From NCBI RefSeq assembly GCF_020991365.1, contig NZ_JAJLRA010000004.1, forward strand, positions 1 through 64,000: DNA of 64,000 nucleotides. Direction: 5' to 3'. The position numbers were made by a program, and so were the translations under genes. This DNA is from Streptacidiphilus sp. ASG 303. Its GTDB lineage: Bacteria > Actinomycetota > Actinomycetes > Streptomycetales > Streptomycetaceae. The first letter of the stretch is position 1; each line of letters starts with the position of its first letter. This document shows positions 1 through 64,000 of the stretch, piece after piece. The notes beneath the pieces are model-generated. The model had not been told where the DNA came from. It saw only the letters and a list, made by a program, of their open reading frames with translations, and made no database searches.

Positions 1-105
1 CCCTGGCGAATTCTCGGCAACCCGTCTTCACAAGGAACGCGCCATCAGGAGGCTGCGACAGTGGGCACGTCGAGGACGCGGCTAACGAGAGCGTGGTGAC
101 CGGGA

Positions 106-149
106 CCGTGCCAGATCCGTGCCAGAACGAGCGGTCAACCGCGGTCAAC
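106..149. repeat. Direct repeats resembling integrase arm-type sites
   Basis: CCGTGCCAGA occurs at 106-115 and 117-126 (11-bp period), and CGGTCAAC at 132-139 and 142-149 (10-bp period). Helically phased short repeats close to the 3' end of a tRNA gene are typical of the arm regions bound by tyrosine integrases beside attP or an att junction. No integrase gene lies within the window, so the role is inferred from position and spacing only. Confidence 0.45.
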
Positions 150-234
150 AGCAGGGCAACACCGCATGATGCGCCAGGCGTTGAGCAAGCCATCTACCCT
201 GGCCGGCGGCTCGGTAGCGCAGATCCGGCCGGTG

Positions 235-279
235 ATTCCCAAGCTCAGAGCGCGAGTGCGATTCTCGTCACCCGCTCCA
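235..279 (+). other. tRNA-Gly(CCC) 3' fragment; probable att junction
   Basis: The stretch has the anticodon loop TTCCCAA (236-242), a T-arm (stem GCGAG/CTCGT) and the acceptor 3' side CACCCGC followed by T and CCA (to 279), as in actinobacterial tRNA-Gly with anticodon CCC. The matching 5' acceptor strand GCGGGTG and a proper D-arm are absent upstream, so the gene is not intact. The T-loop reads TGCGATT, so the invariant position 55 is G instead of U, which also argues against a working tRNA. The fragment is best read as the displaced half of an element's integration site or a decayed copy. Confidence 0.6.
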
Positions 280-284
280 CAGGA

Positions 285-325
285 AAAGGCCCAGGCCGGG
301 AAATGAAATCCCGGCTCGGGCCTTT
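285..325 (+). terminator. Terminator after the tRNA-Gly fragment
   Basis: A 16-bp stem with two mismatches (285-300 with 310-325) and a 9-nt AT-rich loop is followed by TCGCTTTT. The T-tract makes it look like a classical intrinsic terminator. It sits 6 bp after the tRNA CCA end, so it probably belonged to the tRNA transcription unit. Confidence 0.7.
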
Positions 326-371
326 CGCTTTTCCAAGCGCTTTTCCCGTGCCGTGCCCCCCCACGTGCCCC

Positions 372-720
372 TCAGGCGGTGGCCCCCTTCCCGACGGCTC
401 TGGCGGCGCCGACCGCCGTGCCCTCTCCGAGCCGGGTGCGGATCTCCGCATCGATCCCGTCGGCGATCCGGCGGCCCCGCTCCCCAGCACAGGTGGGCCG
501 GGACCAGCAGGGCCTGCCAGTCCGCGGTGAGCGGCGCCACCGCGTGCCCCGCTCCCGGCGCCGGGCCGCCGGCGGACGGGGGAGGTGACGGAGGGGCGAT
601 GGACGGATCGATCCCCGATGGGCAGGCAGGCACGTGAGGCTCCGGGCGGACAGGCCGCTCCTGGCCGGCAACCCGTCGACCAGGAGCTTCACCTCGTCCC
701 GGACACCGACCCCGCACCGG
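372..720 (-). pseudogene. Possible decayed short gene, product unknown
   Basis: On the minus strand, peptide segments with normal protein character appear in two different frames. One ends RIADGIDAEIRTRLGEG... at the TGA at 372-374, and another upstream reads LTADWQALLVPAHLCW. Joining them needs at least one frameshift near 480-500. No ribosome binding site or family could be recognised, so this is a weak call and may be chance. Confidence 0.22.
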
Positions 721-959
721 CCGGCCACCCGGTCGGCCGAGTCGGGGACTGCTCGGTGCGCGGCGCGCGCACGGCAGTCGGACGCGGGGACCGGGGACGG
801 GGTACGTCCTGGTCGGGACGGTCGGCTCGGCGGCCTTGGGCAGCCGCTCCGGCGCGAGCCTCGAGGGCCACGGCCCCGGCGCCGTGCTTCACCGGGCAGG
901 TCCCCGGACCGCCCGACCCGCCGGGAGCGCACCCGGGGCCGGGGCCGTGGCCGCGCGGG

Positions 960-990
960 CCGAAGCAGCTCCGGGCCGGAGCTGCTTCGG
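960..990. terminator. Terminator of the PA14/Fn3 gene
   Basis: A 13-bp perfect stem (960-972 with 978-990) with loop GGGCC lies 14 bp past the stop codon of the minus-strand gene ending at 1005. The position and the perfect GC-rich stem fit a Streptomyces intrinsic terminator without a T-run. Confidence 0.7.
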
Positions 991-1004
991 CGGTCCTGTG
1001 CCGA

Positions 1005-3092
1005 CTAGACGCGGTCCTGGAAGACGCAGTTCCACACGTACGTACCCGCGACGCTGCCGTCGGCGCGCACCGCCTCCAGCGTGTAGAAGTACGCGGCCCC
1101 CCGCGCGGCCGTGGTGTCCGTGTAGGAGCGGGTCTCCGCCGGCAGCAGTCCGGCGTGCAGCGGCTCGTAGGCGTTCGCAGCCGCGTTCCACCGGCTGACC
1201 CGGTAGCCGACGACGGTGCCGCACTCGGCCTCGTTGCTGCACCCCCAGCCGATGTACGGCCCGGCCGACTCGGGTCCGCCGACCAAGGTGCCGTAGGCCG
1301 TGCCGCCGAGGTCCCAGTCCCGGGTGACCGTCACGGACGGCCGGACGTCCAGCTCGGTGGCCTCGACGACCGTGACCCCCGGACCGGTCGGGGGCAGCGC
1401 GTTGTCCCAGCGGTCCCTGGCGACGACCGCGTACAGGTGCGTCCCGCCGTCCGGGAGGTCGCCGCAGAGGACGGCGAGCGGGTCGCTCGTGCCCTCGTAG
1501 CAGGAGGTGGAGCTGAGCCACGTGACCGTGCCGTCGGCCTGCCGGACGCCGTTCCACACCACGTAGCGCTCGATGTCGTCCTCGCTCGAGGCCGCCCAGC
1601 TCACCAGTATGCCGTCGGCGCGCGGAGTGGCCCTCACACCGGCGACCGGGCCGGGTGCGACGCGGTCGCCGGTGCGGACGACGAGCGGGGCGGACAGCGC
1701 CGACTCGTTGCCGGCCGGGTCCACCGCGGCGACCGCGTACGTCACGTACGTGCCCGCGGGCATGTCCAGGTCGCGGCAGGTGCCGCCGGTGCTGCTCTCG
1801 TCGCTCGGCTCGGCGCAGGTCACGCGGGTGAGTGCGGCCGGGTCGAGGGTCCTGCCGGGCGAGCGGTAGACGTGGTAGGACCCCTTGTTGGAGAAGTCCT
1901 CCTCGAAGCCGTCGGGCTGACTCCAGTACACCTCGGTGGAGCCGACGCGGACGACGGAGCCGAGGGAGGTCGGGGACTTCGGCGGCGTCCGGTCGACGCC
2001 GTCGCCGGTGACGGCGGCGTACGCCGACGGGTTGCCGAGCGCGTCGAGGGCGCGGACCCGGTAGTAGCGGGGGGTGTTCACCGGCGCCTCGGTGCGGTAC
2101 GACGTCGTGGCTGTCGTGCCCAGCAGCTCGAACGGGCCGGTGGCCGCGGGGGCGGCGTACACCTCGTACGTCGCGGCGTCAGCGGCCCCGTTCCAGGCCA
2201 GGGTGGCCCACCAGGCGTCACCGGTGACCGTGAGACCGGTCGGCGCCGCCGGCGCAGTGCGGTCCACGCTGGTGACGGTGGTGTCGGTGCTGCCGTAGGA
2301 CTCGTTGCCGGCCTTGTCGACGGCGCGGACCTCGTAGAGGTAGCGCCGGCCGGTGGGGGGCGGGGTGTCGGTGGACGAGGTGCCGGTCAGGAGGGCGGCG
2401 CCGCTGACGCGGGTCCAGGTGGTGCCGGCGCGGGTCCAGGTGCCGCTGGCGTCCAGACGCCGGTAGAGGCGGTAGCCGGCGAGGTCCATCTCCGTGTTGC
2501 GCGACCAGCGGAGGGTGGCGGTGCGGGTGGTGGTGCTGTAGGTGGCGGAGGTGCCGGTGGGGGCGAGGGGTCTGACGTTGTCGGCGGTGGCGGAGGTGCG
2601 GGGGGTGTAGGAGAACGCGACGTCGGCGGCACCGGTCCACGCGGCGAAGTCGACGCGGAGGGTGTGGGTGCCGGCCGGGACGGTGACGTAGGCCGTCGTG
2701 TGCTGGGTGGTGGGGACGTTGTGCCACAGGTCGATCCTGCGGACGCCGTCGAGGTAGACGCGGATGCCGTCCTGCGCGGCGGCGGACAGCGCGAACGGGC
2801 CGCCGGAGCCGAAGTCGCGGCTCATGGTCCAGCGGACGGAGAAGTTGTCCGTCGGCAGGGTGACGCCGGCGGGGTCGCCGGTTCCGTAGTTCTCGTTGAT
2901 CGCGGTGTCGCAGGTGGTGAGCCTGGGGGTGCCGCTGAAGGTGGTGTTGGCGTAGTACTGGGCCTTCCACGTCGGGGAGGCGCAGGTGACGGCCGCGGAG
3001 GCCGGGGCGGCGGTGAGCAGGCCGGCGGCGGCCGTGCCGACGGCAGCGGCGGCAGCGGCGGCCACGAGCCTCAGCCGGGTGTGAGTGAGCAC
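1005..3092 (-). CDS. Secreted PA14 / fibronectin type III protein
   Basis: The 695-residue product starts with a Sec-type signal peptide: a positively charged start, a long Ala-rich core to about residue 32 and an APASA cleavage site. It continues with a PA14-like domain (about 35-165; YYANTTFSG, DGIRVYLDG and VPAGTHTLRVDF motifs). At least four fibronectin type III repeats follow (about 170-690), each with the 'V(D/R)RTAPAAPTGL' entry and a YEV-RALD strand. PA14 domains commonly bind carbohydrate and Fn3 repeats act as spacers in extracellular hydrolases, but no catalytic domain is visible, so an adhesion or glycan-binding role is inferred. The start is GTG at 3092 with GAAAGGG about 11-17 bp upstream. 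It is monocistronic, with its own terminator. Confidence 0.88.
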   Translation of the reverse strand: MLTHTRLRLVAAAAAAAVGTAAAGLLTAAPASAAVTCASPTWKAQYYANTTFSGTPRLTTCDTAINENYGTGDPAGVTLPTDNFSVRWTMSRDFGSGGPFALSAAAQDGIRVYLDGVRRIDLWHNVPTTQHTTAYVTVPAGTHTLRVDFAAWTGAADVAFSYTPRTSATADNVRPLAPTGTSATYSTTTRTATLRWSRNTEMDLAGYRLYRRLDASGTWTRAGTTWTRVSGAALLTGTSSTDTPPPTGRRYLYEVRAVDKAGNESYGSTDTTVTSVDRTAPAAPTGLTVTGDAWWATLAWNGAADAATYEVYAAPAATGPFELLGTTATTSYRTEAPVNTPRYYRVRALDALGNPSAYAAVTGDGVDRTPPKSPTSLGSVVRVGSTEVYWSQPDGFEEDFSNKGSYHVYRSPGRTLDPAALTRVTCAEPSDESSTGGTCRDLDMPAGTYVTYAVAAVDPAGNESALSAPLVVRTGDRVAPGPVAGVRATPRADGILVSWAASSEDDIERYVVWNGVRQADGTVTWLSSTSCYEGTSDPLAVLCGDLPDGGTHLYAVVARDRWDNALPPTGPGVTVVEATELDVRPSVTVTRDWDLGGTAYGTLVGGPESAGPYIGWGCSNEAECGTVVGYRVSRWNAAANAYEPLHAGLLPAETRSYTDTTAARGAAYFYTLEAVRADGSVAGTYVWNCVFQDRV

Positions 3093-3725
3093 AGGTGAAC
3101 GGCCCTTTCAGGCCAGCACGGCGGTGCGCCGGGCAAGGCGGTCGGAAGGACGAGCGGAGCGGAACGCAGCGGGGCGGGGCGGAAGGACACCCGGGCAGAA
3201 CCGAAGATCCGCTGAAGCGCGGACTTTACCGTGCCTTGACCCGCGCTGCCCAGTCCCTTCCGGCCGAGGTGGGCACGGTGATGCCTGCCGGGCGGACCGG
3301 GTTCCGGGGCCGGACCCCGGCCGTCGCAACGAGGGCCGTCCTGCCCGTCGCGTACGGCTCCGGGCGCGGGAGAACGGCGCGTCCGGCCGCACTTCTGCCG
3401 GCACTTCTGCCGACGGCGACGACGGGCCGCCGTCCGGCCGGTGCGCCGCGGGCGGGCGCGGAGCCGTGAGGGCACCCGGCCTGCGTCCCGCCGCGGTGCC
3501 GTTCCTTTCGTACGGATCCGGCCCGGGGCGGAGGACCGCAGCCCATGAGGACGGGAATTCGCCCGCGCTCCGGCATTTGCTTTCCGGAATGGGGGGCGAG
3601 AGGCCGCGGAATTCCCGGCCGGCACCGGTCGCACCGGAGGAAAGGGGGCCCGACGGACTCGGGGGACGGCGCCGATGGGCATGCGTTAGCGTGAGTTCCG
3701 GCCCGGATGCGCTTTCCAAGGGTCC
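3093..3725. other. Intergenic region between divergent genes
   Basis: About 630 bp separate the divergent PA14/Fn3 and GAF-SpoIIE genes, so both promoters must lie here. A GCGTTAGCGT patch near 3683-3692 could contain the -10 box (TAGCGT) for the rightward gene. No convincing -35 partner, operator palindrome or small gene was seen. Confidence 0.3.
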
Positions 3726-5042
3726 ATGACAAGGAATGGCGGACGTGTGGACGGTGTGCGGAAGAGCCGCATGCGGCTGCTGCTGCAGGCTGCCGAGGCG
3801 TTCGTCGGCGCCGCCGGCGTGGCGGACGTCCGCCGCCGCGTACGCGACCTCGTCCTGAACGACCTGAAGCCCGTCTACGTGGGACTGAGCCTCCTGGAGC
3901 ACCGCGGCAACGGGCACCGTCCGGGGCCGGCGGCCCGCCGGATCCTGGACCCGGAGATCGACGTCCAGATGGAGACGCGCTACCGCACGTACACCGTCAT
4001 GGACGAGTGGCCCACCGCCCGGGCCCTGAGAGAGCGCCGGATCGTCACCGTGACCAGCCGCGAGGAGCTCGCGGAGTCCTACGGCGAGCAGGCGCTGGAC
4101 GTCTGGGACACCCTGGGGTTCGCGTCCCTGGCCGCGATTCCGCTGGAAGGGACGCAGGGCGCGATCGGCGCGCTGATCATCGCCTGGGGCGAGGTGCACG
4201 AGCTCGACCCCGACGAACGCGCCGTCCTGAAGGCCGTCGCCCAGTACACGGCCCTGGCCACCGAGCGGGCGCTCCGTCTCGACGACCGCACCAGCGTGGC
4301 CCACGGCCTGCAGAAGGCCCTGCTGACGTCCGTCCCCGACGTCCCCGGCCTCGACCTGGCCGCGCTCTACCAGCCGGCCGCCGCCTTCGACCTGGTCGGA
4401 GGGGACTGGTACGACGCCTACCGGCTGCCGGTGGAAGCACCGGACGGGCCGCCGCGGCTCGCCGTCACGGTCGGCGACATCACGGGTCACAACACCCGGG
4501 CCGCGGCCATCATGGGACAGGCCCGGAGCATGCTGCGCCAGGCCGACATCGACCACCTCCACCGGGGGCCCGCCCACGCCGTCACCGCACTGGAACGGGC
4601 GTGCAACGTCCTCTCCCTGCCCGCCACGGGCACCCTGGTCCACGCCCACCTGACCCGGGCCGACGAGGGCTGGGAGCTGCGCTGGAGCAACGCCGGCCAC
4701 CCGCCGCCGCTCCTCGCCGTGCCCGGCCGTGCCGTGGAGGTCCTGCACCCGCACGACCGCCTGCTCCTGCCCGACCTGCCGTGCGGGCAGCGGACCGAGC
4801 ACCGCACGGCACTTCCGCCCGGCGCGACGCTCCTGCTGTACACCGACGGCCTGGTGGAACGCCGCTCGCGCGCGCTGGACTCCTCCATCGAGGCGACCGG
4901 GCGGCTGCTGCAGCAGCACGTGGCGGCCGGCGCGCCCCTGCACGACGTCCTGCGCGACCTGCACCGGCGGATCGCCGTGGACCCCAACGAGGACGACGTC
5001 GCCCTGCTGGCCGTCCGGGTCCGGCACGGGGCTGCGCCGTGA
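3726..5042 (+). CDS. GAF-SpoIIE family PP2C phosphatase
   Basis: The 438-residue cytoplasmic protein has an N-terminal GAF-like sensor (about 20-190) and a SpoIIE/RsbU-type PP2C phosphatase domain (about 195-435). The metal-binding motifs GGDWYD (225-230) and VGDITGH (249-255) are present, as are NAGHPPPLL, LLLYTDGLVERR and a C-terminal EDDVALLAVRV. In this family the enzyme removes phosphate from STAS-domain anti-anti-sigma factors and so frees an alternative sigma factor, with the GAF domain tuning activity. No partner sigma or anti-sigma gene is adjacent. The start is uncertain: ATG 3726 has AAGGG close by, while GTG 3747 lies 12 bp after AAGGA. Confidence 0.9.
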   Translation: MTRNGGRVDGVRKSRMRLLLQAAEAFVGAAGVADVRRRVRDLVLNDLKPVYVGLSLLEHRGNGHRPGPAARRILDPEIDVQMETRYRTYTVMDEWPTARALRERRIVTVTSREELAESYGEQALDVWDTLGFASLAAIPLEGTQGAIGALIIAWGEVHELDPDERAVLKAVAQYTALATERALRLDDRTSVAHGLQKALLTSVPDVPGLDLAALYQPAAAFDLVGGDWYDAYRLPVEAPDGPPRLAVTVGDITGHNTRAAAIMGQARSMLRQADIDHLHRGPAHAVTALERACNVLSLPATGTLVHAHLTRADEGWELRWSNAGHPPPLLAVPGRAVEVLHPHDRLLLPDLPCGQRTEHRTALPPGATLLLYTDGLVERRSRALDSSIEATGRLLQQHVAAGAPLHDVLRDLHRRIAVDPNEDDVALLAVRVRHGAAP

Positions 5043-5163
5043 GCGTCCCGGAACGCCGGGCGGTGGGCGGTGGGCGGACGGCCGACCGCGGTCACCGGCC
5101 GGGAGGGCGGCGACACCCGGAGCGGAGGGCGGCGGGGAGGCGGACGGCCCCTGTCCTGCGGGG

Positions 5164-5718
5164 ATGACCGAACCCATCGAACTGGTGATCTTCGACTGCG
5201 ACGGGGTGCTGGTCGACAGCGAACGCATCGCCCTGCGGGTCCAGGTCTCCCTGGGGGCGGAACCGGGTTGGCCGCTCACCGAGGACGACGTCGTCAGCCG
5301 CTTCATCGGGCGCTCCAGCGCCTCCATACGCGAGCAGGTCGCCGCCCGGCTCGGGCAGGGGACGGCCGCGCTCTGGTGGGAGCGGTTCGAGGAGCTGCAC
5401 CGGGAGGCGGTGGACACCGCCCTCTCCCCCGTCGACGGCCTGCCCGAGGCCCTTGACGCGATCACCCTGCCGACCTGCGTCGCCTCCAGCGGCTCCCACG
5501 CGAAGATGCGCCACACCCTGGGGCGCACCGGGCTCTACGAACGCTTCGCGGGACGCATCCACAGCGCCACCGAGGTCGCCCGCGGCAAACCGGCGCCCGA
5601 CCTGTTCCTGCACGCGGCCCGGCGGATGGGCGTGGCGCCCTCGGCATGCGCGGTGGTGGAGGACAGCGAGCCCGGCGTGCAGGCCGCCCGTGCGGCCTGG
5701 ATGCGGGCCTTCGGCTAA
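5164..5718 (+). CDS. HAD-family hydrolase, truncated by a nonsense codon
   Basis: The product resembles beta-phosphoglucomutase-like HAD phosphatases. It has nucleophile motif FDCDGV (Asp11 and Asp13), VDGLPEAL and VASSGS (motif II), the motif III lysine in RGKPAPDLF, and VVEDSEPGV (motif IV). Reading stops at TAA 5716-5718 after 184 residues. The same frame continues open from 5719 to TGA 5812-5814 and encodes AGGLTPAERLQGPGTVVF, which fits the usual C-terminal end of this family after FGY. A single TAC-to-TAA change at Tyr would explain the stop. All catalytic motifs lie before it, so a shortened protein could still fold, but loss of function is possible. Confidence 0.8.
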   Translation: MTEPIELVIFDCDGVLVDSERIALRVQVSLGAEPGWPLTEDDVVSRFIGRSSASIREQVAARLGQGTAALWWERFEELHREAVDTALSPVDGLPEALDAITLPTCVASSGSHAKMRHTLGRTGLYERFAGRIHSATEVARGKPAPDLFLHAARRMGVAPSACAVVEDSEPGVQAARAAWMRAFG

Positions 5719-5968
5719 GCCGGCGGGCTCACCCCCGCCGAGCGGCTCCAGGGTCCGGGCACCGTCGTCTTCCACGACATGCGCGCACTTCCCGCCCTCC
5801 TCGCCGGCCGGTGACCGCTGCCGGCCGGCGCACGGACACAGGCCGGCGGGCGCCCCGGGCCGTCCCGGCGGCGGCTCCGGGCGAGGACCCGGCCGCGCCG
5901 ACGGGCGGCCCCGGAACGGCCGGGGACGCGCGCGGACAGGGGTGAGGGCCCCGCGCCGACGAGGACTG

Positions 5969-5982
5969 GTTTCACGTGGAAC
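5969..5982. other. parS (ParB-binding) site
   Basis: GTTTCACGTGGAAC differs by one base from the perfect palindromic parS consensus GTTTCACGTGAAAC. ParB binds such sites, which cluster around oriC in Streptomyces, to build the segregation complex. A second site with the identical variant, in the opposite orientation, lies at 53423-53436. Confidence 0.85.
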
Positions 5983-6194
5983 ATCGCTGCGGAGAGGTGC
6001 GCCTTCGGGCCTGTGCGCACCGCACCCCGCATCCGAGGCGGCGGCCGGAGGCCGGGCTCCGGGCCGGCGGACGGGACCGCGGAGGGTCGGCGGGCCGCCG
6101 ATCGGCCGTGGCGGCCGTGGCGGCCGTGGCGGCTACTGCGGGTCCGGCGGGTCCGGCGGCAGCAGGTCCGTCGCGGACGGGCGGACGACGGCGC

Positions 6195-6246
6195 GGGGAC
6201 CTGCACCGGGGACCTGCCCCGGGTACCTGCCCCGGGTACCTGCCCC
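6195..6246. repeat. 13-bp tandem repeat, four copies
   Basis: Four consecutive 13-bp units of the form GGG(G/T)ACCTGC(A/C)CC occupy 6195-6207, 6208-6220, 6221-6233 and 6234-6246. They lie in the non-coding spacer and have no evident function. Confidence 0.75.
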
Positions 6247-6326
6247 GGGGCCCGGGGCGTCGGCGGCTGGGACGGCGGTCCGGGCGAGCGGCGCGACGGC
6301 CCTTCACGGCCCCGCCGTGACGGAGC

Positions 6327-6354
6327 GCCCCGCCGTCCGGCCGGACGGCGGGGC
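6327..6354. terminator. Perfect 28-bp palindrome, terminator-like
   Basis: Fourteen bases (6327-6340) are followed directly by their exact reverse complement (6341-6354). It is probably part of a bidirectional terminator between the rightward HAD gene and the leftward FG-GAP gene. Confidence 0.6.
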
Positions 6355-6380
6355 ACGCACACACGCACGTCAGGGCCGGG

Positions 6381-6421
6381 CGCCCGCCCGTCCCCGGACG
6401 AGGTCCGGGGACGGGCGGGCG
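6381..6421. terminator. Terminator of the FG-GAP gene
   Basis: A 19-bp perfect stem (6381-6399 with 6403-6421) with a 3-nt GAG loop lies 22 bp beyond the stop of the minus-strand gene ending at 6444. Confidence 0.75.
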
Positions 6422-6443
6422 GACGGAGCGGGGTCTCGGCCGG

Positions 6444-7850
6444 TCAGCCCGCGAGGGGGGAACCGAACCACATGGCGCCCGCGGGGCCGCCGTAGAGGGT
6501 GGAACCGGTGCCGGTCAGGCCCTTGGCGGTGGCGGGGAGGCGCCACACCATGCCGGCGCCCCCGTTCTCACCGACGGTCCCGAAGCCGGTGTCGGGGCCG
6601 TACTGCAGGCCGGAGGCGGAGACGACGAGGTCGGCACGGCCGTCGCGGTCGGTGTCGGTGAGGAGCAGGGAGGTGCCGAAGCCGTCCTCCTTCTCGGAGT
6701 GGCCCGGGACACCGGGGCTGTCCTGGGTGAGCATCTGGGCGCCGGTGGCGACCAGGCCGTGGGAGGAGCCGCGCAGCAGGGTGACGGAGCCGGTGTCCTG
6801 GACCGAGGCGAGGTCCTCGCCCCAGGCGCCGATCGCGAGGTCCGGGTAGTGGTCGCCGTCCACGTCGCCGATGGAGAGGGCGTCGCCCCAGTTGTCGCCG
6901 GGCTCGTCGGTGCCCGGCACGCCCGCGGTGTCCTGGGTGATGCGCTGGTTCGCCCGGCCGCCCCCGAGGCCGGCGGCCGAGCCGTAGACCACGGTGACCA
7001 CGGAGTCGACGGCGCTGTCGTTGCCCAGGGCGACGTCGGCGTAGCCGTCGTGGTTGAGGTCGCCCGCCGCGACGGCGCCGTGCTGCCGCGCCCACGGCCA
7101 GGTGCGCTTGAGCACGAAGCCGTCGGCGGTCCCCTTGAGGTACCGGGTGTAGTACTGCGTGTCCGAGTCGGACTCGTAGGGGACCTGCTCGGACATGAGG
7201 AGGTCGACACGTCCGTCGCCGTCGAAGTCGGCGACCGCCATGTCCCCGGGGTGGGCGTTCACCGACTGCCGGGTGATCCTCCCCGTGCCGCCGGTGCGGG
7301 TGAAGGGGCCGCGGACGACGGTCACACCGCCGTTCTCGTTCACGAGCAGGTCGGTGCGGCCGTCGCGGTCGACGTCGGCGGCGGACAGCTGGCGGGCCTC
7401 GGCGTAGACGGGCAGGCCGGTGCCGCCCTGGAGGCCCTTGGGCCCTCCCCACAGCACGGTCAGCGAGCCCCGCTTCGACGGGTCGGCCGTGAACCGCTCC
7501 CCCGGCGCCGCGACCACCAGGTCGCTGTAGCCGTCGCGGTCGAGGTCCGCTGCGACCAGCGCGGCGCCGAACCGGTCGTCGGCCTCGTTGGCGCCCGGCA
7601 CGCCGGGGCTGTTCTGGTCGATGACGACCCGTCGCGCGGCGTCGATGCCCTGCGCGGACCCGTAGAGCACGGTGACCCGGCCCGCACCGCCGCCGGAGGC
7701 GACCGCGACGTCGCGGTGGCCGTCGCCGTCGAAGTCCCCGGAGAGGCCGGATCCGGCGGCCGACGCGGAGGGCGCGACGGCGGCCAGCATGCCGGCGGCC
7801 AGGGCCACGGCGACGGATGCGGCCGCCAAAAGACGGGGTTGTCTGCGCAT
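6444..7850 (-). CDS. Secreted FG-GAP / integrin-alpha-like repeat protein
   Basis: The 468-residue product has a signal peptide (MRRQPRLL, hydrophobic core to about residue 30, cleavage near ASA). About seven FG-GAP/VCBS repeats follow, each with a calcium-binding D-x-D-x-D-G loop such as GDFDGDGHRDVAVA, ADLDRDGYSDLVVA and GDVDGDHYPDLAIG. These repeats build a beta-propeller in extracellular proteins. There is no enzyme domain, so a surface or ligand-binding role is likely but unspecified. The ATG at 7850 is preceded by AGGGAGA at good spacing; the frame is open further upstream, but that part lacks secretion-signal character. Confidence 0.88.
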   Translation of the reverse strand: MRRQPRLLAAASVAVALAAGMLAAVAPSASAAGSGLSGDFDGDGHRDVAVASGGGAGRVTVLYGSAQGIDAARRVVIDQNSPGVPGANEADDRFGAALVAADLDRDGYSDLVVAAPGERFTADPSKRGSLTVLWGGPKGLQGGTGLPVYAEARQLSAADVDRDGRTDLLVNENGGVTVVRGPFTRTGGTGRITRQSVNAHPGDMAVADFDGDGRVDLLMSEQVPYESDSDTQYYTRYLKGTADGFVLKRTWPWARQHGAVAAGDLNHDGYADVALGNDSAVDSVVTVVYGSAAGLGGGRANQRITQDTAGVPGTDEPGDNWGDALSIGDVDGDHYPDLAIGAWGEDLASVQDTGSVTLLRGSSHGLVATGAQMLTQDSPGVPGHSEKEDGFGTSLLLTDTDRDGRADLVVSASGLQYGPDTGFGTVGENGGAGMVWRLPATAKGLTGTGSTLYGGPAGAMWFGSPLAG

Positions 7851-8173
7851 ACGGTGTTCTCCCTGGGAGTGGTGCCTGCGGAGTGGTGCCGGGGCGACGG
7901 CACACCCCCGTAGGACTCGTGGGCGGCACGAACAGTTGCACGGGCGCACGCGATCTTCACCAGGGGTGCGCCGGGGGTTTGTCGGTGCTTCACCTCTCCC
8001 CGGTGGGGGTGGCCGGTGCGAGCGGCCCGGCGGCGGTGCGGACGGCGGACGGTGCGGACGGCGGACGGATGGCCCGGCGTGGGCGGCGGCCGGCCCGGCG
8101 CGGACCCCTCCGGCGGCGGCCGCCCCGCGGAGGCGGACGTCCCCGCCGGGCGTGCCGGGGCAGGATGGGACGC
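7851..8173. other. Intergenic region between divergent genes
   Basis: This is roughly 320 bp between the FG-GAP gene and the first PP2C gene. The moderately AT-richer piece near 7925-7990 is the most likely promoter area, but no -10/-35 pair stands out. From about 8025 it becomes a GGACGGCGGACG-type low-complexity run. Confidence 0.3.
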
Positions 8174-9028
8174 ATGCGGATCGAGCTGGCGACCGAGGCG
8201 GGTTCGGCGGCGCGCGCCAACGAGGACTTCGTCCTGGCCGCGCCGGGGGCGTTCGTGGTGCTCGACGGGGTGACCCCCGGCCCGCGGGACCCGGGGTGCA
8301 CGCACGGGGTGGTCTGGTACGTGCGCAGCCTGGGCGTGCGGCTGCTGGCCGCGGCCGCCGGCGTCCCGGACCGTCCGCTGGCCGACTGCCTGGCGGACGC
8401 GGTCGCGGGCACGGCGGCGGCCCACGGCGGCGGCTGCGACCTGTCCGCGCCGGGGACGCCGCAGGCCACGGTGGCGGTGGGGCGGCTCGTGGGCGGCCGG
8501 TTCGAGTACCTGGTGCTCGCCGACTGCACGGTGGTGCTGGAGACCGGCGGCGGCCCGGTGGCCGTCACCGACGACCGGGTGGAGCGGGCGGCCCGCGGCC
8601 TGCGGCTGGCGGCGGCCGCGCTGCCGGAGGGGTCCGCCGAGCGGGCCGCCGCCCGCGAGCGGTACGCGGCCGCCGTGGAGGGGCTGCGCAACCGGCCCGG
8701 CGGGTTCTGGACGGCGGCGGCGGACCCGGCGGTGGCGGGCGAGGCGCTGACCGGGTCGGTCCCGGCGTCCGGGTTGCGGGCCGTGGCGGCGATGAGCGAC
8801 GGCGCGAGCCGGTTCGTGGACCTGCTGGGACTGGGCGACTGGTCGGACGTGATGCGGCTGCTGGCCTCGCACGGTCCCGCGGAGCTGCTGTCCCGGGTGC
8901 GGCGGGCCGAGGCCGGTGACCCGGAGCGGCGGCGCTGGCGGCGGGGCAAGGTCAGCGACGACGCGACGGTCGTGCACGCGGTGCCGGGGGCGTCGCCGGG
9001 GTTCCGGCGTCGCGGCGCCCCGGCATGA
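8174..9028 (+). CDS. PP2C-like protein phosphatase (cassette copy 1)
   Basis: The 284-residue protein has the spaced acidic motifs of PP2C-type metal-dependent phosphatases. These are ARANEDF, VVLDGV (metal-binding Asp and Gly), PQATVAVGRL, AAMSDGASRFVDLLGLGDW and KVSDDATVVHA near the C-terminus. It is about one third identical by eye to the gene at 11480-12304, sharing WYVR-LGV-LLA, LADA-A-TAA-HG--CDL and DLLGLG-W, so the two are paralogues that flank the cassette. ATG 8174 is preferred because it matches the paralogue's N-terminus and follows GGGA; ATG 8165 is also possible. The substrate is unknown. The location beside WXG100- and NlpC/P60-type genes suggests a link to their secretion or use. 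Confidence 0.82.
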   Translation: MRIELATEAGSAARANEDFVLAAPGAFVVLDGVTPGPRDPGCTHGVVWYVRSLGVRLLAAAAGVPDRPLADCLADAVAGTAAAHGGGCDLSAPGTPQATVAVGRLVGGRFEYLVLADCTVVLETGGGPVAVTDDRVERAARGLRLAAAALPEGSAERAAARERYAAAVEGLRNRPGGFWTAAADPAVAGEALTGSVPASGLRAVAAMSDGASRFVDLLGLGDWSDVMRLLASHGPAELLSRVRRAEAGDPERRRWRRGKVSDDATVVHAVPGASPGFRRRGAPA

Positions 9029-9129
9029 CGGTTCGTCAGCGGGGCCCCGTACCGGCCGTCGGAGTCCTGGACTAGGCTGCCGCGCGGACCTCCGCCAGGC
9101 CGGGGGACACGGGGAACGGGGAGACGGGC

Positions 9130-9456
9130 ATGAGTGACAGCGTCTGGGAGGACGTCGCCAGGGCCGGCAGGGCGGTCGTGATGGCGCCGGTGGAGATCGC
9201 CCACCTGGCACTGGAGGAGATGTTCGGCAGCGACGACGAGCTGCGCACGATCGCCGCCGAGCTGCGTGCGCTGGGGCGGGAGGTCGAGGAGCTGCGCCGG
9301 CGGATCGACGCGTCCGTCGGCCGGATCTCCTGGCACGGCAGGGCGGCCGACGCCTTCACCGAGCACGCCCGGGGGCGCATCCGCGACCTGGCCGCCGCGG
9401 CGGACGGCCTGGAGGCGCTGGGCGCCTCGGTCGGCCGCCTCGCCGACGCGGTCTGA
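9130..9456 (+). CDS. WXG100-like small protein
   Basis: This 108-residue, almost wholly helical protein carries SWHGRAADAF in its middle, matching the W-x-G turn of WXG100/Esx proteins. Amphipathic heptad-rich helices lie on both sides (ELRALGREVEELRRRID and IRDLAAAADGLEALG). WXG100 proteins are exported as helical-hairpin dimers by type VII (ESX) secretion. No EccC ATPase or other ESX core gene is in the window, so export would rely on a distant system. The N-terminal 30 residues are longer than in minimal Esx proteins. The start ATG follows GGGGAGACGGGC. It is followed by a 177-bp repeat-rich spacer and the NlpC/P60 gene in the same direction. Confidence 0.75.
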   Translation: MSDSVWEDVARAGRAVVMAPVEIAHLALEEMFGSDDELRTIAAELRALGREVEELRRRIDASVGRISWHGRAADAFTEHARGRIRDLAAAADGLEALGASVGRLADAV

Positions 9457-9566
9457 CACCGCGGCACACACGCCGCGGCACACACGCCGTGGCACACCCC
9501 GCGGCACACACGCCGCGGCGGGGCCTGACCGCAGGCACCTCGCCCGCAGGCACCTCGCCCGCAGGT
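9457..9566. repeat. Short GC-rich tandem repeats between cassette genes
   Basis: A 14-bp unit GCGGCACACACGCC recurs about four times with small changes from 9460 to 9520. A 15-bp unit GCAGGCACCTCGCCC is then repeated from 9530 to 9566. The spacer is non-coding. Confidence 0.65.
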
Positions 9567-9633
9567 GCGCCTCTGCAGCACCGCAGGCACGTTCCGGCAC
9601 CACCGGCAGCACATCCCAGGGGGACGGGAGCAC

Positions 9634-10677
9634 ATGGCCGACGACCGCTTCGGCGTCCAGTTGCACGAACTCGCCGCGCTGCGGCAGGAATGGCACTCCG
9701 CGAGTGAGCGGATGGCCGGGCTCTCCGAGCGGCTCGACGCCGTCCGGGCCGCCGTCACCCGGGCCGCTGCGGTCGACCTCGCCGCCGGCGCCCTGGGGGG
9801 CGTGGCGGGCATCGCCACGGCGTACCGGGTGCTGGAGGACGTCCGGGAGATCGAGAAGCGGGCGGAGGCGCTGGCCCGTACCCAGAAGCAGCTGACGGAG
9901 GAGCTGGCCGCCGACGCCGCCAAGCTCAAGGCCGTCGCGGACGAGTACGCCGCCGCGGACCGGCGGATCCACGAGGAGATGCGCAGGAAGCACCGCGGGG
10001 AGCACCACGTCCCCGCCCCGCCGAGGACCGGGACCGACCACGCGGGCGGGAGCGGCGGGCACGCGGGCGGGAGCGGCTCGGGCGGCGGCCACGCCGGGGG
10101 AGGCGCGGCCGGCAGTTCCGGGGCGGGTTCCGGCTCCGGGTCGTTCGACGGTCAGGGCGACGGGAAGTGGCGGACCGTCGGCAGCTGGGACGCCTGGTCC
10201 CCCGGGCGGCACCACACCACCAGGGGGGCGGGCGTCATCACCGGGCCGGACCTGTCCGGCCTGCCGGACGCGCGCCGGCAGGTCCTGGAGCGCGCCCTGG
10301 AGCGGATCAACCACCGCATCGGGTACAGCCAGTCCGCGACCACCAACGGGTACCGCGACGACTGCTCCGGCTTCGTCTCGGCCGCCTGGGGCCTGGAGCC
10401 GCCGGGCCTCAACACCTACGGGCTGATGGGCAGCGGCTGTGCGCACCCCATATCCAAGGACGAGCTGCGGCCCGGCGACGCGCTGATCGCCGGCGACCAC
10501 ACCGTCCTCTTCGGCGGCTGGGCCGACGCCGCGCACACGAAGTACATCGCCCTGGAGGACAACGGCTCGCAAGGCACGGTCTCGCACGTCATCCCCTACC
10601 CGTACTTCTCGGGCGACGCCGCCCACGAGCGGGCCATCGGCCACCCGTACGTGCCCTACCGCCGCAACGGCCTCTAG
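9634..10677 (+). CDS. Coiled-coil NlpC/P60-like hydrolase
   Basis: The 347-residue protein has three parts. An N-terminal alpha-helical, coiled-coil region (1-125; HELAALRQEW, REIEKRAEAL) resembles WXG/LXG-type heads. A Gly/Ser/His-rich linker follows (about 128-175), then a cysteine-peptidase-like domain (about 195-347). The latter has YRDDCSGFVSAAW with Cys244 and LRPGDALIAGDH with His289, the Cys and His of NlpC/P60 and CHAP-type amidases that cut peptidoglycan stem peptides. There is no signal peptide, which fits export by a type VII route with a WXG100 partner (inferred). ATG 9634 is preceded by GGGGGACGGGAG. It lies in a co-directional set with the WXG100-like gene and a lipoprotein gene. 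Confidence 0.8.
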   Translation: MADDRFGVQLHELAALRQEWHSASERMAGLSERLDAVRAAVTRAAAVDLAAGALGGVAGIATAYRVLEDVREIEKRAEALARTQKQLTEELAADAAKLKAVADEYAAADRRIHEEMRRKHRGEHHVPAPPRTGTDHAGGSGGHAGGSGSGGGHAGGGAAGSSGAGSGSGSFDGQGDGKWRTVGSWDAWSPGRHHTTRGAGVITGPDLSGLPDARRQVLERALERINHRIGYSQSATTNGYRDDCSGFVSAAWGLEPPGLNTYGLMGSGCAHPISKDELRPGDALIAGDHTVLFGGWADAAHTKYIALEDNGSQGTVSHVIPYPYFSGDAAHERAIGHPYVPYRRNGL

Positions 10678-10779
10678 GACCGGGACCGCCGGCGTCCGGA
10701 CCCACGTCCGGACCCCGGCCCCCGGTCTCCCGGCCCCCGGCCTCCCGGACCCCAGCCCCTCGGACAGGAGCCCTCCGCC

Positions 10780-11479
10780 ATGCCCCGCCCCCGCCTGCTC
10801 GCCGCGGCCGCCCTCACCGCGGCGCTGGCCGCGCTCACCTCCTGCAAGCCCGGCACCACCGGCACGGAGGCCTCCTCGGCCGCCCCGGCGCCCGCCGCCA
10901 CCGCCCCGGGAGCCGCCTCCACGCCGGAGGCGTCCCGCAGCGCGGGCGCACCGGCCGCCGACCCGTCGGCATCCGACCCGGGGACGGCCGACCCCTCGAC
11001 GGCAGACCCCGCGACGGCCGACCCGGCAGCGGGCGGCTCGTCCTCGGCCCCGGCCGACCTGCCGCTGGACCCCGAGCCCTCCGCCGACTGCGAGGCGCCG
11101 AAGCTCCCGGCGGGGCACCGGATGGTGCAGGTCGTCGGCGCGCCGGCCGCCGGGGTGCTGCGGGCCCGGACCGCCCGGTTCGCGTGCGACCCCAACGGCG
11201 GGGGCTTCGCGGGTGCGGGTCCCGCCGCCTCCTACCGCCTGGCGCCGGGCGCCGCGGTCGACCTCGCCGTCGGCGCCACGGGCCGCCGGCGGGTGACGCC
11301 GTCCGTCCTGGAGCGGCACGTCGGCGACTGCCTGCGGCACGTCCAGCCGGCCGCGCCCCTGTCCTGCTCGGGGGACGTCTACGAGCTCGCCCTGTCCCCC
11401 GCCGGCGCCGTCACCGCCGTCCGGGTGAGGGTGCGCGGAAACCCGCCGGCGGCGGGGCGTGCGGCGCCACACTGGTCGG
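10780..11479 (+). CDS. Lipoprotein of unknown function, 3' end unclear
   Basis: It starts with a lipoprotein signal (LTAALAALTSC, lipobox Cys22). A disordered Ala/Pro/Ser/Thr stretch with TADP repeats (about 25-90) and a small domain follow (from about residue 98). The domain has three cysteines (SADCEAP, FACDPNG, GDCLRH) and a further LSCSGDVYEL. The reading frame has no stop codon near the expected end and stays open through the next gene to about 12774, where its codon use is no longer gene-like. An out-of-frame TGA at 11426-11428 lies exactly where the domain seems to finish (GAVTAVR), so a one-base frameshift there is likely. The end coordinate given is therefore approximate. Confidence 0.65.
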
Positions 11480-12304
11480 GTGCAGGTGGAGATGGCGGGG
11501 GAACCGCAGCACCCGGGTCGGGAGAGCGAGGACTTCGCGGCGGCGACGCCGGAGGCGCTGGTCCTGCTGGACGGGTCGGGTCCGCCGGCGGGGGCGGAGT
11601 CCGGCTGCCGGCACGGGACGGCGTGGTACGTGCGGCGGCTGGGGGTGCACCTGCTGGCCCGGCTGACCGACCGGGCGGACCGCACCGCCGCGCAGTGCCT
11701 GGCCGACGCGATCGCGGAGACGGCCGCGCTGCACGGCGCCCGCTGCGACCTGGCGCACCCGGACACGCCCGCGGCGACGGTGGTGGCGGTGCGCCGCAGC
11801 GGCACGGCGCTGGAGTACGCCGTGCTGGGCGACTCGCTGCTGGTCCTCCACCCGCGGGCGGGCGAGCCCCGGGTCGTCGGGGGCGACCAGCCGTTCCCGG
11901 CGGGCGAGCTGCTGCGGCGGCAGGTGCGGGAGGCGGCGCCGGGGAGCCCGGAGCGGGCGGCGGCGCTCACGCGGTACGCCCTCGCGGTGCGGGCGGCCCG
12001 CAACAGCGGCCACGGCCCGTGGATCGCGGCCGCGCTGCCGCGGGCGGCGGAGCACGCCCGGACCGGCACGGTGCCGCTGGCGGGGCTGCGCGGCCTGGCG
12101 GCGCTGTCCGACGGGGCGGGCCGCTACGTGGACCTGCTGGGATTGGGCGGCTGGCCGGAGGCGCTGGCACTGATGGCGGGCTCCGGGCCGGGCGAGCTGC
12201 TGGCGCGGGTGCGGGCCGCGGAGGCGTCCGACCCCCGGTGCGAGCGGTGGCCGCGCGGCAAGGTCCGGGACGACGCGACGGCGGTGTACGCCCGGACGCC
12301 GTGA
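11480..12304 (+). CDS. PP2C-like protein phosphatase (cassette copy 2)
   Basis: The 274-residue paralogue of the gene at 8174-9028 has ESEDF, LVLLDGS, PAATVVAVRR, YAVLGDSLLVL, AALSDGAGRYVDLLGLGGW and KVRDDATAVYA, in the order of PP2C motifs. The first motif is SED rather than NED. GTG 11480 gives the best N-terminal match to copy 1; GTG 11486 is an alternative. It begins where the lipoprotein frame loses gene-like codon use. Both copies bracket the WXG100-like, NlpC/P60-like and lipoprotein genes in one orientation, suggesting a common job. Function is inferred only from motifs. Confidence 0.8.
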   Translation: MQVEMAGEPQHPGRESEDFAAATPEALVLLDGSGPPAGAESGCRHGTAWYVRRLGVHLLARLTDRADRTAAQCLADAIAETAALHGARCDLAHPDTPAATVVAVRRSGTALEYAVLGDSLLVLHPRAGEPRVVGGDQPFPAGELLRRQVREAAPGSPERAAALTRYALAVRAARNSGHGPWIAAALPRAAEHARTGTVPLAGLRGLAALSDGAGRYVDLLGLGGWPEALALMAGSGPGELLARVRAAEASDPRCERWPRGKVRDDATAVYARTP

Positions 12305-12385
12305 GCCCGTGCCCGTCGGCCGGGGACCCGTACGGTCCCGATCCGTGCGGGGCCCCGACGGGCGCGGCCACGGGGGGCGGGACCG

Positions 12386-12426
12386 CGCAGGGCCCGGCGG
12401 ACCGGGTCGCGGTCCGCCGGGCCCTG
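12386..12426. terminator. Shared convergent terminator
   Basis: A 17-bp perfect stem (12386-12402 with 12410-12426) with a 7-nt loop lies between the rightward PP2C gene and the leftward pirin gene. It can terminate both. Confidence 0.8.
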
Positions 12427-12491
12427 CGGGTCCGGGCGCGTGGCGCGGGGCGCGCCCGGACGTCCCCGGGGGGAGCCGGACGTGCGGGGGA

Positions 12492-13451
12492 TCAGGCGTG
12501 CTCGGCCGGGATCTGCCCGAGCCGTCCGGCCCGGAAGTCCTCGAAGGCCTGCTCCAGCTCACGGTGGCTGTTCATGACGAACGGGCCGTACCAGGCGACG
12601 GGCTCGCGGATCGGGCGGCCGCCGAGGATCACCACGTCCAGCTCGGGCGAGCGGGACTCCTGCCGCTCGTCGGCCCGGACGGTGATGCTGTCGCCGTCGC
12701 CGAAGAGCACGGCCTGGCCCATGCCGAACGGGCGGTTCTCCTCGCCGACGGTGCCGGAGCCGTTGAGGGCGTAGACCAGGGCGTTGAAGTCGCTGCGCCA
12801 GGGCAGGGTGATCCGGGCGCCGGGGCTGACGGTGGCGTGGACCATGGTGATGGGGGTGTGGGTGGCGCCGGGGCCCTGGTGGCCGCCGAGCTCTCCCGCG
12901 ATGAGGCGGAGCACGGCGCCGCCGTCGGGGGAGGTCAGCAGCTTGACCTTGTCGCCGGAGATGTCCTGGTACCGGGGGGCGGTCATCTTGTCGGCGCCGG
13001 GGAGGTTGACCCAGAGCTGGAGGCCGTGGAAGAGGCCGCCGGAGACGACGAGGTCCTCGGGCGGGGTCTCGATGTGGAGGAGGCCGGAGCCGGCGGTCAT
13101 CCACTGGGTGTCGCCGTCGCCGATGAAGCCGCCGCCGCCGCTGGTGTCCTTGTGGACGAACTTCCCGTCGATGATGTAGGTGACGGTCTCGAAGCCGCGG
13201 TGGGGGTGCCAGGGGGTGCCCTTGGGCTCGCCGGGCGCGTACTCCACCTCGCCCATCTGGTCCATCATGATGAAGGGGTCCAGGTGGCGGGTGTGGATGC
13301 CGGCGAAGGCGCGGCGCACGGGGAAGCCCTCGCCCTCGAAGCCGGTGGGCGCGGTGGCGACCTGGCGGACCCGGCGGGCGCGGGCGGCGGTGGGGTCGGG
13401 GAGCTCCACCCTGGGCAGCACGAGCGGGTTCTCGACGGTGACGGCGGGCAT
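12492..13451 (-). CDS. Pirin family protein (cupin, probable quercetinase-like)
   Basis: The 319-residue bicupin protein has the pirin N-terminal metal site: IHTRHLDPFIMMDQMG, then WHPHRGFETVTYI (two His), and later GSGLLHIETP (His and Glu). The C-terminal pirin domain follows (HTPITMVHATVSPGARITLPW). Bacterial pirins bind iron; some have quercetin 2,3-dioxygenase activity and others affect metabolism by binding enzymes, so the substrate is not settled. ATG 13451 has AGGAGG 8 bp upstream; the open frame extends to 13502, but the longer form is unlikely. An inverted repeat of operator type lies 40-75 bp upstream. Confidence 0.92.
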   Translation of the reverse strand: MPAVTVENPLVLPRVELPDPTAARARRVRQVATAPTGFEGEGFPVRRAFAGIHTRHLDPFIMMDQMGEVEYAPGEPKGTPWHPHRGFETVTYIIDGKFVHKDTSGGGGFIGDGDTQWMTAGSGLLHIETPPEDLVVSGGLFHGLQLWVNLPGADKMTAPRYQDISGDKVKLLTSPDGGAVLRLIAGELGGHQGPGATHTPITMVHATVSPGARITLPWRSDFNALVYALNGSGTVGEENRPFGMGQAVLFGDGDSITVRADERQESRSPELDVVILGGRPIREPVAWYGPFVMNSHRELEQAFEDFRAGRLGQIPAEHA

Positions 13452-13489
13452 GGCTGCCTCCTGGGGTTCCGTGGTCTGGGACCACTGTA

Positions 13490-13526
13490 GTTCAACGCTC
13501 AACTAAAAGCCAGTTGAAGCTTGAAC
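13490..13526. promoter_or_regulatory. Inverted repeat upstream of pirin, putative operator
   Basis: GTTCAACGCTCAAC (13490-13503) and GTTGAAGCTTGAAC (13513-13526) are inverted copies matching at 11 of 14 positions. An inner TCAACT/AGTTGA pair also occurs. The AT-rich patch sits just upstream of the pirin gene and overlaps its likely promoter. The arm sequence resembles operators of MarR-type regulators, but none is encoded nearby. Confidence 0.5.
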
Positions 13527-13587
13527 CATTCCCGGAGGGGCCGGGGATCCGGGAAGGACCGGCCGGCGGGGCGGGGGCGTCCGCGCG

Positions 13588-14151
13588 TCAGCCGTACATG
13601 CGGCGCATGGTGAAGTCGACCATCTGCTCGACGGCCTTGGCGTCGAACACCATGCGGTGCTCGCCCTCCATGTCCAGGGCGAAGCCGTAGCCGGTGGGCA
13701 GCAGGTCCAGGACCTCGGCACCGGTGACCGCGAAGTACTTGGACTCCTTGCCCGCGTAGCGGCGCAGCTCCTTGAGCGAGCTGAACATCGGGATCACCGG
13801 GGTCGGGGTGTTGTGCAGCGCGAGGAAGCCGGGCCGCTCGCCGCGGGGGCAGTACACCTTGGAGGTGATGAAGATCGCCTGGAAGTCCTCGACCGTGAGC
13901 CCGCCGCCGGTGAAGGCGCGGACGGCGTCGGCGAGCGAGGGCGGCGACGGCTCGGGGTAGAGCGGCTGCTGGGGGACCTGCTGGTCGCCGTAGCCCGCGT
14001 GCGCGGAGCCCGGGTGCGGGGCGCCTGCCTGCTGCGGACCGGCGCCCGGTCCGGGCATGCCGCCCATGCCGGGCTGCGGCCCGGGCTGCTGGTAGGGGCC
14101 TCCCGGGTAGCCGGGGCCCGCCCCGGTCGCGGTCTGCTCGTAGCCGTACAC
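13588..14151 (-). CDS. SseB family protein
   Basis: The 187-residue protein has a Gly/Pro/Gln-rich disordered N-terminus (1-75) followed by an SseB-like domain. Key segments are SLADAVRAFTGGGLTVEDFQAIFITSKVY, the hydrophobic core IPMFSSLKELRRYAG, FAVTGAEVLDLLPTGYGFALDMEGEH and the end FTMRRMYG. The SseB domain is common in Streptomyces, often in several copies, and its role is not defined; some are adaptor-like. The start is GTG 14151. It is divergent from the acyl-CoA dehydrogenase gene. Confidence 0.8.
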   Translation of the reverse strand: MYGYEQTATGAGPGYPGGPYQQPGPQPGMGGMPGPGAGPQQAGAPHPGSAHAGYGDQQVPQQPLYPEPSPPSLADAVRAFTGGGLTVEDFQAIFITSKVYCPRGERPGFLALHNTPTPVIPMFSSLKELRRYAGKESKYFAVTGAEVLDLLPTGYGFALDMEGEHRMVFDAKAVEQMVDFTMRRMYG

Positions 14152-14271
14152 GGCACCAGGCTATCGGCCCGGAGGGGCCCGGTGGGGCGGGTGTCCGGCA
14201 AAGGACCGCGAGGCCGCGGGGCGTGCGGGCACAGTGGGACGTGACGACCCTCATGCCACCCGAGGGTTGAA

Positions 14272-14314
14272 GATGTTACCGCCGGGTAGCATCATGGGAG
14301 CTACTGACGGGTAG
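14272..14314. promoter_or_regulatory. Paired operator-like sites upstream of fadE-type gene
   Basis: TTACCGCCGGGTAG (14276-14289) and CTACTGACGGGTAG (14301-14314) match at 11 of 14 positions and are 25 bp apart. The first sits inside a larger palindrome with 10-bp arms (14272-14281 and 14284-14293). The second is itself a CTAC-N6-GTAG inverted repeat. Spacing and symmetry suggest binding of a dimeric regulator, probably a TetR- or FadR-like fatty-acid regulator, which is inferred from the downstream gene. Confidence 0.55.
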
Positions 14315-14382
14315 GGGGGCGCCTCCGCACGGGCGCACGACAAGACCCCCGGCACCGACCTACGCGATGACCGGAGAAGGCC

Positions 14383-16209
14383 ATGGGTCACTACAAGTCC
14401 AACCTCCGCGACGTGGAGTTCAACCTCTTCGAGGTGCTCGGCCGCGAGCAGGTGTACGGCAGCGGACCGTTCGCCGACATGGACGTCGAGACCGCCAAGA
14501 ACATCCTGGACGAGATCGCCCGCCTGGCCGAGAACGACCTGGCCGCCTCCTTCATCGACGCCGACCGCAACCCGCCGGTCTTCGACCCGGAGACCAGCAC
14601 CGCCCCGGTCCCGGCCACGTTCCGCAAGAGCTACCAGACCTTCATGGACGCCGAGTGGTGGCGCCTGGGCATCCCGGAGGAGATCGGCGGCTCCCCCACC
14701 CCGCGCTCCCTGCTCTGGGCCTACGCCGAGCTGGTGCTGGGCTCCAACCCCGCCATCTGGATGTACTCCTCCGGCCCGGCCTTCGCCGGCGTCGTCTTCG
14801 AGGAGGGCACCGAGGAGCAGAAGAAGGTCGCCCAGCTCATGGTCGACCGCCAGTGGGGCGCCACCATGGTCCTCACCGAGCCGGACGCCGGCTCCGACGT
14901 GGGCGCCGGCCGCACCAAGGCGGTGAAGCAGGAGGACGGCTCCTGGCACATCGAGGGCGTCAAGCGCTTCATCACCTCGGGCGAGCACGACATGTCCGAG
15001 AACATCGTCCACCTGGTGCTGGCCCGCCCCGAGGGCGGCAAGCCGGGCACCAAGGGCCTCGGCCTGTACATCGTGCCGAAGTTCGACTTCGACTGGGAGA
15101 CCGGCGAGCTCGGCGAGCGCAACGGCGTCTACGCCACCAACGTCGAGCACAAGATGGGCCTCAAGGCCTCCAACACCTGCGAGATGACCTTCGGCGCCAA
15201 GCACCCGGCCCGGGGCTGGCTGCTCGGCGAGTCCGTCGACGGCATCCGCCAGATGTTCAAGATCATCGAGTTCGCCCGGATGATGGTCGGCACGAAGGCC
15301 ATCGCCACCCTCTCCACCGGCTACCTCAACGCGCTCGAGTACGCCAAGGAGCGCGTGCAGGGCCCGGACCTGGCCAACTTCATGGACAAGACCGCGCCCC
15401 GGGTCACCATCACCCACCACCCGGACGTGCGCCGCTCGCTCATGACCCAGAAGGCCTACGCCGAGGGCATGCGCGCGCTGGTCCTGTTCACCGCCTCCGT
15501 CCAGGACGACATCGAGGCCGCCCGCCTGCGCGGCGAGACCGCCGAGGCCGCCGAGCGCCTGAACGACCTGCTCCTGCCGATCGTCAAGGGCTACGGCTCC
15601 GAGAAGTCCTACGAGCAGCTCGCCCAGTCGCTGCAGACCTTCGGCGGCTCCGGCTACCTGCAGGAGTACCCGGTCGAGCAGTACATCCGGGACGCCAAGA
15701 TCGACACCCTCTACGAGGGCACCACCGCCATCCAGGGCCAGGACTTCTTCTTCCGGAAGATCGTCAAGGACGGCGGCCAGGCCCTCACCGCGCTCTCCGA
15801 GCAGATCCAGAAGTTCCTCGCCGGCGGCGAGGGCGGCGAGGAGCTGGCCGCCGAGCGCGAGTTCCTGGCCAAGGCGTCCGGCGACCTGGAGGCGATCGTC
15901 GGCAAGATGCTCGCCGACCTCTCCTCGGTCGAGCAGGACGTGAAGAACATGTACAAGGTGGGCCTCAACACCACCCGCCTGCTGCTCGCCTCCGGCGACG
16001 TCGTCATCGGCTGGCTGCTGCTCCGCCAGGCCGCCGTGGCCCTGGCCAAGCTGCCGAACGCCACCGGCAAGGACGTCGCCTTCTACCAGGGCAAGGTCGC
16101 CGCGGCCCGCTTCTTCGCCCGCAACGTCCTCCCCACCCTCACCCCGCAGCGCCTGATCGCCGAGAACATCGACAACGAGATCATGGAGCTCGCGGAGGAG
16201 GCCTTCTGA
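14383..16209 (+). CDS. Acyl-CoA dehydrogenase (FadE type)
   Basis: The 608-residue flavoenzyme catalyses alpha,beta-dehydrogenation of acyl-CoA in beta-oxidation. It shows the long-chain FadE layout: an N-terminal extension ([17 protein letters not shown]), a helical domain, the FAD/substrate signature [13 protein letters not shown], the helical C-terminal part with [21 protein letters not shown], and the base Glu in [17 protein letters not shown]-terminal helical extension follows. Length and motifs match actinobacterial long-chain enzymes. The ATG follows GGAGAAGGCC. Two operator-like repeats lie just upstream and a strong terminator follows, so it is a single-gene unit probably controlled by fatty-acid signals. 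Confidence 0.95.
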
Positions 16210-16230
16210 TCTGACCGGCGCACCCTCACA

Positions 16231-16271
16231 CCGAGGGGGTCCCCGGGGCACCGCCCCGGGGACCCCCTCGG
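16231..16271 (+). terminator. Terminator of acyl-CoA dehydrogenase gene
   Basis: A 19-bp perfect stem (16231-16249 with 16253-16271) with a 3-nt loop begins 22 bp after the stop codon. The rest of the 311-bp spacer up to the aminopeptidase gene shows only GC-rich sequence without a clear promoter. Confidence 0.85.
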
Positions 16272-16520
16272 CGCGTTCCGGGGCGCGTTCCGGGGCGGCG
16301 GCCGCGCCCGCCCGGTAGGCCCGGAACCGGGCGGAACGCCCCGGCACGCCCGGGCGCCGCGGCCCTCCCGGCGTGTCCCGGGGGGCGGGCCGCGGAGGAC
16401 CGGCGCCTATGCTCGGGGCGGGGCGCAGCGGCAGGAACCGGCCACGGACGGGGATCCGGCGCCCCGGCCAGCGGCTCCGCCGCACCGCCCCGCCCGCCTT
16501 CCCTCCGACCCGGGAGCAGC

Positions 16521-17819
16521 ATGCCGACCGCCGACGGCACGGTCCTCTTCGACCGCAGCCACACCGACGACCTGATCTCCTACCTCTCCGCGAGCCCGTC
16601 CCCGTACCACGCCGTGGCGTCCGCGGCCGCCCGCCTGGAGAAGGCCGGATTCCGGCAGGTGGCCGAGACGGAGGCGTGGGACGGGCGGCCCGGCGGCCGG
16701 TACGTGGTGCGCGGCGGCGCGCTGATCGCCTGGTACGTGCCCGAGGGCGCCGGCCCGGAGACCCCCTTCCGCATCGTCGGCGCCCACACCGACTCCCCCA
16801 ACCTGCGAGTCAAGCCGCGCCCCGACACCGGCGCCGAGGGCTGGCGGCAGGTCGCCGTGGAGATCTACGGCGGCGTCCCGCTCAACACCTGGCTGGATCG
16901 CGACCTCGGCCTCTCCGGCCGCCTCGCGCTGCGCGACGGATCGACCGCGCTGGTCCAGCTCGACGAGCCCCTGCTGCGGGTGCCGCAGCTCGCCATCCAC
17001 CTGGACCGCCAGGTCAACGACGGCATGAAACTCGACCGGCAGCGCCACCTCACCCCCGTCTGGGGCATCGGCCCCGTCGACGAGGGCGCCCTGGTGGAGT
17101 ACGTGGCGGGCCGTGCCGGGATCCCCGCCGGTGAGGTCACCGGCTGGGACCTCATGGTCCACGACGTGCAGCCGCCGTCCTACCTGGGCCGCGACCGGGA
17201 GCTGCTGGCCGCGCCGCGCCTGGACAACCTGCTCTCCGTGCACGCCGGCACCGCCGCCCTCGCCGCCGTGGCGGCCGCCGGGGGCGGCTCCACCGTCTCC
17301 GTGCTCGCCGCCTTCGACCACGAGGAGACCGGCAGCGAGTCCGACACCGGCGCGCAGGGGCCGCTGCTGGGCAACGTCCTGGAGCGGTCGGTGTTCGCCC
17401 GGGGCGGTTCGCCGGAGGACCGGGCGCGCTCCCTGGCCGGAACCGTGTGCCTTTCCTCCGACATGGGGCACGCCGTGCACCCCAACTACGGCGAGCGGCA
17501 CGACCCGGACCACCACCCGCTGCCCAACGGCGGCCCGATCCTCAAGGTCAACGTCAACCAGCGGTACTCCACCGACGCCGTGGGCCGGGCGGTCTTCACC
17601 GCCGCCTGCGAGCGGGCCGGGGTGCCGTGGCAGAGCTTCGTCTCGAACAACGCCATGCCGTGCGGCACCACCATCGGCCCCATCACCGCCGCCCGGCTCG
17701 GCATCACCACCGTGGACTGCGGCGTCGCGGCGCTCTCCATGCACTCCGCACGCGAACTGTGCGGGGCCGACGACCCGTTCCTGCTGGCCGCGGCGCTGCG
17801 GGGCTTCCTGGAGCGGTGA
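16521..17819 (+). CDS. M18 family aminopeptidase
   Basis: The 432-residue cytosolic metallo-aminopeptidase releases N-terminal, often acidic, residues from peptides. M18 motifs are visible in order: SPSPYHAVASA near the N-terminus, GAHTDSPNLRVK (His ligand and its Asp), NTWLDRDL (bridging Asp), FDHEETGSES (catalytic Glu and ligand), SSDMGHAVHPNY (ligand Asp) and the C-terminal ALSMHSARELCG (His ligand). Length is typical. The ATG is preceded by GGGAG at 7 bp. Confidence 0.95.
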   Translation: MPTADGTVLFDRSHTDDLISYLSASPSPYHAVASAAARLEKAGFRQVAETEAWDGRPGGRYVVRGGALIAWYVPEGAGPETPFRIVGAHTDSPNLRVKPRPDTGAEGWRQVAVEIYGGVPLNTWLDRDLGLSGRLALRDGSTALVQLDEPLLRVPQLAIHLDRQVNDGMKLDRQRHLTPVWGIGPVDEGALVEYVAGRAGIPAGEVTGWDLMVHDVQPPSYLGRDRELLAAPRLDNLLSVHAGTAALAAVAAAGGGSTVSVLAAFDHEETGSESDTGAQGPLLGNVLERSVFARGGSPEDRARSLAGTVCLSSDMGHAVHPNYGERHDPDHHPLPNGGPILKVNVNQRYSTDAVGRAVFTAACERAGVPWQSFVSNNAMPCGTTIGPITAARLGITTVDCGVAALSMHSARELCGADDPFLLAAALRGFLER

Positions 17820-17940
17820 CCGGCCCCCCGGAGGGGAGTTGAGGCACCGTCCGGTGCGGAATGACGGCGCCGCAGCCGGGTAGCCGCGTCTCGACGGCCC
17901 GTTGCGACGGGGAGTCCCGACCCCCTTGGAGGAACCCATC

Positions 17941-18186
17941 ATGGGCCTCGGCGGATGCGTGATCCTGATAGCCCTCGGCGCGATCCTGACCTTCGCGACC
18001 GACTGGCACCTCAGCGGGGTGAACCTCGACGTGGTCGGGGTCATCCTCATGGTGGTGGGCCTGCTCGGCCTGGTCACCTTCAGCAGCGTGCTGCGGCGGC
18101 CGCGGCGCCGGGTCGGCGTCGGTGTCGGCGCCCCCGCCGAGGAGGTCGTCGAGGAGCGCCGCTACTACGAGGACCCGCGGATCTGA
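17941..18186 (+). CDS. Small membrane protein, DUF6458-like
   Basis: The 81-residue protein starts MGLGGCVILIALGAILTFA, a first transmembrane helix. A short loop (TDWHLSGVNLDVVG), a second helix (VILMVVGLLGLVTFSSVL), a basic cluster RRPRRR and a charged tail ending RRYYEDPRI follow. This two-helix pattern with the WHLSGVNLDVVGVILMVVG core is common in actinobacteria and has no known function. GGAGGA lies 8 bp before ATG 17941. Confidence 0.85.
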   Translation: MGLGGCVILIALGAILTFATDWHLSGVNLDVVGVILMVVGLLGLVTFSSVLRRPRRRVGVGVGAPAEEVVEERRYYEDPRI

Positions 18187-18280
18187 CCGCGGCTCCTCCC
18201 CCGGCCGCAGGGCCGCTCCGGGGAGGCGGGGTGACGGCGCATCGGGTGGCGCCGGGCCGCCCGGCCCCCCGGAGGACAGG

Positions 18281-18313
18281 GCGGCCGCCGCGGTGCGGTT
18301 CCGCGGCGGCCGC
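18281..18313. terminator. Convergent terminator hairpin 1
   Basis: A 13-bp perfect stem (18281-18293 with 18301-18313) with loop TGCGGTT lies between the rightward small membrane protein gene and the leftward NHL gene. Confidence 0.75.
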
Positions 18314-18322
18314 CGGCCGCGC

Positions 18323-18365
18323 GCCCGTGCCGGCACCGGGGTCCGCCCCCGGTGCCGGCACGGGC
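18323..18365. terminator. Convergent terminator hairpin 2
   Basis: A 19-bp perfect stem (18323-18341 with 18347-18365) with loop TCCGC ends 6 bp from the stop codon of the leftward NHL gene. With the preceding hairpin it forms a double terminator. Confidence 0.85.
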
Positions 18366-18370
18366 CGGGC

Positions 18371-20224
18371 TCAGCCCTCGGCGCCCGGGTCGTCCATGCC
18401 CGCCAGCACCAGCGGCAGGCGGACGGCGCCGCCCGGCACCAGCTTCACCGGCACGCCCCAGTCCTGCTGGTGGACGTGGCACGCCGGGTACTCGACCGCG
18501 GGGTCGTCGTCGCAGGACGCGGCCATCGCCGAGACGTGCAGCACCCCCTCCGACGGGCCGTCGGACGCCAGCACCACCTCGCGGGAGAGCGCGGAGTCCG
18601 CGCCCTCGCCCGACACCAGCAGCTCCGGCGGGGTCGCGCTCACCAGCAGCCGCGTCGACGGGCCGTAGCGCTCGTCCAGCTTCTGGCCGGCCGGGGCGGA
18701 GAACACCACGTCGATCCGGAACGCGCCGGGCGCCACCTCGGTCGCCGGCCGCTGCGTGCGGTGCGCGGCGCCCTCCACGCGGACCGCCTCCTCGGGCAGC
18801 CGCAGCCGGGTCAGCCGGTGCCGGGCGGACTCCACCACCACGATGTCGTCCCCGGCCAGCACGGCCCCGGACGGCTCGCGCAGGTCGGTGGCGAGCGTGG
18901 TCACCTCGCCGGTGGCGGGGTCGAAGCGGCGCAGCGCGTGGTTGTAGGTGTCGCTCACGGCGACCGATCCGTCGGGCAGGACGGTCACGCCCAGCGGGTG
19001 CTGGAGCAGCGCCTGACCGGCCGCGCCGTCGCGGTGGCCGAAGTCGAACAGCCCGGTGCCGACCGCCGTGTGCACGGTGAGGCCCTCCGCCTCCACCCAG
19101 CGGACCGCGGAGGTCTCCGAGTCGGCCACCCACAGGCGGGAGCCGTCGGCGGAGGCGGCGAGCCCGGACGGCTGGGCGAACCACGCCTCGGCCGCCGGCC
19201 CGTCGACCAGGCCCTCGTTGGTGGTACCGGCCGCCACGGCGACGGTGCCGTCCGCCGGGTCGTACGCCCACAGCTGGTGCACGCCGGCCATGGCGATCCA
19301 CACCCGTCCCGCGAACCAGGCGACGTCCCACGGCGAGGAGAGGTCCACCTCGCGGGCCGGGCCGGCGGCGGGCGAGCCCTGCCACCACTGCCGACCGGTG
19401 CCGGCCAGCGTGGTGACCTCCCCGTCGGCGAGGCGCACGCCGCGCAGCGCGTGGTTGACGGTGTCGGCGACGACCAGGTCGACGCCGAGCGCGGCGGCCG
19501 CGTCCGGCGGGAGCAGCGTCAGGCCCTGCGGCTCGCTGAACCGGGCCCGGTCGGCGGGGCCGTCCGCCAGGCCGCGCTCCCCGTCGCCGATGCGGCGCAC
19601 CACGGTCTCGCCGTCGGCGGCCAGCTCCACCAGGGAGTGGTGGCCGGAGTCGGCGACCAGGTAGCCGCCGCCCTCCAGCCGCACGGTCTTGCCGGGGAAC
19701 CGCAGGTCCCCGGCCTCCGGCTCCGGCGGCACGTACGGGCCGTCGCCGCGGCGCAGCGTGCCCTTGGCGCCGTGCTCGGCCTCCAGCTCCTCCACCAGCT
19801 TCCCGATGGCGTGGGCGTGGCCCTCGCCGGCGTGCTGGGCGACGACGTACCCCTCGGGGTCGATGACGACCAGGGTCGGCCAGGCGCGGACGGCGTACTG
19901 CTTCCAGGTGGCCAGCTCCGGGTCGTCCAGCACGGGGTGGTGGACCTCGTAGCGGGCGACGGCGTCGACCACGGCCTGGTGGTCCGCCTCGTGGACGAAC
20001 TTGGGGGAGTGGACGCCGACGATCACGACGGTGTCGCGGTGGCGCTCCTCCAGTTCGCGGAGCTCGTCCAGGACGTGCAGGCAGTTGATGCAGCAGAACG
20101 TCCAAAAATCGGCGATCACGATCTTGCCGCGGAGGTCCGCGAGGGTGAGGTCCTTGCCGCCGGTGTTCAGCCAGCCGCCTGCGCCGACCAGCTCGGGGGC
20201 GCGTACACGTGCACGAGAAGCCAT
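18371..20224 (-). CDS. Thioredoxin-NHL repeat protein (NHLRC2-like)
   Basis: The 617-residue cytoplasmic protein has an N-terminal thioredoxin-like domain (about 10-150) with IADFWTFCCINCLHVL (redox motif C45-I-N-C48) and WPTLVVIDPEGYVV. A six-bladed NHL beta-propeller follows (about 165-480; LVADSGHHSLVEL, VVADTVNHALRGV, WVADSETSAVRW and VSDTYNHALRRF repeats), then a C-terminal beta domain. It matches the family of human NHLRC2. The redox partner in bacteria is not known. ATG 20224 is chosen because MASRARVRAPEL begins the domain; ATG 20242 is a possible upstream start. Confidence 0.9.
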   Translation of the reverse strand: MASRARVRAPELVGAGGWLNTGGKDLTLADLRGKIVIADFWTFCCINCLHVLDELRELEERHRDTVVIVGVHSPKFVHEADHQAVVDAVARYEVHHPVLDDPELATWKQYAVRAWPTLVVIDPEGYVVAQHAGEGHAHAIGKLVEELEAEHGAKGTLRRGDGPYVPPEPEAGDLRFPGKTVRLEGGGYLVADSGHHSLVELAADGETVVRRIGDGERGLADGPADRARFSEPQGLTLLPPDAAAALGVDLVVADTVNHALRGVRLADGEVTTLAGTGRQWWQGSPAAGPAREVDLSSPWDVAWFAGRVWIAMAGVHQLWAYDPADGTVAVAAGTTNEGLVDGPAAEAWFAQPSGLAASADGSRLWVADSETSAVRWVEAEGLTVHTAVGTGLFDFGHRDGAAGQALLQHPLGVTVLPDGSVAVSDTYNHALRRFDPATGEVTTLATDLREPSGAVLAGDDIVVVESARHRLTRLRLPEEAVRVEGAAHRTQRPATEVAPGAFRIDVVFSAPAGQKLDERYGPSTRLLVSATPPELLVSGEGADSALSREVVLASDGPSEGVLHVSAMAASCDDDPAVEYPACHVHQQDWGVPVKLVPGGAVRLPLVLAGMDDPGAEG

Positions 20225-20457
20225 GACCCCATACAACAGCATCCGGCCGGAGCGGCATTCCGGCGGGCGCACGTGCTCCCCGCCGTGCCCGGACGCGGTC
20301 CGGGACGGACGCGGGGGCAGGCGGGTGCCGTCCTCCCGCAGGCCGGTGCCGGCCGGTGCCGGGCGGGTCGGAACGGCGGGGCCGGGGAAGGCGTCCATGC
20401 TGGTGGGACCGCCCGCGCGGGCGGGTCCGGCGGTAGGCCGAGGCGGAGGAGTGCGGG

Positions 20458-20961
20458 ATGAAGTACCTGGTGCGGGAGCGGATCTTCGGGATCGGCGACG
20501 ACTTCTGGGTGGAGACCGAGAACGGCGAGAAGGCCTTCCTGGTGGACGGGAAGGCGCTGCGGCTGCGGGAGACCTTCGAGCTGAAGGACCCGTCGGGCCT
20601 GGTGGTCGCGGTGATCCGCAAGAAGGTGCTGAGCGTCCGCGACGCCATGAAGGTGGAGGACGCGAACGGGGAGACCACCGCCACGGTGCGGAAGAAGATG
20701 TTCACGCCGTTCCACGACAAGTACCGGGTGGAGCTGGCCGACGGCGCCGAGTGGGAGGTGCACGGCGACTTCCTCGACAAGGAGTACGACATCGAGGCGG
20801 ACGGCGGCCGGGTGGCGCGGATCTCCCGGAAGTGGTTCCGCGTCCGGGACACCTACGCCGTCGACGTGGCGGCGGGCTCGGACGCGGCGCTGGTGCTGGC
20901 GGTGGCGGTCTGCGTGGACCGGCTGTCGGCGGCGGAGCACGGCGAGGGCGACGACGACTGA
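20458..20961 (+). CDS. LURP-one-related family protein
   Basis: The 167-residue protein has the tubby-like beta-barrel pattern of the LURP-one/YxjI family: MKYLVRERIFGIGDDFWVETENGEKAFLVDGKAL, then repeated strands LKDPSGLVVAVIRKKVLSVRD and VRKKMFTPFHDKYRVEL. A single C-terminal hydrophobic helix (DAALVLAVAVCVDRL) packs in the barrel. The biological role in bacteria is unknown; a lipid- or scaffold-binding function is suggested for the fold. The ATG follows GGAGG. Only one gene is in the unit. Confidence 0.9.
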   Translation: MKYLVRERIFGIGDDFWVETENGEKAFLVDGKALRLRETFELKDPSGLVVAVIRKKVLSVRDAMKVEDANGETTATVRKKMFTPFHDKYRVELADGAEWEVHGDFLDKEYDIEADGGRVARISRKWFRVRDTYAVDVAAGSDAALVLAVAVCVDRLSAAEHGEGDDD

Positions 20962-21022
20962 ACTGCGAGGGCTGAACTGCGAGGGCTGAACCGCGACGGC
21001 TGAGCGGCGACGGCTGAGCGGC
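20959..21022. repeat. 15-bp tandem repeat after LURP-one gene
   Basis: Four imperfect 15-bp units of the form GGCTGA(A/G)C(T/C/G)GCGA(G/C)G begin at the LURP-one stop codon and are followed by a terminator hairpin. Confidence 0.6.
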
Positions 21023-21050
21023 GTGCGGCCGCCCGCGTCCGGGGGCGTGC

Positions 21051-21095
21051 GCGGCCCCCGCACCCCCCCGGCGCGGGGGGCGGTGCGGGGGCCGC
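21051..21095. terminator. Shared convergent terminator
   Basis: A 14-bp perfect stem (21051-21064 with 21082-21095) with a GC-rich loop lies between the rightward LURP-one gene and the leftward sedolisin gene. Confidence 0.7.
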
Positions 21096-21152
21096 GGGCC
21101 CGGTGGGCCGGGCGGTCCCGGCCTGCTCGGCGGTCCCGGCCGGTCGGCGGGC

Positions 21153-22535
21153 TCAGCCCGCGCGGCGGGCGAGCGCCTCGACGAGGGCCGTGCCGTCGAT
21201 CGTGCCGAGGCCGCTGGCGAGGTCGTAGCCCCTGGCGGCGGTGTAGCCCTTCACCCCGGCGAAGCTGTTGTTGCCCCTGACCACGTCGACCAGGCCGCTG
21301 CGGCGGGCGGAGCCCCGGGCCATGGCGTACAGGTCGTCGTTGATCGGGCCGAGGCGGTGGCCGGCCTTCTGGGCGGCGAGGGCGACGATCCCGGCGAAGA
21401 TCGGGGTGGCCCCGCTGGTGCCGCCGGTGATGCTCCAGCCCTTCTGGGCGGGCAGGTACGAGGAGTAGACCCAGGAGCCGCCGTTGACGGCCGCGCTCAG
21501 GGCGACGTCCGGGGTGCCGCGGCGGGAGCCGACCGCGGAGGCCACGCCGCGCTGGAAGGCCGGGCGGGCGAAGACGCCGGAGACGCCGCCGCCGCCGGCG
21601 CCGTAGCCGTCGTTCCAGACCCTGTCGGACGCCGTGCGCCGGCCGGAGTCGTCGAGGGTGAGCTGGGTGCCGCCGACGGAGGTGACCAGCGGGTCGGTGG
21701 AGGGCCAGGAGTTCACCCGGTACGGGTAGAGGGTGGTGCCGTCCAGCTTGTGGTCGGTGGCGCCGGCGTCGCCGGAGGCGGAGACCACGGTGACGTGGCG
21801 GGCGGCGGCCTCCTTGAAGGCGTACCGGAGGTTCAGCAGGGCGGAGTGGTCGCCCTTGGCGAAGCCGGGGAAGGTGTTCTCGGTGGCGCCGAAGCTCTGC
21901 GAGATGACGTCGCCGACGCCGCGCCGGATCAGGCTCCTCTCGGCGTCCATCATCTCGGGGAAGCCGGTGACGCCCTCGGTCTCGGCGACGGCGGTCTCCA
22001 CGAGGACGATCCGGGCGCCGGGGGCGATGGCGTGGGCGTACTGGACGTCGAGGTTGGTCTCGCCGGCCCAGCCGACGTGGTCGGCGTTCTTCGGGTCGAA
22101 CTTCGGCACCCTGCCCCACTTGACGACCTGCACCCTGGTGCTGGGCAGGCCGAAGGTGCGGGAGAAGACGTCCAGGTCGTGCTGGACGGTGGGGGAGCCG
22201 AAGGAGTCGACGATGACGATGGTGCGGCCCCTGCCGGTGATGCCGGAGCGGTAGAGCGGGTCCAGGTGGTAGGCCTTGCGGTACTGCAGCGGCGAGTAGC
22301 AGCGCAGGCGGTACTTCTTCAGGCACTCCGTGGTGGAGGTCGGGTCGCCCGCCGTGCGGAGCAGCCGGTGCCCGGCGGAGGCGGGGCGCGCGACGGCGCC
22401 TGCCGCGGCCGGGGCGGCAGCGGCGGCCCCGGTGGTGGTGGCGCCGGTGCCGGCGGCGGCGAGGACTGCGGCGGCCGCCGCCGCGAGGGCGGCGACCGTC
22501 CGGGTGGTGCGGCGGGCAGGCGGCTGGTGGCCCAT
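21153..22535 (-). CDS. Secreted sedolisin (S53) serine peptidase
   Basis: The 460-residue enzyme has a signal peptide (RRTTRTVAAL, Ala-rich core to about 40) and a short prosegment. The catalytic domain carries the S53 residues Glu159 and Asp163 in GETNLDVQYAHA, the oxyanion Asp256 in SGDAG, and the nucleophile Ser374 in GGTSGATP. A C-terminal calcium-site motif GYDLASGLGTID is also present. Sedolisins are usually acid-active extracellular endopeptidases. The prosegment is much shorter than in typical sedolisins, so it may be a kumamolisin-like short form. The start ATG has GGAG-type sequence upstream, and the AT-rich stretch at 22600-22660 is the probable promoter region. Confidence 0.92.
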   Translation of the reverse strand: MGHQPPARRTTRTVAALAAAAAAVLAAAGTGATTTGAAAAAPAAAGAVARPASAGHRLLRTAGDPTSTTECLKKYRLRCYSPLQYRKAYHLDPLYRSGITGRGRTIVIVDSFGSPTVQHDLDVFSRTFGLPSTRVQVVKWGRVPKFDPKNADHVGWAGETNLDVQYAHAIAPGARIVLVETAVAETEGVTGFPEMMDAERSLIRRGVGDVISQSFGATENTFPGFAKGDHSALLNLRYAFKEAAARHVTVVSASGDAGATDHKLDGTTLYPYRVNSWPSTDPLVTSVGGTQLTLDDSGRRTASDRVWNDGYGAGGGGVSGVFARPAFQRGVASAVGSRRGTPDVALSAAVNGGSWVYSSYLPAQKGWSITGGTSGATPIFAGIVALAAQKAGHRLGPINDDLYAMARGSARRSGLVDVVRGNNSFAGVKGYTAARGYDLASGLGTIDGTALVEALARRAG

Positions 22536-22814
22536 GGTGCTCCTTTGGCAGGGACGCCCGGTCGGCGGTCCTTGTCGGCAGGTCTGGGACGATCAGATCC
22601 GATCAGCGAGCGTCACCTAATGGTGTTTATGTTCTTTTTAACCACACAACTCGAACAGAGGCGCGCACACAGGGTGAATCGGACGCCGTCCGGGTGAGCA
22701 GGCGGGCCGGAGGGCCGCAGCACGCCCGGGAGGCCCGCGGACGGACCGCGGCGGCGCGCCGGGCCCGGGACGCGCCGGCCCCGGGGAGGCGCCGGACCCG
22801 GGGAGGCGCCGGGC

Positions 22815-23612
22815 TCAGCGGCGCACCGGGACCGGGACGCCCAGCAGGCGGTCGCGCAGCACCGGGAAGTCCGTGCGGGCCCCGGCCACGGCGGCCGGGT
22901 CGAACTCCACCGTGAGGACCTCCTCGCCGGTGCCGGCCTCCGCCAGCACCTCGCCCCACGGGTCGACCACCAGCGAGCGCCCCGCCTGCTCGACCCCGCC
23001 GTGGGTGCCCGCGGTGTTGCAGGCCAGCACGTACGCCTGCTCCTCCACGGCGCGGGCGCGGGCCAGCAGCGTCCAGTGCGCGGCGCGGCGCGCCGGCCAG
23101 GCGGCGGGGACGACGAGGATCTCGGCGCCCGCGTCCAGCAGGGCCCGGAACAGCTCCGGGAAGCGCAGGTCGTAGCAGGTGGCCAGGCCCAGGGTGCCGT
23201 ACGGCGTGGGCGCGGCGACCACCTCCCGCCCCGCGCCCATGGCGACCGCCTCGCCGCTGTCGAAGCCGAAGCGGTGGATCTTGCGGTAGGTGTGGCGCAG
23301 CTCCCCCGCCGGGTCGAAGAGCAGCGAGGTGTTGTAGATCGGGCCGTCGGGGTCGCGCTCGACGACGGAGCCCGCGTGCAGCCACACCCCGGCGTCGCGG
23401 GCGGCGGCGGACATGGCGTCCGCGGTGGGGCCGTCCAGCGGCTCGGCCCCGGCGGACCAGGCGTCGTAGGCGAAGCCGCCGAGCGGCCAGAGCTCCGGCA
23501 GGACGACCAGGTCGTCGCCCGCCCGCCCCCGCACCAGGGCGGCGGCGCGGGCCCGCCGCTCGTCCGGGGGCTCGGCCTCGGAGACGGCGAGCTGGATCAG
23601 GGAAGCGCGCAC
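22815..23612 (-). CDS. Carbon-nitrogen hydrolase (nitrilase superfamily)
   Basis: The 265-residue enzyme has the Glu-Lys-Cys triad of the nitrilase fold: VVLPELWPLGG (Glu), YRKIHRFGFD (Lys) and GLATCYDLRFPELFRAL (Cys). The second conserved Glu in ARAVEEQAYVLACN is also present. The closest pattern is Nit2/omega-amidase-like amidohydrolases, so a C-N bond of a small amide or omega-amide is the probable target. The start is GTG 23612 (VRASLIQLAVSE); GTG 23627 is in frame and cannot be excluded. It is divergent from the mycothiol-type enzyme gene. Confidence 0.9.
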   Translation of the reverse strand: MRASLIQLAVSEAEPPDERRARAAALVRGRAGDDLVVLPELWPLGGFAYDAWSAGAEPLDGPTADAMSAAARDAGVWLHAGSVVERDPDGPIYNTSLLFDPAGELRHTYRKIHRFGFDSGEAVAMGAGREVVAAPTPYGTLGLATCYDLRFPELFRALLDAGAEILVVPAAWPARRAAHWTLLARARAVEEQAYVLACNTAGTHGGVEQAGRSLVVDPWGEVLAEAGTGEEVLTVEFDPAAVAGARTDFPVLRDRLLGVPVPVRR

Positions 23613-23773
23613 GGTACCACCGTCCACTCCAGAGTCCTACGATCATCACTCGAAAGCGCTGACCCGGTGACAGGGGGAAGCGTAACGTGCCGGTAGTACG
23701 CGCGCCCCGGGCGAAGCCGGCGCCGGGCCCGGCGCGCGGACGCAGCGGAGCGATCGAGGGGTCGAGAAGAGAC

Positions 23774-24601
23774 GTGGCCGACAACCAGACCGTCCAGGCG
23801 TACACCGACGCGTGGACCCACGCCATCGAGTCGGTCTCCGAACTGGTGGCGCCGCTCCCCGAGGGCCAGTGGAACCGGGCCACCGAGTGCCCCGGCTGGT
23901 CGGTGCGGGACGTCGTCTCGCACGTCATCGCCATGGAGTGCGAACTCCTCGGCGACCCCCGGCCCATCCACCCGCTGCCCCGCGACCTGCGCCACGTGAC
24001 CAGCGAGTTCACCCGCTACTGCGAGGTGCCGGTGGACAAGCGGCGCTGCCACACCGCGCCGGAGATGACGGCGGAGCTGGAGTACACGGTCATCCGGCGC
24101 TCCCGGGCGCTGCGCAACGCCAAGCACGGGCCGGACGACGAGGTCCGCCTGCCGCTGGGCCCCTTCAGCCGCCAGGTGCCGTACCGCGAGCTGCTGCGCC
24201 ACCGGGCGTTCGACGTGTGGGTCCACGAGCAGGACCTGCGGCGGGCGCTGGGGCAGCCCGGCCACCTGGGCTCCCCCGGTGCGCTGGTCGCCAGCGACCT
24301 GCTGGTGGAGGGGCTGCCCAAGGTGGTCGCGCGGCGGGCGGGGGCGCCGGCCGGCTCCACCGTGGCGGTGGAGGTGCACGGCGCGGTGGAGTTCGCGTGC
24401 GCGGTGCGGGTGGACGCCGGGGGCCGCGGCGTCCTGGAGGAGCAGGTCCCGCCCGCGCCGACGGTCCGGCTGACCACCGACTGGGAGACCTACGCCCGGC
24501 TGGCCTGCGGGCGGATCCGGCCCGGGACCGCACCGGTCAAGGTGGAGGGCGACGAGGAGCTGGGGCGGCGGATCCTGGAGCACTTCTCCGTCACCCCCTG
24601 A
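23774..24601 (+). CDS. Maleylpyruvate isomerase family, mycothiol-dependent type
   Basis: The 275-residue protein belongs to the DinB-like four-helix family that uses mycothiol. It has the N-terminal helix YTDAWTHAIESV, the typical ECPGWSVRDVVSHVIAME (metal-ligand His), the second ligand pair in RHRAFDVWVHEQDLRRALG, and a C-terminal MDMPI-like domain with VRLTTDWETYARLACGR. Such enzymes catalyse isomerisations or thiol transfers with mycothiol; the substrate here is not predictable. GTG 23774 is preceded by AGAAGAG. Confidence 0.88.
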   Translation: MADNQTVQAYTDAWTHAIESVSELVAPLPEGQWNRATECPGWSVRDVVSHVIAMECELLGDPRPIHPLPRDLRHVTSEFTRYCEVPVDKRRCHTAPEMTAELEYTVIRRSRALRNAKHGPDDEVRLPLGPFSRQVPYRELLRHRAFDVWVHEQDLRRALGQPGHLGSPGALVASDLLVEGLPKVVARRAGAPAGSTVAVEVHGAVEFACAVRVDAGGRGVLEEQVPPAPTVRLTTDWETYARLACGRIRPGTAPVKVEGDEELGRRILEHFSVTP

Positions 24602-24605
24602 TCCG

Positions 24606-24718
24606 CGCGCCCCGGTCGGCGCGCCCCGGTCGGCGCGCGCCCCGGTCCGCACGCCCCGGTCCGCACGCCCCGGTCGGCGCACCCTCTGGTCCGCACACGC
24701 CCCGGTCCGCACGCGACC
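24606..24718. repeat. GC-rich tandem repeat between convergent genes
   Basis: About seven degenerate 14-16-bp units built on GGTC(G/C)GC(G/A)CGCCCC fill the gap between the rightward mycothiol-enzyme gene and the leftward MFS gene. No simple terminator hairpin exists here, although units pair with one another only weakly. Confidence 0.65.
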
Positions 24719-24743
24719 TGACGGGGCGCCGGGCGGGGGCCCG

Positions 24744-26264
24744 TCAGCGCCGCCGCGACGCCGGGACCCCGGCGGCCACCGGCGGCGCTGCGGCCCGCTC
24801 GGCCTCACGGCGCGCCGCCGCCGGCCGCAGCCGGACGACCATGGCCAGCCCCAGCAGCATCGGCGCGTACAGCCAGCAGAACGCCCAGCGGTAGGAGCCG
24901 GCGGTGTACGCGCCGCCGGGGCCGGCCGCCGCGTCCAGCAGCACCCCGATGCCCAGCAGGGTGACCGCCGTGGCCACGAAGCCGCCGACGTTGACGATGC
25001 CGGAGGCCGTCCCCAGCCGCTCCGGCGGGTTGGCCGGCCGGGCGTAGTCGAAGCCGACCAGGGACGCCGCGCCGTTGCTGCCCATGAAGGCGATCAGCAC
25101 GACGAGCAGCCACATCGGCGGCCGCCCCCCGGGCCAGGCGAGCACGGCGGCCCACAGGGCGCCGGTGCCGAGCACCACGGCGAGCACGATCGGGGTGCGG
25201 GCCCCCGGGCGGCGGGAGACGAGCTGCCCGAAGAGCAGGCCGCAGACCATGCTGCTGACGACCAGCAGGGTGAGCAGCCCGGCGGCGGTGGAGCGCGGCA
25301 GCCGCTGGCCCTCCACCAGGTACGGCATCCCCCACAGCAGGCCGAAGACGTTGCCGGGGAACTGCGTGGTGAAGTGCACCCACATGCCCAGCCGGGTGCC
25401 GGGCTCCCGCCAGGCCGCGCGGATCTGCGGCAGGACCGGCACCCGCACCCGGGGGGCGCGGCGCGCCAGGGGGTCGGCGGCGGTCCGGGGGCGGCCGCGC
25501 AGGCGGCGCGGCTGACCGGGGGCGTCCCGGAGGAGGGTCGCCACCAGGGCCAGGACCACGAGGCCGAGCAGGGCGGTGGAGGTGAAGGTGGCGGTCCAGC
25601 CGCGACTGTGCAGCACCCGGGAGAGGACGGCCGTGGAGACCAGGTTGCCGCTCAGGCCCACCATGCCGGTGATCTGGGCGACCATCGGGTTGCGGCGCGC
25701 GGGGAACCAGCGGGCGGCCAGCCGCAGCACGCTGACGAAGGTCATCGCGTCGCCGCAGCCCAGCACCGCCCGGCAGACCAGCGCCGGGGCGAAGGCGGAG
25801 CTCCAGGCGAAGCCGAGCTGGCCGGCCGTCAGCAGCACCACGCCGAAGGTGAGGACCCGCCGGGGGCCCAGCCGGTCGACCAGCAGGCCGACGGGTATCT
25901 GCATGGCCGCGTAGACCAGCACCTGCAGGATGGAGAAGGCGGACAGCGCGGAGGCGCCCACCCCGAAGCGGTCGGCCGCGTCGAGGCCGGCCACGCCCAG
26001 GCTGGTGCGGTGCACGACGGCGAGCGCGTAGACGCAGGCGCCGATCCCCCAGGCCAGCCAGGCGGCGCGGCCGCCGGGCGGCCCCCCGTCCGGCGCGGCC
26101 CCCGGGGGCGCGGGCGGGGAGGCGGACCGGGGCGGCGCCAGGGGCGCGGCCGTGGACGGCGCCGGCCGCGCGGCCGGGCGGGGAGCCGTGTGGGGGGACG
26201 ACGGCTGCGGGGCGGGGTCCGCCGGTGCGGACGCCTCGGCGGGACCGGGCACGCTCGCGGTCAC
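24744..26264 (-). CDS. MFS transporter
   Basis: The 506-residue protein has a Pro/Ala-rich cytoplasmic N-terminus (1-65) followed by about twelve transmembrane segments. The MFS loop signature GLLVDRLGPRRVLTFGVVLL lies between helices 2 and 3, and a related motif LFGQLVSRRPGAR in the second half. The GWTATFTSTALLG region resembles nitrate/sugar-acid porters, but the substrate is not clear. GTG 26264 is chosen because GAAGGAG lies 9 bp upstream; the frame is open to GTG 26294. It is followed on its 5' side by a GntR regulator gene in the same direction, so the two may be one regulatory unit. Confidence 0.88.
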   Translation of the reverse strand: MTASVPGPAEASAPADPAPQPSSPHTAPRPAARPAPSTAAPLAPPRSASPPAPPGAAPDGGPPGGRAAWLAWGIGACVYALAVVHRTSLGVAGLDAADRFGVGASALSAFSILQVLVYAAMQIPVGLLVDRLGPRRVLTFGVVLLTAGQLGFAWSSAFAPALVCRAVLGCGDAMTFVSVLRLAARWFPARRNPMVAQITGMVGLSGNLVSTAVLSRVLHSRGWTATFTSTALLGLVVLALVATLLRDAPGQPRRLRGRPRTAADPLARRAPRVRVPVLPQIRAAWREPGTRLGMWVHFTTQFPGNVFGLLWGMPYLVEGQRLPRSTAAGLLTLLVVSSMVCGLLFGQLVSRRPGARTPIVLAVVLGTGALWAAVLAWPGGRPPMWLLVVLIAFMGSNGAASLVGFDYARPANPPERLGTASGIVNVGGFVATAVTLLGIGVLLDAAAGPGGAYTAGSYRWAFCWLYAPMLLGLAMVVRLRPAAARREAERAAAPPVAAGVPASRRR

Positions 26265-26349
26265 GGTGGTGGGCTCCTTCGTCGGGGCGGGCACGGGTCC
26301 GGGGGCGGCCCCGGGGCGGCGGGTCGGGCCGGGGGCCGCCGGGGAGGCG

Positions 26350-27006
26350 TCAGGGGGCTTCGGGGGAGTCCGGTCCGCGGAGCAGGGTGCCGATCCGTCC
26401 GATGTGGACGCCCACCAGCCGCTCGGCCCCGTCGGCGTCGCCCTCGCGCAGGGCGCGGAGGATGCCGGCGTGGTCGGAGATGTTGAGCCGCACCCGCTCC
26501 GGCCGGACGTGCATCACCTGCACGCCCATCCGCAGCTGGCGGTCGCGCAGCCGGTCGTAGAGCTGCTCCAGGATGCGGTTCCCGGCGGCGGCGACCACGG
26601 CGTGGTGGAAGGCGCGGTCGGCCGCGGCGGCCCCCTCCAGGTCGCCGGCGTCCACGCAGGCCTCCTGTTCGGCGAGGAGCGCGGCGAGGCGGTCCAGCAG
26701 CCCCGGGGAGGCGGGCAGCACCCGGCGGACCGCGTGCCGCTCGACGAGGAGGCGGGTCTCCACCACGTCGGCGATCTCCTCCGCCGACACCGGCAGGACG
26801 AGCGCGCCCTTCTTGGGGTACAGGCGCAGCAGCCCCTCCGCCTCCAGCCGCAGCAGGGCCTCGCGGACGGGGGTACGGGAGACGCCGACCGCCTCGGCGA
26901 TCTCCCCCTCCACCAGCAGGGTGCCGCCGGGGAAGGTGCGGTCGAGGACGGAGCGCTTGACGTGGCGGTAGACGCGGTCGGCCGCGGGCGGGGTCCTGGC
27001 AGGCAT
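26350..27006 (-). CDS. GntR family regulator, FadR/FCD subfamily
   Basis: The 218-residue transcription factor has a winged-helix domain (about 8-75; GEIAEAVGVSRTPVREALLRLEAEGLL is the helix-turn-helix) and a C-terminal FCD ligand-binding helical domain. The FCD domain has the metal-binding D...H...H...H pattern (DRAFHHAVVAAAGN, ISDHAGILRAL and VGVHIGRI). FCD regulators sense small organic acids. The gene precedes the MFS gene by 85 bp on the same strand, suggesting that it controls transport of its ligand. A palindrome overlaps its start region, which is consistent with self-repression. Confidence 0.92.
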   Translation of the reverse strand: MPARTPPAADRVYRHVKRSVLDRTFPGGTLLVEGEIAEAVGVSRTPVREALLRLEAEGLLRLYPKKGALVLPVSAEEIADVVETRLLVERHAVRRVLPASPGLLDRLAALLAEQEACVDAGDLEGAAAADRAFHHAVVAAAGNRILEQLYDRLRDRQLRMGVQVMHVRPERVRLNISDHAGILRALREGDADGAERLVGVHIGRIGTLLRGPDSPEAP

Positions 27007-27008
27007 GA

Positions 27009-27027
27009 TGCATCCATCATAGATGCA
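27009..27027. promoter_or_regulatory. Putative GntR operator at the gntR start
   Basis: TGCATC (27009-27014) and GATGCA (27022-27027) form an inverted repeat with 7-bp spacing, ending 3 bp from the ATG of the regulator gene. It covers the place of the ribosome binding site or transcription start, so binding would block expression. FadR-subfamily operators are usually short palindromes of this size. Confidence 0.55.
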
Positions 27028-27042
27028 ACAGCGGACCCGGGG

Positions 27043-28317
27043 TCAGCCCCGCAGCACCCAGCGCACGGTGCGGGTCATCCGGCGGGCGCGGAACCCCTCG
27101 TCGCGGACCATGGCGGTGGTGTCCGTGACGGTCGCGGCGACCGCCGCCGCCCGGCCGCGCGGCAGCCGCAGCGCCGCCGTGTCCAGCCGGGTGCCGTCGC
27201 CCGGGGCCGGCCGCACCGGGCGGCCGTCCACCGTCCAGAGGACCCGCAGGCGGCGCCCGCCCGCCAGCGGGACCGGCCGCACGGCCAGGACGGGCCGCCC
27301 GGCCACCGCCCCGGCGGCGGGGCTCACCCCGTCGAGCAGGTCGACCCGGCGGTAGATCCCCTCGACGACCGCCTCCTGCGACGGCGGGTTGTACAGGCCG
27401 CCGAGGGTGCGCATCACCGAGTCCGGGGTCGGCCGGTACAGGCCGTTGGCGCCCGCGTACGCCCCCACCGTGCTGCCGTCCGGTGCCGTGGCGCCCAGCC
27501 ACCGCCACCACTTGGCGCGGTGGCGGAGCATGGCGTCCGCGCCCTCGGCGGACAGGTTGGGGTAGCCGGCGTCGGCGGGGGCCGCGTCGTACTCGTCGCC
27601 CAGGTCGCCGAGGGTGTGGCCCATCTCGTGCTGGATGATGCGGCCCGCGTCCGGGCTGCCGCCCGCCAGCGTGGTCACGCCGCTGCCGCCCGCGCCCCCG
27701 TAGCGGGCGGAGTTGGCCACCGCGATCACGAAGCGGGGACCGTGCCGCGGCCCGGCCAGCCGCTCGGCCGCCTGCTCGTCCACGCAGAGCAGCCGGGCGG
27801 TGCCGTCGCACCAGAAGTGCATCCCCAGCGGGGTCGGCAGACCGCGGCGGGGCGACCGCTGCTCGCGGATGCCGGAGACGGGTGAGGTGATCTCGACCCG
27901 CCTTATGTTGAAGAAGTGCTGGTAGGTGCGGAACGGCTCGATCTGCAGGAGCGCCCGCCAGGCCCGGTCGGACTCGGTGCGGAAGAGCGCCGCCTCCGCC
28001 GCGGTGAAGCCGTCACCCAGCAGCACGAGGGTGATCCGGTTGCGGGGGTCGCCGCTGCGCATGACCTCGGCGCCGGCGGCCGGGGCCGGCCCGGCGCGCC
28101 CGGGGCCGGCCGGGTCGGGCGGGGGGACCAGCCGGCCCGCGTCCGCGGCGGAGAGCGCCGGTCCGCGGTCCGCACCGGGGGCCCGCACCGGGGCCGAACC
28201 GGCGCCCAGCACGGGGGACGCCACGCACGCGGCCAGCACCAGGGCGGCGGGGACGCGGCGGCGGCGGGCCGCGCGGCGGAGTACCGCGGTGCGGCTGCGT
28301 GCTGCGCTGCGGGGCAT
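27043..28317 (-). CDS. Secreted M64 (IgA peptidase-like) metallopeptidase
   Basis: The 424-residue protein has a signal peptide with a long basic lead (RRAARRRRVPAALVLAACVASPVLG) and a Pro/Ala-rich linker (about 45-85). The M64 catalytic domain follows: ITLVLLGDGFTAAE, FFNIRRVEITSP, the zinc motif HEMGHTLGDLGDEY (two His, Glu base, downstream Asp/Glu) and a C-terminal beta domain. The family includes the Clostridium ramosum IgA peptidase, but Streptomyces members are general secreted proteases of unknown target. A lipobox-like LAAC occurs, but the following residues do not favour lipidation. ATG 28317 is the start. Confidence 0.9.
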   Translation of the reverse strand: MPRSAARSRTAVLRRAARRRRVPAALVLAACVASPVLGAGSAPVRAPGADRGPALSAADAGRLVPPPDPAGPGRAGPAPAAGAEVMRSGDPRNRITLVLLGDGFTAAEAALFRTESDRAWRALLQIEPFRTYQHFFNIRRVEITSPVSGIREQRSPRRGLPTPLGMHFWCDGTARLLCVDEQAAERLAGPRHGPRFVIAVANSARYGGAGGSGVTTLAGGSPDAGRIIQHEMGHTLGDLGDEYDAAPADAGYPNLSAEGADAMLRHRAKWWRWLGATAPDGSTVGAYAGANGLYRPTPDSVMRTLGGLYNPPSQEAVVEGIYRRVDLLDGVSPAAGAVAGRPVLAVRPVPLAGGRRLRVLWTVDGRPVRPAPGDGTRLDTAALRLPRGRAAAVAATVTDTTAMVRDEGFRARRMTRTVRWVLRG

Positions 28318-28538
28318 GGCCGGGTCCTCGCTGCCGGGTGGTCGACCTGCGAAGACGTACCCGGGGCGGTGCGGGGCGGCCCGCGCGGTCCGGGAAGGTC
28401 ACCGGATGGGAGCAAGGCGCAGCGGGCGGGACGCCGGGGCCGGGCACCGGGCCGGACAGGGGTCGGGCGCGGCCCGGGGCACCCGGCGGGACACCGCCCG
28501 GGACACCGTCCGGGGCACCCGGCGGGGCCGCGCACGGG

Positions 28539-28572
28539 CAGGGCCCCCGCCGCGGCTGCGGCGGGGGCCCTG
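28539..28572 (-). terminator. Terminator of the bkd operon
   Basis: A 15-bp perfect stem (28539-28553 with 28558-28572) with loop GGCT lies 20 bp past the stop of the leftward E2 gene. It closes the E1alpha-E1beta-E2 operon. The adjoining 28440-28535 region has imperfect GGCGGGACACC-type repeats. Confidence 0.85.
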
Positions 28573-28591
28573 CGGGCGGTGCTGCGGCGGG

Positions 28592-30082
28592 TCAGCCCCA
28601 GCTGATGAGGCGCTTGGGGCGCTCCAGGACCGCGGCGGTGTCGGCCAGGACCCTCGAGCCGAGCTCGCCGTCGACCAGCCGGTGGTCGAAGGAGAGGGCC
28701 AGCGTGGTGACCTGGCGCGGGACGACCTTGCCCTTGTGCACCCACGGCATCTCCCGGACCTGCCCGAAGGCGAGGATGGCGGCCTCGCCGGGGTTGAGGA
28801 TCGGGGTGCCGGTGTCGACGCCGAAGACGCCGACGTTGGTGATGGTGACCGTGCCGCCCTGCATGTCAGCGGGCGCCGTGCGGCCCTCGCGGGCGGTCTC
28901 CACCAGCGCCTGGAGGGCGGTGGCGAGCTCCGGGAGGGTCTTGGAGCCGGCGTCCTTGATGTTGGGCACGATCAGGCCGCGCGGGGTGGCGGCGGCGATG
29001 CCCAGGTTCACGCTGCCCTTGTAGACGATCTCCTGGTTGGGCTCGTCCCAGGCCGCGTTGACCTCCGGGTGGCGGCGGACCGCCGTGAGCAGCGCCTTGG
29101 CGACCAGCAGCAGCGGGGAGACCCGCACGCCCTGGCCCAGTTCGCCGGACTCCTTCAGCTCCCGCACCAGCCGCATCGTGCGGGTCACGTCGACCTGCAC
29201 GAACTCGGTGACGTGCGGGGCGCTGAACGCCGAGGCCACCATCGCCTGGGCGGTGGCCCGGCGGACGCCCTTGACCGGGACCCGGCGGTCGCCGGCCGCA
29301 CCGGCCTCCGCCGGTGCCTCCGCCGCCACGGCCCCGGCGGGGGCGGCCGCGGGGGCGGCGGGCCGCGTCGGGGCGGACGCGGCCGCCACGGCGGCGTGGA
29401 CGTCGTCGCGGGTGACGGTGCCGTTCGGGCCGGAGGGGACCACGGCGCGGAGGTCCACGCCCAGGTCCTTGGCCAGCTTGCGCACCGGGGGCTTGGCCAG
29501 CGGACGCGGCCCGGCCTGGACCGGCGCGGCCTGCACCGGCGCGGCGGGCGCCGGGGCCGGCTGGACCGGCGCGGCCTGCACCGGCGCGGCGGGCGCCGGG
29601 GCCGGCTGGACCGGCACGGCCGGGGCGGCCGGCGCGACCTGGACCGGCGCGGCCTGCACCGGCGCGGCCGCGGCCTTGCGGGGGCGGCGGCGGGCGGCGG
29701 CGGTGCGCGGGCCGTAGCCGACCAGCACCTCGCGCCGCTCGGGCTCGGCCTCCGCCTGGGCCTCGGCCGGTCCTGCGGGCGCGGCGGCCGGCGCCGGGGC
29801 CTGCGGGGCCGGGGCGGCGCCCTCCGTGGCGACCGCGATGATCGCGGTGCCCACGTCGACGGTCGTGCCCTCCTCGAAGAAGAGCTGCTGCACCACGCCG
29901 TCGTAGGGGATGGGCAGCTCGACCGCGGCCTTGGCGGTCTCGACCTCGCAGACGACCTGGCCGTCGGTGACGGTGTCGCCCGGCTGGACGTACCACTTGA
30001 GGATCTCGGCCTCGGTGAGCCCCTCGCCCACGTCGGGCATCCGGAACTCACGGACCTGCTGCTGCACGTCGGTGGCGGTCAT
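28592..30082 (-). CDS. bkdC: Branched-chain 2-oxoacid dehydrogenase E2 (acyltransferase)
   Basis: The 496-residue dihydrolipoyl acyltransferase is the core of the branched-chain 2-oxoacid dehydrogenase complex, which supplies branched starter units for fatty acids. In order it has a lipoyl domain (1-90; VCEVETAKAAVELPIPYDG with lipoyl Lys), a long Ala/Pro linker with PVQAAPVQ-type repeats, a peripheral-subunit-binding domain (VRKLAKDLGVDLRAVVPSGPNGTVTRDDV), a second linker, and the catalytic domain ending in SFDHRLVDG (His-Asp). GGAGGAG precedes ATG 30082. It is 17 bp from the E1beta stop. Confidence 0.93.
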   Translation of the reverse strand: MTATDVQQQVREFRMPDVGEGLTEAEILKWYVQPGDTVTDGQVVCEVETAKAAVELPIPYDGVVQQLFFEEGTTVDVGTAIIAVATEGAAPAPQAPAPAAAPAGPAEAQAEAEPERREVLVGYGPRTAAARRRPRKAAAAPVQAAPVQVAPAAPAVPVQPAPAPAAPVQAAPVQPAPAPAAPVQAAPVQAGPRPLAKPPVRKLAKDLGVDLRAVVPSGPNGTVTRDDVHAAVAAASAPTRPAAPAAAPAGAVAAEAPAEAGAAGDRRVPVKGVRRATAQAMVASAFSAPHVTEFVQVDVTRTMRLVRELKESGELGQGVRVSPLLLVAKALLTAVRRHPEVNAAWDEPNQEIVYKGSVNLGIAAATPRGLIVPNIKDAGSKTLPELATALQALVETAREGRTAPADMQGGTVTITNVGVFGVDTGTPILNPGEAAILAFGQVREMPWVHKGKVVPRQVTTLALSFDHRLVDGELGSRVLADTAAVLERPKRLISWG

Positions 30083-30099
30083 CGGTTCTCCTCCCCCGT

Positions 30100-31080
30100 T
30101 CAGAAGGCCAGGGAGCGGTCGACGGCGTCGAGCACCCGGTCCAGGTCCGGCAGGAAGGTCTCCTCGACGCGCGACGGCGGGTACGGCGCGAAGTAGCCGC
30201 CCACCCGCAGCACCGGGGCCTCCAGCGCGTAGAAGCAGCGCTCGGTGATCCGGGCGGCGAGCTCGGCGCCCATGCCCATGAAGACCGGCGCCTCGTGGAC
30301 GACCACGGCGCGGCCGGTGCGCTGCACCGAGGCGGTGACGGTGTCGAAGTCGAGCGGGGAGAGCGAGCGCAGGTCCACGACCTCCAGGCTGCGGCCGTCC
30401 TCCTCGGCCGCCGCGGCGGCGTCCAGGCAGACCTTGACCATCGGGCCGTAGGCGATGAGCGTCGCGTCGCGGCCCTCGCGGGCCACCCGGGCGTCGTGGA
30501 GGCGCGAGGGCGCCCCGGCGGCGTTCGGGTCGAGCTCGGCCTTGTCCCAGTAGCGCCGCTTGGGCTCCAGGAAGATCACCGGGTCGTCGCACCGCACGGC
30601 CTGCCGCAGCATCCAGTAGGCGTCGACCGGGTTGGAGGGGGTGACGACCTTCAGGCCCGCGGTGTGGGCGAAGTACGCCTCGTGGGACTCGCTGTGGTGC
30701 TCGACCGCGCCGATGCCGCCCGCGTACGGGATGCGGACGGTGACCGGCAGCTTGACGTGGCCGAGCGCACGGGCGTGCATCTTGGCCAGCTGCGAGACGA
30801 TCTGGTCGAACGCCGGGTAGACGAAGCCGTCGAACTGGATCTCCACCACGGGCCGGTAGCCGCGCAGCGCGAGGCCGATCGCGGTGCCGACGATGCCGGA
30901 CTCCGCGAGCGGGGTGTCGATCACCCGGTCCTCGCCGAAGTCCTTGTGCAGGCCGTCGGTGACCCGGAAGACGCCGCCGAGCCTGCCGACGTCCTCACCC
31001 ATGACGAGGGTCTTCGGGTCGGCCTCCAGCTCCTTGCGCAGCGCCTCGTTGAGTGCCTTGACCATCGTGAAGCTGCTCAT
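30100..31080 (-). CDS. bkdB: Branched-chain 2-oxoacid dehydrogenase E1 beta
   Basis: The 326-residue beta subunit of the thiamine-diphosphate-dependent E1 component has the transketolase pyrimidine domain (MGEDVGRLGGVFRVTDGL, DTPLAESGIVGTAIGLALRGYRPVVEIQF, with the Glu that activates ThDP). AGGIGAVEHHSESHEAYFAHTAGLKVV and a C-terminal domain follow (VVVHEAPVFMGMGAELAARI). The start ATG overlaps the E1alpha stop by one base (TGATG), so the two subunits are translationally coupled. Confidence 0.94.
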   Translation of the reverse strand: MSSFTMVKALNEALRKELEADPKTLVMGEDVGRLGGVFRVTDGLHKDFGEDRVIDTPLAESGIVGTAIGLALRGYRPVVEIQFDGFVYPAFDQIVSQLAKMHARALGHVKLPVTVRIPYAGGIGAVEHHSESHEAYFAHTAGLKVVTPSNPVDAYWMLRQAVRCDDPVIFLEPKRRYWDKAELDPNAAGAPSRLHDARVAREGRDATLIAYGPMVKVCLDAAAAAEEDGRSLEVVDLRSLSPLDFDTVTASVQRTGRAVVVHEAPVFMGMGAELAARITERCFYALEAPVLRVGGYFAPYPPSRVEETFLPDLDRVLDAVDRSLAF

Positions 31081-32246
31081 CAGCGGACCTCCCCGCCCTC
31101 GAAGGACGCCGCGTACGCCTCGTACTGCGCCCGCTCCTCGTCGACCAGCGCGTGGCCGTCGGCGTAGACGTGCTCGAAGATGGCGGCGGGGGACGGGTCC
31201 GGCATGGTCCGGACGCCCTCGCGCACCCGGCGGGCGAGCTGCTCGCTCTCCGCCTCGACGGAGTCGAGGAACTCCTGGTCGGCCCAGCCCTCGCGGACCA
31301 GGTGGGCCCGGAGCCGCTCGATGGGGTCCTTGAGCTTCCAGGCCTCCAGCTCCTCCGACATCCGGTAGCGGCTGGGGTCGTCGGAGGTGGTGTGGGCGCC
31401 CATGCGGTAGGTGAAGGCCTCCACCAGGACGGGCCCGTTGCCGCTGCGCGCGTGGTCCAGCGCCCACCGGGTCACCGCGAGGCACGCGAGGACGTCGTTG
31501 CCGTCGACCCGCACGCCGGGGAAGCCGAAGCCGGAGGCGCGGCGGTAGATCGGCACGCGGCTCTGCTTCTCGGTGGGCTCGGAGATGGCCCACTGGTTGT
31601 TCTGGCAGAAGAAGACGACCGGCGCGTTGTAGACCGAGGCGAAGGTGAAGGCCTCGTTGACGTCGCCCTGGCTGGAGGCGCCGTCGCCGAAGTACGCGAT
31701 GACCGCGTCGTCGGCGCCGTCCTTGGTGATGCCCATCGCGTAGCCGGTCGCGTGGAGCGTCTGCGAGCCGATCACGATGGTGTAGAGGTGGAAGTTCTTC
31801 TCGTTGGGGTCCCAGCCGCCGTGGTTCACGCCGCGGAACATGCCGAGCAGGTTGAGCGGGTCGACGCCCTTGCACCAGGCGACGCCGTGCTCGCGGTAGG
31901 TGGGGAAGGCGTAGTCGCCGGGCCGCATGGCGCGGCCGGAGCCGACCTGTGCGGCCTCCTGGCCGAGGAGGGACGCCCACAGGCCCAGCTCGCCCTGCCG
32001 CTGCAGGGCGGTGGCCTCGCCGTCGAAGCGGCGGACCAGCACCAGGTCGCGGTAGATCGCGCGCAGCTCCTCCGGGGTGGTCTCCAGGGAGAAGTCGGGG
32101 TGCTCGACCCGCTCGCCCTCGGGGGTCAGCAGCTGGACCAGCTCGGGCTGCGGCGGCGGCGCGACGCTGCCGGCGCGGGAGGGTACCCGCTTCCTGCGGG
32201 TGCCGGAGGCCTTCTTGGGCACTCCCGCCGTGCTGTCGACGGTCAC
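31080..32246 (-). CDS. bkdA: Branched-chain 2-oxoacid dehydrogenase E1 alpha
   Basis: The 388-residue alpha subunit has the thiamine-diphosphate/magnesium motif YFGDGASSQGDVNEAFTFAS...FFCQNNQWAIS, the conserved FPTYREHGVAW region, and the E1alpha loop YRMGAHTTSDDPSRYR that in animal homologues carries phosphorylation sites. It decarboxylates 2-oxoisovalerate, 2-oxoisocaproate and 2-oxo-3-methylvalerate. GTG 32246 is chosen because GAGGAG precedes it at 5 bp; GTG 32252 overlaps that signal. It is the first gene of the operon. Confidence 0.94.
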   Translation of the reverse strand: MTVDSTAGVPKKASGTRRKRVPSRAGSVAPPPQPELVQLLTPEGERVEHPDFSLETTPEELRAIYRDLVLVRRFDGEATALQRQGELGLWASLLGQEAAQVGSGRAMRPGDYAFPTYREHGVAWCKGVDPLNLLGMFRGVNHGGWDPNEKNFHLYTIVIGSQTLHATGYAMGITKDGADDAVIAYFGDGASSQGDVNEAFTFASVYNAPVVFFCQNNQWAISEPTEKQSRVPIYRRASGFGFPGVRVDGNDVLACLAVTRWALDHARSGNGPVLVEAFTYRMGAHTTSDDPSRYRMSEELEAWKLKDPIERLRAHLVREGWADQEFLDSVEAESEQLARRVREGVRTMPDPSPAAIFEHVYADGHALVDEERAQYEAYAASFEGGEVR

Positions 32247-32749
32247 GTTCACTCCTCGGTCTGTCCGGCCCCCGGGGTCGCCGGCAGCCGGTCCGACATC
32301 CTCCCGTGCGGCCGCCTCCTTCGGCGGGCCTCCTCGCGGGGTCCGCGCGGGGTGTGCGTGGACGTGCGAAGCGGGCGGCGGTCTGCGGTACCGCGGACGA
32401 CCCGCAGAGAACGTTACCCAGCGGACGCCCTCGGCGCGCCTGCGCTTGGACGTCCTAGTTGTTCCCTCGGTGCGGCGGCCCCGGGAGTCCCCTCCCGCGG
32501 CGCCCGCCGGTACACGTGCGCACGGTATCCGGGACAGCCCGGTCGGCGTAAGGGGTACGGGGAGGAAGTTCGGCGGCTCCGGCCGGGCGCGGGGCGCCCC
32601 GCCACCCCAAGTTATGTACATGACACAATAGGGGCGCCCGCACCGGCCCGCCCCGGCGGCGAGCGGGACCCGCCCGGGAAAGGACCTGACGCTCCATCAG
32701 TACGTCAAGCCACACCTGCCACACGGACCACGGCAGTACCATCGGTTGC
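32247..32749. other. Divergent promoter region bkd / phosphotransferase
   Basis: This 503-bp region carries the promoters of the bkd operon (left) and the phosphotransferase gene (right). Palindromes seen are GGACGTCC (32448-32455), flanked by TT and TAGTTGTT, and ATGTACAT (32614-32621), inside an AT-rich patch. Either may be an operator; no regulator gene is adjacent. Confidence 0.4.
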
Positions 32750-33850
32750 GTGATCAACGGTCAGCACGTTGACCGCCCCGTCCGGACCCGCCGCCTCCCC
32801 CGCCCCTCCCGGCCCGACCCGGGCCCGGACGCGGAGACGGCGGCCCCGGACGCCGCAGGCGCCGCCGCGGCCCTGCTCGCGCACCACGGCGCCGGCGAGC
32901 CCCTGGAGGTCTCCCCCGTGGCCGAGGGCCTGCTCAACCACGGGTACCGGGTCACGGCCACGACCGGCCGCTACTTCCTCAAGTGCTACGTCGACCCCGC
33001 CACCGCCACCCCCGGGGCGATCGCCGCCCAGCACCGCGCCACCGCCGCCCTGCACGCCCTCGGCCTGCCCACCGCGCCGCCCCTCGCCGCCCCGGGCGGC
33101 CGCACCTTCCACACCGTCGCCGGACGCCGCTACGCCCTCTTCCCCTGGGTCGAGGGCGGCCACCGCGCCGGGCACGAGCTCGACCGGGAGCAGTGCGCCG
33201 CCCTGGGCTCCCTGCTGGGCGCCGTCCACCTCGCGCTCGCCGGCATCCACCCGCCGGTGCGGCAGCCCGCGGAGCAGCCGACCGCCGACCCGGCCCGCAC
33301 CGAGGAGCTGATCGAGGAGCTGCTCGCCCGCACCGCGCGCCGCCCCCGCGACGGCATGGACGAACTGGCCCGGCAGCGGCTGCTGGAGCGCCGCGCCCTG
33401 CTCGGCGCGTACGCCCACCGCCGCCCGCGGCCCGGGGACGCCCCGCCGACCGGCTGGGTGCACGGCGACTTCCACCCGCTGAACCTCCTCTACCGGGGCA
33501 CGGAGCCGGCCGCGATCCTCGACTGGGACCGGCTCGGGCTGCGGCCCCGGGCCGAGGAGGCGGTGCGCGGGGCGACCCTCTTCTTCCACCACCCGCGGAC
33601 GGGGGCGCTGGACCTGGGCCGGGTCCGGAGGTTCTCCCGCGCCTACCGGGAGACGGGGGCCGCGGACGCCGCGCAGATGGCGGCGGCGGTGCACCGGGTG
33701 TGGTGGGAGCGGCTCAACGACTTCTGGATGCTGGAGTGGCGCTACCTGCGCGGCGACCGGCGGACGGACCCGCTCTTCCCGGCGGCCGCGGCGCAGATCG
33801 TCCAATGGTGCGAGGAGTACGAGCAGGTGATGGACGCGTACACCAACTGA
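32750..33850 (+). CDS. Phosphotransferase (APH/ChoK family kinase fold)
   Basis: The 366-residue protein has a phosphotransferase fold with a basic N-terminal tail. It has the nucleotide-binding lobe (VAEGLLNHGYRVTATTGRYFLKCY, Lys in the sheet), the hinge YALFPWVEGG, the catalytic loop WVHGDFHPLNLLY (Asp, Asn) and the metal motif ILDWDRLGLRP. Substrates of this superfamily range from aminoglycosides to choline, homoserine and thiamine. The general pattern here is of the housekeeping group, so a resistance role is not implied. The start is GTG 32750. Confidence 0.85.
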   Translation: MINGQHVDRPVRTRRLPRPSRPDPGPDAETAAPDAAGAAAALLAHHGAGEPLEVSPVAEGLLNHGYRVTATTGRYFLKCYVDPATATPGAIAAQHRATAALHALGLPTAPPLAAPGGRTFHTVAGRRYALFPWVEGGHRAGHELDREQCAALGSLLGAVHLALAGIHPPVRQPAEQPTADPARTEELIEELLARTARRPRDGMDELARQRLLERRALLGAYAHRRPRPGDAPPTGWVHGDFHPLNLLYRGTEPAAILDWDRLGLRPRAEEAVRGATLFFHHPRTGALDLGRVRRFSRAYRETGAADAAQMAAAVHRVWWERLNDFWMLEWRYLRGDRRTDPLFPAAAAQIVQWCEEYEQVMDAYTN

Positions 33851-33851
33851 C

Positions 33852-33878
33852 GGCACCCGCCGGGCGGCGGCGGGTGCC
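33852..33878. terminator. Shared convergent terminator
   Basis: A 10-bp perfect stem (33852-33861 with 33869-33878) lies just past the phosphotransferase stop and before the end of the leftward kinase gene. Confidence 0.65.
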
Positions 33879-33914
33879 GGGCCGGGGGCCGGGGGTCGGT
33901 GCGGGACGTCCGGG

Positions 33915-35810
33915 TCAGTTGGGGACGCTGCCGCCGCCGGTGACGCCGCTCAGGGTGTTGCCGCCCTGGGAGGGCGGCGGGTTCTGCGTGCCGCCGCCCG
34001 CGCCGCCGCCCGCGCTGCCGTCGGTCCCGCCCGCGGCGCCGCCGCCCGCGCTCGTGCTCGGCTGCGGGACGCTCGCGGAGGGCGGCGCGGAGGTCGGCGG
34101 AGCCGAGGTGGGCGGCGCGGAGGTCGGCGCGGCCGAGGTGGGCGCCGCGGAGGTCGGCGCGGCCGAGGTGGGCGGGTTCGTGGTGGGGACCCGGGTGGTG
34201 GAGGATCCTCCCGTGGTCCCGTTGTACGTCTGCCCGCCCCCGGTCGGGGTGTTCGCGGTCGGCGCGGGCGCCGGCGCGTTCCTCGTCCCCTGGCTGGAGG
34301 TGGCGGTGGGCGACGGCGAGCCGGAGGGGGTGTCGGTGCCACCCCCCTGGGTGCCGCCCCCGGAGGTGATGATCGCCGCGACCACGGCCACGGCGGCGGC
34401 CGCCGCCAGGGCCAGCCACAGCAGGGGGCCGCGGCGGTGCGGCTCGTCGTCGTCGGGACCGGCCGGCCCCGCACCGCCCGGGCCGTACCCGCCCGACGTC
34501 TCGTAGGGCCGGTAGCCGGGGCCCACCGCGGTCGGGGCGGAGGCCATCGGGGCCCCCATCGGCGGGGTGGCGCTGCCGAACCGCCCGGTCGTGCCGAACT
34601 GCTCGGTGGGGGCGTACGAGCCGGCCGGCGGTGTGGCGCCCGACGCCGTGCCGGAGCCGGCCGCCGCCAGCCCCGCGGCGGCGGCCGCGGCGGCCGCGGC
34701 GCCGGCCGCGTAGCCGGAGCCGCCCCCGCCGTGCATCTCCCGCAGCGCCTGCTGCGCGTGCGCCCGGAACTCGTCGGCGGACTGGAAGCGGTCGTCGGGG
34801 TCCTTGGCGAGCGAGCGCAGCACCAGGGCGTCCAGCTGCGGCGGCACCCGGTGGTTGGCCTGCGACGGCGGCCGGGGGGTGTCCTGCACGTGCTGGTAGA
34901 CCACCGAGAGCGGGGTGTCGCCGGTGAACGGCGGCCGCAGCGTCAGCAGCTCGTAGAGCATGCAGCCGGTGGCGTAGAGGTCGGAGCGGTGGTCCACGGC
35001 CTTGCCGAGCGCCTGCTCCGGGGAGAGGTACTGCGGGGTGCCCATCACCATGCCGGTCTGCGTCATGGTGCTGGCGGCGCCGGTGAGGGCGCGGGCGATG
35101 CCGAAGTCCATCACCTTGACCGCGCCGGTGGTGGTGATGATGACGTTGGCGGGCTTGATGTCGCGGTGCACGATGCCGTGCCGGTGGCTGTAGGCCAGGG
35201 CCTCCAGCACGCCCGCGATGATGATCAGCGCCTGGTCGACCGGCGGCGCCTCCTCGTCCACGAGCAGCTCGCGGACGGTGCGGCCCTCGACCAGCTCCAT
35301 GACGATGTACGGCATGGACTCGCCGCCGGGCAGCTCCTCCTCGCCGGTGTCGTACACCGCCACCACCGCGTGGTGGTTGAGCGCGGCGACGGAGTGGGCC
35401 TCGCGCGTGAAGCGGAGCCGGGCCACGTCGTCCTGGGCCAGCTCGGGGCGGAGCAGCTTGACGGCGACCGTGCGGCCGAGCCGCAGGTCCTCGGCGGCGA
35501 AGACCTCCGCCATGCCGCCGCGGCCGAGCCGGCGGGTGAGCCGGTAGCGGCCCTCGCCGACCGTGCCGAAGTCGCCCTCGGTGCCCTGCCCGGGGGTGCC
35601 GGGGGCGCCGAAGGCGGTGCGGCCGAAGCCTCCGGAGGAGTGCGCGGCGGCAGGGGTGGCGGGGGTCTCCGACACGCCGCCCGCGGTGCGGCCGCCGTGG
35701 GACGCGGGGGCCTGGTGCGCCGGGGCCGCTTCCGGGGACTGCTCACGGACGGGATCGCCGGTACGGCCGCGGGGGCCGTCTCCGCCTGCCGTGTGCGGGG
35801 TCTCTGCCAT
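33915..35810 (-). CDS. Transmembrane Ser/Thr protein kinase (PknB-like)
   Basis: The 631-residue kinase has a disordered Ala/Pro/Gly-rich N-terminus (1-85) and a kinase domain (about 89-350; LGRGGMAEVF glycine loop, VAVKLL, IVHRDIKPANV catalytic loop, MDFGIA, GTPQYLSPEQALG activation segment). A long linker and one transmembrane helix follow (LLWLALAAAAAVAVVAAIIT), then a Thr/Pro/Ser-rich extracytoplasmic tail. The tail has five or more copies of APTSA/PPTSA pentapeptides and no PASTA domain. The role is phosphorylation-based signalling from the envelope; ligand and targets are unknown. ATG 35810 follows GAGGAG closely. A second kinase gene lies directly upstream on the same strand. Confidence 0.92.
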   Translation of the reverse strand: MAETPHTAGGDGPRGRTGDPVREQSPEAAPAHQAPASHGGRTAGGVSETPATPAAAHSSGGFGRTAFGAPGTPGQGTEGDFGTVGEGRYRLTRRLGRGGMAEVFAAEDLRLGRTVAVKLLRPELAQDDVARLRFTREAHSVAALNHHAVVAVYDTGEEELPGGESMPYIVMELVEGRTVRELLVDEEAPPVDQALIIIAGVLEALAYSHRHGIVHRDIKPANVIITTTGAVKVMDFGIARALTGAASTMTQTGMVMGTPQYLSPEQALGKAVDHRSDLYATGCMLYELLTLRPPFTGDTPLSVVYQHVQDTPRPPSQANHRVPPQLDALVLRSLAKDPDDRFQSADEFRAHAQQALREMHGGGGSGYAAGAAAAAAAAAGLAAAGSGTASGATPPAGSYAPTEQFGTTGRFGSATPPMGAPMASAPTAVGPGYRPYETSGGYGPGGAGPAGPDDDEPHRRGPLLWLALAAAAAVAVVAAIITSGGGTQGGGTDTPSGSPSPTATSSQGTRNAPAPAPTANTPTGGGQTYNGTTGGSSTTRVPTTNPPTSAAPTSAAPTSAAPTSAPPTSAPPTSAPPSASVPQPSTSAGGGAAGGTDGSAGGGAGGGTQNPPPSQGGNTLSGVTGGGSVPN

Positions 35811-36058
35811 CACTCCTCGCCGTCCGTCGGCCTGAATGGGATCACGCTCTCGTCTCTGTCTCGGGGCCCCGGGACCGGCGGCCGACTCGGGCCTCTCCGC
35901 CCCTGGCCGGGCCGGGAGGGCGGATTCCTCCAGTGCACGCTACCGCCTTCGCGGGGCGTACGTGACGGCTGAACCCCTCGTGGGCCGCCTACCCCGGCAC
36001 CACCCGGCGCGCACCAACGCGCCCGGCGCGAAGTCGGGGCGGACGCGCCCCCGGCCGC

Positions 36059-37564
36059 TCAGGACGCGGCCGCCGCACCGGACCCGCCGTCCGGTGCGCC
36101 CCCTGCGGGGAGGCGCATGCCGTAGCTGCCGGGCGTCGAGTAGTCGGTGGGGCTGCTGCTGCCGGCGCTCTTGCTCATGGCGGCGGCCAGGACGAGGCCG
36201 ACCACCACCGCCAGGACGAGCAGCACGCAGACGATGACGACCGCCGTGCCGCAGCCGCGCCTCCGTGCGGGGAGCGGTGCGAACGGCGCGGGCGGGGCGA
36301 ACACCCCGGGGGGCGGGGTGGGCACCCCCGGCCGCATCGGACCGGGCATCGGCGTCGCCGCCTGCTGCGGGAAGACCGGCTGCGGCGGAGGGGTGCGGAT
36401 CGGCTGCGGCAGCGGCTGCGGCATCGGCTGCGCGTGGGGCGGCCGGTACTGCGGGGGCGGGGTGTGCGGGGGCGGGGTGCCCGGTCCGACGACGGGGCCG
36501 GGGCCGAACGACGGGGCGGGGGACGGCCGGTACGGCTGCTGCACCCGGTCCGGCGCCGGCGTCCGCAGCTCGCCGGTCACCTGGGGGAAGACCGCGGAGG
36601 AGAGGGGGCCGCCGGGCCCCTGCCCGTGCACGGCGCTGGGGCCGCCGCCGATGACCAGCGGCTTCACCCCGTCCTGCTCGCCCGAGGCCACCCGCTGCAC
36701 CTCGTCGCGCATCGCCTCCGCGGTGGGGAAGCGGTGGGCGGGGTCCTTGCGCAGTGCCCGGGCCACCAGGGCGTCCACCGCCGGGGTCACCGCCCGGTTG
36801 AGGGAGGACGGCGCCGGCGGCGGCTCCTGCACGTGCTTGTAGGCGATGGAGAACGCGGTGTCGCCGTCGAACGGGAGCCGTCCGGTGAGCAGCTCGAAGA
36901 GCAGGCAGCCCACCGAGTAGAGGTCGGCGCGGGCGTCCACGCTCTTCCCGAGCGCCTGCTCCGGGGAGAGGTACTGCGGGGTGCCCACCACCATGCCGGT
37001 CTGCGTCATCGAGGTGACCCCGGACTGCAGGGCGCGGGCGATGCCGAAGTCCATCACCTTGACGACGCCCTTGGGCGTCACCATGACGTTGCCCGGCTTG
37101 ATGTCGCGGTGGACGAGGCCCTGCTCGTGCGAGGCGGACAGCGCGGCCAGCACGTCCGCGGTGATCCGCAGCGCCCGGTCGGCGGGCATCGCCCCGTGCT
37201 CCTCGACCTCCCGGCGCAGCACGCCGCTGAGCGAGGTGCCCTCGACGTACTCCATGACGATGTAGGGGACCGTGGCGCCGTCGGCGTCGGCGTCCTCGCC
37301 GCTGTCGTAGACCGCGACGACGTTGGTGTGGCTCAGCCGGGCGACGGCCTGGGCCTCGCGGCGGAACCGCTCGCGGAAGGACGGCTCGCGGCCGAGGTCG
37401 GTGTGGAGGGTCTTCACCGCCACCGGGCGGTCGAGCACGGTGTCGTGCCCGAGGTGGACGGAGGCCATGCCGCCCTGGCCCAGCAGCTGCTGCAGGACGT
37501 ACCTGCCGTGGCCGACCGCCCGCAGGCCGGCGGCCGCACCGCCCGTGGTGCCGTCCTCGCCCAT
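36059..37564 (-). CDS. Transmembrane Ser/Thr protein kinase (second of pair)
   Basis: The 501-residue kinase has its kinase domain right at the N-terminus (about 21-285; LGQGGMASVHLG, VAVKTLH, LVHRDIKPGNVMV, MDFGIARAL, GTPQYLSPEQALGK). A Pro/Gln-rich linker (about 310-430), a transmembrane helix (AVVIVCVLLVLAVVVGLVLAAAM) and a short Ser-rich external tail without a sensor domain follow. The activation loop TSMTQTGMV has the paired Thr typical of autophosphorylation. It is close in sequence to its downstream neighbour, so the pair probably arose by duplication. ATG 37564 follows GAGG; the frame is open upstream to about 37702. Confidence 0.9.
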   Translation of the reverse strand: MGEDGTTGGAAAGLRAVGHGRYVLQQLLGQGGMASVHLGHDTVLDRPVAVKTLHTDLGREPSFRERFRREAQAVARLSHTNVVAVYDSGEDADADGATVPYIVMEYVEGTSLSGVLRREVEEHGAMPADRALRITADVLAALSASHEQGLVHRDIKPGNVMVTPKGVVKVMDFGIARALQSGVTSMTQTGMVVGTPQYLSPEQALGKSVDARADLYSVGCLLFELLTGRLPFDGDTAFSIAYKHVQEPPPAPSSLNRAVTPAVDALVARALRKDPAHRFPTAEAMRDEVQRVASGEQDGVKPLVIGGGPSAVHGQGPGGPLSSAVFPQVTGELRTPAPDRVQQPYRPSPAPSFGPGPVVGPGTPPPHTPPPQYRPPHAQPMPQPLPQPIRTPPPQPVFPQQAATPMPGPMRPGVPTPPPGVFAPPAPFAPLPARRRGCGTAVVIVCVLLVLAVVVGLVLAAAMSKSAGSSSPTDYSTPGSYGMRLPAGGAPDGGSGAAAAS

Positions 37565-37852
37565 CGCCTCGACATCCCCCTCGGCAGGCCGCGCCGCAGC
37601 CGCGTGTGTGTGGACCGTCCGGAGACCGCCGGCCCCGGCAGGGGCCAGGGTATCGGCACGCCCCGACATGCGTACCGGGGCGTGCGATCGTACTGCGCAC
37701 ACCCCGGTACACGGGCCGCGGGGGCGGTCCGGTTCCCGGCCGGCCCGGCCGCGGGGGCGGTCCCGGGGGCGGCCGGGGCGGTCCGGGCGCCCCCGGGGGC
37801 ACGGGCGGTCCGGCGGGGAGGGGCCGGCGGCCGGGCCCCCGCCCGCGCGGCC

Positions 37853-38437
37853 CTACAGGTACGGGCCGGAGCGCATGCCGCGCGGGGGCTCGCCCGGCTC
37901 CTCGCCGAGGCCGCCGTGGCCGGGCGGCAGCGCCCGGCGCATCTGCTCCAGCTGCGCGCGGGCCGCCATCTGCTGGGCGAACAGGGCGGTCTGGATGCCG
38001 TGGAACAGCCCCTCCAGCCACCCCACGAGCTGTGCCTGGGCGATCCTCAGCTCGGCCTCGCTGGGGATGGTGTCGTCGGTGAAGGGGAGGGAGAGCCGCT
38101 CCAGCTCCTCCACCAGCTCGGGGGCGAGCCCCTGCTCCAGCTCCTTGATGGAGCCGGCGTGGATGTCCTTCAGCCGCACCCGGCTCGCCTCGTCGAGGGG
38201 AGCCGCGCGCACCTCCTCCAGCAGCTGCTTGATCATGCTGCCGATCCGCATCACCTTCGCCGGCTGCTCCACCATCTCGGTGACCGGCAGCTCGCGCGGC
38301 TCCTCCCCCTCACCGCCGCCGGGGAGCTTGCGCTCCGCGCCCGGGGCACTGCCGACGGCCATGCCGTCCGGGCCGACGATCAGGACCTGAGGGCCGTCTT
38401 CCGGCCGTTCGTTCATCGGCGTGTTCATGGGCGCCAT
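37853..38437 (-). CDS. bpa: Bacterial proteasome activator Bpa/PafE
   Basis: The 194-residue protein matches the ATP-independent activator that forms a dodecameric ring on the 20S proteasome. The conserved segment runs from ELPVTEMVEQPAKVMRIG through the four-helix core (IKQLLEEVRAAPLDEASR and LERLSLPFTDDTIPSEAELRIAQAQLVGWLEGL) to AARAQLEQMR. It ends in a C-terminal GPYL, equivalent to the GQYL tail that docks into proteasome pockets. The N-terminal 40 residues are disordered. ATG 38437 has GAGG 5-8 bp upstream. No proteasome genes are in the window. In mycobacteria Bpa feeds heat-stress substrates such as HspR to the proteasome. Confidence 0.88.
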   Translation of the reverse strand: MAPMNTPMNERPEDGPQVLIVGPDGMAVGSAPGAERKLPGGGEGEEPRELPVTEMVEQPAKVMRIGSMIKQLLEEVRAAPLDEASRVRLKDIHAGSIKELEQGLAPELVEELERLSLPFTDDTIPSEAELRIAQAQLVGWLEGLFHGIQTALFAQQMAARAQLEQMRRALPPGHGGLGEEPGEPPRGMRSGPYL

Positions 38438-38486
38438 TCTTCCTCACGGGGGGCGCGCGGGGGGCGGCCGCCCCGGGAGAGGGCGG

Positions 38487-39548
38487 TCAGCCGCGGCGCA
38501 GGCGCAGGCCGACCAGCGCCACCCCGGCGCCGACCATGCCCAGCCCCATGCCGAGCGGCAGGTAGGTGCCGGCGGCCACCGCGGAGAAGGGCGGCGCGGC
38601 GTCGTCGGCGCCCGCGACCGGGACGGGCGGTCCGTCGGCGCCGGGGAGGCCGCCGGGGCCCGGGAGGGCGGACGTCGCCGCGGCGGGGGCCGCGCCGTCG
38701 GGGGCCGCGGACCCTGCAGGCACGAAGGGGGCCCCGCCCGGGGCGGGGGCGGCGGACCGGCGGGCGGCCCGCGGGTCGGCGGGCGGCGGCTGCGGCACCC
38801 CGCGGTACGCATCCGGGCCTCCGGGGGCGGCGTCGTCGGCCGGGCCGTCCCCGGCGGGCGGGTCCCCGGCGGGCGGCGAGGGCACGGCGGGCGCGGGGAC
38901 CCGAGGCCCCGCGGACCGGGACGGCTCCGCCGCCGGCGACCGGAGCGGCACGGTCGCGTCGGCGGCCGGGCCGCCGGTCGCCGCGCCGGCGGAGGGGGCG
39001 GGCACGGACGGCGCGTCGGGGGCCGCCGGGGTCCAGGGGGCGGCGGAGGACGACGGGGCGGGAGGAGGTACGGAGCCGTCGTCCGGGAGCGGCGGGGAGT
39101 CACCGCGGTCGCGGGGCCGGGGGCAGCCGGTCCCGACGCGGTCCGCACCCGGGTCCGCGGCCCGCGGGCGGGGGCCGGCGAGTCCGGCCGGCAGCAGCCC
39201 CGTCCACGGCGTCCGGCCGGACGCGGCCCCGGGGAGCGGCGAGGGCGGGCCGGTGCGGGCCGGGGGCCGGTCGGCGGGACCGCCGCAGCCGGCGGCCGCG
39301 GCGGACGGCGACGCCAGGACGGCGGCGAGCCCGGCGCACGCGGCCAGCAGGAGCGGGGAGGGTATCCCGGGCGTGGAACCGCGGCGGGACGCCCGCGGCT
39401 GCACGGTCCGCGGGGGCGGAGGGGTCCGCAGGGACAGAGGGGTCCGCGGGGGCGGAGGGGGCGGGAGGGGCGGCCCGGCCGCCTCCGGTCCACCGGGGGT
39501 CGGCGGGCGCGGGGCGGGGGTACGCGGCTGGAGCGTGGATCCGGTCAC
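38487..39548 (-). CDS. Proline/alanine-rich surface protein, unknown function
   Basis: The 353-residue protein is of low complexity almost throughout. It has a Pro-rich N-terminus, a hydrophobic signal/anchor at about 62-85 (SPLLLAACAGLAAVLASPSAAAAG), a long disordered Pro/Ala/Gly region (about 90-320) and a C-terminal transmembrane helix (YLPLGMGLGMVGAGVALVGLRLRRG) ending in basic residues. That is the layout of a membrane-anchored wall-spanning protein, but no LPxTG is present. GTG 39548 follows GAAGGA at 11 bp. The composition makes family assignment impossible here. Confidence 0.65.
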   Translation of the reverse strand: MTGSTLQPRTPAPRPPTPGGPEAAGPPLPPPPPPRTPLSLRTPPPPRTVQPRASRRGSTPGIPSPLLLAACAGLAAVLASPSAAAAGCGGPADRPPARTGPPSPLPGAASGRTPWTGLLPAGLAGPRPRAADPGADRVGTGCPRPRDRGDSPPLPDDGSVPPPAPSSSAAPWTPAAPDAPSVPAPSAGAATGGPAADATVPLRSPAAEPSRSAGPRVPAPAVPSPPAGDPPAGDGPADDAAPGGPDAYRGVPQPPPADPRAARRSAAPAPGGAPFVPAGSAAPDGAAPAAATSALPGPGGLPGADGPPVPVAGADDAAPPFSAVAAGTYLPLGMGLGMVGAGVALVGLRLRRG

Positions 39549-39872
39549 GTGCGGTCGTCCTTCCGACGGCCGCCGTCGGCGGGCGGCGGCACCGGACAAG
39601 GCCGGCGGCGCCCGGGACCTCGGCGCCGCTGCCGCCCGGCCTGCGCTGCGTGGTCGGGCGGTTCCTCTCCAGAGTCGCACAACCCGACATACCCGTCATA
39701 TCGAACACACGTCGCCGCCCGGACCGCTCCGGACCGCCGGCGGCCCCGCCTCGGGGAGGGCGGGGCGCCCCCGCCCTCCCCCGCCGCGGCACGCACCCGC
39801 CCCGGCCCCCGCCGCCGGACGGGGCGGGGAGGACGGGGCGGAGGAGAGGGGGACGGGCGCGGCCGGCCCGCG
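39549..39872. other. Intergenic spacer
   Basis: This 324-bp stretch lies between two leftward genes. An AT-richer patch at 39680-39712 (with CATACCCGTCATATCG) is the likely promoter region of the surface-protein gene. The remainder, 39745-39860, is GGGGCGGGG-type low complexity with no terminator hairpin recognised. Confidence 0.35.
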
Positions 39873-40850
39873 TCAGACCGTCAGCAGGATCTTGCCGATG
39901 TGCGCGCTGCTCTCCATCAGCCGGTGCGCCTGCGCCGCCTCGGCCATCGGCAGCGCCCGGTCGACCACCGGCCGGACCCGGCCCGACTCGACCAGGGGCC
40001 AGACGTGCTCGCGCACCGCCGCCACGATGGCCGCCTTCTCCTCCAGGGGGCGCGCCCGCAGGCTGGTCGCGGCGATCGCGGCCCGCTTGGACAGCAGCTT
40101 GCCCAGGTTCAGCTCGGCCTTGACGCCGCCCTGCATGCCGATCACGACCAGCCGGCCGTTGACCGCCAGCGCGTCCAGGTTCCGGTCCAGGTAGGAGGCG
40201 CCCATGACGTCGAGGATCACGTCGGCGCCGCGTCCGGAGGTCGCCTCGGCGAGTTCCGCGACGAAGTCCTGCTCGCGGTAGTTCACCAGGACGTCGGCCC
40301 CCAGGGCCCGGCACGCCTCCAGCTTCTCCGCGCTGCCCGCCGTCACGGCGACCCGGGCGCCCACGGCCTTCGCGAGCTGGACCGCCATCGTGCCGATCCC
40401 GCTCGACCCGCCGTGCACCAGGAACACCTCCCCCGGCCGCAGGTGCGCCACCTGGAACACGTTGGACCACACGGTGCAGACGACCTCGGGCAGCGCCGCC
40501 GCCGCGACCGTGTCCAGGCCCTTCGGCACCGGCAGCAGCTGCCCGGCCGGCACCGCGACCCGCTCCGCGTACCCGCCGCCGCCGAGGAGCGCGCACACCT
40601 CGTCGCCCACCGCCCAGCCGGCCGTGCCCGGGCCGAGCGCCGCGATCCGCCCGGAGCACTCCAGACCCGGGTACGGGGAGGCCCCCGGCGGGGGGTCGTA
40701 GAAGCCCTGGCGCTGGAGGACGTCGGCCCGGTTGACGGCGCTCGCCGCCACCTCGACCAGCACCTCGCCCTCGCCGGGCACCGGGTCGTCCACCTCGGCC
40801 CACACCAGCGCGTCGGGACCACCGGGTTCGGGAATCGTGATCGCTCGCAT
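39873..40850 (-). CDS. NAD(P)H-quinone oxidoreductase (PIG3-like zinc-free MDR)
   Basis: The 325-residue medium-chain reductase has the quinone-oxidoreductase N-terminus (MRAITIPEPGGPDALVWAEV, AVNRADVLQRQGFYDPP, PGLECSGRI), no zinc ligands, and the NADPH motif VHGGSSGIGTMAVQLAKA. It then has GADVLVNYREQDF and the end SSAHIGKILLTV. These enzymes reduce quinones or activated alkenes by hydride transfer. No Shine-Dalgarno sequence precedes the start, but TAGCGT (a typical -10 box) lies about 8 bp upstream, suggesting a leaderless transcript beginning at ATG 40850 or GTG 40856. Confidence 0.92.
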   Translation of the reverse strand: MRAITIPEPGGPDALVWAEVDDPVPGEGEVLVEVAASAVNRADVLQRQGFYDPPPGASPYPGLECSGRIAALGPGTAGWAVGDEVCALLGGGGYAERVAVPAGQLLPVPKGLDTVAAAALPEVVCTVWSNVFQVAHLRPGEVFLVHGGSSGIGTMAVQLAKAVGARVAVTAGSAEKLEACRALGADVLVNYREQDFVAELAEATSGRGADVILDVMGASYLDRNLDALAVNGRLVVIGMQGGVKAELNLGKLLSKRAAIAATSLRARPLEEKAAIVAAVREHVWPLVESGRVRPVVDRALPMAEAAQAHRLMESSAHIGKILLTV

Positions 40851-41079
40851 GTCCACACGCTAGCCTCGCCGCCGCCCGGCGCCGGGGACCGGGACCCCGG
40901 CGATCCGCGGGCGGCCGCGGGTCCGGCGGGACCCCGGGCGGGCCGCGGCCCGCCCGGCCACCGGCCCGTCCGCCCGTCCGCCAGTCCGGCCGCCCGTCCA
41001 TCCGCCCGTCCGGTCGGTGTCCGCGACACACCGGGCGGCGACGGCCGCCCCGCGGGCCGCCGCGGTCATCCTGGGAGGC

Positions 41080-42183
41080 GTGACGAGCGGCAGCCGGCCC
41101 CCGGGGCCGGGCGGAAGGGCCCCGCGGCGGCCGCGGCACGACGCGGACGGGCCGCCGGACCCCGGCGGTGACCCCGGCCGGCACGTCGTGCTGCCCACCC
41201 GGCGGCCGAGGCCCCCGCTGCAGCAGGTGGGCCTCCGGGTGCTGATGGCGCTGGCCGTGCTGGTGGTCACGATCGTGGTGGTCTACGCCGACCGCGGCGG
41301 CTACACGGACAGCTCGGACGGCCGCGTCGACCTGCTCGACGCCGCCTACTACGCGACCGTCACCCTCTCCACCACCGGCTACGGCGACGTCACACCGGTG
41401 AGCGACTCCGCCCGCCTCGTCAACATCCTGGTGGTCACCCCGCTGCGGGTCGTCTTCCTGATCATCCTGGTCGGCACCACGCTGGAGGTGCTGGCGGAGC
41501 GCACCCGCCGGCAGTGGCGCATCGGACGCTGGAGGTCCGCCGTGCGGGAGCACACCGTCGTCGTCGGGTACGGCACCAAGGGGCGGCACGCGGTGTCCAC
41601 CCTGTTCGGCCAGGGCGTGCGCCCGGAGTCGATCGTGGTGGTGGACCCGCAGCGGAAGGTGGTCGAGCAGGCCACGCTGGACGGCCTGGTCGGGGTGGTC
41701 GGGGACGCCACCCGCACCGACACCCTGCTCCGCGCGGAACTGCCGCGCGCCGCCCGGGTCGTGGTCGCCCCGGACCGGGACGACACCGCCGTCCTGGTCA
41801 CCCTCACCGTCCGGCAGCTCAACCGGAAGGCCACCGTGGTGGCCGCCGTCCGGGAGGACGAGAACGCGCCCCTGCTGCGGGGGAGCGGCGCCGACGTGGT
41901 GGTCACCGGTTCCGGCTCGACCGGCCGGCTGCTCGGCATGTCGGCGCTCAGCCCCCACGCCGGCGCGGTCATGGAGGACCTGCTGACGTACGGCAGCGGG
42001 CTCGACGTCGTGGAGCGCCCCGTCACCAGGGCCGAGGCGGGCGGCAGCCCCCGCGCGTGCGCGGACCTGGTCGTCGCCGTCGTCCGCGGCCACCGCGTCC
42101 TCCGCTACGGCGACGCGGAGGCCGCGATCCTCAGGCTCACCGACCGCGTCATCGTGATCCGCTCGGCGGGGACGCCGGCCTGA
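41080..42183 (+). CDS. Potassium channel with RCK/TrkA-N domain
   Basis: The protein of about 367 residues has a disordered N-terminus and a two-helix pore module (GLRVLMALAVLVVTIVVVYA, pore loop TVTLSTTGYGDVTPVSD with filter TTGYGD at 98-103, and ILVVTPLRVVFLIILVGTTLEVL). A cytoplasmic RCK/TrkA-N domain follows (VVVGYGTKGRHAVSTL, VVVDPQRKV, GVVGDATRTDTLLRAEL) with a partial second lobe. It forms a tetrameric potassium channel gated by ligands on the RCK ring. The start is uncertain: GTG 41080 lies only 1 bp past GGGAGG, and GTG 41017 is an alternative. Confidence 0.88.
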   Translation: MTSGSRPPGPGGRAPRRPRHDADGPPDPGGDPGRHVVLPTRRPRPPLQQVGLRVLMALAVLVVTIVVVYADRGGYTDSSDGRVDLLDAAYYATVTLSTTGYGDVTPVSDSARLVNILVVTPLRVVFLIILVGTTLEVLAERTRRQWRIGRWRSAVREHTVVVGYGTKGRHAVSTLFGQGVRPESIVVVDPQRKVVEQATLDGLVGVVGDATRTDTLLRAELPRAARVVVAPDRDDTAVLVTLTVRQLNRKATVVAAVREDENAPLLRGSGADVVVTGSGSTGRLLGMSALSPHAGAVMEDLLTYGSGLDVVERPVTRAEAGGSPRACADLVVAVVRGHRVLRYGDAEAAILRLTDRVIVIRSAGTPA

Positions 42184-42280
42184 GGCCCGGCCGGACGCCG
42201 CGCGCGGTGGAGCCTGCCCCCGCCGGGAACGCCGGGACCGCCGGGACCGCCGGGTGCCCCGGGAGCGCCGGGGCCCCGGC

Positions 42281-43708
42281 TCAGCGGCCCGGCGCCTCCA
42301 GCAGTTCCACGGGCTCCCCCGCCGCCAGCCCGCCGGGCGGGACGGCGGCGAGCGCGTCGGCGAGGGCGAACCCGCGGAGCATGGCGGGGCCGTCGAAGGC
42401 CAGCGGGTCCGCGCCACGGGCGGTGAGCCGTACGGGCAGCAGCCGGGTGTCGCGCGGGTGCCCCGGCAGGTCGGCGGCGGCGGGGGCCCGGCGCGGCGCG
42501 GCGGCCGGGTGCCCGCCCAGGGCACGCAGCAGCGGTACCGCGAGGGTGGCGGCACCGGCGACGGCGGCCAGCGGGTTGCCCGGCAGGCCGACGAGGGTCC
42601 GGGGGGCGCCGCCGGCGGCGGCGGGCGGCAGTGCGGCGAGCAGCATGGGGTGCCCGGGCCGTACCGCGACCGAGTCCACCAGCAGCCGGCCGCCGGCCTC
42701 GTCCAGCGCGGCGTGCAGGAAGTCCACCGGACCGGCCGCGGTGCCGCCGGTGGTGACCACGACGTCGGCGGGCGAGCGGCGGAGGGCGTCGCGCAGCAGC
42801 CCCCGGTCGTCCCGGACCATGCGGCGGCCGACCACCCCGGCCCCGCACGCCGCCAGCCACGGGACGAGCAGCGGGCCGAGGGCGTCGCGGACCAGCCCGT
42901 CGCGGGGCGGGCCCGACTCCAGCAGCTCGTCGCCGAGGAGCAGCAGTTCGACCGTCGGGCGGCGGTGGACCGCCAGCCGGTCGCAGCCCGCAGCGGCGGC
43001 CAGGCCGAGGACGGCCGGGGTCACGGCGGTGCCGGCGGGGAGGAGCGGCTCGCCGCGGCGGCACTCCTGGCCGCGGGGGCGCACGTCGCGGCCGGGCTCG
43101 GCGGGGCGGGGGGCCCGGTCGTGGAGGACGCCGGTGTCCTCCCCCGAGTCCGCGGCGGCGCCGCCGTCGCGGCCGGGGGTGCCGCGCCGCTCGACCGTGC
43201 CGTGCTCACGGCGCAGGACGGCCGTGGCGCCGGGCGGCAGCGGGGCGCCGGTGGCGATCCGGACGGCGGTGCCGTCCGCGAGCGGGCCGGCCGGCTGCTG
43301 CCCCGCCAGGACGCGCCCGCGCAGCACCCAGGGGCCGGGGCCGGCGACGGCCCAGCCGTCCATGGCGGAGGTGTCGAACGGCGGCAGGTCGGTGCGGGCC
43401 ACCAGGGGCTCGGCGAGCGCGCGGCCCAGGGCGTCGGCCAGGTCGGCCTCGGCGGCGGGCAGCGGGCGGACGGCCGCCGCGCGGGCGGTGGCGCGGGCCC
43501 GCTGCCAGGGCATGCCGGGGTCGGGCCGCCGGTACGGCCCGGGGGGAGGTGCGTCCGACGAGCCGGGCGCGTCCGGGGGCGCGTCCCAGTCGTAGGGGTC
43601 GTCGGCCCCCCGGGACGGTCCGGGGTCCCGGGGGGAGCCGGGCCCGCCGGGGGAGCCGGTCCGGCCGCCGCCGGGCGGGGCGCCGTCCACGGAGGAGGCC
43701 CTGCTCAT
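42281..43708 (-). CDS. moeA: Molybdopterin molybdenumtransferase MoeA
   Basis: The 475-residue enzyme inserts molybdate into adenylated molybdopterin. Family motifs in order are LARTDLPPFDTSAMDGWAV-type (PPFDTSAMDG), GTAVRIATGAPLPPGATAVL, the LLLGDELLESG domain, VVTTGGTAAGPVDFLHAAL (MoCF-biosynthesis loop) and RTLVGLPGNPLAAVAG. The N-terminal 65 residues are a Gly/Pro/Asp-rich extension not seen in E. coli MoeA. Its ATG overlaps the stop of the small DUF6457 gene by four bases, so both are co-translated. Confidence 0.93.
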   Translation of the reverse strand: MSRASSVDGAPPGGGRTGSPGGPGSPRDPGPSRGADDPYDWDAPPDAPGSSDAPPPGPYRRPDPGMPWQRARATARAAAVRPLPAAEADLADALGRALAEPLVARTDLPPFDTSAMDGWAVAGPGPWVLRGRVLAGQQPAGPLADGTAVRIATGAPLPPGATAVLRREHGTVERRGTPGRDGGAAADSGEDTGVLHDRAPRPAEPGRDVRPRGQECRRGEPLLPAGTAVTPAVLGLAAAAGCDRLAVHRRPTVELLLLGDELLESGPPRDGLVRDALGPLLVPWLAACGAGVVGRRMVRDDRGLLRDALRRSPADVVVTTGGTAAGPVDFLHAALDEAGGRLLVDSVAVRPGHPMLLAALPPAAAGGAPRTLVGLPGNPLAAVAGAATLAVPLLRALGGHPAAAPRRAPAAADLPGHPRDTRLLPVRLTARGADPLAFDGPAMLRGFALADALAAVPPGGLAAGEPVELLEAPGR

Positions 43709-43974
43709 CCGGGCCCGTTGCCGTCGCGCTGCCCCGCGGCCCTGCGCTCGGCCAGCGCGACGGCCTTGCGGCAGGCCTCGGCGACGGCCTCGCTGCCGCC
43801 GCCCGCGCCGGCGGCGGCGTAGCCGACCAGGAACGCGGTCAGCGGCGCGGCGGGGCGGGCCACGCCGTGGGCGACGACCTTGGTCATGTCGAGCAGCCCG
43901 GCGACGTCGACGTCCAGGTCGACACCCAGTTCGGTCTTGGCTTCGGCGATCCAGTCATCCAGCACGCCGCCCAT
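43705..43974 (-). CDS. DUF6457 family small protein
   Basis: The 89-residue helical protein (DDWIAEAKTELGVDLDVDVAGLLDMTKVVAHGVARPAAPLTAFLVGYAAAGAGG) matches the actinobacterial family that usually sits next to molybdenum-cofactor genes. It overlaps moeA in the ATGA fashion and follows mobA, so a helper role in cofactor synthesis is likely (inferred from position). ATG 43974 is preferred because the family usually begins just before the DDWI segment; ATG 44001 is also in frame. Confidence 0.75.
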   Translation of the reverse strand: MGGVLDDWIAEAKTELGVDLDVDVAGLLDMTKVVAHGVARPAAPLTAFLVGYAAAGAGGGSEAVAEACRKAVALAERRAAGQRDGNGPG

Positions 43975-44078
43975 GTTCCCGGATTCCGTGCCGGGCGGCA
44001 TGCACCGGCCCCCTCGGCCGTGTTGCCGCGGGCCCGCCCCGGCCCGCGGGGCCGCCCGGCCACCGGACCGGCACCGGC

Positions 44079-44726
44079 TCATCCGGCCCGCCTGCGGGCG
44101 GCGGCCACCTGGTCCCAGGTGTCGCAGTCCCAGGCCGCGCCGGCCGTGTCCGGCAGCCGCACCGTGCGCAGGCCGCCGACCAGCCGCCGCAGCGGCAGGC
44201 CGTCCGCGCGGCCGCCGCTGCCGGCCACCAGGGCGTCCAGGGCGGCGCGGAGGGCGTCGGTGCGGTAGGCGGCGGCCAGCGGCTGGTCGCGTCCGCCGGC
44301 GTCGACCAGGACGGCCGCGTCGGCGGGCGGTCCGGCGTCGTCCGGCGCGGCGGCGGGATCGTCCGGGGACGGGAGGAGGACCCCGGCGGCCAGCCGCTCC
44401 ACCGTCGGCCGGTCCAGGAACGGCAGGTCCGCCGCCAGCAGCAGCACCACCGGCGCGGAGACGTGGGGGAGGCCGGCGGCCACCGCGGCGACCGGGCCGC
44501 CGCCGGGCGGGTCCTCCCGGGTCCACCGGACCGGCCGGCCGGCCGCCTCCCGGACCGGTCCGACCACCACGGTGCGCCGCGCCCCCGCGCAGGCCGCGAG
44601 CACCCGCTCCAGCAGGGTGGCGCCGCCCACCCGCAGGCCGGGCTTGTCGGCGCCGTCCAGCCTCCGGGCCGCGCCGCCGGCCAGCACCACCGCGTCGTAC
44701 CCGCCGCTCACCCTGGCCCGTTCCAT
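44079..44726 (-). CDS. mobA: Molybdenum cofactor guanylyltransferase-like NTP transferase
   Basis: The 215-residue protein has the nucleotidyltransferase signature VVLAGGAARRLDGADKPGLRVGG (nucleotide loop and Lys), the WTREDPPGGGPVAAVAAGL substrate segment and the metal site LLLAADLPFLDR. It is MobA-like, attaching GMP to molybdopterin, and lies just upstream of DUF6457 and moeA on the same strand. No Shine-Dalgarno sequence is seen before ATG 44726. CATACT about 6 bp upstream may be a -10 box of a leaderless message. Confidence 0.87.
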   Translation of the reverse strand: MERARVSGGYDAVVLAGGAARRLDGADKPGLRVGGATLLERVLAACAGARRTVVVGPVREAAGRPVRWTREDPPGGGPVAAVAAGLPHVSAPVVLLLAADLPFLDRPTVERLAAGVLLPSPDDPAAAPDDAGPPADAAVLVDAGGRDQPLAAAYRTDALRAALDALVAGSGGRADGLPLRRLVGGLRTVRLPDTAGAAWDCDTWDQVAAARRRAG

Positions 44727-44868
44727 GGCCCGAGTATGGCCCGGGCACCGCCCGCGGCGGCCCCGGAGGGGGCGTGCCGGGCGAAAGAACATGCGCTTGC
44801 AATTATTTCGCGCGCTACGTACGGTCGGGGACGACCCCCTGTCCGCCGCGATCCAGCGAGGAGCACCC

Positions 44869-45966
44869 ATGAGCGCTCTCTTCGAGCCCCTCACCCTGCG
44901 CAGCCTCACCATCCCCAACCGGGTGTGGATGGCGCCGATGTGCCAGTACTCCGCCGCACCGGAGGGACCCGACACCGGCGCCCCGGGCGACTGGCACTTC
45001 CAGCACCTCGCCTCCCGCGCCGTCGGCGGCGCCGGGCTGATCCTCACCGAGGCCACCGCCGTCCTGCCCGAGGGCCGCATCAGCACCCACGACCTCGGCC
45101 TGTGGAACGACCGGCAGCAGCAGGCCTTCGCCCGCATCACCGCGTTCCTGGAGCAGCAGGGCACCGTCCCCGGCATCCAGCTCGCCCACGCCGGGCGCAA
45201 GGCCGGCGACGGGCAGCCCTGGGGGGGAGTCCGCGGCGCCCTCGCCCCCGAGGACGGCGGCTGGCAGGCCGTCGCCCCCAGCGCCGTGGCCTTCGGCGAC
45301 CGGCCCGTGCCCGACGAGCTGGACGCCGACGGGATCCGGCGCGTCGTGCGGGCCTTCGCCGACGCCGCCCGCCGCGCGCTCGACGCCGGGTTCAAGGTCG
45401 CCGAGGTGCACGGCGCCCACGGCTACCTGGTCCACTCGTTCCTCTCGCCCTTCTCCAACCACCGCACCGACTCCTACGGCGGCACCGTCCAGAACCGCAT
45501 GCGGTTCGCCCTGGAGGTCGTCGAGGCCGTCCGCGCCGTCTGGCCCGACGAGCTGCCGCTCTTCTTCCGCACCTCGGCCACCGACTGGCTGTCCGGCGAC
45601 ACCGCCGACGAGCGGGAGGGCTGGACCGGCGAGGACACCGTGCTGCTCGCGAAGGAGCTGCAGGCCCGCGGCGTCGACCTCCTCGACGTGTCCACCGGCG
45701 GCATCGCGCCCGACGCCCCCATCCCGGTCGGCCCCGGCTACCAGGTGCCGTTCGCCGAGACGGTCCGTGGCCGGACCGGCCTGCCCACCGGCGCCGTCGG
45801 CATGATCACCGAGCCGGAGCAGGCCGAGGAGATCGTCGCCTCCGGCCGGGCCGACGCCGTGCTGCTCGCCCGCGAGCTGCTGCGCAACCCGGTCTGGCCC
45901 CAGCAGGCCGCCCGGCGGCTGGGTGCCGCCGTGCCCCGGCCCGAGCAGTACGCCCGCGCCTTCTGA
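44869..45966 (+). CDS. NADH:flavin oxidoreductase, old yellow enzyme (YqjM-like)
   Basis: The 365-residue FMN enzyme shows the YqjM-type sequence: LFEPLTLRSLTIPNRVWMAPMCQYSA (Cys near FMN), HLASRAVGGAGLILTEATAV, GIQLAHAGRKAG (the His pair region), AEVHGAHGYLVHSFLSPFSNHRTDSYGG and GADAVLLARELLRNP-like FMN phosphate loop. It reduces activated C=C bonds using NADPH; the natural substrate is unknown. GAGGAG lies 7 bp before the ATG. An unusually AT-rich patch at 44787-44812 marks the promoter area between it and the divergent mobA. Confidence 0.93.
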   Translation: MSALFEPLTLRSLTIPNRVWMAPMCQYSAAPEGPDTGAPGDWHFQHLASRAVGGAGLILTEATAVLPEGRISTHDLGLWNDRQQQAFARITAFLEQQGTVPGIQLAHAGRKAGDGQPWGGVRGALAPEDGGWQAVAPSAVAFGDRPVPDELDADGIRRVVRAFADAARRALDAGFKVAEVHGAHGYLVHSFLSPFSNHRTDSYGGTVQNRMRFALEVVEAVRAVWPDELPLFFRTSATDWLSGDTADEREGWTGEDTVLLAKELQARGVDLLDVSTGGIAPDAPIPVGPGYQVPFAETVRGRTGLPTGAVGMITEPEQAEEIVASGRADAVLLARELLRNPVWPQQAARRLGAAVPRPEQYARAF

Positions 45967-46082
45967 CGCCCGCGCGTCCCGTCTCCGCACCGGCCCGGAC
46001 CCGTGGTCTGCGGTCCCGTGGTGCCGTGGTCCCGTGATGCCGGGGTCGTCGGCCCCGGGGCCGCCGGAGCGGCCGCCACCGG

Positions 46083-46841
<759 letters not shown>

Positions 46842-46922
46842 CTACGAGCCGAAAGTCCGACATAAGACGCCCCTTCAGGCGCTGTCCGGAGCAGCAGATT
46901 CCCTCCCAGGGGTGACCTGGCG

Positions 46923-48224
46923 TCAGTCGGACTCCACGACAATCACCTCACCGCCGGTGTCCCCGGCGCCGGCGGACCCCCCGGCACGGCCGCCGGTCCG
47001 CCCATCGGCTGCACGACTGCAATCTGTACGCCCGCGACCTGCGCGTTCGTCACCTGCGGACACGTCACCTGCTGCTCCGCCGCTGCGGTTCCGGGCGGGC
47101 GACGCGGCGCCGGGCAGCCGCGAGAACGCCAGCAGCCGCCGCCCCTCCCGCTCCAGCGCGTCGCGGTCGGCCGCGGACAGCGGCTCGAAGAGCTCCACCC
47201 GCAGCGACGGCCCGGCGTCCCGCTCCCGCAGGAGGCGCCACACCCCGCGCACCGAGCCGTCGGCGAGCACCGAGCCCCTCACCAGGCCGTTCCTGGTCAT
47301 CACCCGCATCCGGTACGCCTCCGGCAGGACCCGGCCGCGGTCCGCGTGCGCCAGCAGGAGGTTGTCGAACTCCGCCAGCAGCCGCACCGGCACCGGCGTG
47401 TCCGGATCGGGGCGCGGCGCCTCCGGCAGGTCGAACAGCTCGGCGCCGCCCTCGTCGCGGAAGCGCAGCAGCCGGGACCGCAGCCGCTCCAGCACCTCCC
47501 GGAGCCCCGTCAGCCCCGACCACTTCTGCACGTCCGCCACCGTCGCCGGCCCGAAGGCCGCCAGGTACCGCAGCACCAGCGCGTCCACCGCGGGGACCGG
47601 GGGTGCCGGGGGCGCGGCGGCCGCGGACCGGCCGAGCCACGCCTCCGCCGTGGTGTGGGCGGCCGGCCCAGTCGCCCCCCACAGCCCGCGCGGCGGCACC
47701 TGCACCAGCGGCAGCAGGCAGCGCACCGTCATCGCCAGCGCGTACGGGTCGCGGCCCGGCCACCGCTCCGCGAGCAGCGCGCCCAGGGACTCGAAGGTCA
47801 GCGGCCGCTCCTCCACGAGCGCCCGGCCCGCCGCGGCCAGCTCCGCGGGGTCCACGCCGGCCAGCTCCCGGCCCCACCGGCTGTGCGCCGTCCGCTCCGA
47901 CCGAGCCTGCAGCAGCGGCCGCAGGGCCAGGCAGTCCGCGGCGGAGACCAGGTGGATGGTCCCCCGCATCAGGGCGATGCGGACCACCGCGCGCTCCTCC
48001 AGCAGCCGCGACAGCTCGTCGGGGCGGAAGTCCGCCACGCGGCTCCACAGGCCCGTGTACGGCGGCTTCGGGTCCTGGGCCTGGAGCCCGACCAGGTGCT
48101 CCACGACCTCCAGGGCGGGCAGCGGACGCCGCTCCACGAGGAGCTGGCGGTCCAGCAGGGCCCGGCCCAGCGAGCGCCGTCCGAGGACGGGGGAGTGGCG
48201 CGTCCCGCCGCGCGTGTCGGTCAT
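46923..48224 (-). CDS. AlkZ-like winged-helix DNA glycosylase
   Basis: The 433-residue protein of the HTH_42 superfamily has tandem winged helices and the signature VGLQAQDPKPPYTGLWSR. The Q48-A-Q50 pair matches the Gln-x-Gln catalytic motif of AlkZ-type interstrand-crosslink glycosylases. LMRGTIHLVSAADCLALRPLL and the RNGLVRGSVLADGSVRGVW barrel segment follow. The last 60 residues are a Gly/Ala/Arg-rich tail ending in VIVVESD. Genes of this type include self-resistance enzymes in antibiotic clusters, but no biosynthetic cluster is here, so a general base-repair role is more likely. It starts with ATG 48224. Confidence 0.85.
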   Translation of the reverse strand: MTDTRGGTRHSPVLGRRSLGRALLDRQLLVERRPLPALEVVEHLVGLQAQDPKPPYTGLWSRVADFRPDELSRLLEERAVVRIALMRGTIHLVSAADCLALRPLLQARSERTAHSRWGRELAGVDPAELAAAGRALVEERPLTFESLGALLAERWPGRDPYALAMTVRCLLPLVQVPPRGLWGATGPAAHTTAEAWLGRSAAAAPPAPPVPAVDALVLRYLAAFGPATVADVQKWSGLTGLREVLERLRSRLLRFRDEGGAELFDLPEAPRPDPDTPVPVRLLAEFDNLLLAHADRGRVLPEAYRMRVMTRNGLVRGSVLADGSVRGVWRLLRERDAGPSLRVELFEPLSAADRDALEREGRRLLAFSRLPGAASPARNRSGGAAGDVSAGDERAGRGRTDCSRAADGRTGGRAGGSAGAGDTGGEVIVVESD

Positions 48225-48414
48225 GGCGGCACGCTAGCGGCGGACGAGGACAGGTGCGGTCCTGTTCACCGCGGCCGGCGGGCCCGCCCACCGCACCTCG
48301 CCCCGGGGACCGGCAGGACCGGGCCGCGTCGGCCGGGCGGCCGGACGGTAGGGGGCGCCGGCGACAGCCCTGCGGCGCCCCGCCGGCCGGACCCGGGTCC
48401 GTACAGGCCCGGCC

Positions 48415-49920
48415 TCAGCCGTTGGCCATGTCGACGAAGCGCGAGTAGTGGCCCTGGAAGGCGACCGTGATGGTGGCGGTGGGACCGTTGCGGTGCTTGG
48501 CCACGATCAGGTCGGCCTCGCCGGCCCGGGGGGACTCCTTCTCGTAGGCGTCCTCGCGGTGCAGCAGGATCACCATGTCGGCGTCCTGCTCGATCGAGCC
48601 GGACTCGCGGAGGTCGGAGACCATCGGCTTCTTGTCGGTGCGCTGCTCGGGGCCTCGGTTGAGCTGGGAGAGGGCGATGACCGGGATCTCCAGCTCCTTG
48701 GCGAGGAGCTTGAGGTTCCGGGACATCTCCGAGACCTCCTGCTGGCGGCTCTCGGCCCGGCGGGAGCCGCCGGCCTGCATCAGCTGGAGGTAGTCGATGA
48801 CCACCAGGCGCAGGTCGTTGCGCTGCTTGAGGCGGCGGCACTTGGCCCGGATCTCCATCATCGACAGGTTGGGGGAGTCGTCGATGTAGAGCGGGGCGGC
48901 GCTGACGTCCGGCATCCGGCGGGCGAGGCGCGTCCAGTCGTCGTCGGTCATGTTGCCGGACCGCATGTGGTGCAGCGCGACCCGGGCCTCCGCCGAGAGC
49001 AGGCGCATGGCGATCTCGTTGCGGCCCATCTCCAGGGAGAAGATGACGCTGGGCATGCCGTTCTTGATGGAGCAGGCGCGGGCGAAGTCCAGGGCGAGGG
49101 TGGACTTTCCCATCGCGGGCCTCGCGGCGATGACGATCATCTGGCCGGGGTGGAGCCCGTTGGTGAGGGAGTCCAGGTCGGTGAAGCCGGTGGGGACGCC
49201 CGACATCTGGCCGCTGCGGGAGCCGATCGCCTCGATCTCGTCGAGGGCGCCCTCCATGATGTCGGCGAGGGGCGCGTAGTCCTCGCTGGTGCGCTGCTCG
49301 GTGACGGCGTAGATCTCGGCCTGGGCGGCGTTGACGATCTCGTCGACGTCGCCCTCGGCGGCGTAGCCCATGCCCGCGATGCGGGTGCCGGCCTCGACCA
49401 GGCGGCGCAGCACGGCGCGCTCGTGGACGATCTCCGCGTAGTACTCGGCGTTGGCCGCGGTGGGGACGGAGTTGACCAGCGTGTGCAGGTAGGCGGGGCC
49501 GCCGACCCGGGTGATCTCGCCGCGCTTGGTGAGCTCGCCGGCGACGGTGATGGGGTCGGCGGGCTCGCCGCGGGCGTAGAGGTCGAGGATGGCGCCGTGG
49601 ATCAGCTCGTGGGCGGGCCGGTAGTAGTCGGCGGGCTTGAGGACCTCGACGACGTCGGCGATGGCGTCCTTGGAGAGCAGCATGCCGCCGAGGACGGACT
49701 GCTCGGCGGCGAGGTCCTGCGGGGGGACGCGCTCGAAGGAGTCGCCGCCGCGTCCGCCGCCCTCGCGGTCGCGGTCGCGGTCCCTGTCCCGGCCACCGCG
49801 CCAGTCGCCGTCGCGTCCGCCGTCGCGGCGGTTGCGGGCGACGGGCAGGCGGTCGCCGGGGCCGTCGGGCCAGTCGTCGTCGGGCGGGGTGTCGTGGTCG
49901 TCGAACTGGGGGCCGGTCAC
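48415..49920 (-). CDS. dnaB: Replicative DNA helicase DnaB
   Basis: The 501-residue hexameric 5'-3' helicase of the replisome has an acidic/basic low-complexity N-terminus (about 1-60, with repeated Arg-Asp pairs) and the helical N-terminal domain (EQSVLGGMLLSKDAIADVVEVL). The linker and RecA-like domain follow: Walker A RPAMGKST (267-274), Walker B LRLVVIDYLQLM, arginine-finger region and KHRNGPTATITVAFQGHYSRF. GTG 49920 has GGGGAGGA upstream. There is no intein. It is encoded leftward, with a DnaA-box cluster in its promoter region. Confidence 0.96.
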   Translation of the reverse strand: MTGPQFDDHDTPPDDDWPDGPGDRLPVARNRRDGGRDGDWRGGRDRDRDRDREGGGRGGDSFERVPPQDLAAEQSVLGGMLLSKDAIADVVEVLKPADYYRPAHELIHGAILDLYARGEPADPITVAGELTKRGEITRVGGPAYLHTLVNSVPTAANAEYYAEIVHERAVLRRLVEAGTRIAGMGYAAEGDVDEIVNAAQAEIYAVTEQRTSEDYAPLADIMEGALDEIEAIGSRSGQMSGVPTGFTDLDSLTNGLHPGQMIVIAARPAMGKSTLALDFARACSIKNGMPSVIFSLEMGRNEIAMRLLSAEARVALHHMRSGNMTDDDWTRLARRMPDVSAAPLYIDDSPNLSMMEIRAKCRRLKQRNDLRLVVIDYLQLMQAGGSRRAESRQQEVSEMSRNLKLLAKELEIPVIALSQLNRGPEQRTDKKPMVSDLRESGSIEQDADMVILLHREDAYEKESPRAGEADLIVAKHRNGPTATITVAFQGHYSRFVDMANG

Positions 49921-50140
49921 GCGTCCTCCCCGTGGGGCCTGCGGGGCCTGCGGGGCGCACGGGGGGATGCCGGGGCGGGTACCGCAGCCGTGGGGTCCAT
50001 GCGGTTGCCTCCCTGCCCGTGCGCGGGTCGCGCCATCTCTTTCTACGGCACCCCACTGACATCACGGACGCCCGGAAGGCGGGTGCGACAGGCCGGGCGA
50101 GCGACCACGCTAGGGCTGCGGAGGCGTCTCGGCCAATCGG

Positions 50141-50229
50141 TTATCCACAGGCCTTGTGGACAGCAGTCCCGCATCTGTGGAGAAGGCTGCGAAACCTGTG
50201 CACAGCCTGGGGGAAACTCCTGTGGATAA
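50141..50229. other. DnaA-box cluster between dnaB and MATE gene
   Basis: Perfect TTATCCACA boxes occur at 50141-50149 (plus) and 50221-50229 (minus). Near-boxes CTGTCCACA (50155-50163, minus) and TTCTCCACA (50176-50184, minus) lie between them, with a weaker CTGTGCACA near 50196. A further TCATCCACA (50395-50403, minus) overlaps the MATE start. Six 9-mers of this type in 265 bp is far above expectation in GC-rich DNA. DnaA could bind here to regulate dnaB or to titrate DnaA. Confidence 0.75.
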
Positions 50230-50395
50230 CCACATGATCTCGTCGGCGTCAACGCGCTGACCTGCTATGACACCATCCACCGCCTGTGCAGGGAAAATTC
50301 TCCACGGCAGGGATGAAGATCGCCACAAAGGGTGTGTGCACCGCTACCGCACGGGGTTGCGAGTAATGCTTGCGCAATGCTTTAGGCTCTTACCT

Positions 50396-51724
50396 GTGGA
50401 TGACTACCGCCGCAGCGCACGCCGCCACGACCGGGAGATCCTCGCCCTGGCCGTCCCCGCCTTCGGAGCACTGGTCGCCGAACCCCTCTTCCTGATGGCC
50501 GACTCCGCGATCGTGGGCCACCTCGGCACCACCCAGCTCGCCGGCCTCGGCGTCGCCGCCACGCTCCTGGCCACGCTCACCGGCGTCTTCGTCTTCCTCG
50601 CCTACGCCACCACGGCCGCGGTCGCCCGCCGGATCGGCGCGGGCGACCGCAGGGCCGCCATCCAGCAGGGCGTCGACGGCGTCTGGCTGGCCCTGCTGCT
50701 CTCCGCCGTGCTGGTGGCGGTGACCGTCCCGCTCGCGCCCGGGCTGGTCGGACTCTTCGGCGCCTCCGGCTCGGCGGCCCCGTACGCCGTCACCTACCTG
50801 CGGATCAGCGCCCTGGGCATCCCGGCCATGCTGACCGTGCTGGCCGCCACCGGGGTGCTCCGGGGACTGCAGGACACCCGCACCCCGCTGGCCGTCGCCG
50901 TCGCCGGCTTCTCGGCGAACGCCCTGCTCAACCTCGGCCTCGTGTACGGGGCCGGGCTCGGCGTGGCGGGGTCGGCGTGGGGGACCGTCGTCGCGCAGAA
51001 CGGCATGGCGGCCGCCTACCTGGCGGTGGTGCTGCGCGGTGCCCGCCGCCACCGGGCCTCCCTGCGGCCGGACCCGGCGGGCATCCGGGCCTGCGCGCGG
51101 GCCGGCGGTCCGCTGCTGGTCCGGACGCTGAGCCTGCGGGCCGTCCTGGTGATCGCGACGGCGGTCGCGGCCCGGCTGGGCGACGTCCAGGTGGCCGCGC
51201 ACCAGGTGGCGATGACGCTCTGGGGGCTGCTGGCGTTCGCCCTCGACGCGATCGCCATCGCGGGCCAGGCCGTCATAGGCCGGTACCTCGGTGCGGGCGA
51301 TGTCGCGGGCACCCGGGCGGCCACCCGCCGGATGGTGCAGTGGGGGATCGGCGCGGGCGTGGTCCTGGGCCTGCTGGTGGCGGCGGGCAGGCCGCTGTAC
51401 GTGCCGCTCTTCACCCCGGACGCGGCCGTGCAGGCCCGGCTGGCGGAGGTGCTGCTGGTCGTGGCTCTGGTCCAGCCGGTGTCGGGGGTGGTCTTCGTGC
51501 TCGACGGCGTGCTGATGGGGGCGGGGGACGGCGCCTACCTGGCCTGGGCGATGCCGGCCACACTCGCGGTGTTCGCGCCGGCCGCCCTACTGGTCCCGGC
51601 GACGGGCGGCGGGCTGGTGGGGCTGTGGTGGGCGATGGCGCTCTTCATGCTGGCGCGACTGGTGGTGCTGGGGTGGCGGGCGCGCGGCGGGTCGTGGCTG
51701 GTGACGGGCGCGGTGCGGGCGTAG
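50396..51724 (+). CDS. MATE family efflux transporter
   Basis: The 442-residue protein has about twelve transmembrane helices in two related halves. Typical MATE positions are the N-terminal ILALAVPAFGALVAEPLFLMADSAIVGHLGTTQLAGLGVA and the second-half AAHQVAMTLWGLLAFALDAIAIAGQAVIGRYLGAGD. This subgroup (DinF-like) exports cationic drugs or peptides using Na+ or H+. GTG 50396 has no Shine-Dalgarno sequence. TAGGCT lies 7 bp upstream as a -10 box, suggesting a leaderless transcript. A DnaA-like box overlaps the start. Confidence 0.9.
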   Translation: MDDYRRSARRHDREILALAVPAFGALVAEPLFLMADSAIVGHLGTTQLAGLGVAATLLATLTGVFVFLAYATTAAVARRIGAGDRRAAIQQGVDGVWLALLLSAVLVAVTVPLAPGLVGLFGASGSAAPYAVTYLRISALGIPAMLTVLAATGVLRGLQDTRTPLAVAVAGFSANALLNLGLVYGAGLGVAGSAWGTVVAQNGMAAAYLAVVLRGARRHRASLRPDPAGIRACARAGGPLLVRTLSLRAVLVIATAVAARLGDVQVAAHQVAMTLWGLLAFALDAIAIAGQAVIGRYLGAGDVAGTRAATRRMVQWGIGAGVVLGLLVAAGRPLYVPLFTPDAAVQARLAEVLLVVALVQPVSGVVFVLDGVLMGAGDGAYLAWAMPATLAVFAPAALLVPATGGGLVGLWWAMALFMLARLVVLGWRARGGSWLVTGAVRA

Positions 51725-51867
51725 GCCGTCACGGTCCGGGAGGGGTGCGGCCCCGGAGGGACGCGGCCAGGGGCGGTACGTCCGGGTGCACCGGGGCGGA
51801 GAGCCTGGGAGAGCCTGGGGGCCGGACGAGGGCTCACGGCGCGGGGCGCGGGGCGGGCCCGGAAAGG

Positions 51868-51905
51868 CCGAGGGCCGGGACTCCGTGCGGAGTCCCGGCC
51901 CTCGG
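51868..51905. terminator. Terminator of the rpsF-ssb-rpsR-rplI operon
   Basis: A stem of about 17 bp (51868-51885 with 51889-51905) with a 3-nt loop lies 48 bp past the rplI stop on the leftward strand. It can also stop the rightward MATE transcript. Confidence 0.85.
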
Positions 51906-51952
51906 TGGTGCGGTCCTGCGTGGTGCACCGGTGCCCTGACCGGGCCGGTGCG

Positions 51953-52399
51953 TCAGGCGGAGACGACCGCCACGTCGAGCTTGGCCTCGACGTCGGTGTG
52001 CAGCTTGACGCTGACGCGGTGCGAGCCCACGGTCTTGATCGGCGAGGCGATCGTGACGGTGCGCTTGTCGACGGCCGGGCCGCCGGCGGCCTTGACGGCC
52101 TCCACGACGTCGGCCTGGGTCACCGAGCCGAACAGGCGGCCGGAGTCGCCCGAACGGACGGCCAGCTTGACCTGCAGGCCCTCGAGCTGGCCCTTGATCT
52201 CGTTGGCGTGCTCCAGCGACTGGATGGCGCGGACCTTGCGGGCGCGACGGATGGCGTCGACGTCCTTCTGGCCGCCCTTGGTCCAGCGCAGGGCGAAGCC
52301 GCGCGGGACCAGGTAGTTGCGGGCGTAGCCGTCCTTGACCTCAACGATGTCGCCGGCGACACCGAGGCCGGGAACCTCGTTGGTGAGGATGATCTTCAT
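51953..52399 (-). CDS. rplI: 50S ribosomal protein L9
   Basis: The 148-residue protein has the N-terminal rRNA-binding domain ([36 protein letters not shown]), the long connecting helix ([25 protein letters not shown]) and the C-terminal domain. It is full length and the last gene of the rpsF-ssb-rpsR-rplI operon, 17 bp after rpsR. Confidence 0.98.
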
Positions 52400-52416
52400 G
52401 CTTCGGTCACCCTCTC

Positions 52417-52653
52417 TCAGCGAGCAGTCGAGGTGTAGGGCAGCAGCGCCATCTCACGGCTGTTCTTGACAGCGGTGGCGACGTCGCGCTGGTGCTGGGT
52501 GCAGTTGCCGGTGACGCGGCGGGCACGGATCTTGCCGCGGTCGGAGATGAACTTCCGCAGCAGGTTCGTGTCCTTGTAGTCCACGTAGTTGATCTTGTCC
52601 TTGCAGAACACGCAAACCTTCTTCTTGGGCTTGCGCGCAGGCGGCTTCGCCAT
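52417..52653 (-). CDS. rpsR: 30S ribosomal protein S18, zinc-binding type
   Basis: The 78-residue protein has C14-x-x-C17 (VCVFCKDK) and C51-x-x-H54 (NCTQHQ), the zinc-ribbon residues of the C+ form of S18. Streptomyces often keeps a zinc-free paralogue elsewhere under Zur control, so this is presumably the zinc-replete version. ATG 52653 gives the family start MAKPP and has GGAG at the right distance; two more ATGs lie upstream at 52656 and 52665. Confidence 0.97.
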
Positions 52654-52750
52654 CATGTACTCCATCGGTGTTCACGATCCGGGCGGCCGCAGCCGCCCGG
52701 GTCGCACGAAATCTCGTCCGCTTGGCGCAGGATCTCCGAAGGGGAGCTCC

Positions 52751-53326
52751 TCAGAACGGGGGCTCTTCCGAGTAGCCGCCGCCACCGGCCGGGGCACCCC
52801 AGCCGCCACCGCCGCCCTGGCCGCCGGCCGCCGGGGCGCTGGACGCCCAGGGGTCGTCGGACGGGCCGCCGGAGGCCTGGCCGCCGCCGGAGCTGCCGCC
52901 CCAGCCGCCGCCCTGCTGGCCGCCACCGCCGCCGAAGCCGCCGCCCTGGCCGCCGCCGGACCGGTTGGCCCGGGTGACCTTGGCGGTGGCCGAGCGCAGG
53001 CTCGGGCCGACCTCGTCGACCTCGACCTCGAAGACGGTCCGCTTCTCGCCCTCGCGGGTCTCGTACGACCGCTGCCGCAGACGGCCCTGCACGATCACGC
53101 GCATGCCGCGCTGCAGCGACTCGGCCACGTTCTCCGCCGGCTGACGCCAGACGTTGCACGTGAGGAAGAGGCTCTCGCCGTCCTTCCACTCGTTGGTCTG
53201 GCGGTCGAAGGTGCGGGGGGTGGACGCGATGCGGAACTTCGCGACCGCCGCACCCGACGGGGTGAAGCGCAGCTCGGGGTCGTCGACGAGGTTGCCGACG
53301 AGGGTGATGACGGTCTCGCCTGCCAT
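52751..53326 (-). CDS. ssb: Single-stranded DNA-binding protein
   Basis: The 191-residue protein has an OB fold (1-110; [52 protein letters not shown]-like [13 protein letters not shown]), a Gly/Gln-rich flexible linker (about 122-178) and the conserved acidic C-terminal tip ending EEPPF, which recruits replication and repair proteins. It is encoded within the ribosomal operon between rpsF and rpsR. GGAG-type signal and ATG 53326. Confidence 0.97.
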
Positions 53327-53416
53327 GGTGGTGGTTGACCTCTCGGGAGGAGACGTTCCGTTCCAAGCACTCCCCCGGCCGCCGGCGTGCCGACGGTGGG
53401 GAGTCCTGCGTTCTCG

Positions 53417-53442
53417 TCGCGTGTTCCACGTGAAACACGCGA
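53417..53442. other. parS (ParB-binding) site within a 26-bp palindrome
   Basis: GTTCCACGTGAAAC (53423-53436) is the reverse complement of the parS variant seen at 5969-5982. Flanking bases extend the symmetry to 26 bp (53417-53442) with a single mismatch. It sits in the 154-bp spacer between rpsF and ssb, inside the operon, so bound ParB could affect read-through. The same hairpin could form in the RNA. Confidence 0.88.
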
Positions 53443-53480
53443 CGCGGGCTACCCGGCGCCCCGGAGGGCGGTCGGGAGGC

Positions 53481-53771
53481 TCAGTGGGTGTCCGGGCGCA
53501 GGACCTTGGTCCGGAGAACCTGCTCGCTCAGGTTGAGCTGCCGGTCGAGCTCCTTGACGACCGCAGGCTCAGCCTTGAGGTCGATGACCGAGTAGATGCC
53601 CTCGGACTGCTTGTTGATCTCGTACGACAGGCGACGACGGCCCCAGGTGTCGACCTTCTCCACGTTGCCGCCGCCGGTGCGGACGACGTTGAGGAAGTTC
53701 TCGATCAGGGGGGAGACAGCACGCTCCTCGACCGAGGGGTCGAGGATGAGCATGAGCTCGTAGTGACGCAT
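53481..53771 (-). CDS. rpsF: 30S ribosomal protein S6
   Basis: The 96-residue protein [30 protein letters not shown]... has the [24 protein letters not shown] core of S6. It is the first gene of the operon rpsF-ssb-rpsR-rplI. AAAGGAGGTG, nearly the full anti-16S sequence, lies 9 bp before the ATG, which is among the strongest ribosome binding sites in the window. Confidence 0.98.
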
Positions 53772-54081
53772 GTGGAACCCACCTCCTTTGGACTCAGCGG
53801 CCACGGTCTCTCCGTGGCAGGAGGGTTGTAGCGTCGGCGCCGGTGGCAAGGACGGATTCACCGTAGCGGTGACCACTGACAGTGGGGGTCCACTGCGTGC
53901 GGGCCGCTCGCGTCTCCGCCCGGGTGCACCGGTGCAGAAGTAACAGACTACCCGCACCCGAACGGGTACTTGTCATCCGTGCCGGGATCGCCGCACCCTG
54001 TTTCCATCGGATGCGTGGCGCACCCCGGTGTGCGACGCTGCCCGCACAGCGCTTTCGATCCTCATCGAGGAGGCAGAGCCC
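53772..54081. other. Divergent promoter region rpsF / membrane protein
   Basis: This is 310 bp between divergent genes. An inverted repeat TACCCG-N8-CGGGTA at 53949-53968 is the only operator-like element seen. The rpsF promoter must lie near 53815-53870, but no standard pair is clear. Confidence 0.35.
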
Positions 54082-54390
54082 ATGTCTCATGCCGCCCGCC
54101 GCGTGCCGGCGTTCACCCTCAACACCGACGGCCGCCCCCACCCGACGGAGAACGCGCTGACCGCGCTGACCGTCGTCTTCGGCCTCATCGCCTTCATCAC
54201 CGCCTTCTTCCCCGGCCTGCACCTGCTGACCTCCTGGACCGGTCTGGCGGGCATCATCACCGGGGCCTGGGGCCAGTACGTGTCGGCCACCACCGCGGAG
54301 CGGTTCCTCCTGGTGATCTTCCTGGGGGCCAGCGCCGTCGGCTTCTACCTCGGCCTCTCCCACGGCGGGCTCTTCGGCGGGCTCTGGTAG
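54082..54390 (+). CDS. Small integral membrane protein, unknown function
   Basis: The 102-residue protein has three predicted helices: ALTALTVVFGLIAFITAFF, SWTGLAGIITGAWGQYVSA and RFLLVIFLGASAVGFYLGLSHGGLFG. The N-terminus is short and polar (MSHAARRVPAFTLNTDGRPHPTEN). It is co-directional with and 169 bp upstream of the FemX-type gene. AGGAGG is placed 8 bp before ATG 54082. No family name recognised. Confidence 0.8.
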   Translation: MSHAARRVPAFTLNTDGRPHPTENALTALTVVFGLIAFITAFFPGLHLLTSWTGLAGIITGAWGQYVSATTAERFLLVIFLGASAVGFYLGLSHGGLFGGLW

Positions 54391-54559
54391 CCGGCCCGGC
54401 CCCTCCCCGGGCGGCACCCCCGCACCCCGCACCCCCGCACCCCGTACTGCCGGCGGTGCGGTCCCGCACGTGTCCCGCCGTCCGCGGCGGGGTGCGTGCG
54501 GACCTGCGGGCACTAGGCTCTCGGCCCACCGCCGCCGCCCGAGGAGGAGCGACCGAGCC

Positions 54560-55678
54560 ATGAGCCTGCGCCTGGGAACGATCAGCCGGGAGGAGCACCT
54601 CGCCTTCGTCAGGAGCCGGCCCTCCGTCAGCCACATGCAGGTCCCGTCGTGGGGCGACGTGAAGTCCGAGTGGCGCTCCGAGTCGGTGGGCTGGACCGAC
54701 GAGGAGGGCCGCACCGTCGGGGCGGGCCTGGTCCTCTACCGGCAGCTCCCCCGGCTCAGGCGCTTCCTGGCCTACCTCCCCGAGGGGCCCGCCATCGACT
54801 GGTTCGACCCCGACCTCGGGCGGTGGCTGGACCCCCTGCTCGCCCACCTGAGGGCGAAGGGCGCCTTCTCGGTGAAGATGGGCCCGCCGGTGGTCGTCAG
54901 GCGCTGGGACGCACCCGTGATCAAGGACGCGATAGCCGGCGGCCGCGCCCGGCGGCTGCGGGACGTCGAACCGAGCTGGTACGAGCCCCGGGCGTTCGAC
55001 GTGGCCGAGCGGCTGCGCCGGGCGGGCTGGCTGCAGGGCGAGGACGGCGGCGCCGGCTTCGGCGACGTCCAGCCCAGGTACGTCTTCCAGGTGCCGCTGG
55101 CCAACCGCTCGCTGGACGACGTGCAGCGCGGCTTCAACCAGCTGTGGCGGCGCAACATCAAGCGGGCGGAGAAGGCGGGCGTCGAGGTCGTCCGGGGCGG
55201 CTACGACGACCTGCCCGTCTTCCACGACCTGTACGTGGTCACGGCGGAGCGCGACCGCTTCGTCCCCCGGCCGCTCTCCTACTTCCAGGGCATGTGGAAG
55301 GCGCTCACCGCCGAGGACCCCAACCGGATGCGGCTCTACCTGGCCCGCCACGAGGGCGAGGCCCTGGCGGCCACCACCATGCTCACCGTCGGCGAGCACG
55401 TCTGGTACTCCTACGGCGCCTCGGCCGACCACCGGCGCGAGGTGCGGCCCTCCAACGCCGTCCAGTGGCGGATGATGCGCGACGCGTACGCCCTGGGCGC
55501 CACCGTCTACGACCTGCGCGGCATCAGCGACACCCTGGACGAGAACGACCACCTCTTCGGCCTGATCCAGTTCAAGCTGGGCACCGGCGGCCAGGCCGCC
55601 GAGTACCTGGGGGAGTGGGACTTCCCCCTCAGCAAGGTCCTCCACAAGGCGCTCGACCTGTACATGTCGCGCCGCTGA
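54560..55678 (+). CDS. FemABX-family peptidyltransferase
   Basis: The 372-residue protein has two GNAT-like halves of the FemABX fold: SHMQVPSWGDVKSEWRSE, VLYRQLPRLRRFLAYLPEGPAIDW, FNQLWRRNIKRAEKAGVEVVRGG, and TVYDLRGISDTLDENDHLFGLIQFKLGTGGQAAEYLGEWD near the end. FemX enzymes add the first amino acid of the interpeptide bridge (Gly in Streptomyces) to lipid II from aminoacyl-tRNA, at the cytoplasmic face of the membrane. GAGGAGG lies upstream of the ATG. The PBP gene 2 kb away fits a cell-wall neighbourhood. Confidence 0.92.
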   Translation: MSLRLGTISREEHLAFVRSRPSVSHMQVPSWGDVKSEWRSESVGWTDEEGRTVGAGLVLYRQLPRLRRFLAYLPEGPAIDWFDPDLGRWLDPLLAHLRAKGAFSVKMGPPVVVRRWDAPVIKDAIAGGRARRLRDVEPSWYEPRAFDVAERLRRAGWLQGEDGGAGFGDVQPRYVFQVPLANRSLDDVQRGFNQLWRRNIKRAEKAGVEVVRGGYDDLPVFHDLYVVTAERDRFVPRPLSYFQGMWKALTAEDPNRMRLYLARHEGEALAATTMLTVGEHVWYSYGASADHRREVRPSNAVQWRMMRDAYALGATVYDLRGISDTLDENDHLFGLIQFKLGTGGQAAEYLGEWDFPLSKVLHKALDLYMSRR

Positions 55679-55745
55679 ACCCGCCCGGCGGCGGGAGCGG
55701 CGGCGGCAGGAGGAGCGGCGGCAGGAGGAGCGGCGGCAGGCCGGG

Positions 55746-57311
55746 TCAGGCGGGCGGCCGCTCCCCGGCGGGCGGGGCGAACCAGTCGCCGTCCCCGCCG
55801 TCCGGCGCCCAGGCCGCGTAGGAGGCCTGCTCCCGCGCCCAGCGGGCCTGCCCGAGCACGAAGCGGTCCGGGGCCCCGTCCAGGACGCCGCCGGACGGGT
55901 CGTCGCTGCCGTCCCAGCGCACCGGGTCGCGCTCCGGCAGCAGGATGTCCCGGACCACGACCGCGCACAGGTACAGCGTGCCCAGGACGTGCACGACCAC
56001 CACCAGGTCGTACACGTTGACCGGGATGCCGTGCTGCTTGGAGTCGGAGGTGTACGCCAGGTACATCCACACGCCGAGGAAGTACGCGACCTCGCACGCC
56101 TGCCAGATGAGGAAGTCCCGCCACCGGGGCCGGGCGAGGGCGGCGAGCGGGATCAGCCAGAGCACGTACTGCGGCGAGTACACCTTGTTGGTGACGACGA
56201 ACGCGGCGACGACCAGGAAGGCGAGCTGCGCGAAGCGCGGGCGGTGCGGGGCGGAGAGCGCCAGCCAGCCGATGCCGAGGCAGCACAGGACGAGGAGCAC
56301 GGCGATCGCGGTGTTGAGCAGGCCCAGGCCGAGCGCCTGGCCGCGGATCTGCTCCGCGACCAGCCAGAGGGAGCCGAAGTCCTCCCCGCGCGACTTGCTG
56401 AAGCTGTAGAAGGTGACCCAGCCGTCCGTGTTCCACAGCACGACCGGGACGTTCACCAGCGCCCAGGCGGCGACGGCGCCGCCGAGCGCCTGGAGGAAGG
56501 CCCGCCACCGGCCCGTCCGCCAGCAGAGCACGAGCAGCGGGCCGAGCAGCAGCGCCGGGTACAGCTTGGCCGCGGTCGCCAGGCCGATCAGGACGCCCGC
56601 CGCGACCGGCCGGCGTGCCGACCAGTAGGCCATGCCCACCGCGGTCAGGGCGACGGCCAGCAGGTCCCAGTTGACCGTGGCGTTGAGGGCGAGGGCGGGC
56701 GCGAGCGCCAGGAGCAGGGCGTCCCAGGGGCGGCGGCGGTGGGTGCGCATCACGGCGACCACGGCGACCACGGCGCAGACCATCAGCATGCCGGCGTTGA
56801 CCAGCCAGAACCACTGCTCGCGGTCGGGGACGAGAGCCCCGGAGCGGGGCGTGAGCCAGGTCGCGACCTGCATGAAGAGCCCGGTGAGCACCGGGTACTC
56901 CAGGTACTGCATGTGGGGGTCGCGGGTGCCGTCCGCGCCCGCCGGGATCATGTCCCGGTAGGGGAGGAGGCCCTGGGCGAAGCCGCGCCCCGAGAAGAGG
57001 TGCGGGATGTCGCTGTAGCAGGCGTGGGTGTACTGCGTGGTGGCGCCGTAGAACCAGCCGCTGGAGTAGCAGGGCGCCTTCTGGACCATGCCCAGCACGA
57101 AGACCGCGACGGCGGTGAGCGCGAGGACCCGGCCGGGGGTCCACCAGGAGACGCCGAGCAGGGCGCGGCGGCCGGGCGGGCCGCCCAGCACCTCGCTGCC
57201 GGCCGCGGCCACCGGGTCCTCGTCGGCGGGGACGACCACGGTGTCGGCGGGCGGCCCGGACGGCTCGGGCTCCGCGGATTCGTCATGCACGCTCGACCTC
57301 ATGGCCGCCAT
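55746..57311 (-). CDS. GT87-family polytopic glycosyltransferase
   Basis: The 521-residue membrane protein has about ten to twelve helices and the DUF2029/GT87 pattern: WWTPGRVLALTAVAVFVLGMVQKAPC, the acidic loop GLLPYRDMIPAGADGTRDPHMQYLEYPVLTGLF (catalytic-type Asp/Glu), ATAAKLYPALLLGPLLVL and VVTNKVYSPQYVLWLIPLAALARP. GT87 enzymes use polyprenyl-phosphate mannose or arabinose on the outer face. The acceptor here is not known. ATG 57311; ATG 57302 is also possible. Confidence 0.9.
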   Translation of the reverse strand: MAAMRSSVHDESAEPEPSGPPADTVVVPADEDPVAAAGSEVLGGPPGRRALLGVSWWTPGRVLALTAVAVFVLGMVQKAPCYSSGWFYGATTQYTHACYSDIPHLFSGRGFAQGLLPYRDMIPAGADGTRDPHMQYLEYPVLTGLFMQVATWLTPRSGALVPDREQWFWLVNAGMLMVCAVVAVVAVMRTHRRRPWDALLLALAPALALNATVNWDLLAVALTAVGMAYWSARRPVAAGVLIGLATAAKLYPALLLGPLLVLCWRTGRWRAFLQALGGAVAAWALVNVPVVLWNTDGWVTFYSFSKSRGEDFGSLWLVAEQIRGQALGLGLLNTAIAVLLVLCCLGIGWLALSAPHRPRFAQLAFLVVAAFVVTNKVYSPQYVLWLIPLAALARPRWRDFLIWQACEVAYFLGVWMYLAYTSDSKQHGIPVNVYDLVVVVHVLGTLYLCAVVVRDILLPERDPVRWDGSDDPSGGVLDGAPDRFVLGQARWAREQASYAAWAPDGGDGDWFAPPAGERPPA

Positions 57312-57497
57312 ACTGCCGCACGATCCGCGGCGCGGACCCGGCTACCCGGCCACGGGTCGCGGGGCGGGGCGGCCGCGGTGCGCTCCGTCCCGGAATGCCC
57401 GGCCCCGGACCGCCGCGGCCCGGGGCGCCCCGGAGCGGCGATCGCGGGCACGACCCGGGCCGTCGGCGGGGTCCGGCGCCCGGCCCCGGAAGACGCC

Positions 57498-57530
57498 GCG
57501 GCCGCGGCGGACGATGTCCGCCGCGGCCGC
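57498..57530 (-). terminator. Terminator of the PBP gene
   Basis: A 15-bp perfect stem (57498-57512 with 57516-57530) with a GAT loop lies 32 bp downstream of the PBP stop on the leftward strand. Confidence 0.8.
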
Positions 57531-57561
57531 CCGTGCGCCTCGGGAGGGGTCTCCCGCCGGT

Positions 57562-60342
57562 TCAGCCTCCCGGCGTGCTGCTGCCGCCGCCGAGGAGGCC
57601 ACCGTTGCCGTTGCCGCCGCCGGGCCTGCCGCCGCTGCTGCTGACCGTGGGCGTGGGGTCCGGGCTTGACGTGGGCGAGGAGGTCGGGCCGCCGGTGCCG
57701 CCGCCGGTGAGCAGGCCGCCGTTCCAGCCGCCGTTCCCGTTCCCGCCGCCGTTCCCGTTCGTCTTGCTGGGCAGGGGGGTCGGGGACGTCGTGGGGGAGG
57801 AGCTCGGCGGGGCGGTGGACGCGGACGCCGAGGGGCTCGGCGCCTCGGTGGTCGGGGCCGTGGTCGGGACCGCCGTGTTCGGGGCGCCGACCTCGTCGAC
57901 CTGGGTGCCGTCGAGCGTGCCGGGCACCGGGAACGGCACCTCCGGGACGCCGTTGAGGGCGGCCTTCATGTAGAGGGTCCAGATCTCCGTCGGGTACGCG
58001 CCACCGTGCACGGAGTCGTTCACGTTGCCGGTGCCGAGGCCGTACATCTTGAGCAGGCCCTGGCCGCTGCCCGGGTTCTCGCGCCACATGGCGACCGCCG
58101 TGGAGAGCTGCGGGGTGTAGCCGACGAACCAGGCCGACTTGTTGTCGTCGGTGGTGCCGGTCTTGCCCGCGGCCACGCGGCCGAGCGCCTTGGCCGCGTG
58201 GCCGGTGCCGCCGTCCTTGGCGATGACGTCCTTGAGCACGTCGGTCACGGTGTCGGCGACGGCCGGCTTCATCGCCGTCCTGCTCTGCGGCGGCTTGAAG
58301 CCCGCCTCCGGGACGCCGTTGCGGCTCACGCTCTCCACCGAGTACGGGTCCACCTGGGCGCCGCTGGCGGCGAAGGTGCCGTACGCGCTGGCCATCCGGA
58401 TGGGGCTGGGCGTCGAGGTGCCGATGGAGAAGGAGGCGTTGAGGGACGCGAGGCTCTCCTTGTGGAGGCCCACGGCGAGCGCCATGTTGCGGACCCTGTC
58501 CAGCCCGACGTCCTCGCCGAGCTGCACGAACGGCGTGTTGATCGAGTAGAGCATCGCCGTGCGCAGGCTGACGTAGCCCCACGCCCGGGGGCTCTCGTTG
58601 GTCTGGAGGAGGTAGGAGCCGTCCTTCAGCTTGACGTAGTTGCCGTTCGTGTCCCTGATCTTGATCTTGTTGTTGCCGTTGTAGCGGCTCTCCGGCGTGA
58701 TCGGGGTGGGCTTGCCGTCCGTCAGGTGGGTCTGGACGCCGTACTCCATGGCGGAGGCCAGGACGATCGGCTTCATGGTGGAGCCGATCTGGATGCCGGA
58801 GGCGTTGGCGTTGTTGGTGAAGTGCTTGAGGAAGTCGGGACCGCCGTAGATGGCGACGATCTTCCCGGTCCTCGGCTCCACGGAGGCGGCGCCGATCTGG
58901 ACGTAGCTGTCGGTGGCGCGGCGCTTCTTCGGGTCGAACTTCGCGGAGACCTTCTTGACCGCGGCCTCCAGCTCCTCGACCTTCCTCCGGTTGAAGGTGG
59001 TCCTGATCGTGTAGCCGCCGCGGGCGAGCTGCTGCTCCGTGATCCTGCCGTTGCTGTTGGCCTCGATGTACTTCGTGGCCAGGTCGACGAGGTAGCCCCG
59101 CTGGCCGCTGAGGCCGGAGGCGGCCTGGCGCTTGATCGGCTCGGGGAAGGTCTTGCACTTGTCGCGGTCGGCCTGGGTCAGGTGGTTGAACCGGACCATG
59201 TTGTCGAGGATGTCGTTCCACCGCTGCACGGCGCGCGCGTGGTTGGCAGCGTTGAGCGAGGGGTCGTAGTAGCCGGCGCCCTTGAGGAGGGCGGCCAGCA
59301 TGGCGGCGTGGCAGGCGTCGAGGTTCTCGGCCTTCTCGTTGTAGTAGGCCTTGGCCGCCGCCTGGACGCCGTAGCTGTCGCGGCCGAACCAGCTGGTGTT
59401 GAGGTAGCCCTCGAGGATCTCCTTCTTGGTCATGGTCTTGCCGACCTTGAGCGTGATGAAGAGCTCTTTGAGCTTCCGGGTGACCGTCTGGTCCTGGTTG
59501 AGGAAGGCGTTCTTCACGTACTGCTGGGTGATGGTGGAGCCGCCCTGGGTCGCCCCGCCCTTGGCCATGTTCAGCACGGCGCGGGCGATGCCCTTGGGGT
59601 CGATGCCGCGGTCGGTCCAGAAACTGGCGTTCTCCGCGGAGATCGCCGCGTCCTGCATGGCCTTGCTGATGTTGGCCAGGGGCACGATCTGACGGTTGGT
59701 CGTGCCGGTGGTGGCCAGCGTGGTCTTGCCGTCGTCCCAGAGGTAGATGTTGTTCTGCTGGACGACGGCCTTGGCGAGCTCGGGCATCTTGGTGCGCGAG
59801 TACGCCACACCGACCGCCGCCGTCGAGCAGCCGAAGAAGATCAGGAAGGTGCTGAGCACCTGCTTCCACGAGGGGAGCCAGCGGCGCACGCCGCTCCTGC
59901 CCCAGCGCGGGTAGTCGATGAAGCGCTTCGGGGGCGGGGTGCGGCCCGCTCTGCCGGCGGGCGCCGCTGCGGCGGAGCCGGCGCGGCCCCCGCCGCGCTT
60001 GGCGGCCTTCCGCATCTCGGCCCGGGTCATCCGGGGCTGCTGTGCGGTGGGCTGGGGAGCGCCGGGCTGACCACCGCCGGGGCGCGGGGCGGCGCGGCGG
60101 GGCGCACCGGGCCCGCCCGGGGCGCCCGGCCCGCCGGGGGCTCCGGGACCACCCTGCCGGGGCGGACGCGGGGGGCCGCCTGCGGGACCACCGGCGTGAG
60201 GGGGGCGGCCGCCGCCGGCGGAGCCGCCGGGGTACGGGGGACGGCCGCCGCCGGCGGGCTGACGCCCGCCTCCGGGCTGCGCGCCACGGCGTCCAGGGGC
60301 GTTGCCGTCGCCGTGCGGCGGTTTGCGCCGGTGTTCGCTCAT
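57562..60342 (-). CDS. Class A penicillin-binding protein (bifunctional)
   Basis: The 926-residue protein makes and crosslinks peptidoglycan. It has a Gly/Pro-rich cytoplasmic tail (1-150), a membrane anchor (about 158-181), a GT51 glycosyltransferase domain (about 205-380; Glu237 in ISAENASFW, GGATQGGSTITQQYVKN) and a transpeptidase domain (about 470-770). The transpeptidase carries the S521-T-M-K524, S600-I-N602 and K727-T-G motifs. The external tail (800-926) is Thr/Pro/Ser/Gly/Asn-rich. ATG 60342. Its C-terminal tail resembles a wall-spanning spacer. Confidence 0.96.
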   Translation of the reverse strand: MSEHRRKPPHGDGNAPGRRGAQPGGGRQPAGGGRPPYPGGSAGGGRPPHAGGPAGGPPRPPRQGGPGAPGGPGAPGGPGAPRRAAPRPGGGQPGAPQPTAQQPRMTRAEMRKAAKRGGGRAGSAAAAPAGRAGRTPPPKRFIDYPRWGRSGVRRWLPSWKQVLSTFLIFFGCSTAAVGVAYSRTKMPELAKAVVQQNNIYLWDDGKTTLATTGTTNRQIVPLANISKAMQDAAISAENASFWTDRGIDPKGIARAVLNMAKGGATQGGSTITQQYVKNAFLNQDQTVTRKLKELFITLKVGKTMTKKEILEGYLNTSWFGRDSYGVQAAAKAYYNEKAENLDACHAAMLAALLKGAGYYDPSLNAANHARAVQRWNDILDNMVRFNHLTQADRDKCKTFPEPIKRQAASGLSGQRGYLVDLATKYIEANSNGRITEQQLARGGYTIRTTFNRRKVEELEAAVKKVSAKFDPKKRRATDSYVQIGAASVEPRTGKIVAIYGGPDFLKHFTNNANASGIQIGSTMKPIVLASAMEYGVQTHLTDGKPTPITPESRYNGNNKIKIRDTNGNYVKLKDGSYLLQTNESPRAWGYVSLRTAMLYSINTPFVQLGEDVGLDRVRNMALAVGLHKESLASLNASFSIGTSTPSPIRMASAYGTFAASGAQVDPYSVESVSRNGVPEAGFKPPQSRTAMKPAVADTVTDVLKDVIAKDGGTGHAAKALGRVAAGKTGTTDDNKSAWFVGYTPQLSTAVAMWRENPGSGQGLLKMYGLGTGNVNDSVHGGAYPTEIWTLYMKAALNGVPEVPFPVPGTLDGTQVDEVGAPNTAVPTTAPTTEAPSPSASASTAPPSSSPTTSPTPLPSKTNGNGGGNGNGGWNGGLLTGGGTGGPTSSPTSSPDPTPTVSSSGGRPGGGNGNGGLLGGGSSTPGG

Positions 60343-60728
60343 GCTCCAGCTACTCCTCGGCCAGGCGCTCAGGCCTGAAGGCGGTAGTCCATGTCGACTC
60401 CCCGCAGGCGGTGCGAGCGCCTGCGGGATTCCCCCGAATCACCTGCCGTCCGGACCTGTGCTGCCCGGCACGGCGGAATGCACCGGGGACAATGACGTCC
60501 CGTACTCCGCTTCGGTTCCCCGTTCCCCAGTGCACAGCGGACAGCGTACGCAGGCGCCGCACCCCACCAATCGGGCATCGTGTGCCATTTCCGGCAAAGC
60601 GGTCGCAGAACATTACCCGCCCGTTGCCCTGCCGGGCTCCCGGGGGTCCCGCACCGGCCTTGTGATCGCTTTCACCCACCGCTCCCCCCGCCGAGGCTTG
60701 CCCTGGAGAGCGCACCGGCCTATGGTGC
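60343..60728. other. Upstream region of the PBP gene
   Basis: This non-coding part lies between the divergent PBP and PadR genes. No small gene or riboswitch was recognised. A moderately AT-rich area at 60540-60620 probably carries the PBP promoter. Confidence 0.3.
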
Positions 60729-60752
60729 TCGATATATCGAGCCGATACATCG
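60729..60752. promoter_or_regulatory. PadR operator-like palindromes
   Basis: TCGATATATCGA (60729-60740) is a perfect 12-bp palindrome, and CGATACATCG (60743-60752) is a near copy 13 bp further on. A looser ATCG/CGAT pair follows at 60762-60772. They lie 64-88 bp before the PadR start and are the most AT-rich element in the spacer. PadR-family proteins usually bind such ATxxAT dyads in their own promoter. Confidence 0.65.
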
Positions 60753-60815
60753 CGGCGGCATATCGCCCCGATGCACCGGCTCGCGGCACGGGCCCCGGAG
60801 GGAGGCGAGGCGGAG

Positions 60816-61421
60816 ATGAGCAGGCGTTCGGGAATCCTGGAGTTCGCCGTGCTCGGCCTGCTGCACGACGCCCCGATGCACGGCTACGAGCTGCGCAAGC
60901 GGCTCAACGTCCTGCTGGGCTCCTTCCGCGCCTTCTCGTACGGAACGCTCTACCCCTGCCTGAAGAGCCTGGTGGCCCAGGGCTTCCTGGTGGAGGACAA
61001 CCCGGACGAGCAGTACGTGCCCGCCACCGCCCTCAACGGCAGGCGGTCGAAGATCGTCTACCGGCTGACCCCGGAAGGGAAGCAGCGCTTCGAGGAGCTG
61101 CTCTCCGACTCGGGTCCCGACGCGTGGGAGGACGAGCACTTCGGCGTCCACTTCGCGTTCTTCGGCCGTACCGACAAGGCCGTCCGGATGCGCGTCCTCG
61201 AGGGGCGCCGCAGCCGGCTGGAGGAGCGCCTCGAGCGGATGCGCACCTCGCTCGCCCGCACCCGCGAGCGGCTGGACGACTACACCCTCGAACTGCAGCG
61301 GCACGGCCTGGAGTCCGTGGAGCGGGAGGTCCGGTGGCTCAACGAGCTCATCGAGACCGAGCGCGCCAACCGGAGCGGCCGGAGCAGCCCCGACCTGCCA
61401 CCGGACCGGCCGGAGCGCTGA
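60816..61421 (+). CDS. PadR family transcriptional regulator
   Basis: The 201-residue protein has the PadR winged helix (about 5-90; ILEFAVLGLLHDAPMHGYELRKRLNVLLG, YGTLYPCLKSLVAQGFLV, RRSKIVYRLTPEGKQRFEELL) and a C-terminal coiled-coil dimerisation domain (about 125-185; MRTSLARTRERLDDYTLELQ). GGCGGAG lies just before ATG 60816. It is 181 bp upstream of ino1 in the same direction, so it may also act on ino1. The ligand is unknown. Confidence 0.93.
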   Translation: MSRRSGILEFAVLGLLHDAPMHGYELRKRLNVLLGSFRAFSYGTLYPCLKSLVAQGFLVEDNPDEQYVPATALNGRRSKIVYRLTPEGKQRFEELLSDSGPDAWEDEHFGVHFAFFGRTDKAVRMRVLEGRRSRLEERLERMRTSLARTRERLDDYTLELQRHGLESVEREVRWLNELIETERANRSGRSSPDLPPDRPER

Positions 61422-61551
61422 CGACGCGACAACGCGACGACCGACGCCGAGGTCGGAGCGCAGGAGCGGCAGGGGGGACTGCCGTCGACTGCAAGGAGGA
61501 CGGGCCCGAACAGGCCATGCCGCACCGGACCGTCCGTGAAGCAACCAAGCT

Positions 61552-61578
61552 GAGGACCGCCACAAGGCGGTGGTCCTC
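61552..61578 (+). promoter_or_regulatory. Hairpin in the ino1 leader
   Basis: A stem of 10 bp (61552-61561 with 61569-61578, one G-U wobble) with a 7-nt loop is followed by TTGAGAAC. It lies 25 bp upstream of the ino1 start codon and just before its ribosome binding site, so it could be an attenuator or an RNA stabiliser. Confidence 0.4.
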
Positions 61579-61602
61579 TTGAGAACACAGGGAGCAACCG
61601 GA

Positions 61603-62685
61603 ATGGGTTCGGTTCGCGTAGCCATCGTCGGCGTGGGGAACTGCGCCGCCTCGCTGGTGCAGGGCGTCGAGTACTACAAGGACGCCGACCCGGCCTCCAA
61701 GGTCCCCGGCCTGATGCACGTCCAGTTCGGCGAGTACCACGTCCGCGACGTCGAGTTCGTCGCCGCGTTCGACGTGGACGCCAAGAAGGTCGGCCAGGAC
61801 CTGGCCCACGCCATCGTCGCCAGCGAGAACAACACCATCAAGATCTGCGACGTGCCGCCGACCGGCGTCACCGTGCAGCGCGGCCACACCCTGGACGGCC
61901 TCGGCAAGTACTACCGCGAGACCATCGAGGAGTCCTCCGAGGAGCCCGTGGACGTCGTCCAGGTCCTCAAGGACCAGCAGGTCGACGTGCTGGTGTGCTA
62001 CCTGCCCGTGGGCTCCGAGGACGCCGCGAAGTTCTACGCGCAGTGCGCCATCGACGCCAAGGTCGCGTTCGTCAACGCCCTCCCGGTCTTCATCGCCGGC
62101 ACCAAGGAGTGGGCGGACAAGTTCACCGAGGCCGGCGTGCCGATCGTCGGCGACGACATCAAGTCGCAGGTCGGCGCCACCATCACCCACCGCGTGATGG
62201 CGAAGCTCTTCGAGGACCGCGGCGTCATCCTCGAGCGCACCATGCAGCTGAACGTCGGCGGCAACATGGACTTCAAGAACATGCTCGAGCGCGACCGCCT
62301 CGAGTCGAAGAAGATCTCGAAGACCCAGGCCGTCACCTCGCAGATCAAGGACCGGGACCTGGGCGCGAAGAACGTCCACATCGGCCCGTCCGACTACGTG
62401 GCCTGGCTCGACGACCGCAAGTGGGCGTACGTCCGCCTCGAGGGCCGCGCGTTCGGCGACGTCCCGCTGAACCTCGAGTACAAGCTCGAGGTCTGGGACT
62501 CCCCGAACTCCGCCGGTGTGATCATCGACGCGCTGCGCGCCGCGAAGATCGCCAAGGACCGCGGCATCGGCGGCCCGATCCTCTCCGCGTCGTCGTACTT
62601 CATGAAGTCCCCGCCGGTGCAGTACTTCGACGACGAGGCCCGCGACAACGTGGAGAAGTTCATCCGCGGCGACGTCGAGCGCTGA
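61603..62685 (+). CDS. ino1: Inositol-1-phosphate synthase
   Basis: The 360-residue NAD-dependent enzyme converts glucose 6-phosphate to myo-inositol 1-phosphate, the first step of mycothiol and phosphatidylinositol synthesis. It has the dinucleotide loop [20 protein letters not shown], the [15 protein letters not shown] segment, the conserved [29 protein letters not shown] catalytic region (Lys), and [28 protein letters not shown] precedes ATG 61603. It is followed immediately by a tandem repeat that begins inside its last codons. Confidence 0.96.
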
Positions 62686-63000
62686 GCAGAGCGAGGCGTT
62701 CGGCAGTGCGCCGAGCGCTGAGCGGAGCGAGGCGTTCGGCAGTGCGCCGAGCGCTGAGCGGAGCGAGGCGTTCGGCAGTGCGCCGAGCGCTGAGCGGAGC
62801 GAGGCGTTCGGCAGTGCGCCGAGCGCTGAGCGGAGCGAGGCGTTCGGCAGTGCGCCGAGCGCTGAGCGGAGCGAGGCGTTCGGCAGTGCGCCGAGCGCTG
62901 AGCGGAGCGAGGCGTTCGGCAGTGCGCCGAGCGCTGAGCGGAGCGAGGCGTTCGGCAGTGCGCCGAGCGCTGAGCGGAGCGAGGCGTTCGGCCGTGTGCT
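62673..63000 (+). repeat. 36-bp tandem repeat, nine copies
   Basis: The unit containing GAGGCGTTCGGC recurs at 62693, 62729, 62765, 62801, 62837, 62873, 62909, 62945 and 62981, always 36 bp apart. The first copy includes the last codons and stop of ino1. The internal copies are virtually identical. Each contains a 9-bp potential stem, GCCGAGCGC with GCGTTCGGC, having one G-U wobble and a 13-nt loop. There are no unique spacers, so it is not a CRISPR array. Because 36 is divisible by three, several frames stay open through it by chance. Confidence 0.95.
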
Positions 63001-63024
63001 GAGCGCCGAGCAACGGGCTCTCCC

Positions 63025-63068
63025 CGAGGGGCCCCCGTCCGTGCAGGTCACGGGCCGGGGGCCCCTCG
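63025..63068 (+). terminator. Terminator after ino1 and its repeat
   Basis: A 13-bp perfect stem (63025-63037 with 63056-63068) followed by TT lies after the repeat array and ends the ino1 transcription unit. Confidence 0.8.
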
Positions 63069-63107
63069 TTCGCGTCCGTCGGGGCGGCGGCGTGCCACCC
63101 TTGGCGG

Positions 63108-64000
63108 GTGGCGATCACCGACGGGCCCGCCTCCGTGCCCACCCCGCAGCAGGCAGCCGGACCCACCGGACCACCCGGGCAGCAGCCCCGCCGGGCGGGA
63201 CCGGCCGCCCTGCTCCGGATGCGGGACTTCCGGCGGCTGCTGACCGTACGGGTCCTGTCGCAGTTGTCGGACGGCGTCTTCCAGGTGTCGCTCGCCTCGC
63301 ATGTGATCTTCTCCCCGGAGCGGCAGGCCACCCCCGCCGCCATCGCCTCGGCGCTGGCCGTCATGCTGCTGCCGTTCTCCCTGGTCGGACCGTTCACCGG
63401 GGTCCTGCTGGACCGCTGGCGGCGTCGGCAGGTGCTCTTCCTGGGCAACCTGGGCCGGTTCGTCCTCGGGCTGGCCACCGCCGCGCTGGTGCTGGGCCGG
63501 GCGCCGGACGGGCTGTTCTTCGGCGCCGCGCTGCTGGTGACGGCCCTCAACCGGTTCATCCTGGCGGGACTGTCGGCGGCGCTGCCCCGGGTGGTGGACG
63601 ACCGCCACCTGGTGACCGCGAACGCCGTCTCCCCCACCCTGGGCACCGTGGCCGCGACCGCCGGCGGCGGCGCCGCCTTCCTCGTCAACCTGGTGCTCCC
63701 GCACGGCACCGCCTCGGACTCCGTGCTGGTGGTGCTCGCCGCCCTGCTCTACCTGGGCGCGTCGCTGTCGGCCCTCCGCATGGCGCCCGACCTGCTCGGT
63801 CCGGAGCACCGCCCGGACCGGCCCGCGCTGCGGCAGGCCGTCGGCGAGACGGCCCGCGGCCTGGCGGACGGCGTGCGGCACCTGGTGCGCGACTGCCGCC
63901 CCGCGGTCCACGCGCTGGCCGCGGTGACGGTCACCCGCTTCTGCTACGGCGTGCTCATCGTCGTGGTGCTGATGCTCAGCCGCTACACGTTCAACGACCC
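63108..64000 (+). CDS. MFS transporter, cut by the window edge
   Basis: The reading frame runs from GTG 63108 past the right edge (297 codons visible). The product begins with a Pro/Gln-rich cytoplasmic tail, then RMRDFRRLLTVRVLSQLSDGVFQVSLASHVIF (helix 1), AIASALAVMLLPFSLVGPFTGVLLDRWRRRQVLFLGN (helix 2 and MFS loop motif), FVLGLATAALVLGRAP and NRFILAGLSAALPRVV (helices 3-4). Further helices follow up to the edge. This pattern fits MdtH/enterobactin-exporter-like MFS proteins; the substrate is unknown. The start codon lies in the right arm of a small hairpin (63094-63112). Confidence 0.85.
   Translation, partial: MAITDGPASVPTPQQAAGPTGPPGQQPRRAGPAALLRMRDFRRLLTVRVLSQLSDGVFQVSLASHVIFSPERQATPAAIASALAVMLLPFSLVGPFTGVLLDRWRRRQVLFLGNLGRFVLGLATAALVLGRAPDGLFFGAALLVTALNRFILAGLSAALPRVVDDRHLVTANAVSPTLGTVAATAGGGAAFLVNLVLPHGTASDSVLVVLAALLYLGASLSALRMAPDLLGPEHRPDRPALRQAVGETARGLADGVRHLVRDCRPAVHALAAVTVTRFCYGVLIVVVLMLSRYTFND

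Follow-up and report, generated by a model that had tools for sequence, protein, structure and literature searches.

Five genes and their question

Does a cluster in which two PP2C-type protein phosphatases flank three genes of secretion-like character encode one system or two unrelated ones? The question arises from a window of 64,000 nucleotides (the whole stretch analysed) from Streptacidiphilus sp. ASG 303, positions 1 to 64,000 of contig NZ_JAJLRA010000004.1. Five co-directional plus-strand open reading frames lie at 8174-12304, and all are present within about 4 kb at the positions given by an earlier note made from the letters of the sequence. That note had described a cassette of two phosphatases around a WXG100-like protein, an NlpC/P60-type hydrolase and a lipoprotein, and had suggested that phosphorylation controls type VII export or cargo activity. 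The genus of the window genome is a small group of three genomes that includes Peterkaempfera griseoplana and is not Streptomyces proper. The inner genes are called the module here.

The WXG100-fold partner

The second gene (9130..9456, + strand) encodes a 108-aa protein that is called a WXG100-fold protein and a divergent relative here because its sequence scores below the family cut-offs (22.3 of 27.3 bits for PF06013 and 17.9 of 44.85 for TIGR03930). Its AlphaFold model is a helical hairpin (residues 35-64 and 71-107, pLDDT near 90) that turns at W68-H69-G70; the WXG100-like character proposed for it is thus borne out by the modelled hairpin, but not by any family score. All 36 best Foldseek matches of the model are Esx/WXG100 proteins, the top PDB matches are of EsxA/EsxB type, and VIA comparison with M. 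abscessus EsxEF gave a Z of 11.3 and 1.3 Å over 74 residues. The protein also has a conserved N-terminal amphipathic stretch, VMAPxEIAHxxLxxMFG. Every NlpC/P60-class locus examined has a WXG100-like gene directly 5' of its hydrolase gene.

The head-bearing hydrolase

The third gene (9634..10677, + strand) encodes a 347-aa hydrolase of type VII secretion type with a head (residues 1-120), a Gly-rich linker (121-175) and a catalytic domain (176-347). The protein has no Pfam match over the cut-off, and the NlpC/P60 domain of its relatives also scores below it, at 19-21 of 23 bits. In the predicted structure the head consists of two long helices, modelled at moderate confidence (pLDDT about 47-71), the linker is disordered, and the C-terminal part is a confident NlpC/P60 domain with Z of about 10-12 to CwlO, RipA, RipB and RipD. 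The predicted catalytic residues C244, H289 and H301 (codons 10363-10365, 10498-10500 and 10534-10536 within 10363..10536, + strand) are invariant in the homologue alignment. The His-to-His spacing is 12 in 27 of 27 sequences matched, as is that between H432 and E444 of RipA, with residue numbers taken from structure titles. The predicted fold with its Cys-His-polar triad agrees with the NlpC/P60-type domain recognized before, although Pfam misses it in the window protein, and suggests cleavage of peptidoglycan stem peptides. Single-chain models, proposed earlier as a check, display both the WXG100 hairpin and the Cys-His catalytic site.

The head ends in a YxxxD/E motif, whose Tyr is invariant, in all 54 unique homologues; in the window this putative export signal is Y105-A-A-A-D109 (9946..9960, + strand). 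No signal-peptide-like start occurs in the heads tested, which supports the earlier statement that the hydrolase lacks one. Together, the WXG100-like protein and the hydrolase carry both halves of the composite signal, WxG and YxxxD/E, and the two proteins may pair. The idea that these two middle genes encode type VII cargo therefore gains support from the WXG100 fold, the motif in 54 of 54 heads and the gene adjacency, while export would be the step that these features predict. Mean identity over the same seven loci is 86% for the catalytic domain, 55% for the head, 58% for the WXG protein and 56% for LipA.

The head matched no Pfam family, PE and PPE included, and gave only scattered weak coiled-coil matches; LXG was absent from the matches listed for 20 heads (25 of 100 Pfam families). 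A profile search of PDB sequences gave coiled-coil noise for the most part, and its matches to NlpC/P60 structures reached only E 0.4-0.6. When the hydrolase model was compared with known folds, no WXG100 protein was among the matches listed for the head, a result that excludes nothing.

The NlpC/P60 gene of Streptomyces endophytica (L039:10001-11046) is frameshifted past the catalytic Cys region. Tandem NlpC/P60-class genes with differing catalytic domains follow a single WXG gene at L035:10001-12426 and L041:8752-11143.

The transglycosylase sister class and the lipoproteins

Two kinds of cargo occur on the 54 unique heads, NlpC/P60 on 33 and a transglycosylase-like SLT domain on 21, and no other cargo was seen among them. 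The SLT domain scores over the Pfam cut-off at one locus (L099) and more weakly in the others; its catalytic-Glu motif was found by pattern in 20 of 21 sequences and by eye in the remaining one. Most SLT-class copies (17/21) lack a WXG neighbour. When another head copy was read in the genome of an SLT-class copy, it was an NlpC/P60-class locus with a WXG gene, so it is possible that the two copies of one genome share a WXG partner. Both enzyme classes are present in P. griseoplana.

Each class also has its own lipoprotein. LipA (10780..about 11430, + strand, with the lipobox LTSC22 and 4 conserved extracellular Cys) adjoins the NlpC/P60 enzyme, downstream and co-directional or convergent, in 14/31 loci, and LipB, which belongs to another lipoprotein family, is the next gene after the SLT enzyme in 16 of the 21 SLT loci. 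Such class-specific downstream lipoproteins look like the second members of effector-immunity pairs. LipA is missing beside about half of the intact enzymes, even among species that share one chromosomal site, and its homologues occur elsewhere, both in genomes without the module and as orphans in genomes whose module has none. The lipoprotein gene recognized earlier in the window is indeed a lipobox-bearing frame, but it has lost its stop: relative to P. griseoplana (L026), a deletion at 11330-11490 took the last LipA codons, the stop and part of the spacer. The LipA frame consequently overlaps PP2Cb and runs on inside it to 12774. Near one orphan LipA homologue (L131:10215-11257, genome G119), a WXG-like 138-aa frame is followed by an RHS-repeat fragment.

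Distribution, genomic sites and ESX machinery

Searched for by its head domain, the family turned up in 32 of 200 Streptomycetaceae genomes, most of them belonging to one genus (g14). The head seems to be confined to part of the Streptomycetaceae because, in a class sample of 394 genomes, only the window's own genome matched. Judged by reading the sequences, the module lies beside uppS in one Streptomyces clade, and most Kitasatospora copies lie at one fixed site beside an HrpA-like helicase gene. S. pinistramenti and Actinacidiphila soli carry it at other sites, and at L028 the uppS-type neighbours are joined without the module, which lies elsewhere on the same contig. A phage or plasmid origin was considered and rejected: the tblastn matches listed cover only the catalytic domain (≤42% of the query) and lie on Streptomyces plasmids, one unannotated phage record matched, and the head is absent among the matches listed.

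ESX machinery lies away from the module in every module-bearing genome sampled. The window's own genome has three EccC copies over the cut-off, all encoded elsewhere, in keeping with the earlier observation that no such machinery is near. For the eccC correlation that had been proposed as a check, EccC exceeds the cut-off in 32/32 module-bearing genomes, which tests nothing because EccC is near-universal in the family (189/200).

The PP2C genes

The outer genes are paralogous PP2C-type phosphatases, as had been proposed. PP2Cb (11480/11486..12304, + strand) exceeds the cut-off of Pfam PF13672 (PP2C_2; 28.8 bits against 24), and PP2Ca (8174..9028, + strand), which has no Pfam match of its own, shares about 52% identity with it and the motifs NED/SED, LDG, SDG and DDAT.

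If all five genes were one system, in which cargo export or cargo activity depended on phosphorylation and the PP2Cs controlled it, the phosphatases should travel with the inner genes. Co-directional neighbours of this kind occur in the window and, in the same gene order, in P. griseoplana (G002). Among the flanked loci, PP2Cs and inner genes stand together in these two only; the conserved five-gene cassette expected earlier is thus absent. G001 belongs to the same genus, and there about 50 bp separate the two PP2C genes, which adjoin each other without an insert. In G005, of another genus, an 802-aa gene whose protein reads like a PAS-domain sensor splits the tandem (L130:4223-6631). When all flanked module loci were searched directly for PP2Ca and PP2Cb, only L026 gave a match. 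PP2Cb itself is widespread in the Streptomycetaceae, usually near pirin; in three other Streptomycetaceae regions read (L048, L049 and L136) it has pirin and an acyl-CoA dehydrogenase gene close by, and the module is absent. A CACACTGG-like element (11468..11475, + strand) stands a few bases 5' of the PP2Cb start. It is probably PP2Cb's own promoter because it is kept whether or not a genome has the module. PP2C control of the cargo, which the earlier note had suggested, was therefore rejected, since the PP2Cs form a tandem without the module in G001, are split by another gene in G005 and are absent near the module in the other flanked loci; a five-gene system is very improbable. By this comparison of gene order, the PP2C phosphatases stand outside the system and the five genes do not form a single cassette. 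Insertion of the module into an older PP2C tandem would be the simplest history because G001 and the outgroups are without the module, with loss in G001 as the alternative. The phosphatases would have no role in the module and should not be annotated with it.

What lies in the gap between the tandem PP2Cs differs between genera, the PAS-domain-like gene of G005 being one such insert.

Function of the module and alternative explanations

We lean, if only just, towards the view that this is an ESX-exported peptidoglycan-hydrolase module that probably remodels the wall of its own producer. While both are still in the cytoplasm, the WXG100 protein of 108 aa would pair with the helical head of the hydrolase, and the pair would present WxG and YxxxD/E to an ESX/EccC machine encoded elsewhere. 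After export, the NlpC/P60 domain on its Gly-rich tether would cut peptidoglycan stem peptides, and the sister class, which joins this type of head to a transglycosylase domain, could supply the glycan-cutting half. The target would most likely be the producer's own wall, for example in remodelling for the ESX machine, the growing hypha or the spore. The lipoprotein, bound to the surface, may regulate, anchor or protect its matching enzyme. ESX export is the best inference because of the composite signal, the presence of EccC in the genome, the need of the enzyme to reach the outside and the lack of a Sec signal. We favour an own-wall target for three reasons: the cargo of the head is confined to two wall hydrolases that complement each other, no part is better conserved than the catalytic domain, and LipA is dispensable. 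By contrast, a hydrolase that is no type VII substrate would act inside the cell or be released by lysis or in some other way, and the role of the WXG100 protein would lie elsewhere. Machinery that is not adjacent and the many SLT-class copies without a neighbouring WXG gene fit that reading, but the strict WXG adjacency of the NlpC/P60 class and the invariant YxxxD/E speak against it, and we know of no cytoplasmic substrate for a peptidoglycan hydrolase; we regard it as improbable.

The wall under attack could also be that of neighbours. The hydrolase would then be an antibacterial type VII effector and the lipoprotein a surface-anchored immunity protein, as TilA is for TslA. This reading, which we consider unlikely yet the main competitor, stays alive because the lipoproteins are class-specific, LipA being the next gene at 14 of the 31 NlpC/P60 loci and a different family at 16 of the 21 SLT loci. 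Orphan LipA homologues in genomes whose module has none would suit it, as would the precedent of lipoprotein immunity to a T7 toxin (PMC10730906) and the listing of NlpC/P60 as a polymorphic-toxin domain (PMC3482391). It is harder to reconcile with the intact enzymes that lack LipA, about half of the total, even at sites shared with LipA-bearing species, with LipA homologues in genomes that lack the module, and with the one fixed site of most Kitasatospora copies. The cargo, moreover, is limited to two wall hydrolases with an unusually conserved catalytic domain, whereas polymorphic toxins join one head to many unrelated toxin C-termini.

Likeness to known systems

The module resembles several systems without coinciding with any of them. 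The WxG and YxxxD/E composite signal is established for PE/PPE and Esx pairs, whose helical part may bear an enzyme domain on its C-terminal side (PMC7028111). These mycobacterial T7SSa heterodimers are also encoded by adjacent gene pairs with WxG on one helical partner and YxxxD/E on the other, but the module's head has no PE/PPE match, bears peptidoglycan hydrolases and occurs in Streptomycetaceae. LXG effectors with Lap partners (T7SSb) share a helical N-terminus, a small WXG100-like partner gene, a C-terminal enzyme and, in many cases, a neighbouring protective gene, a part that the lipoprotein gene could play here. The module differs in that no LXG is among the Pfam matches listed, its YxxxD/E lies on the enzyme head and not on a Lap, its cargo is limited to wall hydrolases and its background is actinobacterial T7SSa. 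The RipA, RipB and CwlO endopeptidases share the NlpC/P60 catalytic fold and Cys-His-polar triad; unlike the module hydrolase, they are Sec-type proteins with signal peptides, and to our knowledge they have no WXG partner.

Two Staphylococcus aureus systems are also relevant. TslA-TilA with TlaA1/TlaA2 combines a T7-secreted enzyme, small helical partners and a lipoprotein gene in one cassette, TilA being the lipoprotein immunity protein for the T7 lipase TslA (PMC10730906). TslA is, however, a lipase with reversed domain order, and the TlaA partners have no clear F/YxxxD/E motif. EssH (T7SSb) is likewise a wall hydrolase tied to type VII secretion, but it has a CHAP domain and is needed for EsaA assembly across the wall (PMC13059805). 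We know of no WXG partner for it.

Novelty and significance

The principle of a partner-encoded helical type VII substrate is already known. What appears to be undescribed so far is the head family, together with its coupling to wall hydrolases and its division into two enzyme classes: no description of the module was found in literature, mostly outside subscription journals, on type VII secretion with NlpC or cell wall hydrolases, Streptomyces and Kitasatospora. Belief and doubt are evenly balanced for us on the broader proposal of an undescribed Streptomycetaceae family of ESX substrates, in which a Pfam-less head delivers NlpC/P60 and SLT hydrolases, each with its own lipoprotein. We know of few larger ESX cargoes in streptomycetes, despite their near-universal ESX machinery. 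If the proposal is true, signal-bearing, partner-encoded wall hydrolases would be a concrete ESX cargo in filamentous bacteria, and ESX, whose role in filamentous actinobacteria is poorly understood, would act there as an exporter of wall-remodelling or wall-attacking enzymes. Such cargo would also be relevant to the way in which a type VII machine contends with a thick Gram-positive wall, as with EssH in S. aureus.

Other phosphatase-like genes in the window

Two further features lie 5' of the cluster. A 431-aa gene at 3747-5042, about 3 kb 5' of PP2Ca, reads as a GAF and SpoIIE/RsbU-type PP2C phosphatase-like gene, a further phosphatase unrelated to the module. A HAD-like phosphatase frame at 5164-5718 is shorter than expected for its family and is perhaps truncated or frameshifted.

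Follow-up and report, generated by a model that had tools for sequence, protein, structure and literature searches.

We analysed a window of DNA 64,000 nucleotides long, in which Pfam places rpsF, a spacer, ssb, rpsR and rplI, in that order, on the minus strand. The genes of this operon and the elements around them are as follows.

53481..53771, minus strand: rpsF, ribosomal protein S6 (PF01250)
53445..53483, minus strand: hairpin 1, immediately 3′ of rpsF, with compensatory changes of its own among relatives
53415..53444, minus strand: 30-bp inverted repeat, equivalent to hairpin 2 of the rpsF-ssb spacer, with parS at its tip
53423..53436: parS core, GTTCCACGTGAAAC on the plus strand and GTTTCACGTGGAAC on the operon strand, with 13 of 14 consensus bases; predicted ParB site
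53367..53407, minus strand: hairpin 3, located between hairpin 2 and the start of ssb, found by folding
52751..53326, minus strand: ssb, single-strand binding protein (PF00436)
52417..52665, minus strand: rpsR, ribosomal protein S18 (PF01084; start codon approximate)
51953..52399, minus strand: rplI, ribosomal protein L9 (PF01281 and PF03948)
51872..51901, minus strand: 30-bp inverted repeat 3′ of rplI, found by inverted-repeat search; from its position, the probable end of the operon transcript

A preliminary description of this DNA had placed a parS site in the transcribed rpsF-ssb spacer, within a palindrome of 26 bp that extends beyond the 14-bp core. Positions 53417-53442 read TCGCGTGTTCCACGTGAAACACGCGA as described, the core differs from the parS consensus GTTTCACGTGAAAC by a single mismatch, and the operon assignment is upheld by the Pfam matches. 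The symmetry proved longer than claimed, spanning 30 bp (53415-53444) with Watson-Crick pairing at 14 of 15 positions; the lone DNA mismatch is a T.G on the operon strand, which becomes a U.G wobble in RNA. Beside the 13 matching core bases the site also has the flanking T/A pair, the consensus being a 14-16 bp palindrome near TGTTTCACGTGAAACA. At up to 2 mismatches, parS-like sites are far more frequent in the 64 kb than expected (2 observed against 0.03), and the other one, at 5969-5982 (GTTTCACGTGGAAC), has no flank symmetry. Across the whole genome we counted 14 such sites, 9 of them with no more than 1 mismatch; all 9 share one contig, the same that holds the window and parB, and parB lies ~27 kb from the rpsF-ssb site. 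This setting resembles the streptomycete origin island, which according to an excerpt of PMC8743542 holds parS sites, ssbA, parAB and dnaA, and in S. venezuelae 16-17 parS sites are bound (PMC12511625, in part). A run of 8 flank pairs has a chance probability of ~1e-4 at the local base composition. Loop-free inverted repeats with 14 of 15 pairs number only 4 in the 64 kb, including one just 3′ of rplI; long symmetry is thus not unique within the window, yet parS sites seldom have it.

RNA transcribed from the palindrome on the operon strand folds at −22.9 kcal/mol (z −4.4), in agreement with the earlier proposal that the transcript can form the same hairpin, and the four central bases make up the loop of folded hairpin 2. 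The whole rpsF-ssb spacer forms three main hairpins (z −3.5), of which hairpin 3 was found in the window's genus and its stretch is absent from the aligned Kitasatospora spacers. When 25 spacers were folded together with RNAalifold, two tandem hairpins were obtained, and the consensus structure scored −19.65 on the operon strand versus −10.81 on the antisense strand. When hairpin 2 alone was folded sequence by sequence, the operon strand had no advantage (the sense strand was lower in 5/25), and G.U exceeded A.C at fixed positions by just 5 to 1; the evidence for a role of the RNA strand is moderate. Individual spacers mostly form one long stem, frequently with a small bulge, and three segments (L044, L102 and L116) have weaker folds of −12.5 to −13.5 kcal/mol. 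All 11 spacers tested from the hairpin-bearing groups gave z values of about −2.7 to −6, as against about 0 to +1 in the 5 of 5 tested from Streptomyces, which are shorter and unstructured; folding was not unusual in two Streptacidiphilus spacers of another subgroup (L029, L031). A search of the operon strand at the hairpin found no U-tract or terminator-like site, and with no stem followed by a U-run, an intrinsic terminator of the U-tract type is ruled out here. A known RNA family is likewise rejected: no Rfam 15 covariance model matched the window at the gathering threshold, and none matched positions 53200-53900 up to an E-value of 1.

The core lies within the rpsF-ssb spacer in 3/3 genomes of the window's genus. 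The window's genome falls outside Streptomyces in the narrow sense: the rpsF-ssb flanks of one genome of its genus are identical to those of Peterkaempfera griseoplana, and the genus is therefore probably Peterkaempfera. A search of 200 genomes sampled from the family, for cores with 26-56 bases between them and ssb, returned 61 matches, all in genus g14, whose loci correspond to Kitasatospora; the site is present in 61 of the 64 genomes of g14, a total counted from the genome list. The spacer contains the core in 33 of 80 named loci, which belong to Peterkaempfera, Kitasatospora, some entries labelled Streptomyces and one labelled Saccharothrix; those core-bearing loci with the latter two labels that were included in the tree group among Kitasatospora. 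The site did not prove to be a Streptomyces feature: spacers of the Streptomyces loci that were read are without the core, whereas Kitasatospora and the window's genus have it. In a set of 38 loci, no spacer outside the Kitasatospora-like, Peterkaempfera and Streptacidiphilus rows has the core, and none of 296 genomes sampled from the class matched at gaps of 26-56 and 57-87 to ssb, a sample in which the family is represented by the window's genome together with 30 others from genus g10; a Streptomyces-wide site is accordingly rejected. The start and stop patterns used to delimit spacers gave none in 10 of 134 loci (L061, L062, L064, L070, L071, L073, L077, L084, L143 and L144).

The arms outside parS vary between species and their pairing is retained through compensatory changes. 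Among 39 distinct core-bearing spacers, counting standard pairs, 37 retain the second flanking pair, against 17.5 in shuffles; this pair occurs as A-T, G-C, C-G and G.U, with at least 10 changes on the tree. The third and fourth pairs (kept in 36/39 and 34/39) also exceed shuffles; pairs 5 to 9 do no better than shuffles, which we attribute to register shifts at bulges. Counted over related sequences, covariation reached 0.287 in 22 distinct 26-mers versus 0.110 when shuffled (0/500 as high) and at most 0.093 with slid partners, and 0.345 in 25 whole spacers versus 0.214 (0/500). In the RNAalifold structure of the 25 spacers, 95.1% of cells pair and both sides have changed in 10 of 23 pairs, figures that are biased upward since the structure was derived from the same alignment. 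Alignment and trees were made on subsets, each tree without 1 locus that was too short, and the subsets for one alignment and for the tree that places Streptacidiphilus were chosen for diversity. Because compensatory changes keep the arms paired, the hairpin itself is, as far as these sequences tell, preserved, which goes beyond what the preliminary description claimed; changes of this kind are what is looked for in a conserved structured mRNA element.

We compared the flanks of other parS sites in 10 genomes, restricted to sites that begin and end in G or C, of which 75 of 78 places were listed. Flank pairing was absent in 31 sites; the run was 1 pair long in 26, 2 in 4, 3 in 5, 4 in 2 and at least 7 in the remaining 7, so that 68 of the 75 listed sites have no more than 4 pairs. 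Other species contribute two rpsF-ssb sites to the 75, whose runs stop at 3 and 4 because their arms are bulged; the site in the window has an unbroken run of 8. Of the 14 sites in the window's genome only two are conspicuous, the rpsF-ssb site with its run of 8 and another with a run of at least 20. Flank symmetry is not a general property of parS, and a general flank preference of ParB is disfavoured by the short runs at most of the 75 listed sites.

An insert of roughly 30 bases interrupts parS in 3 of the 64 g14 genomes (L024 and L145, from the same genome, L146 and L147). The arms GATGTTTCACG / CGTGAAACATC are retained and the insert has diverged; the stem is predicted to be longer, with the ends of the insert extending the hairpin. 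These loci amount to a natural test of ParB loss at the rpsF-ssb site. One Streptacidiphilus group (L015, L018, L128, L130, L132 and L133) has a hairpin at the same place with a quite different tip and a similar 3′ arm (GCGGTGAGCAC). Because the tree joins Peterkaempfera to Streptacidiphilus (88/75), with Kitasatospora as their sister, the branching suggests that parS was lost in Streptacidiphilus while the hairpin stayed. A tree that holds the parS-bearing rows together was not rejected (p-AU 0.243), and Streptacidiphilus may have lost parS or may never have had one. By sequence comparison, these relatives show that the hairpin sometimes outlives the ParB site.

The long-armed sites among the 75 occur mostly at one other place, between pyrE and a convergent DedA-type gene. 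By tblastn, pyrE was found in L148, L149, L150 and L154 and was not found in L151-L153 or L155. Among 31 distinct pyrE loci, which comprise the best 30 matches and L149 and are biased to relatives, a parS core lies at most 300 bases 3′ of pyrE in 26; the scan behind these counts also took in L150, a duplicate of L167. The best palindrome takes in the core in 16 of the 31, and in 11 a loop-free palindrome scoring at least 13 is centred exactly on it; in others a distinct hairpin lies next to parS. The pyrE palindromes centred exactly on parS are 34-68 bp long with arms that differ between species, and face the convergent DedA-type gene where this was checked (L010 1474-1541 / L159, which is contig C118 of the window's genome at about 35475-35542, L158, L162, L167, L183, L186 and L149). 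Overlapping double parS-like sites (GTTTCACGTGAAACAACGTGAAACAC and variants) were seen 3′ of pyrE in L160, L182 and L185. Elsewhere, a parS-centred palindrome of 38 bp lies directly 3′ of parB in one Kitasatospora genome (L152 1501-1542), and a perfect one of 42 bp lies between convergent non-pyrE genes in a Streptomyces-group genome (G145, genus g10; L151 1501-1542). With the pyrE and parB 3′-end palindromes set beside the rpsF-ssb site, parS cores seem to have merged with transcript-end hairpins on more than one occasion.

The site, its place, its conservation and its compensatory pairing can be read from the sequences; from these we infer ParB binding, an RNA role and a mechanism. On balance we favour a single palindrome with two uses, as a predicted working parS and, in the mRNA, as the tip of an intercistronic hairpin under selection. 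ParB very probably binds the rpsF-ssb site, and selection on the hairpin is itself quite probable. At the DNA level ParB would load here as at other origin-proximal parS sites. At the RNA level two or three hairpins would stand in tandem between the cistrons, with the palindrome supplying the upper part of the second; the covarying hairpins would mark the rpsF-ssb junction and protect the rpsF 3′ end, as a barrier to 3′-5′ decay or as a processing site, and may give partial termination ahead of ssb. Since there is no U-tract and essential ribosomal genes lie downstream, 3′-end protection or processing is favoured, with termination no more than partial, and we tentatively assign the hairpin to decay or processing in preference to strong termination.

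The hairpin could instead be a partial terminator of the U-poor kind known from GC-rich genomes, which lowers ssb-rpsR-rplI relative to rpsF. An excerpt of PMC8269248 counts 353 of 535 highly structured transcript ends of S. clavuligerus as free of a U-tract, and the parS-centred palindromes at pyrE sit where a terminator is expected. The missing U-tract at the hairpin itself speaks against this reading, and strong termination would be hard to reconcile with the ribosomal-level expression that rpsR and rplI need; overall we regard it as unlikely. It is also improbable that the site is an ordinary parS with ParB as its sole user and flank symmetry due to chance or to ParB preference. Streptomycete origin islands hold many parS sites (PMC8743542, in part), every parS is palindromic, and a 16-bp definition of parS given in the accessible part of PMC12207404 takes in the ±1 T-A pair; however, covariation in the arms reaches past that pair, the arms survive where parS is split, and most other sites have little flank symmetry, with none at a GCATGGGG-flanked parS that is conserved in 6/6 Kitasatospora genomes examined. 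ParB-gated read-through, in which clamped ParB blocks RNA polymerase or changes termination at the hairpin, would have a parallel at intergenic parS3/parS4, where ParB lowers nearby transcription in P. aeruginosa (PMC5521831, in part), but B. subtilis genes beside parS are unchanged on loss of Spo0J, according to an extract of PMC7022226, and parS-less hairpins occur at the same place, leaving it very little probability. Least probable is a DNA cruciform, which the near-perfect 30-bp symmetry would allow: the bulged and interrupted arms of relatives fit RNA better than cruciform extrusion, and the operon strand is preferred in the consensus fold.

The dual-use palindrome has partial counterparts in known systems. 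With the origin-proximal parS clusters of Streptomyces (ParABS; PMC8743542, in part) it shares the core, the neighbourhood and the intergenic location, but it lies inside a ribosomal operon and has a covarying hairpin, and it was not found there in Streptomyces proper. U-poor (I-shaped) terminators and structured 3′ ends of GC-rich actinobacteria, as sampled from PMC8269248, have the same long GC-rich stem, short loop and lack of a U-tract; in contrast, the window's hairpin stands between co-directional essential genes and carries a candidate ParB site. Pseudomonas parS3/parS4, in what PMC5521831 offers in excerpt, are likewise intergenic with a possible effect on transcription, but they lie at promoters and the window's parS lies within a transcript. 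A search of the open-licence literature by titles, abstract starts and term counts found no paper on parS in a conserved transcript hairpin or terminator.

The locus would represent a natural case in which centromere recognition and RNA folding both constrain one short sequence of an essential operon. The two are separated in relatives that have the hairpin without parS and in pyrE loci where parS and hairpin lie apart, so that the possible interference between ParB loading and transcription becomes testable. A much broader proposal, to which we give only slight credence, is that Streptomycetaceae have repeatedly recruited parS as a hairpin core, at rpsF-ssb and at the 3′ ends of pyrE and parB, and that ParB loading alters read-through or processing there. 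If true, ParB loading at hairpins would physically couple segrosome assembly to the expression of origin-proximal ribosomal and replication genes.
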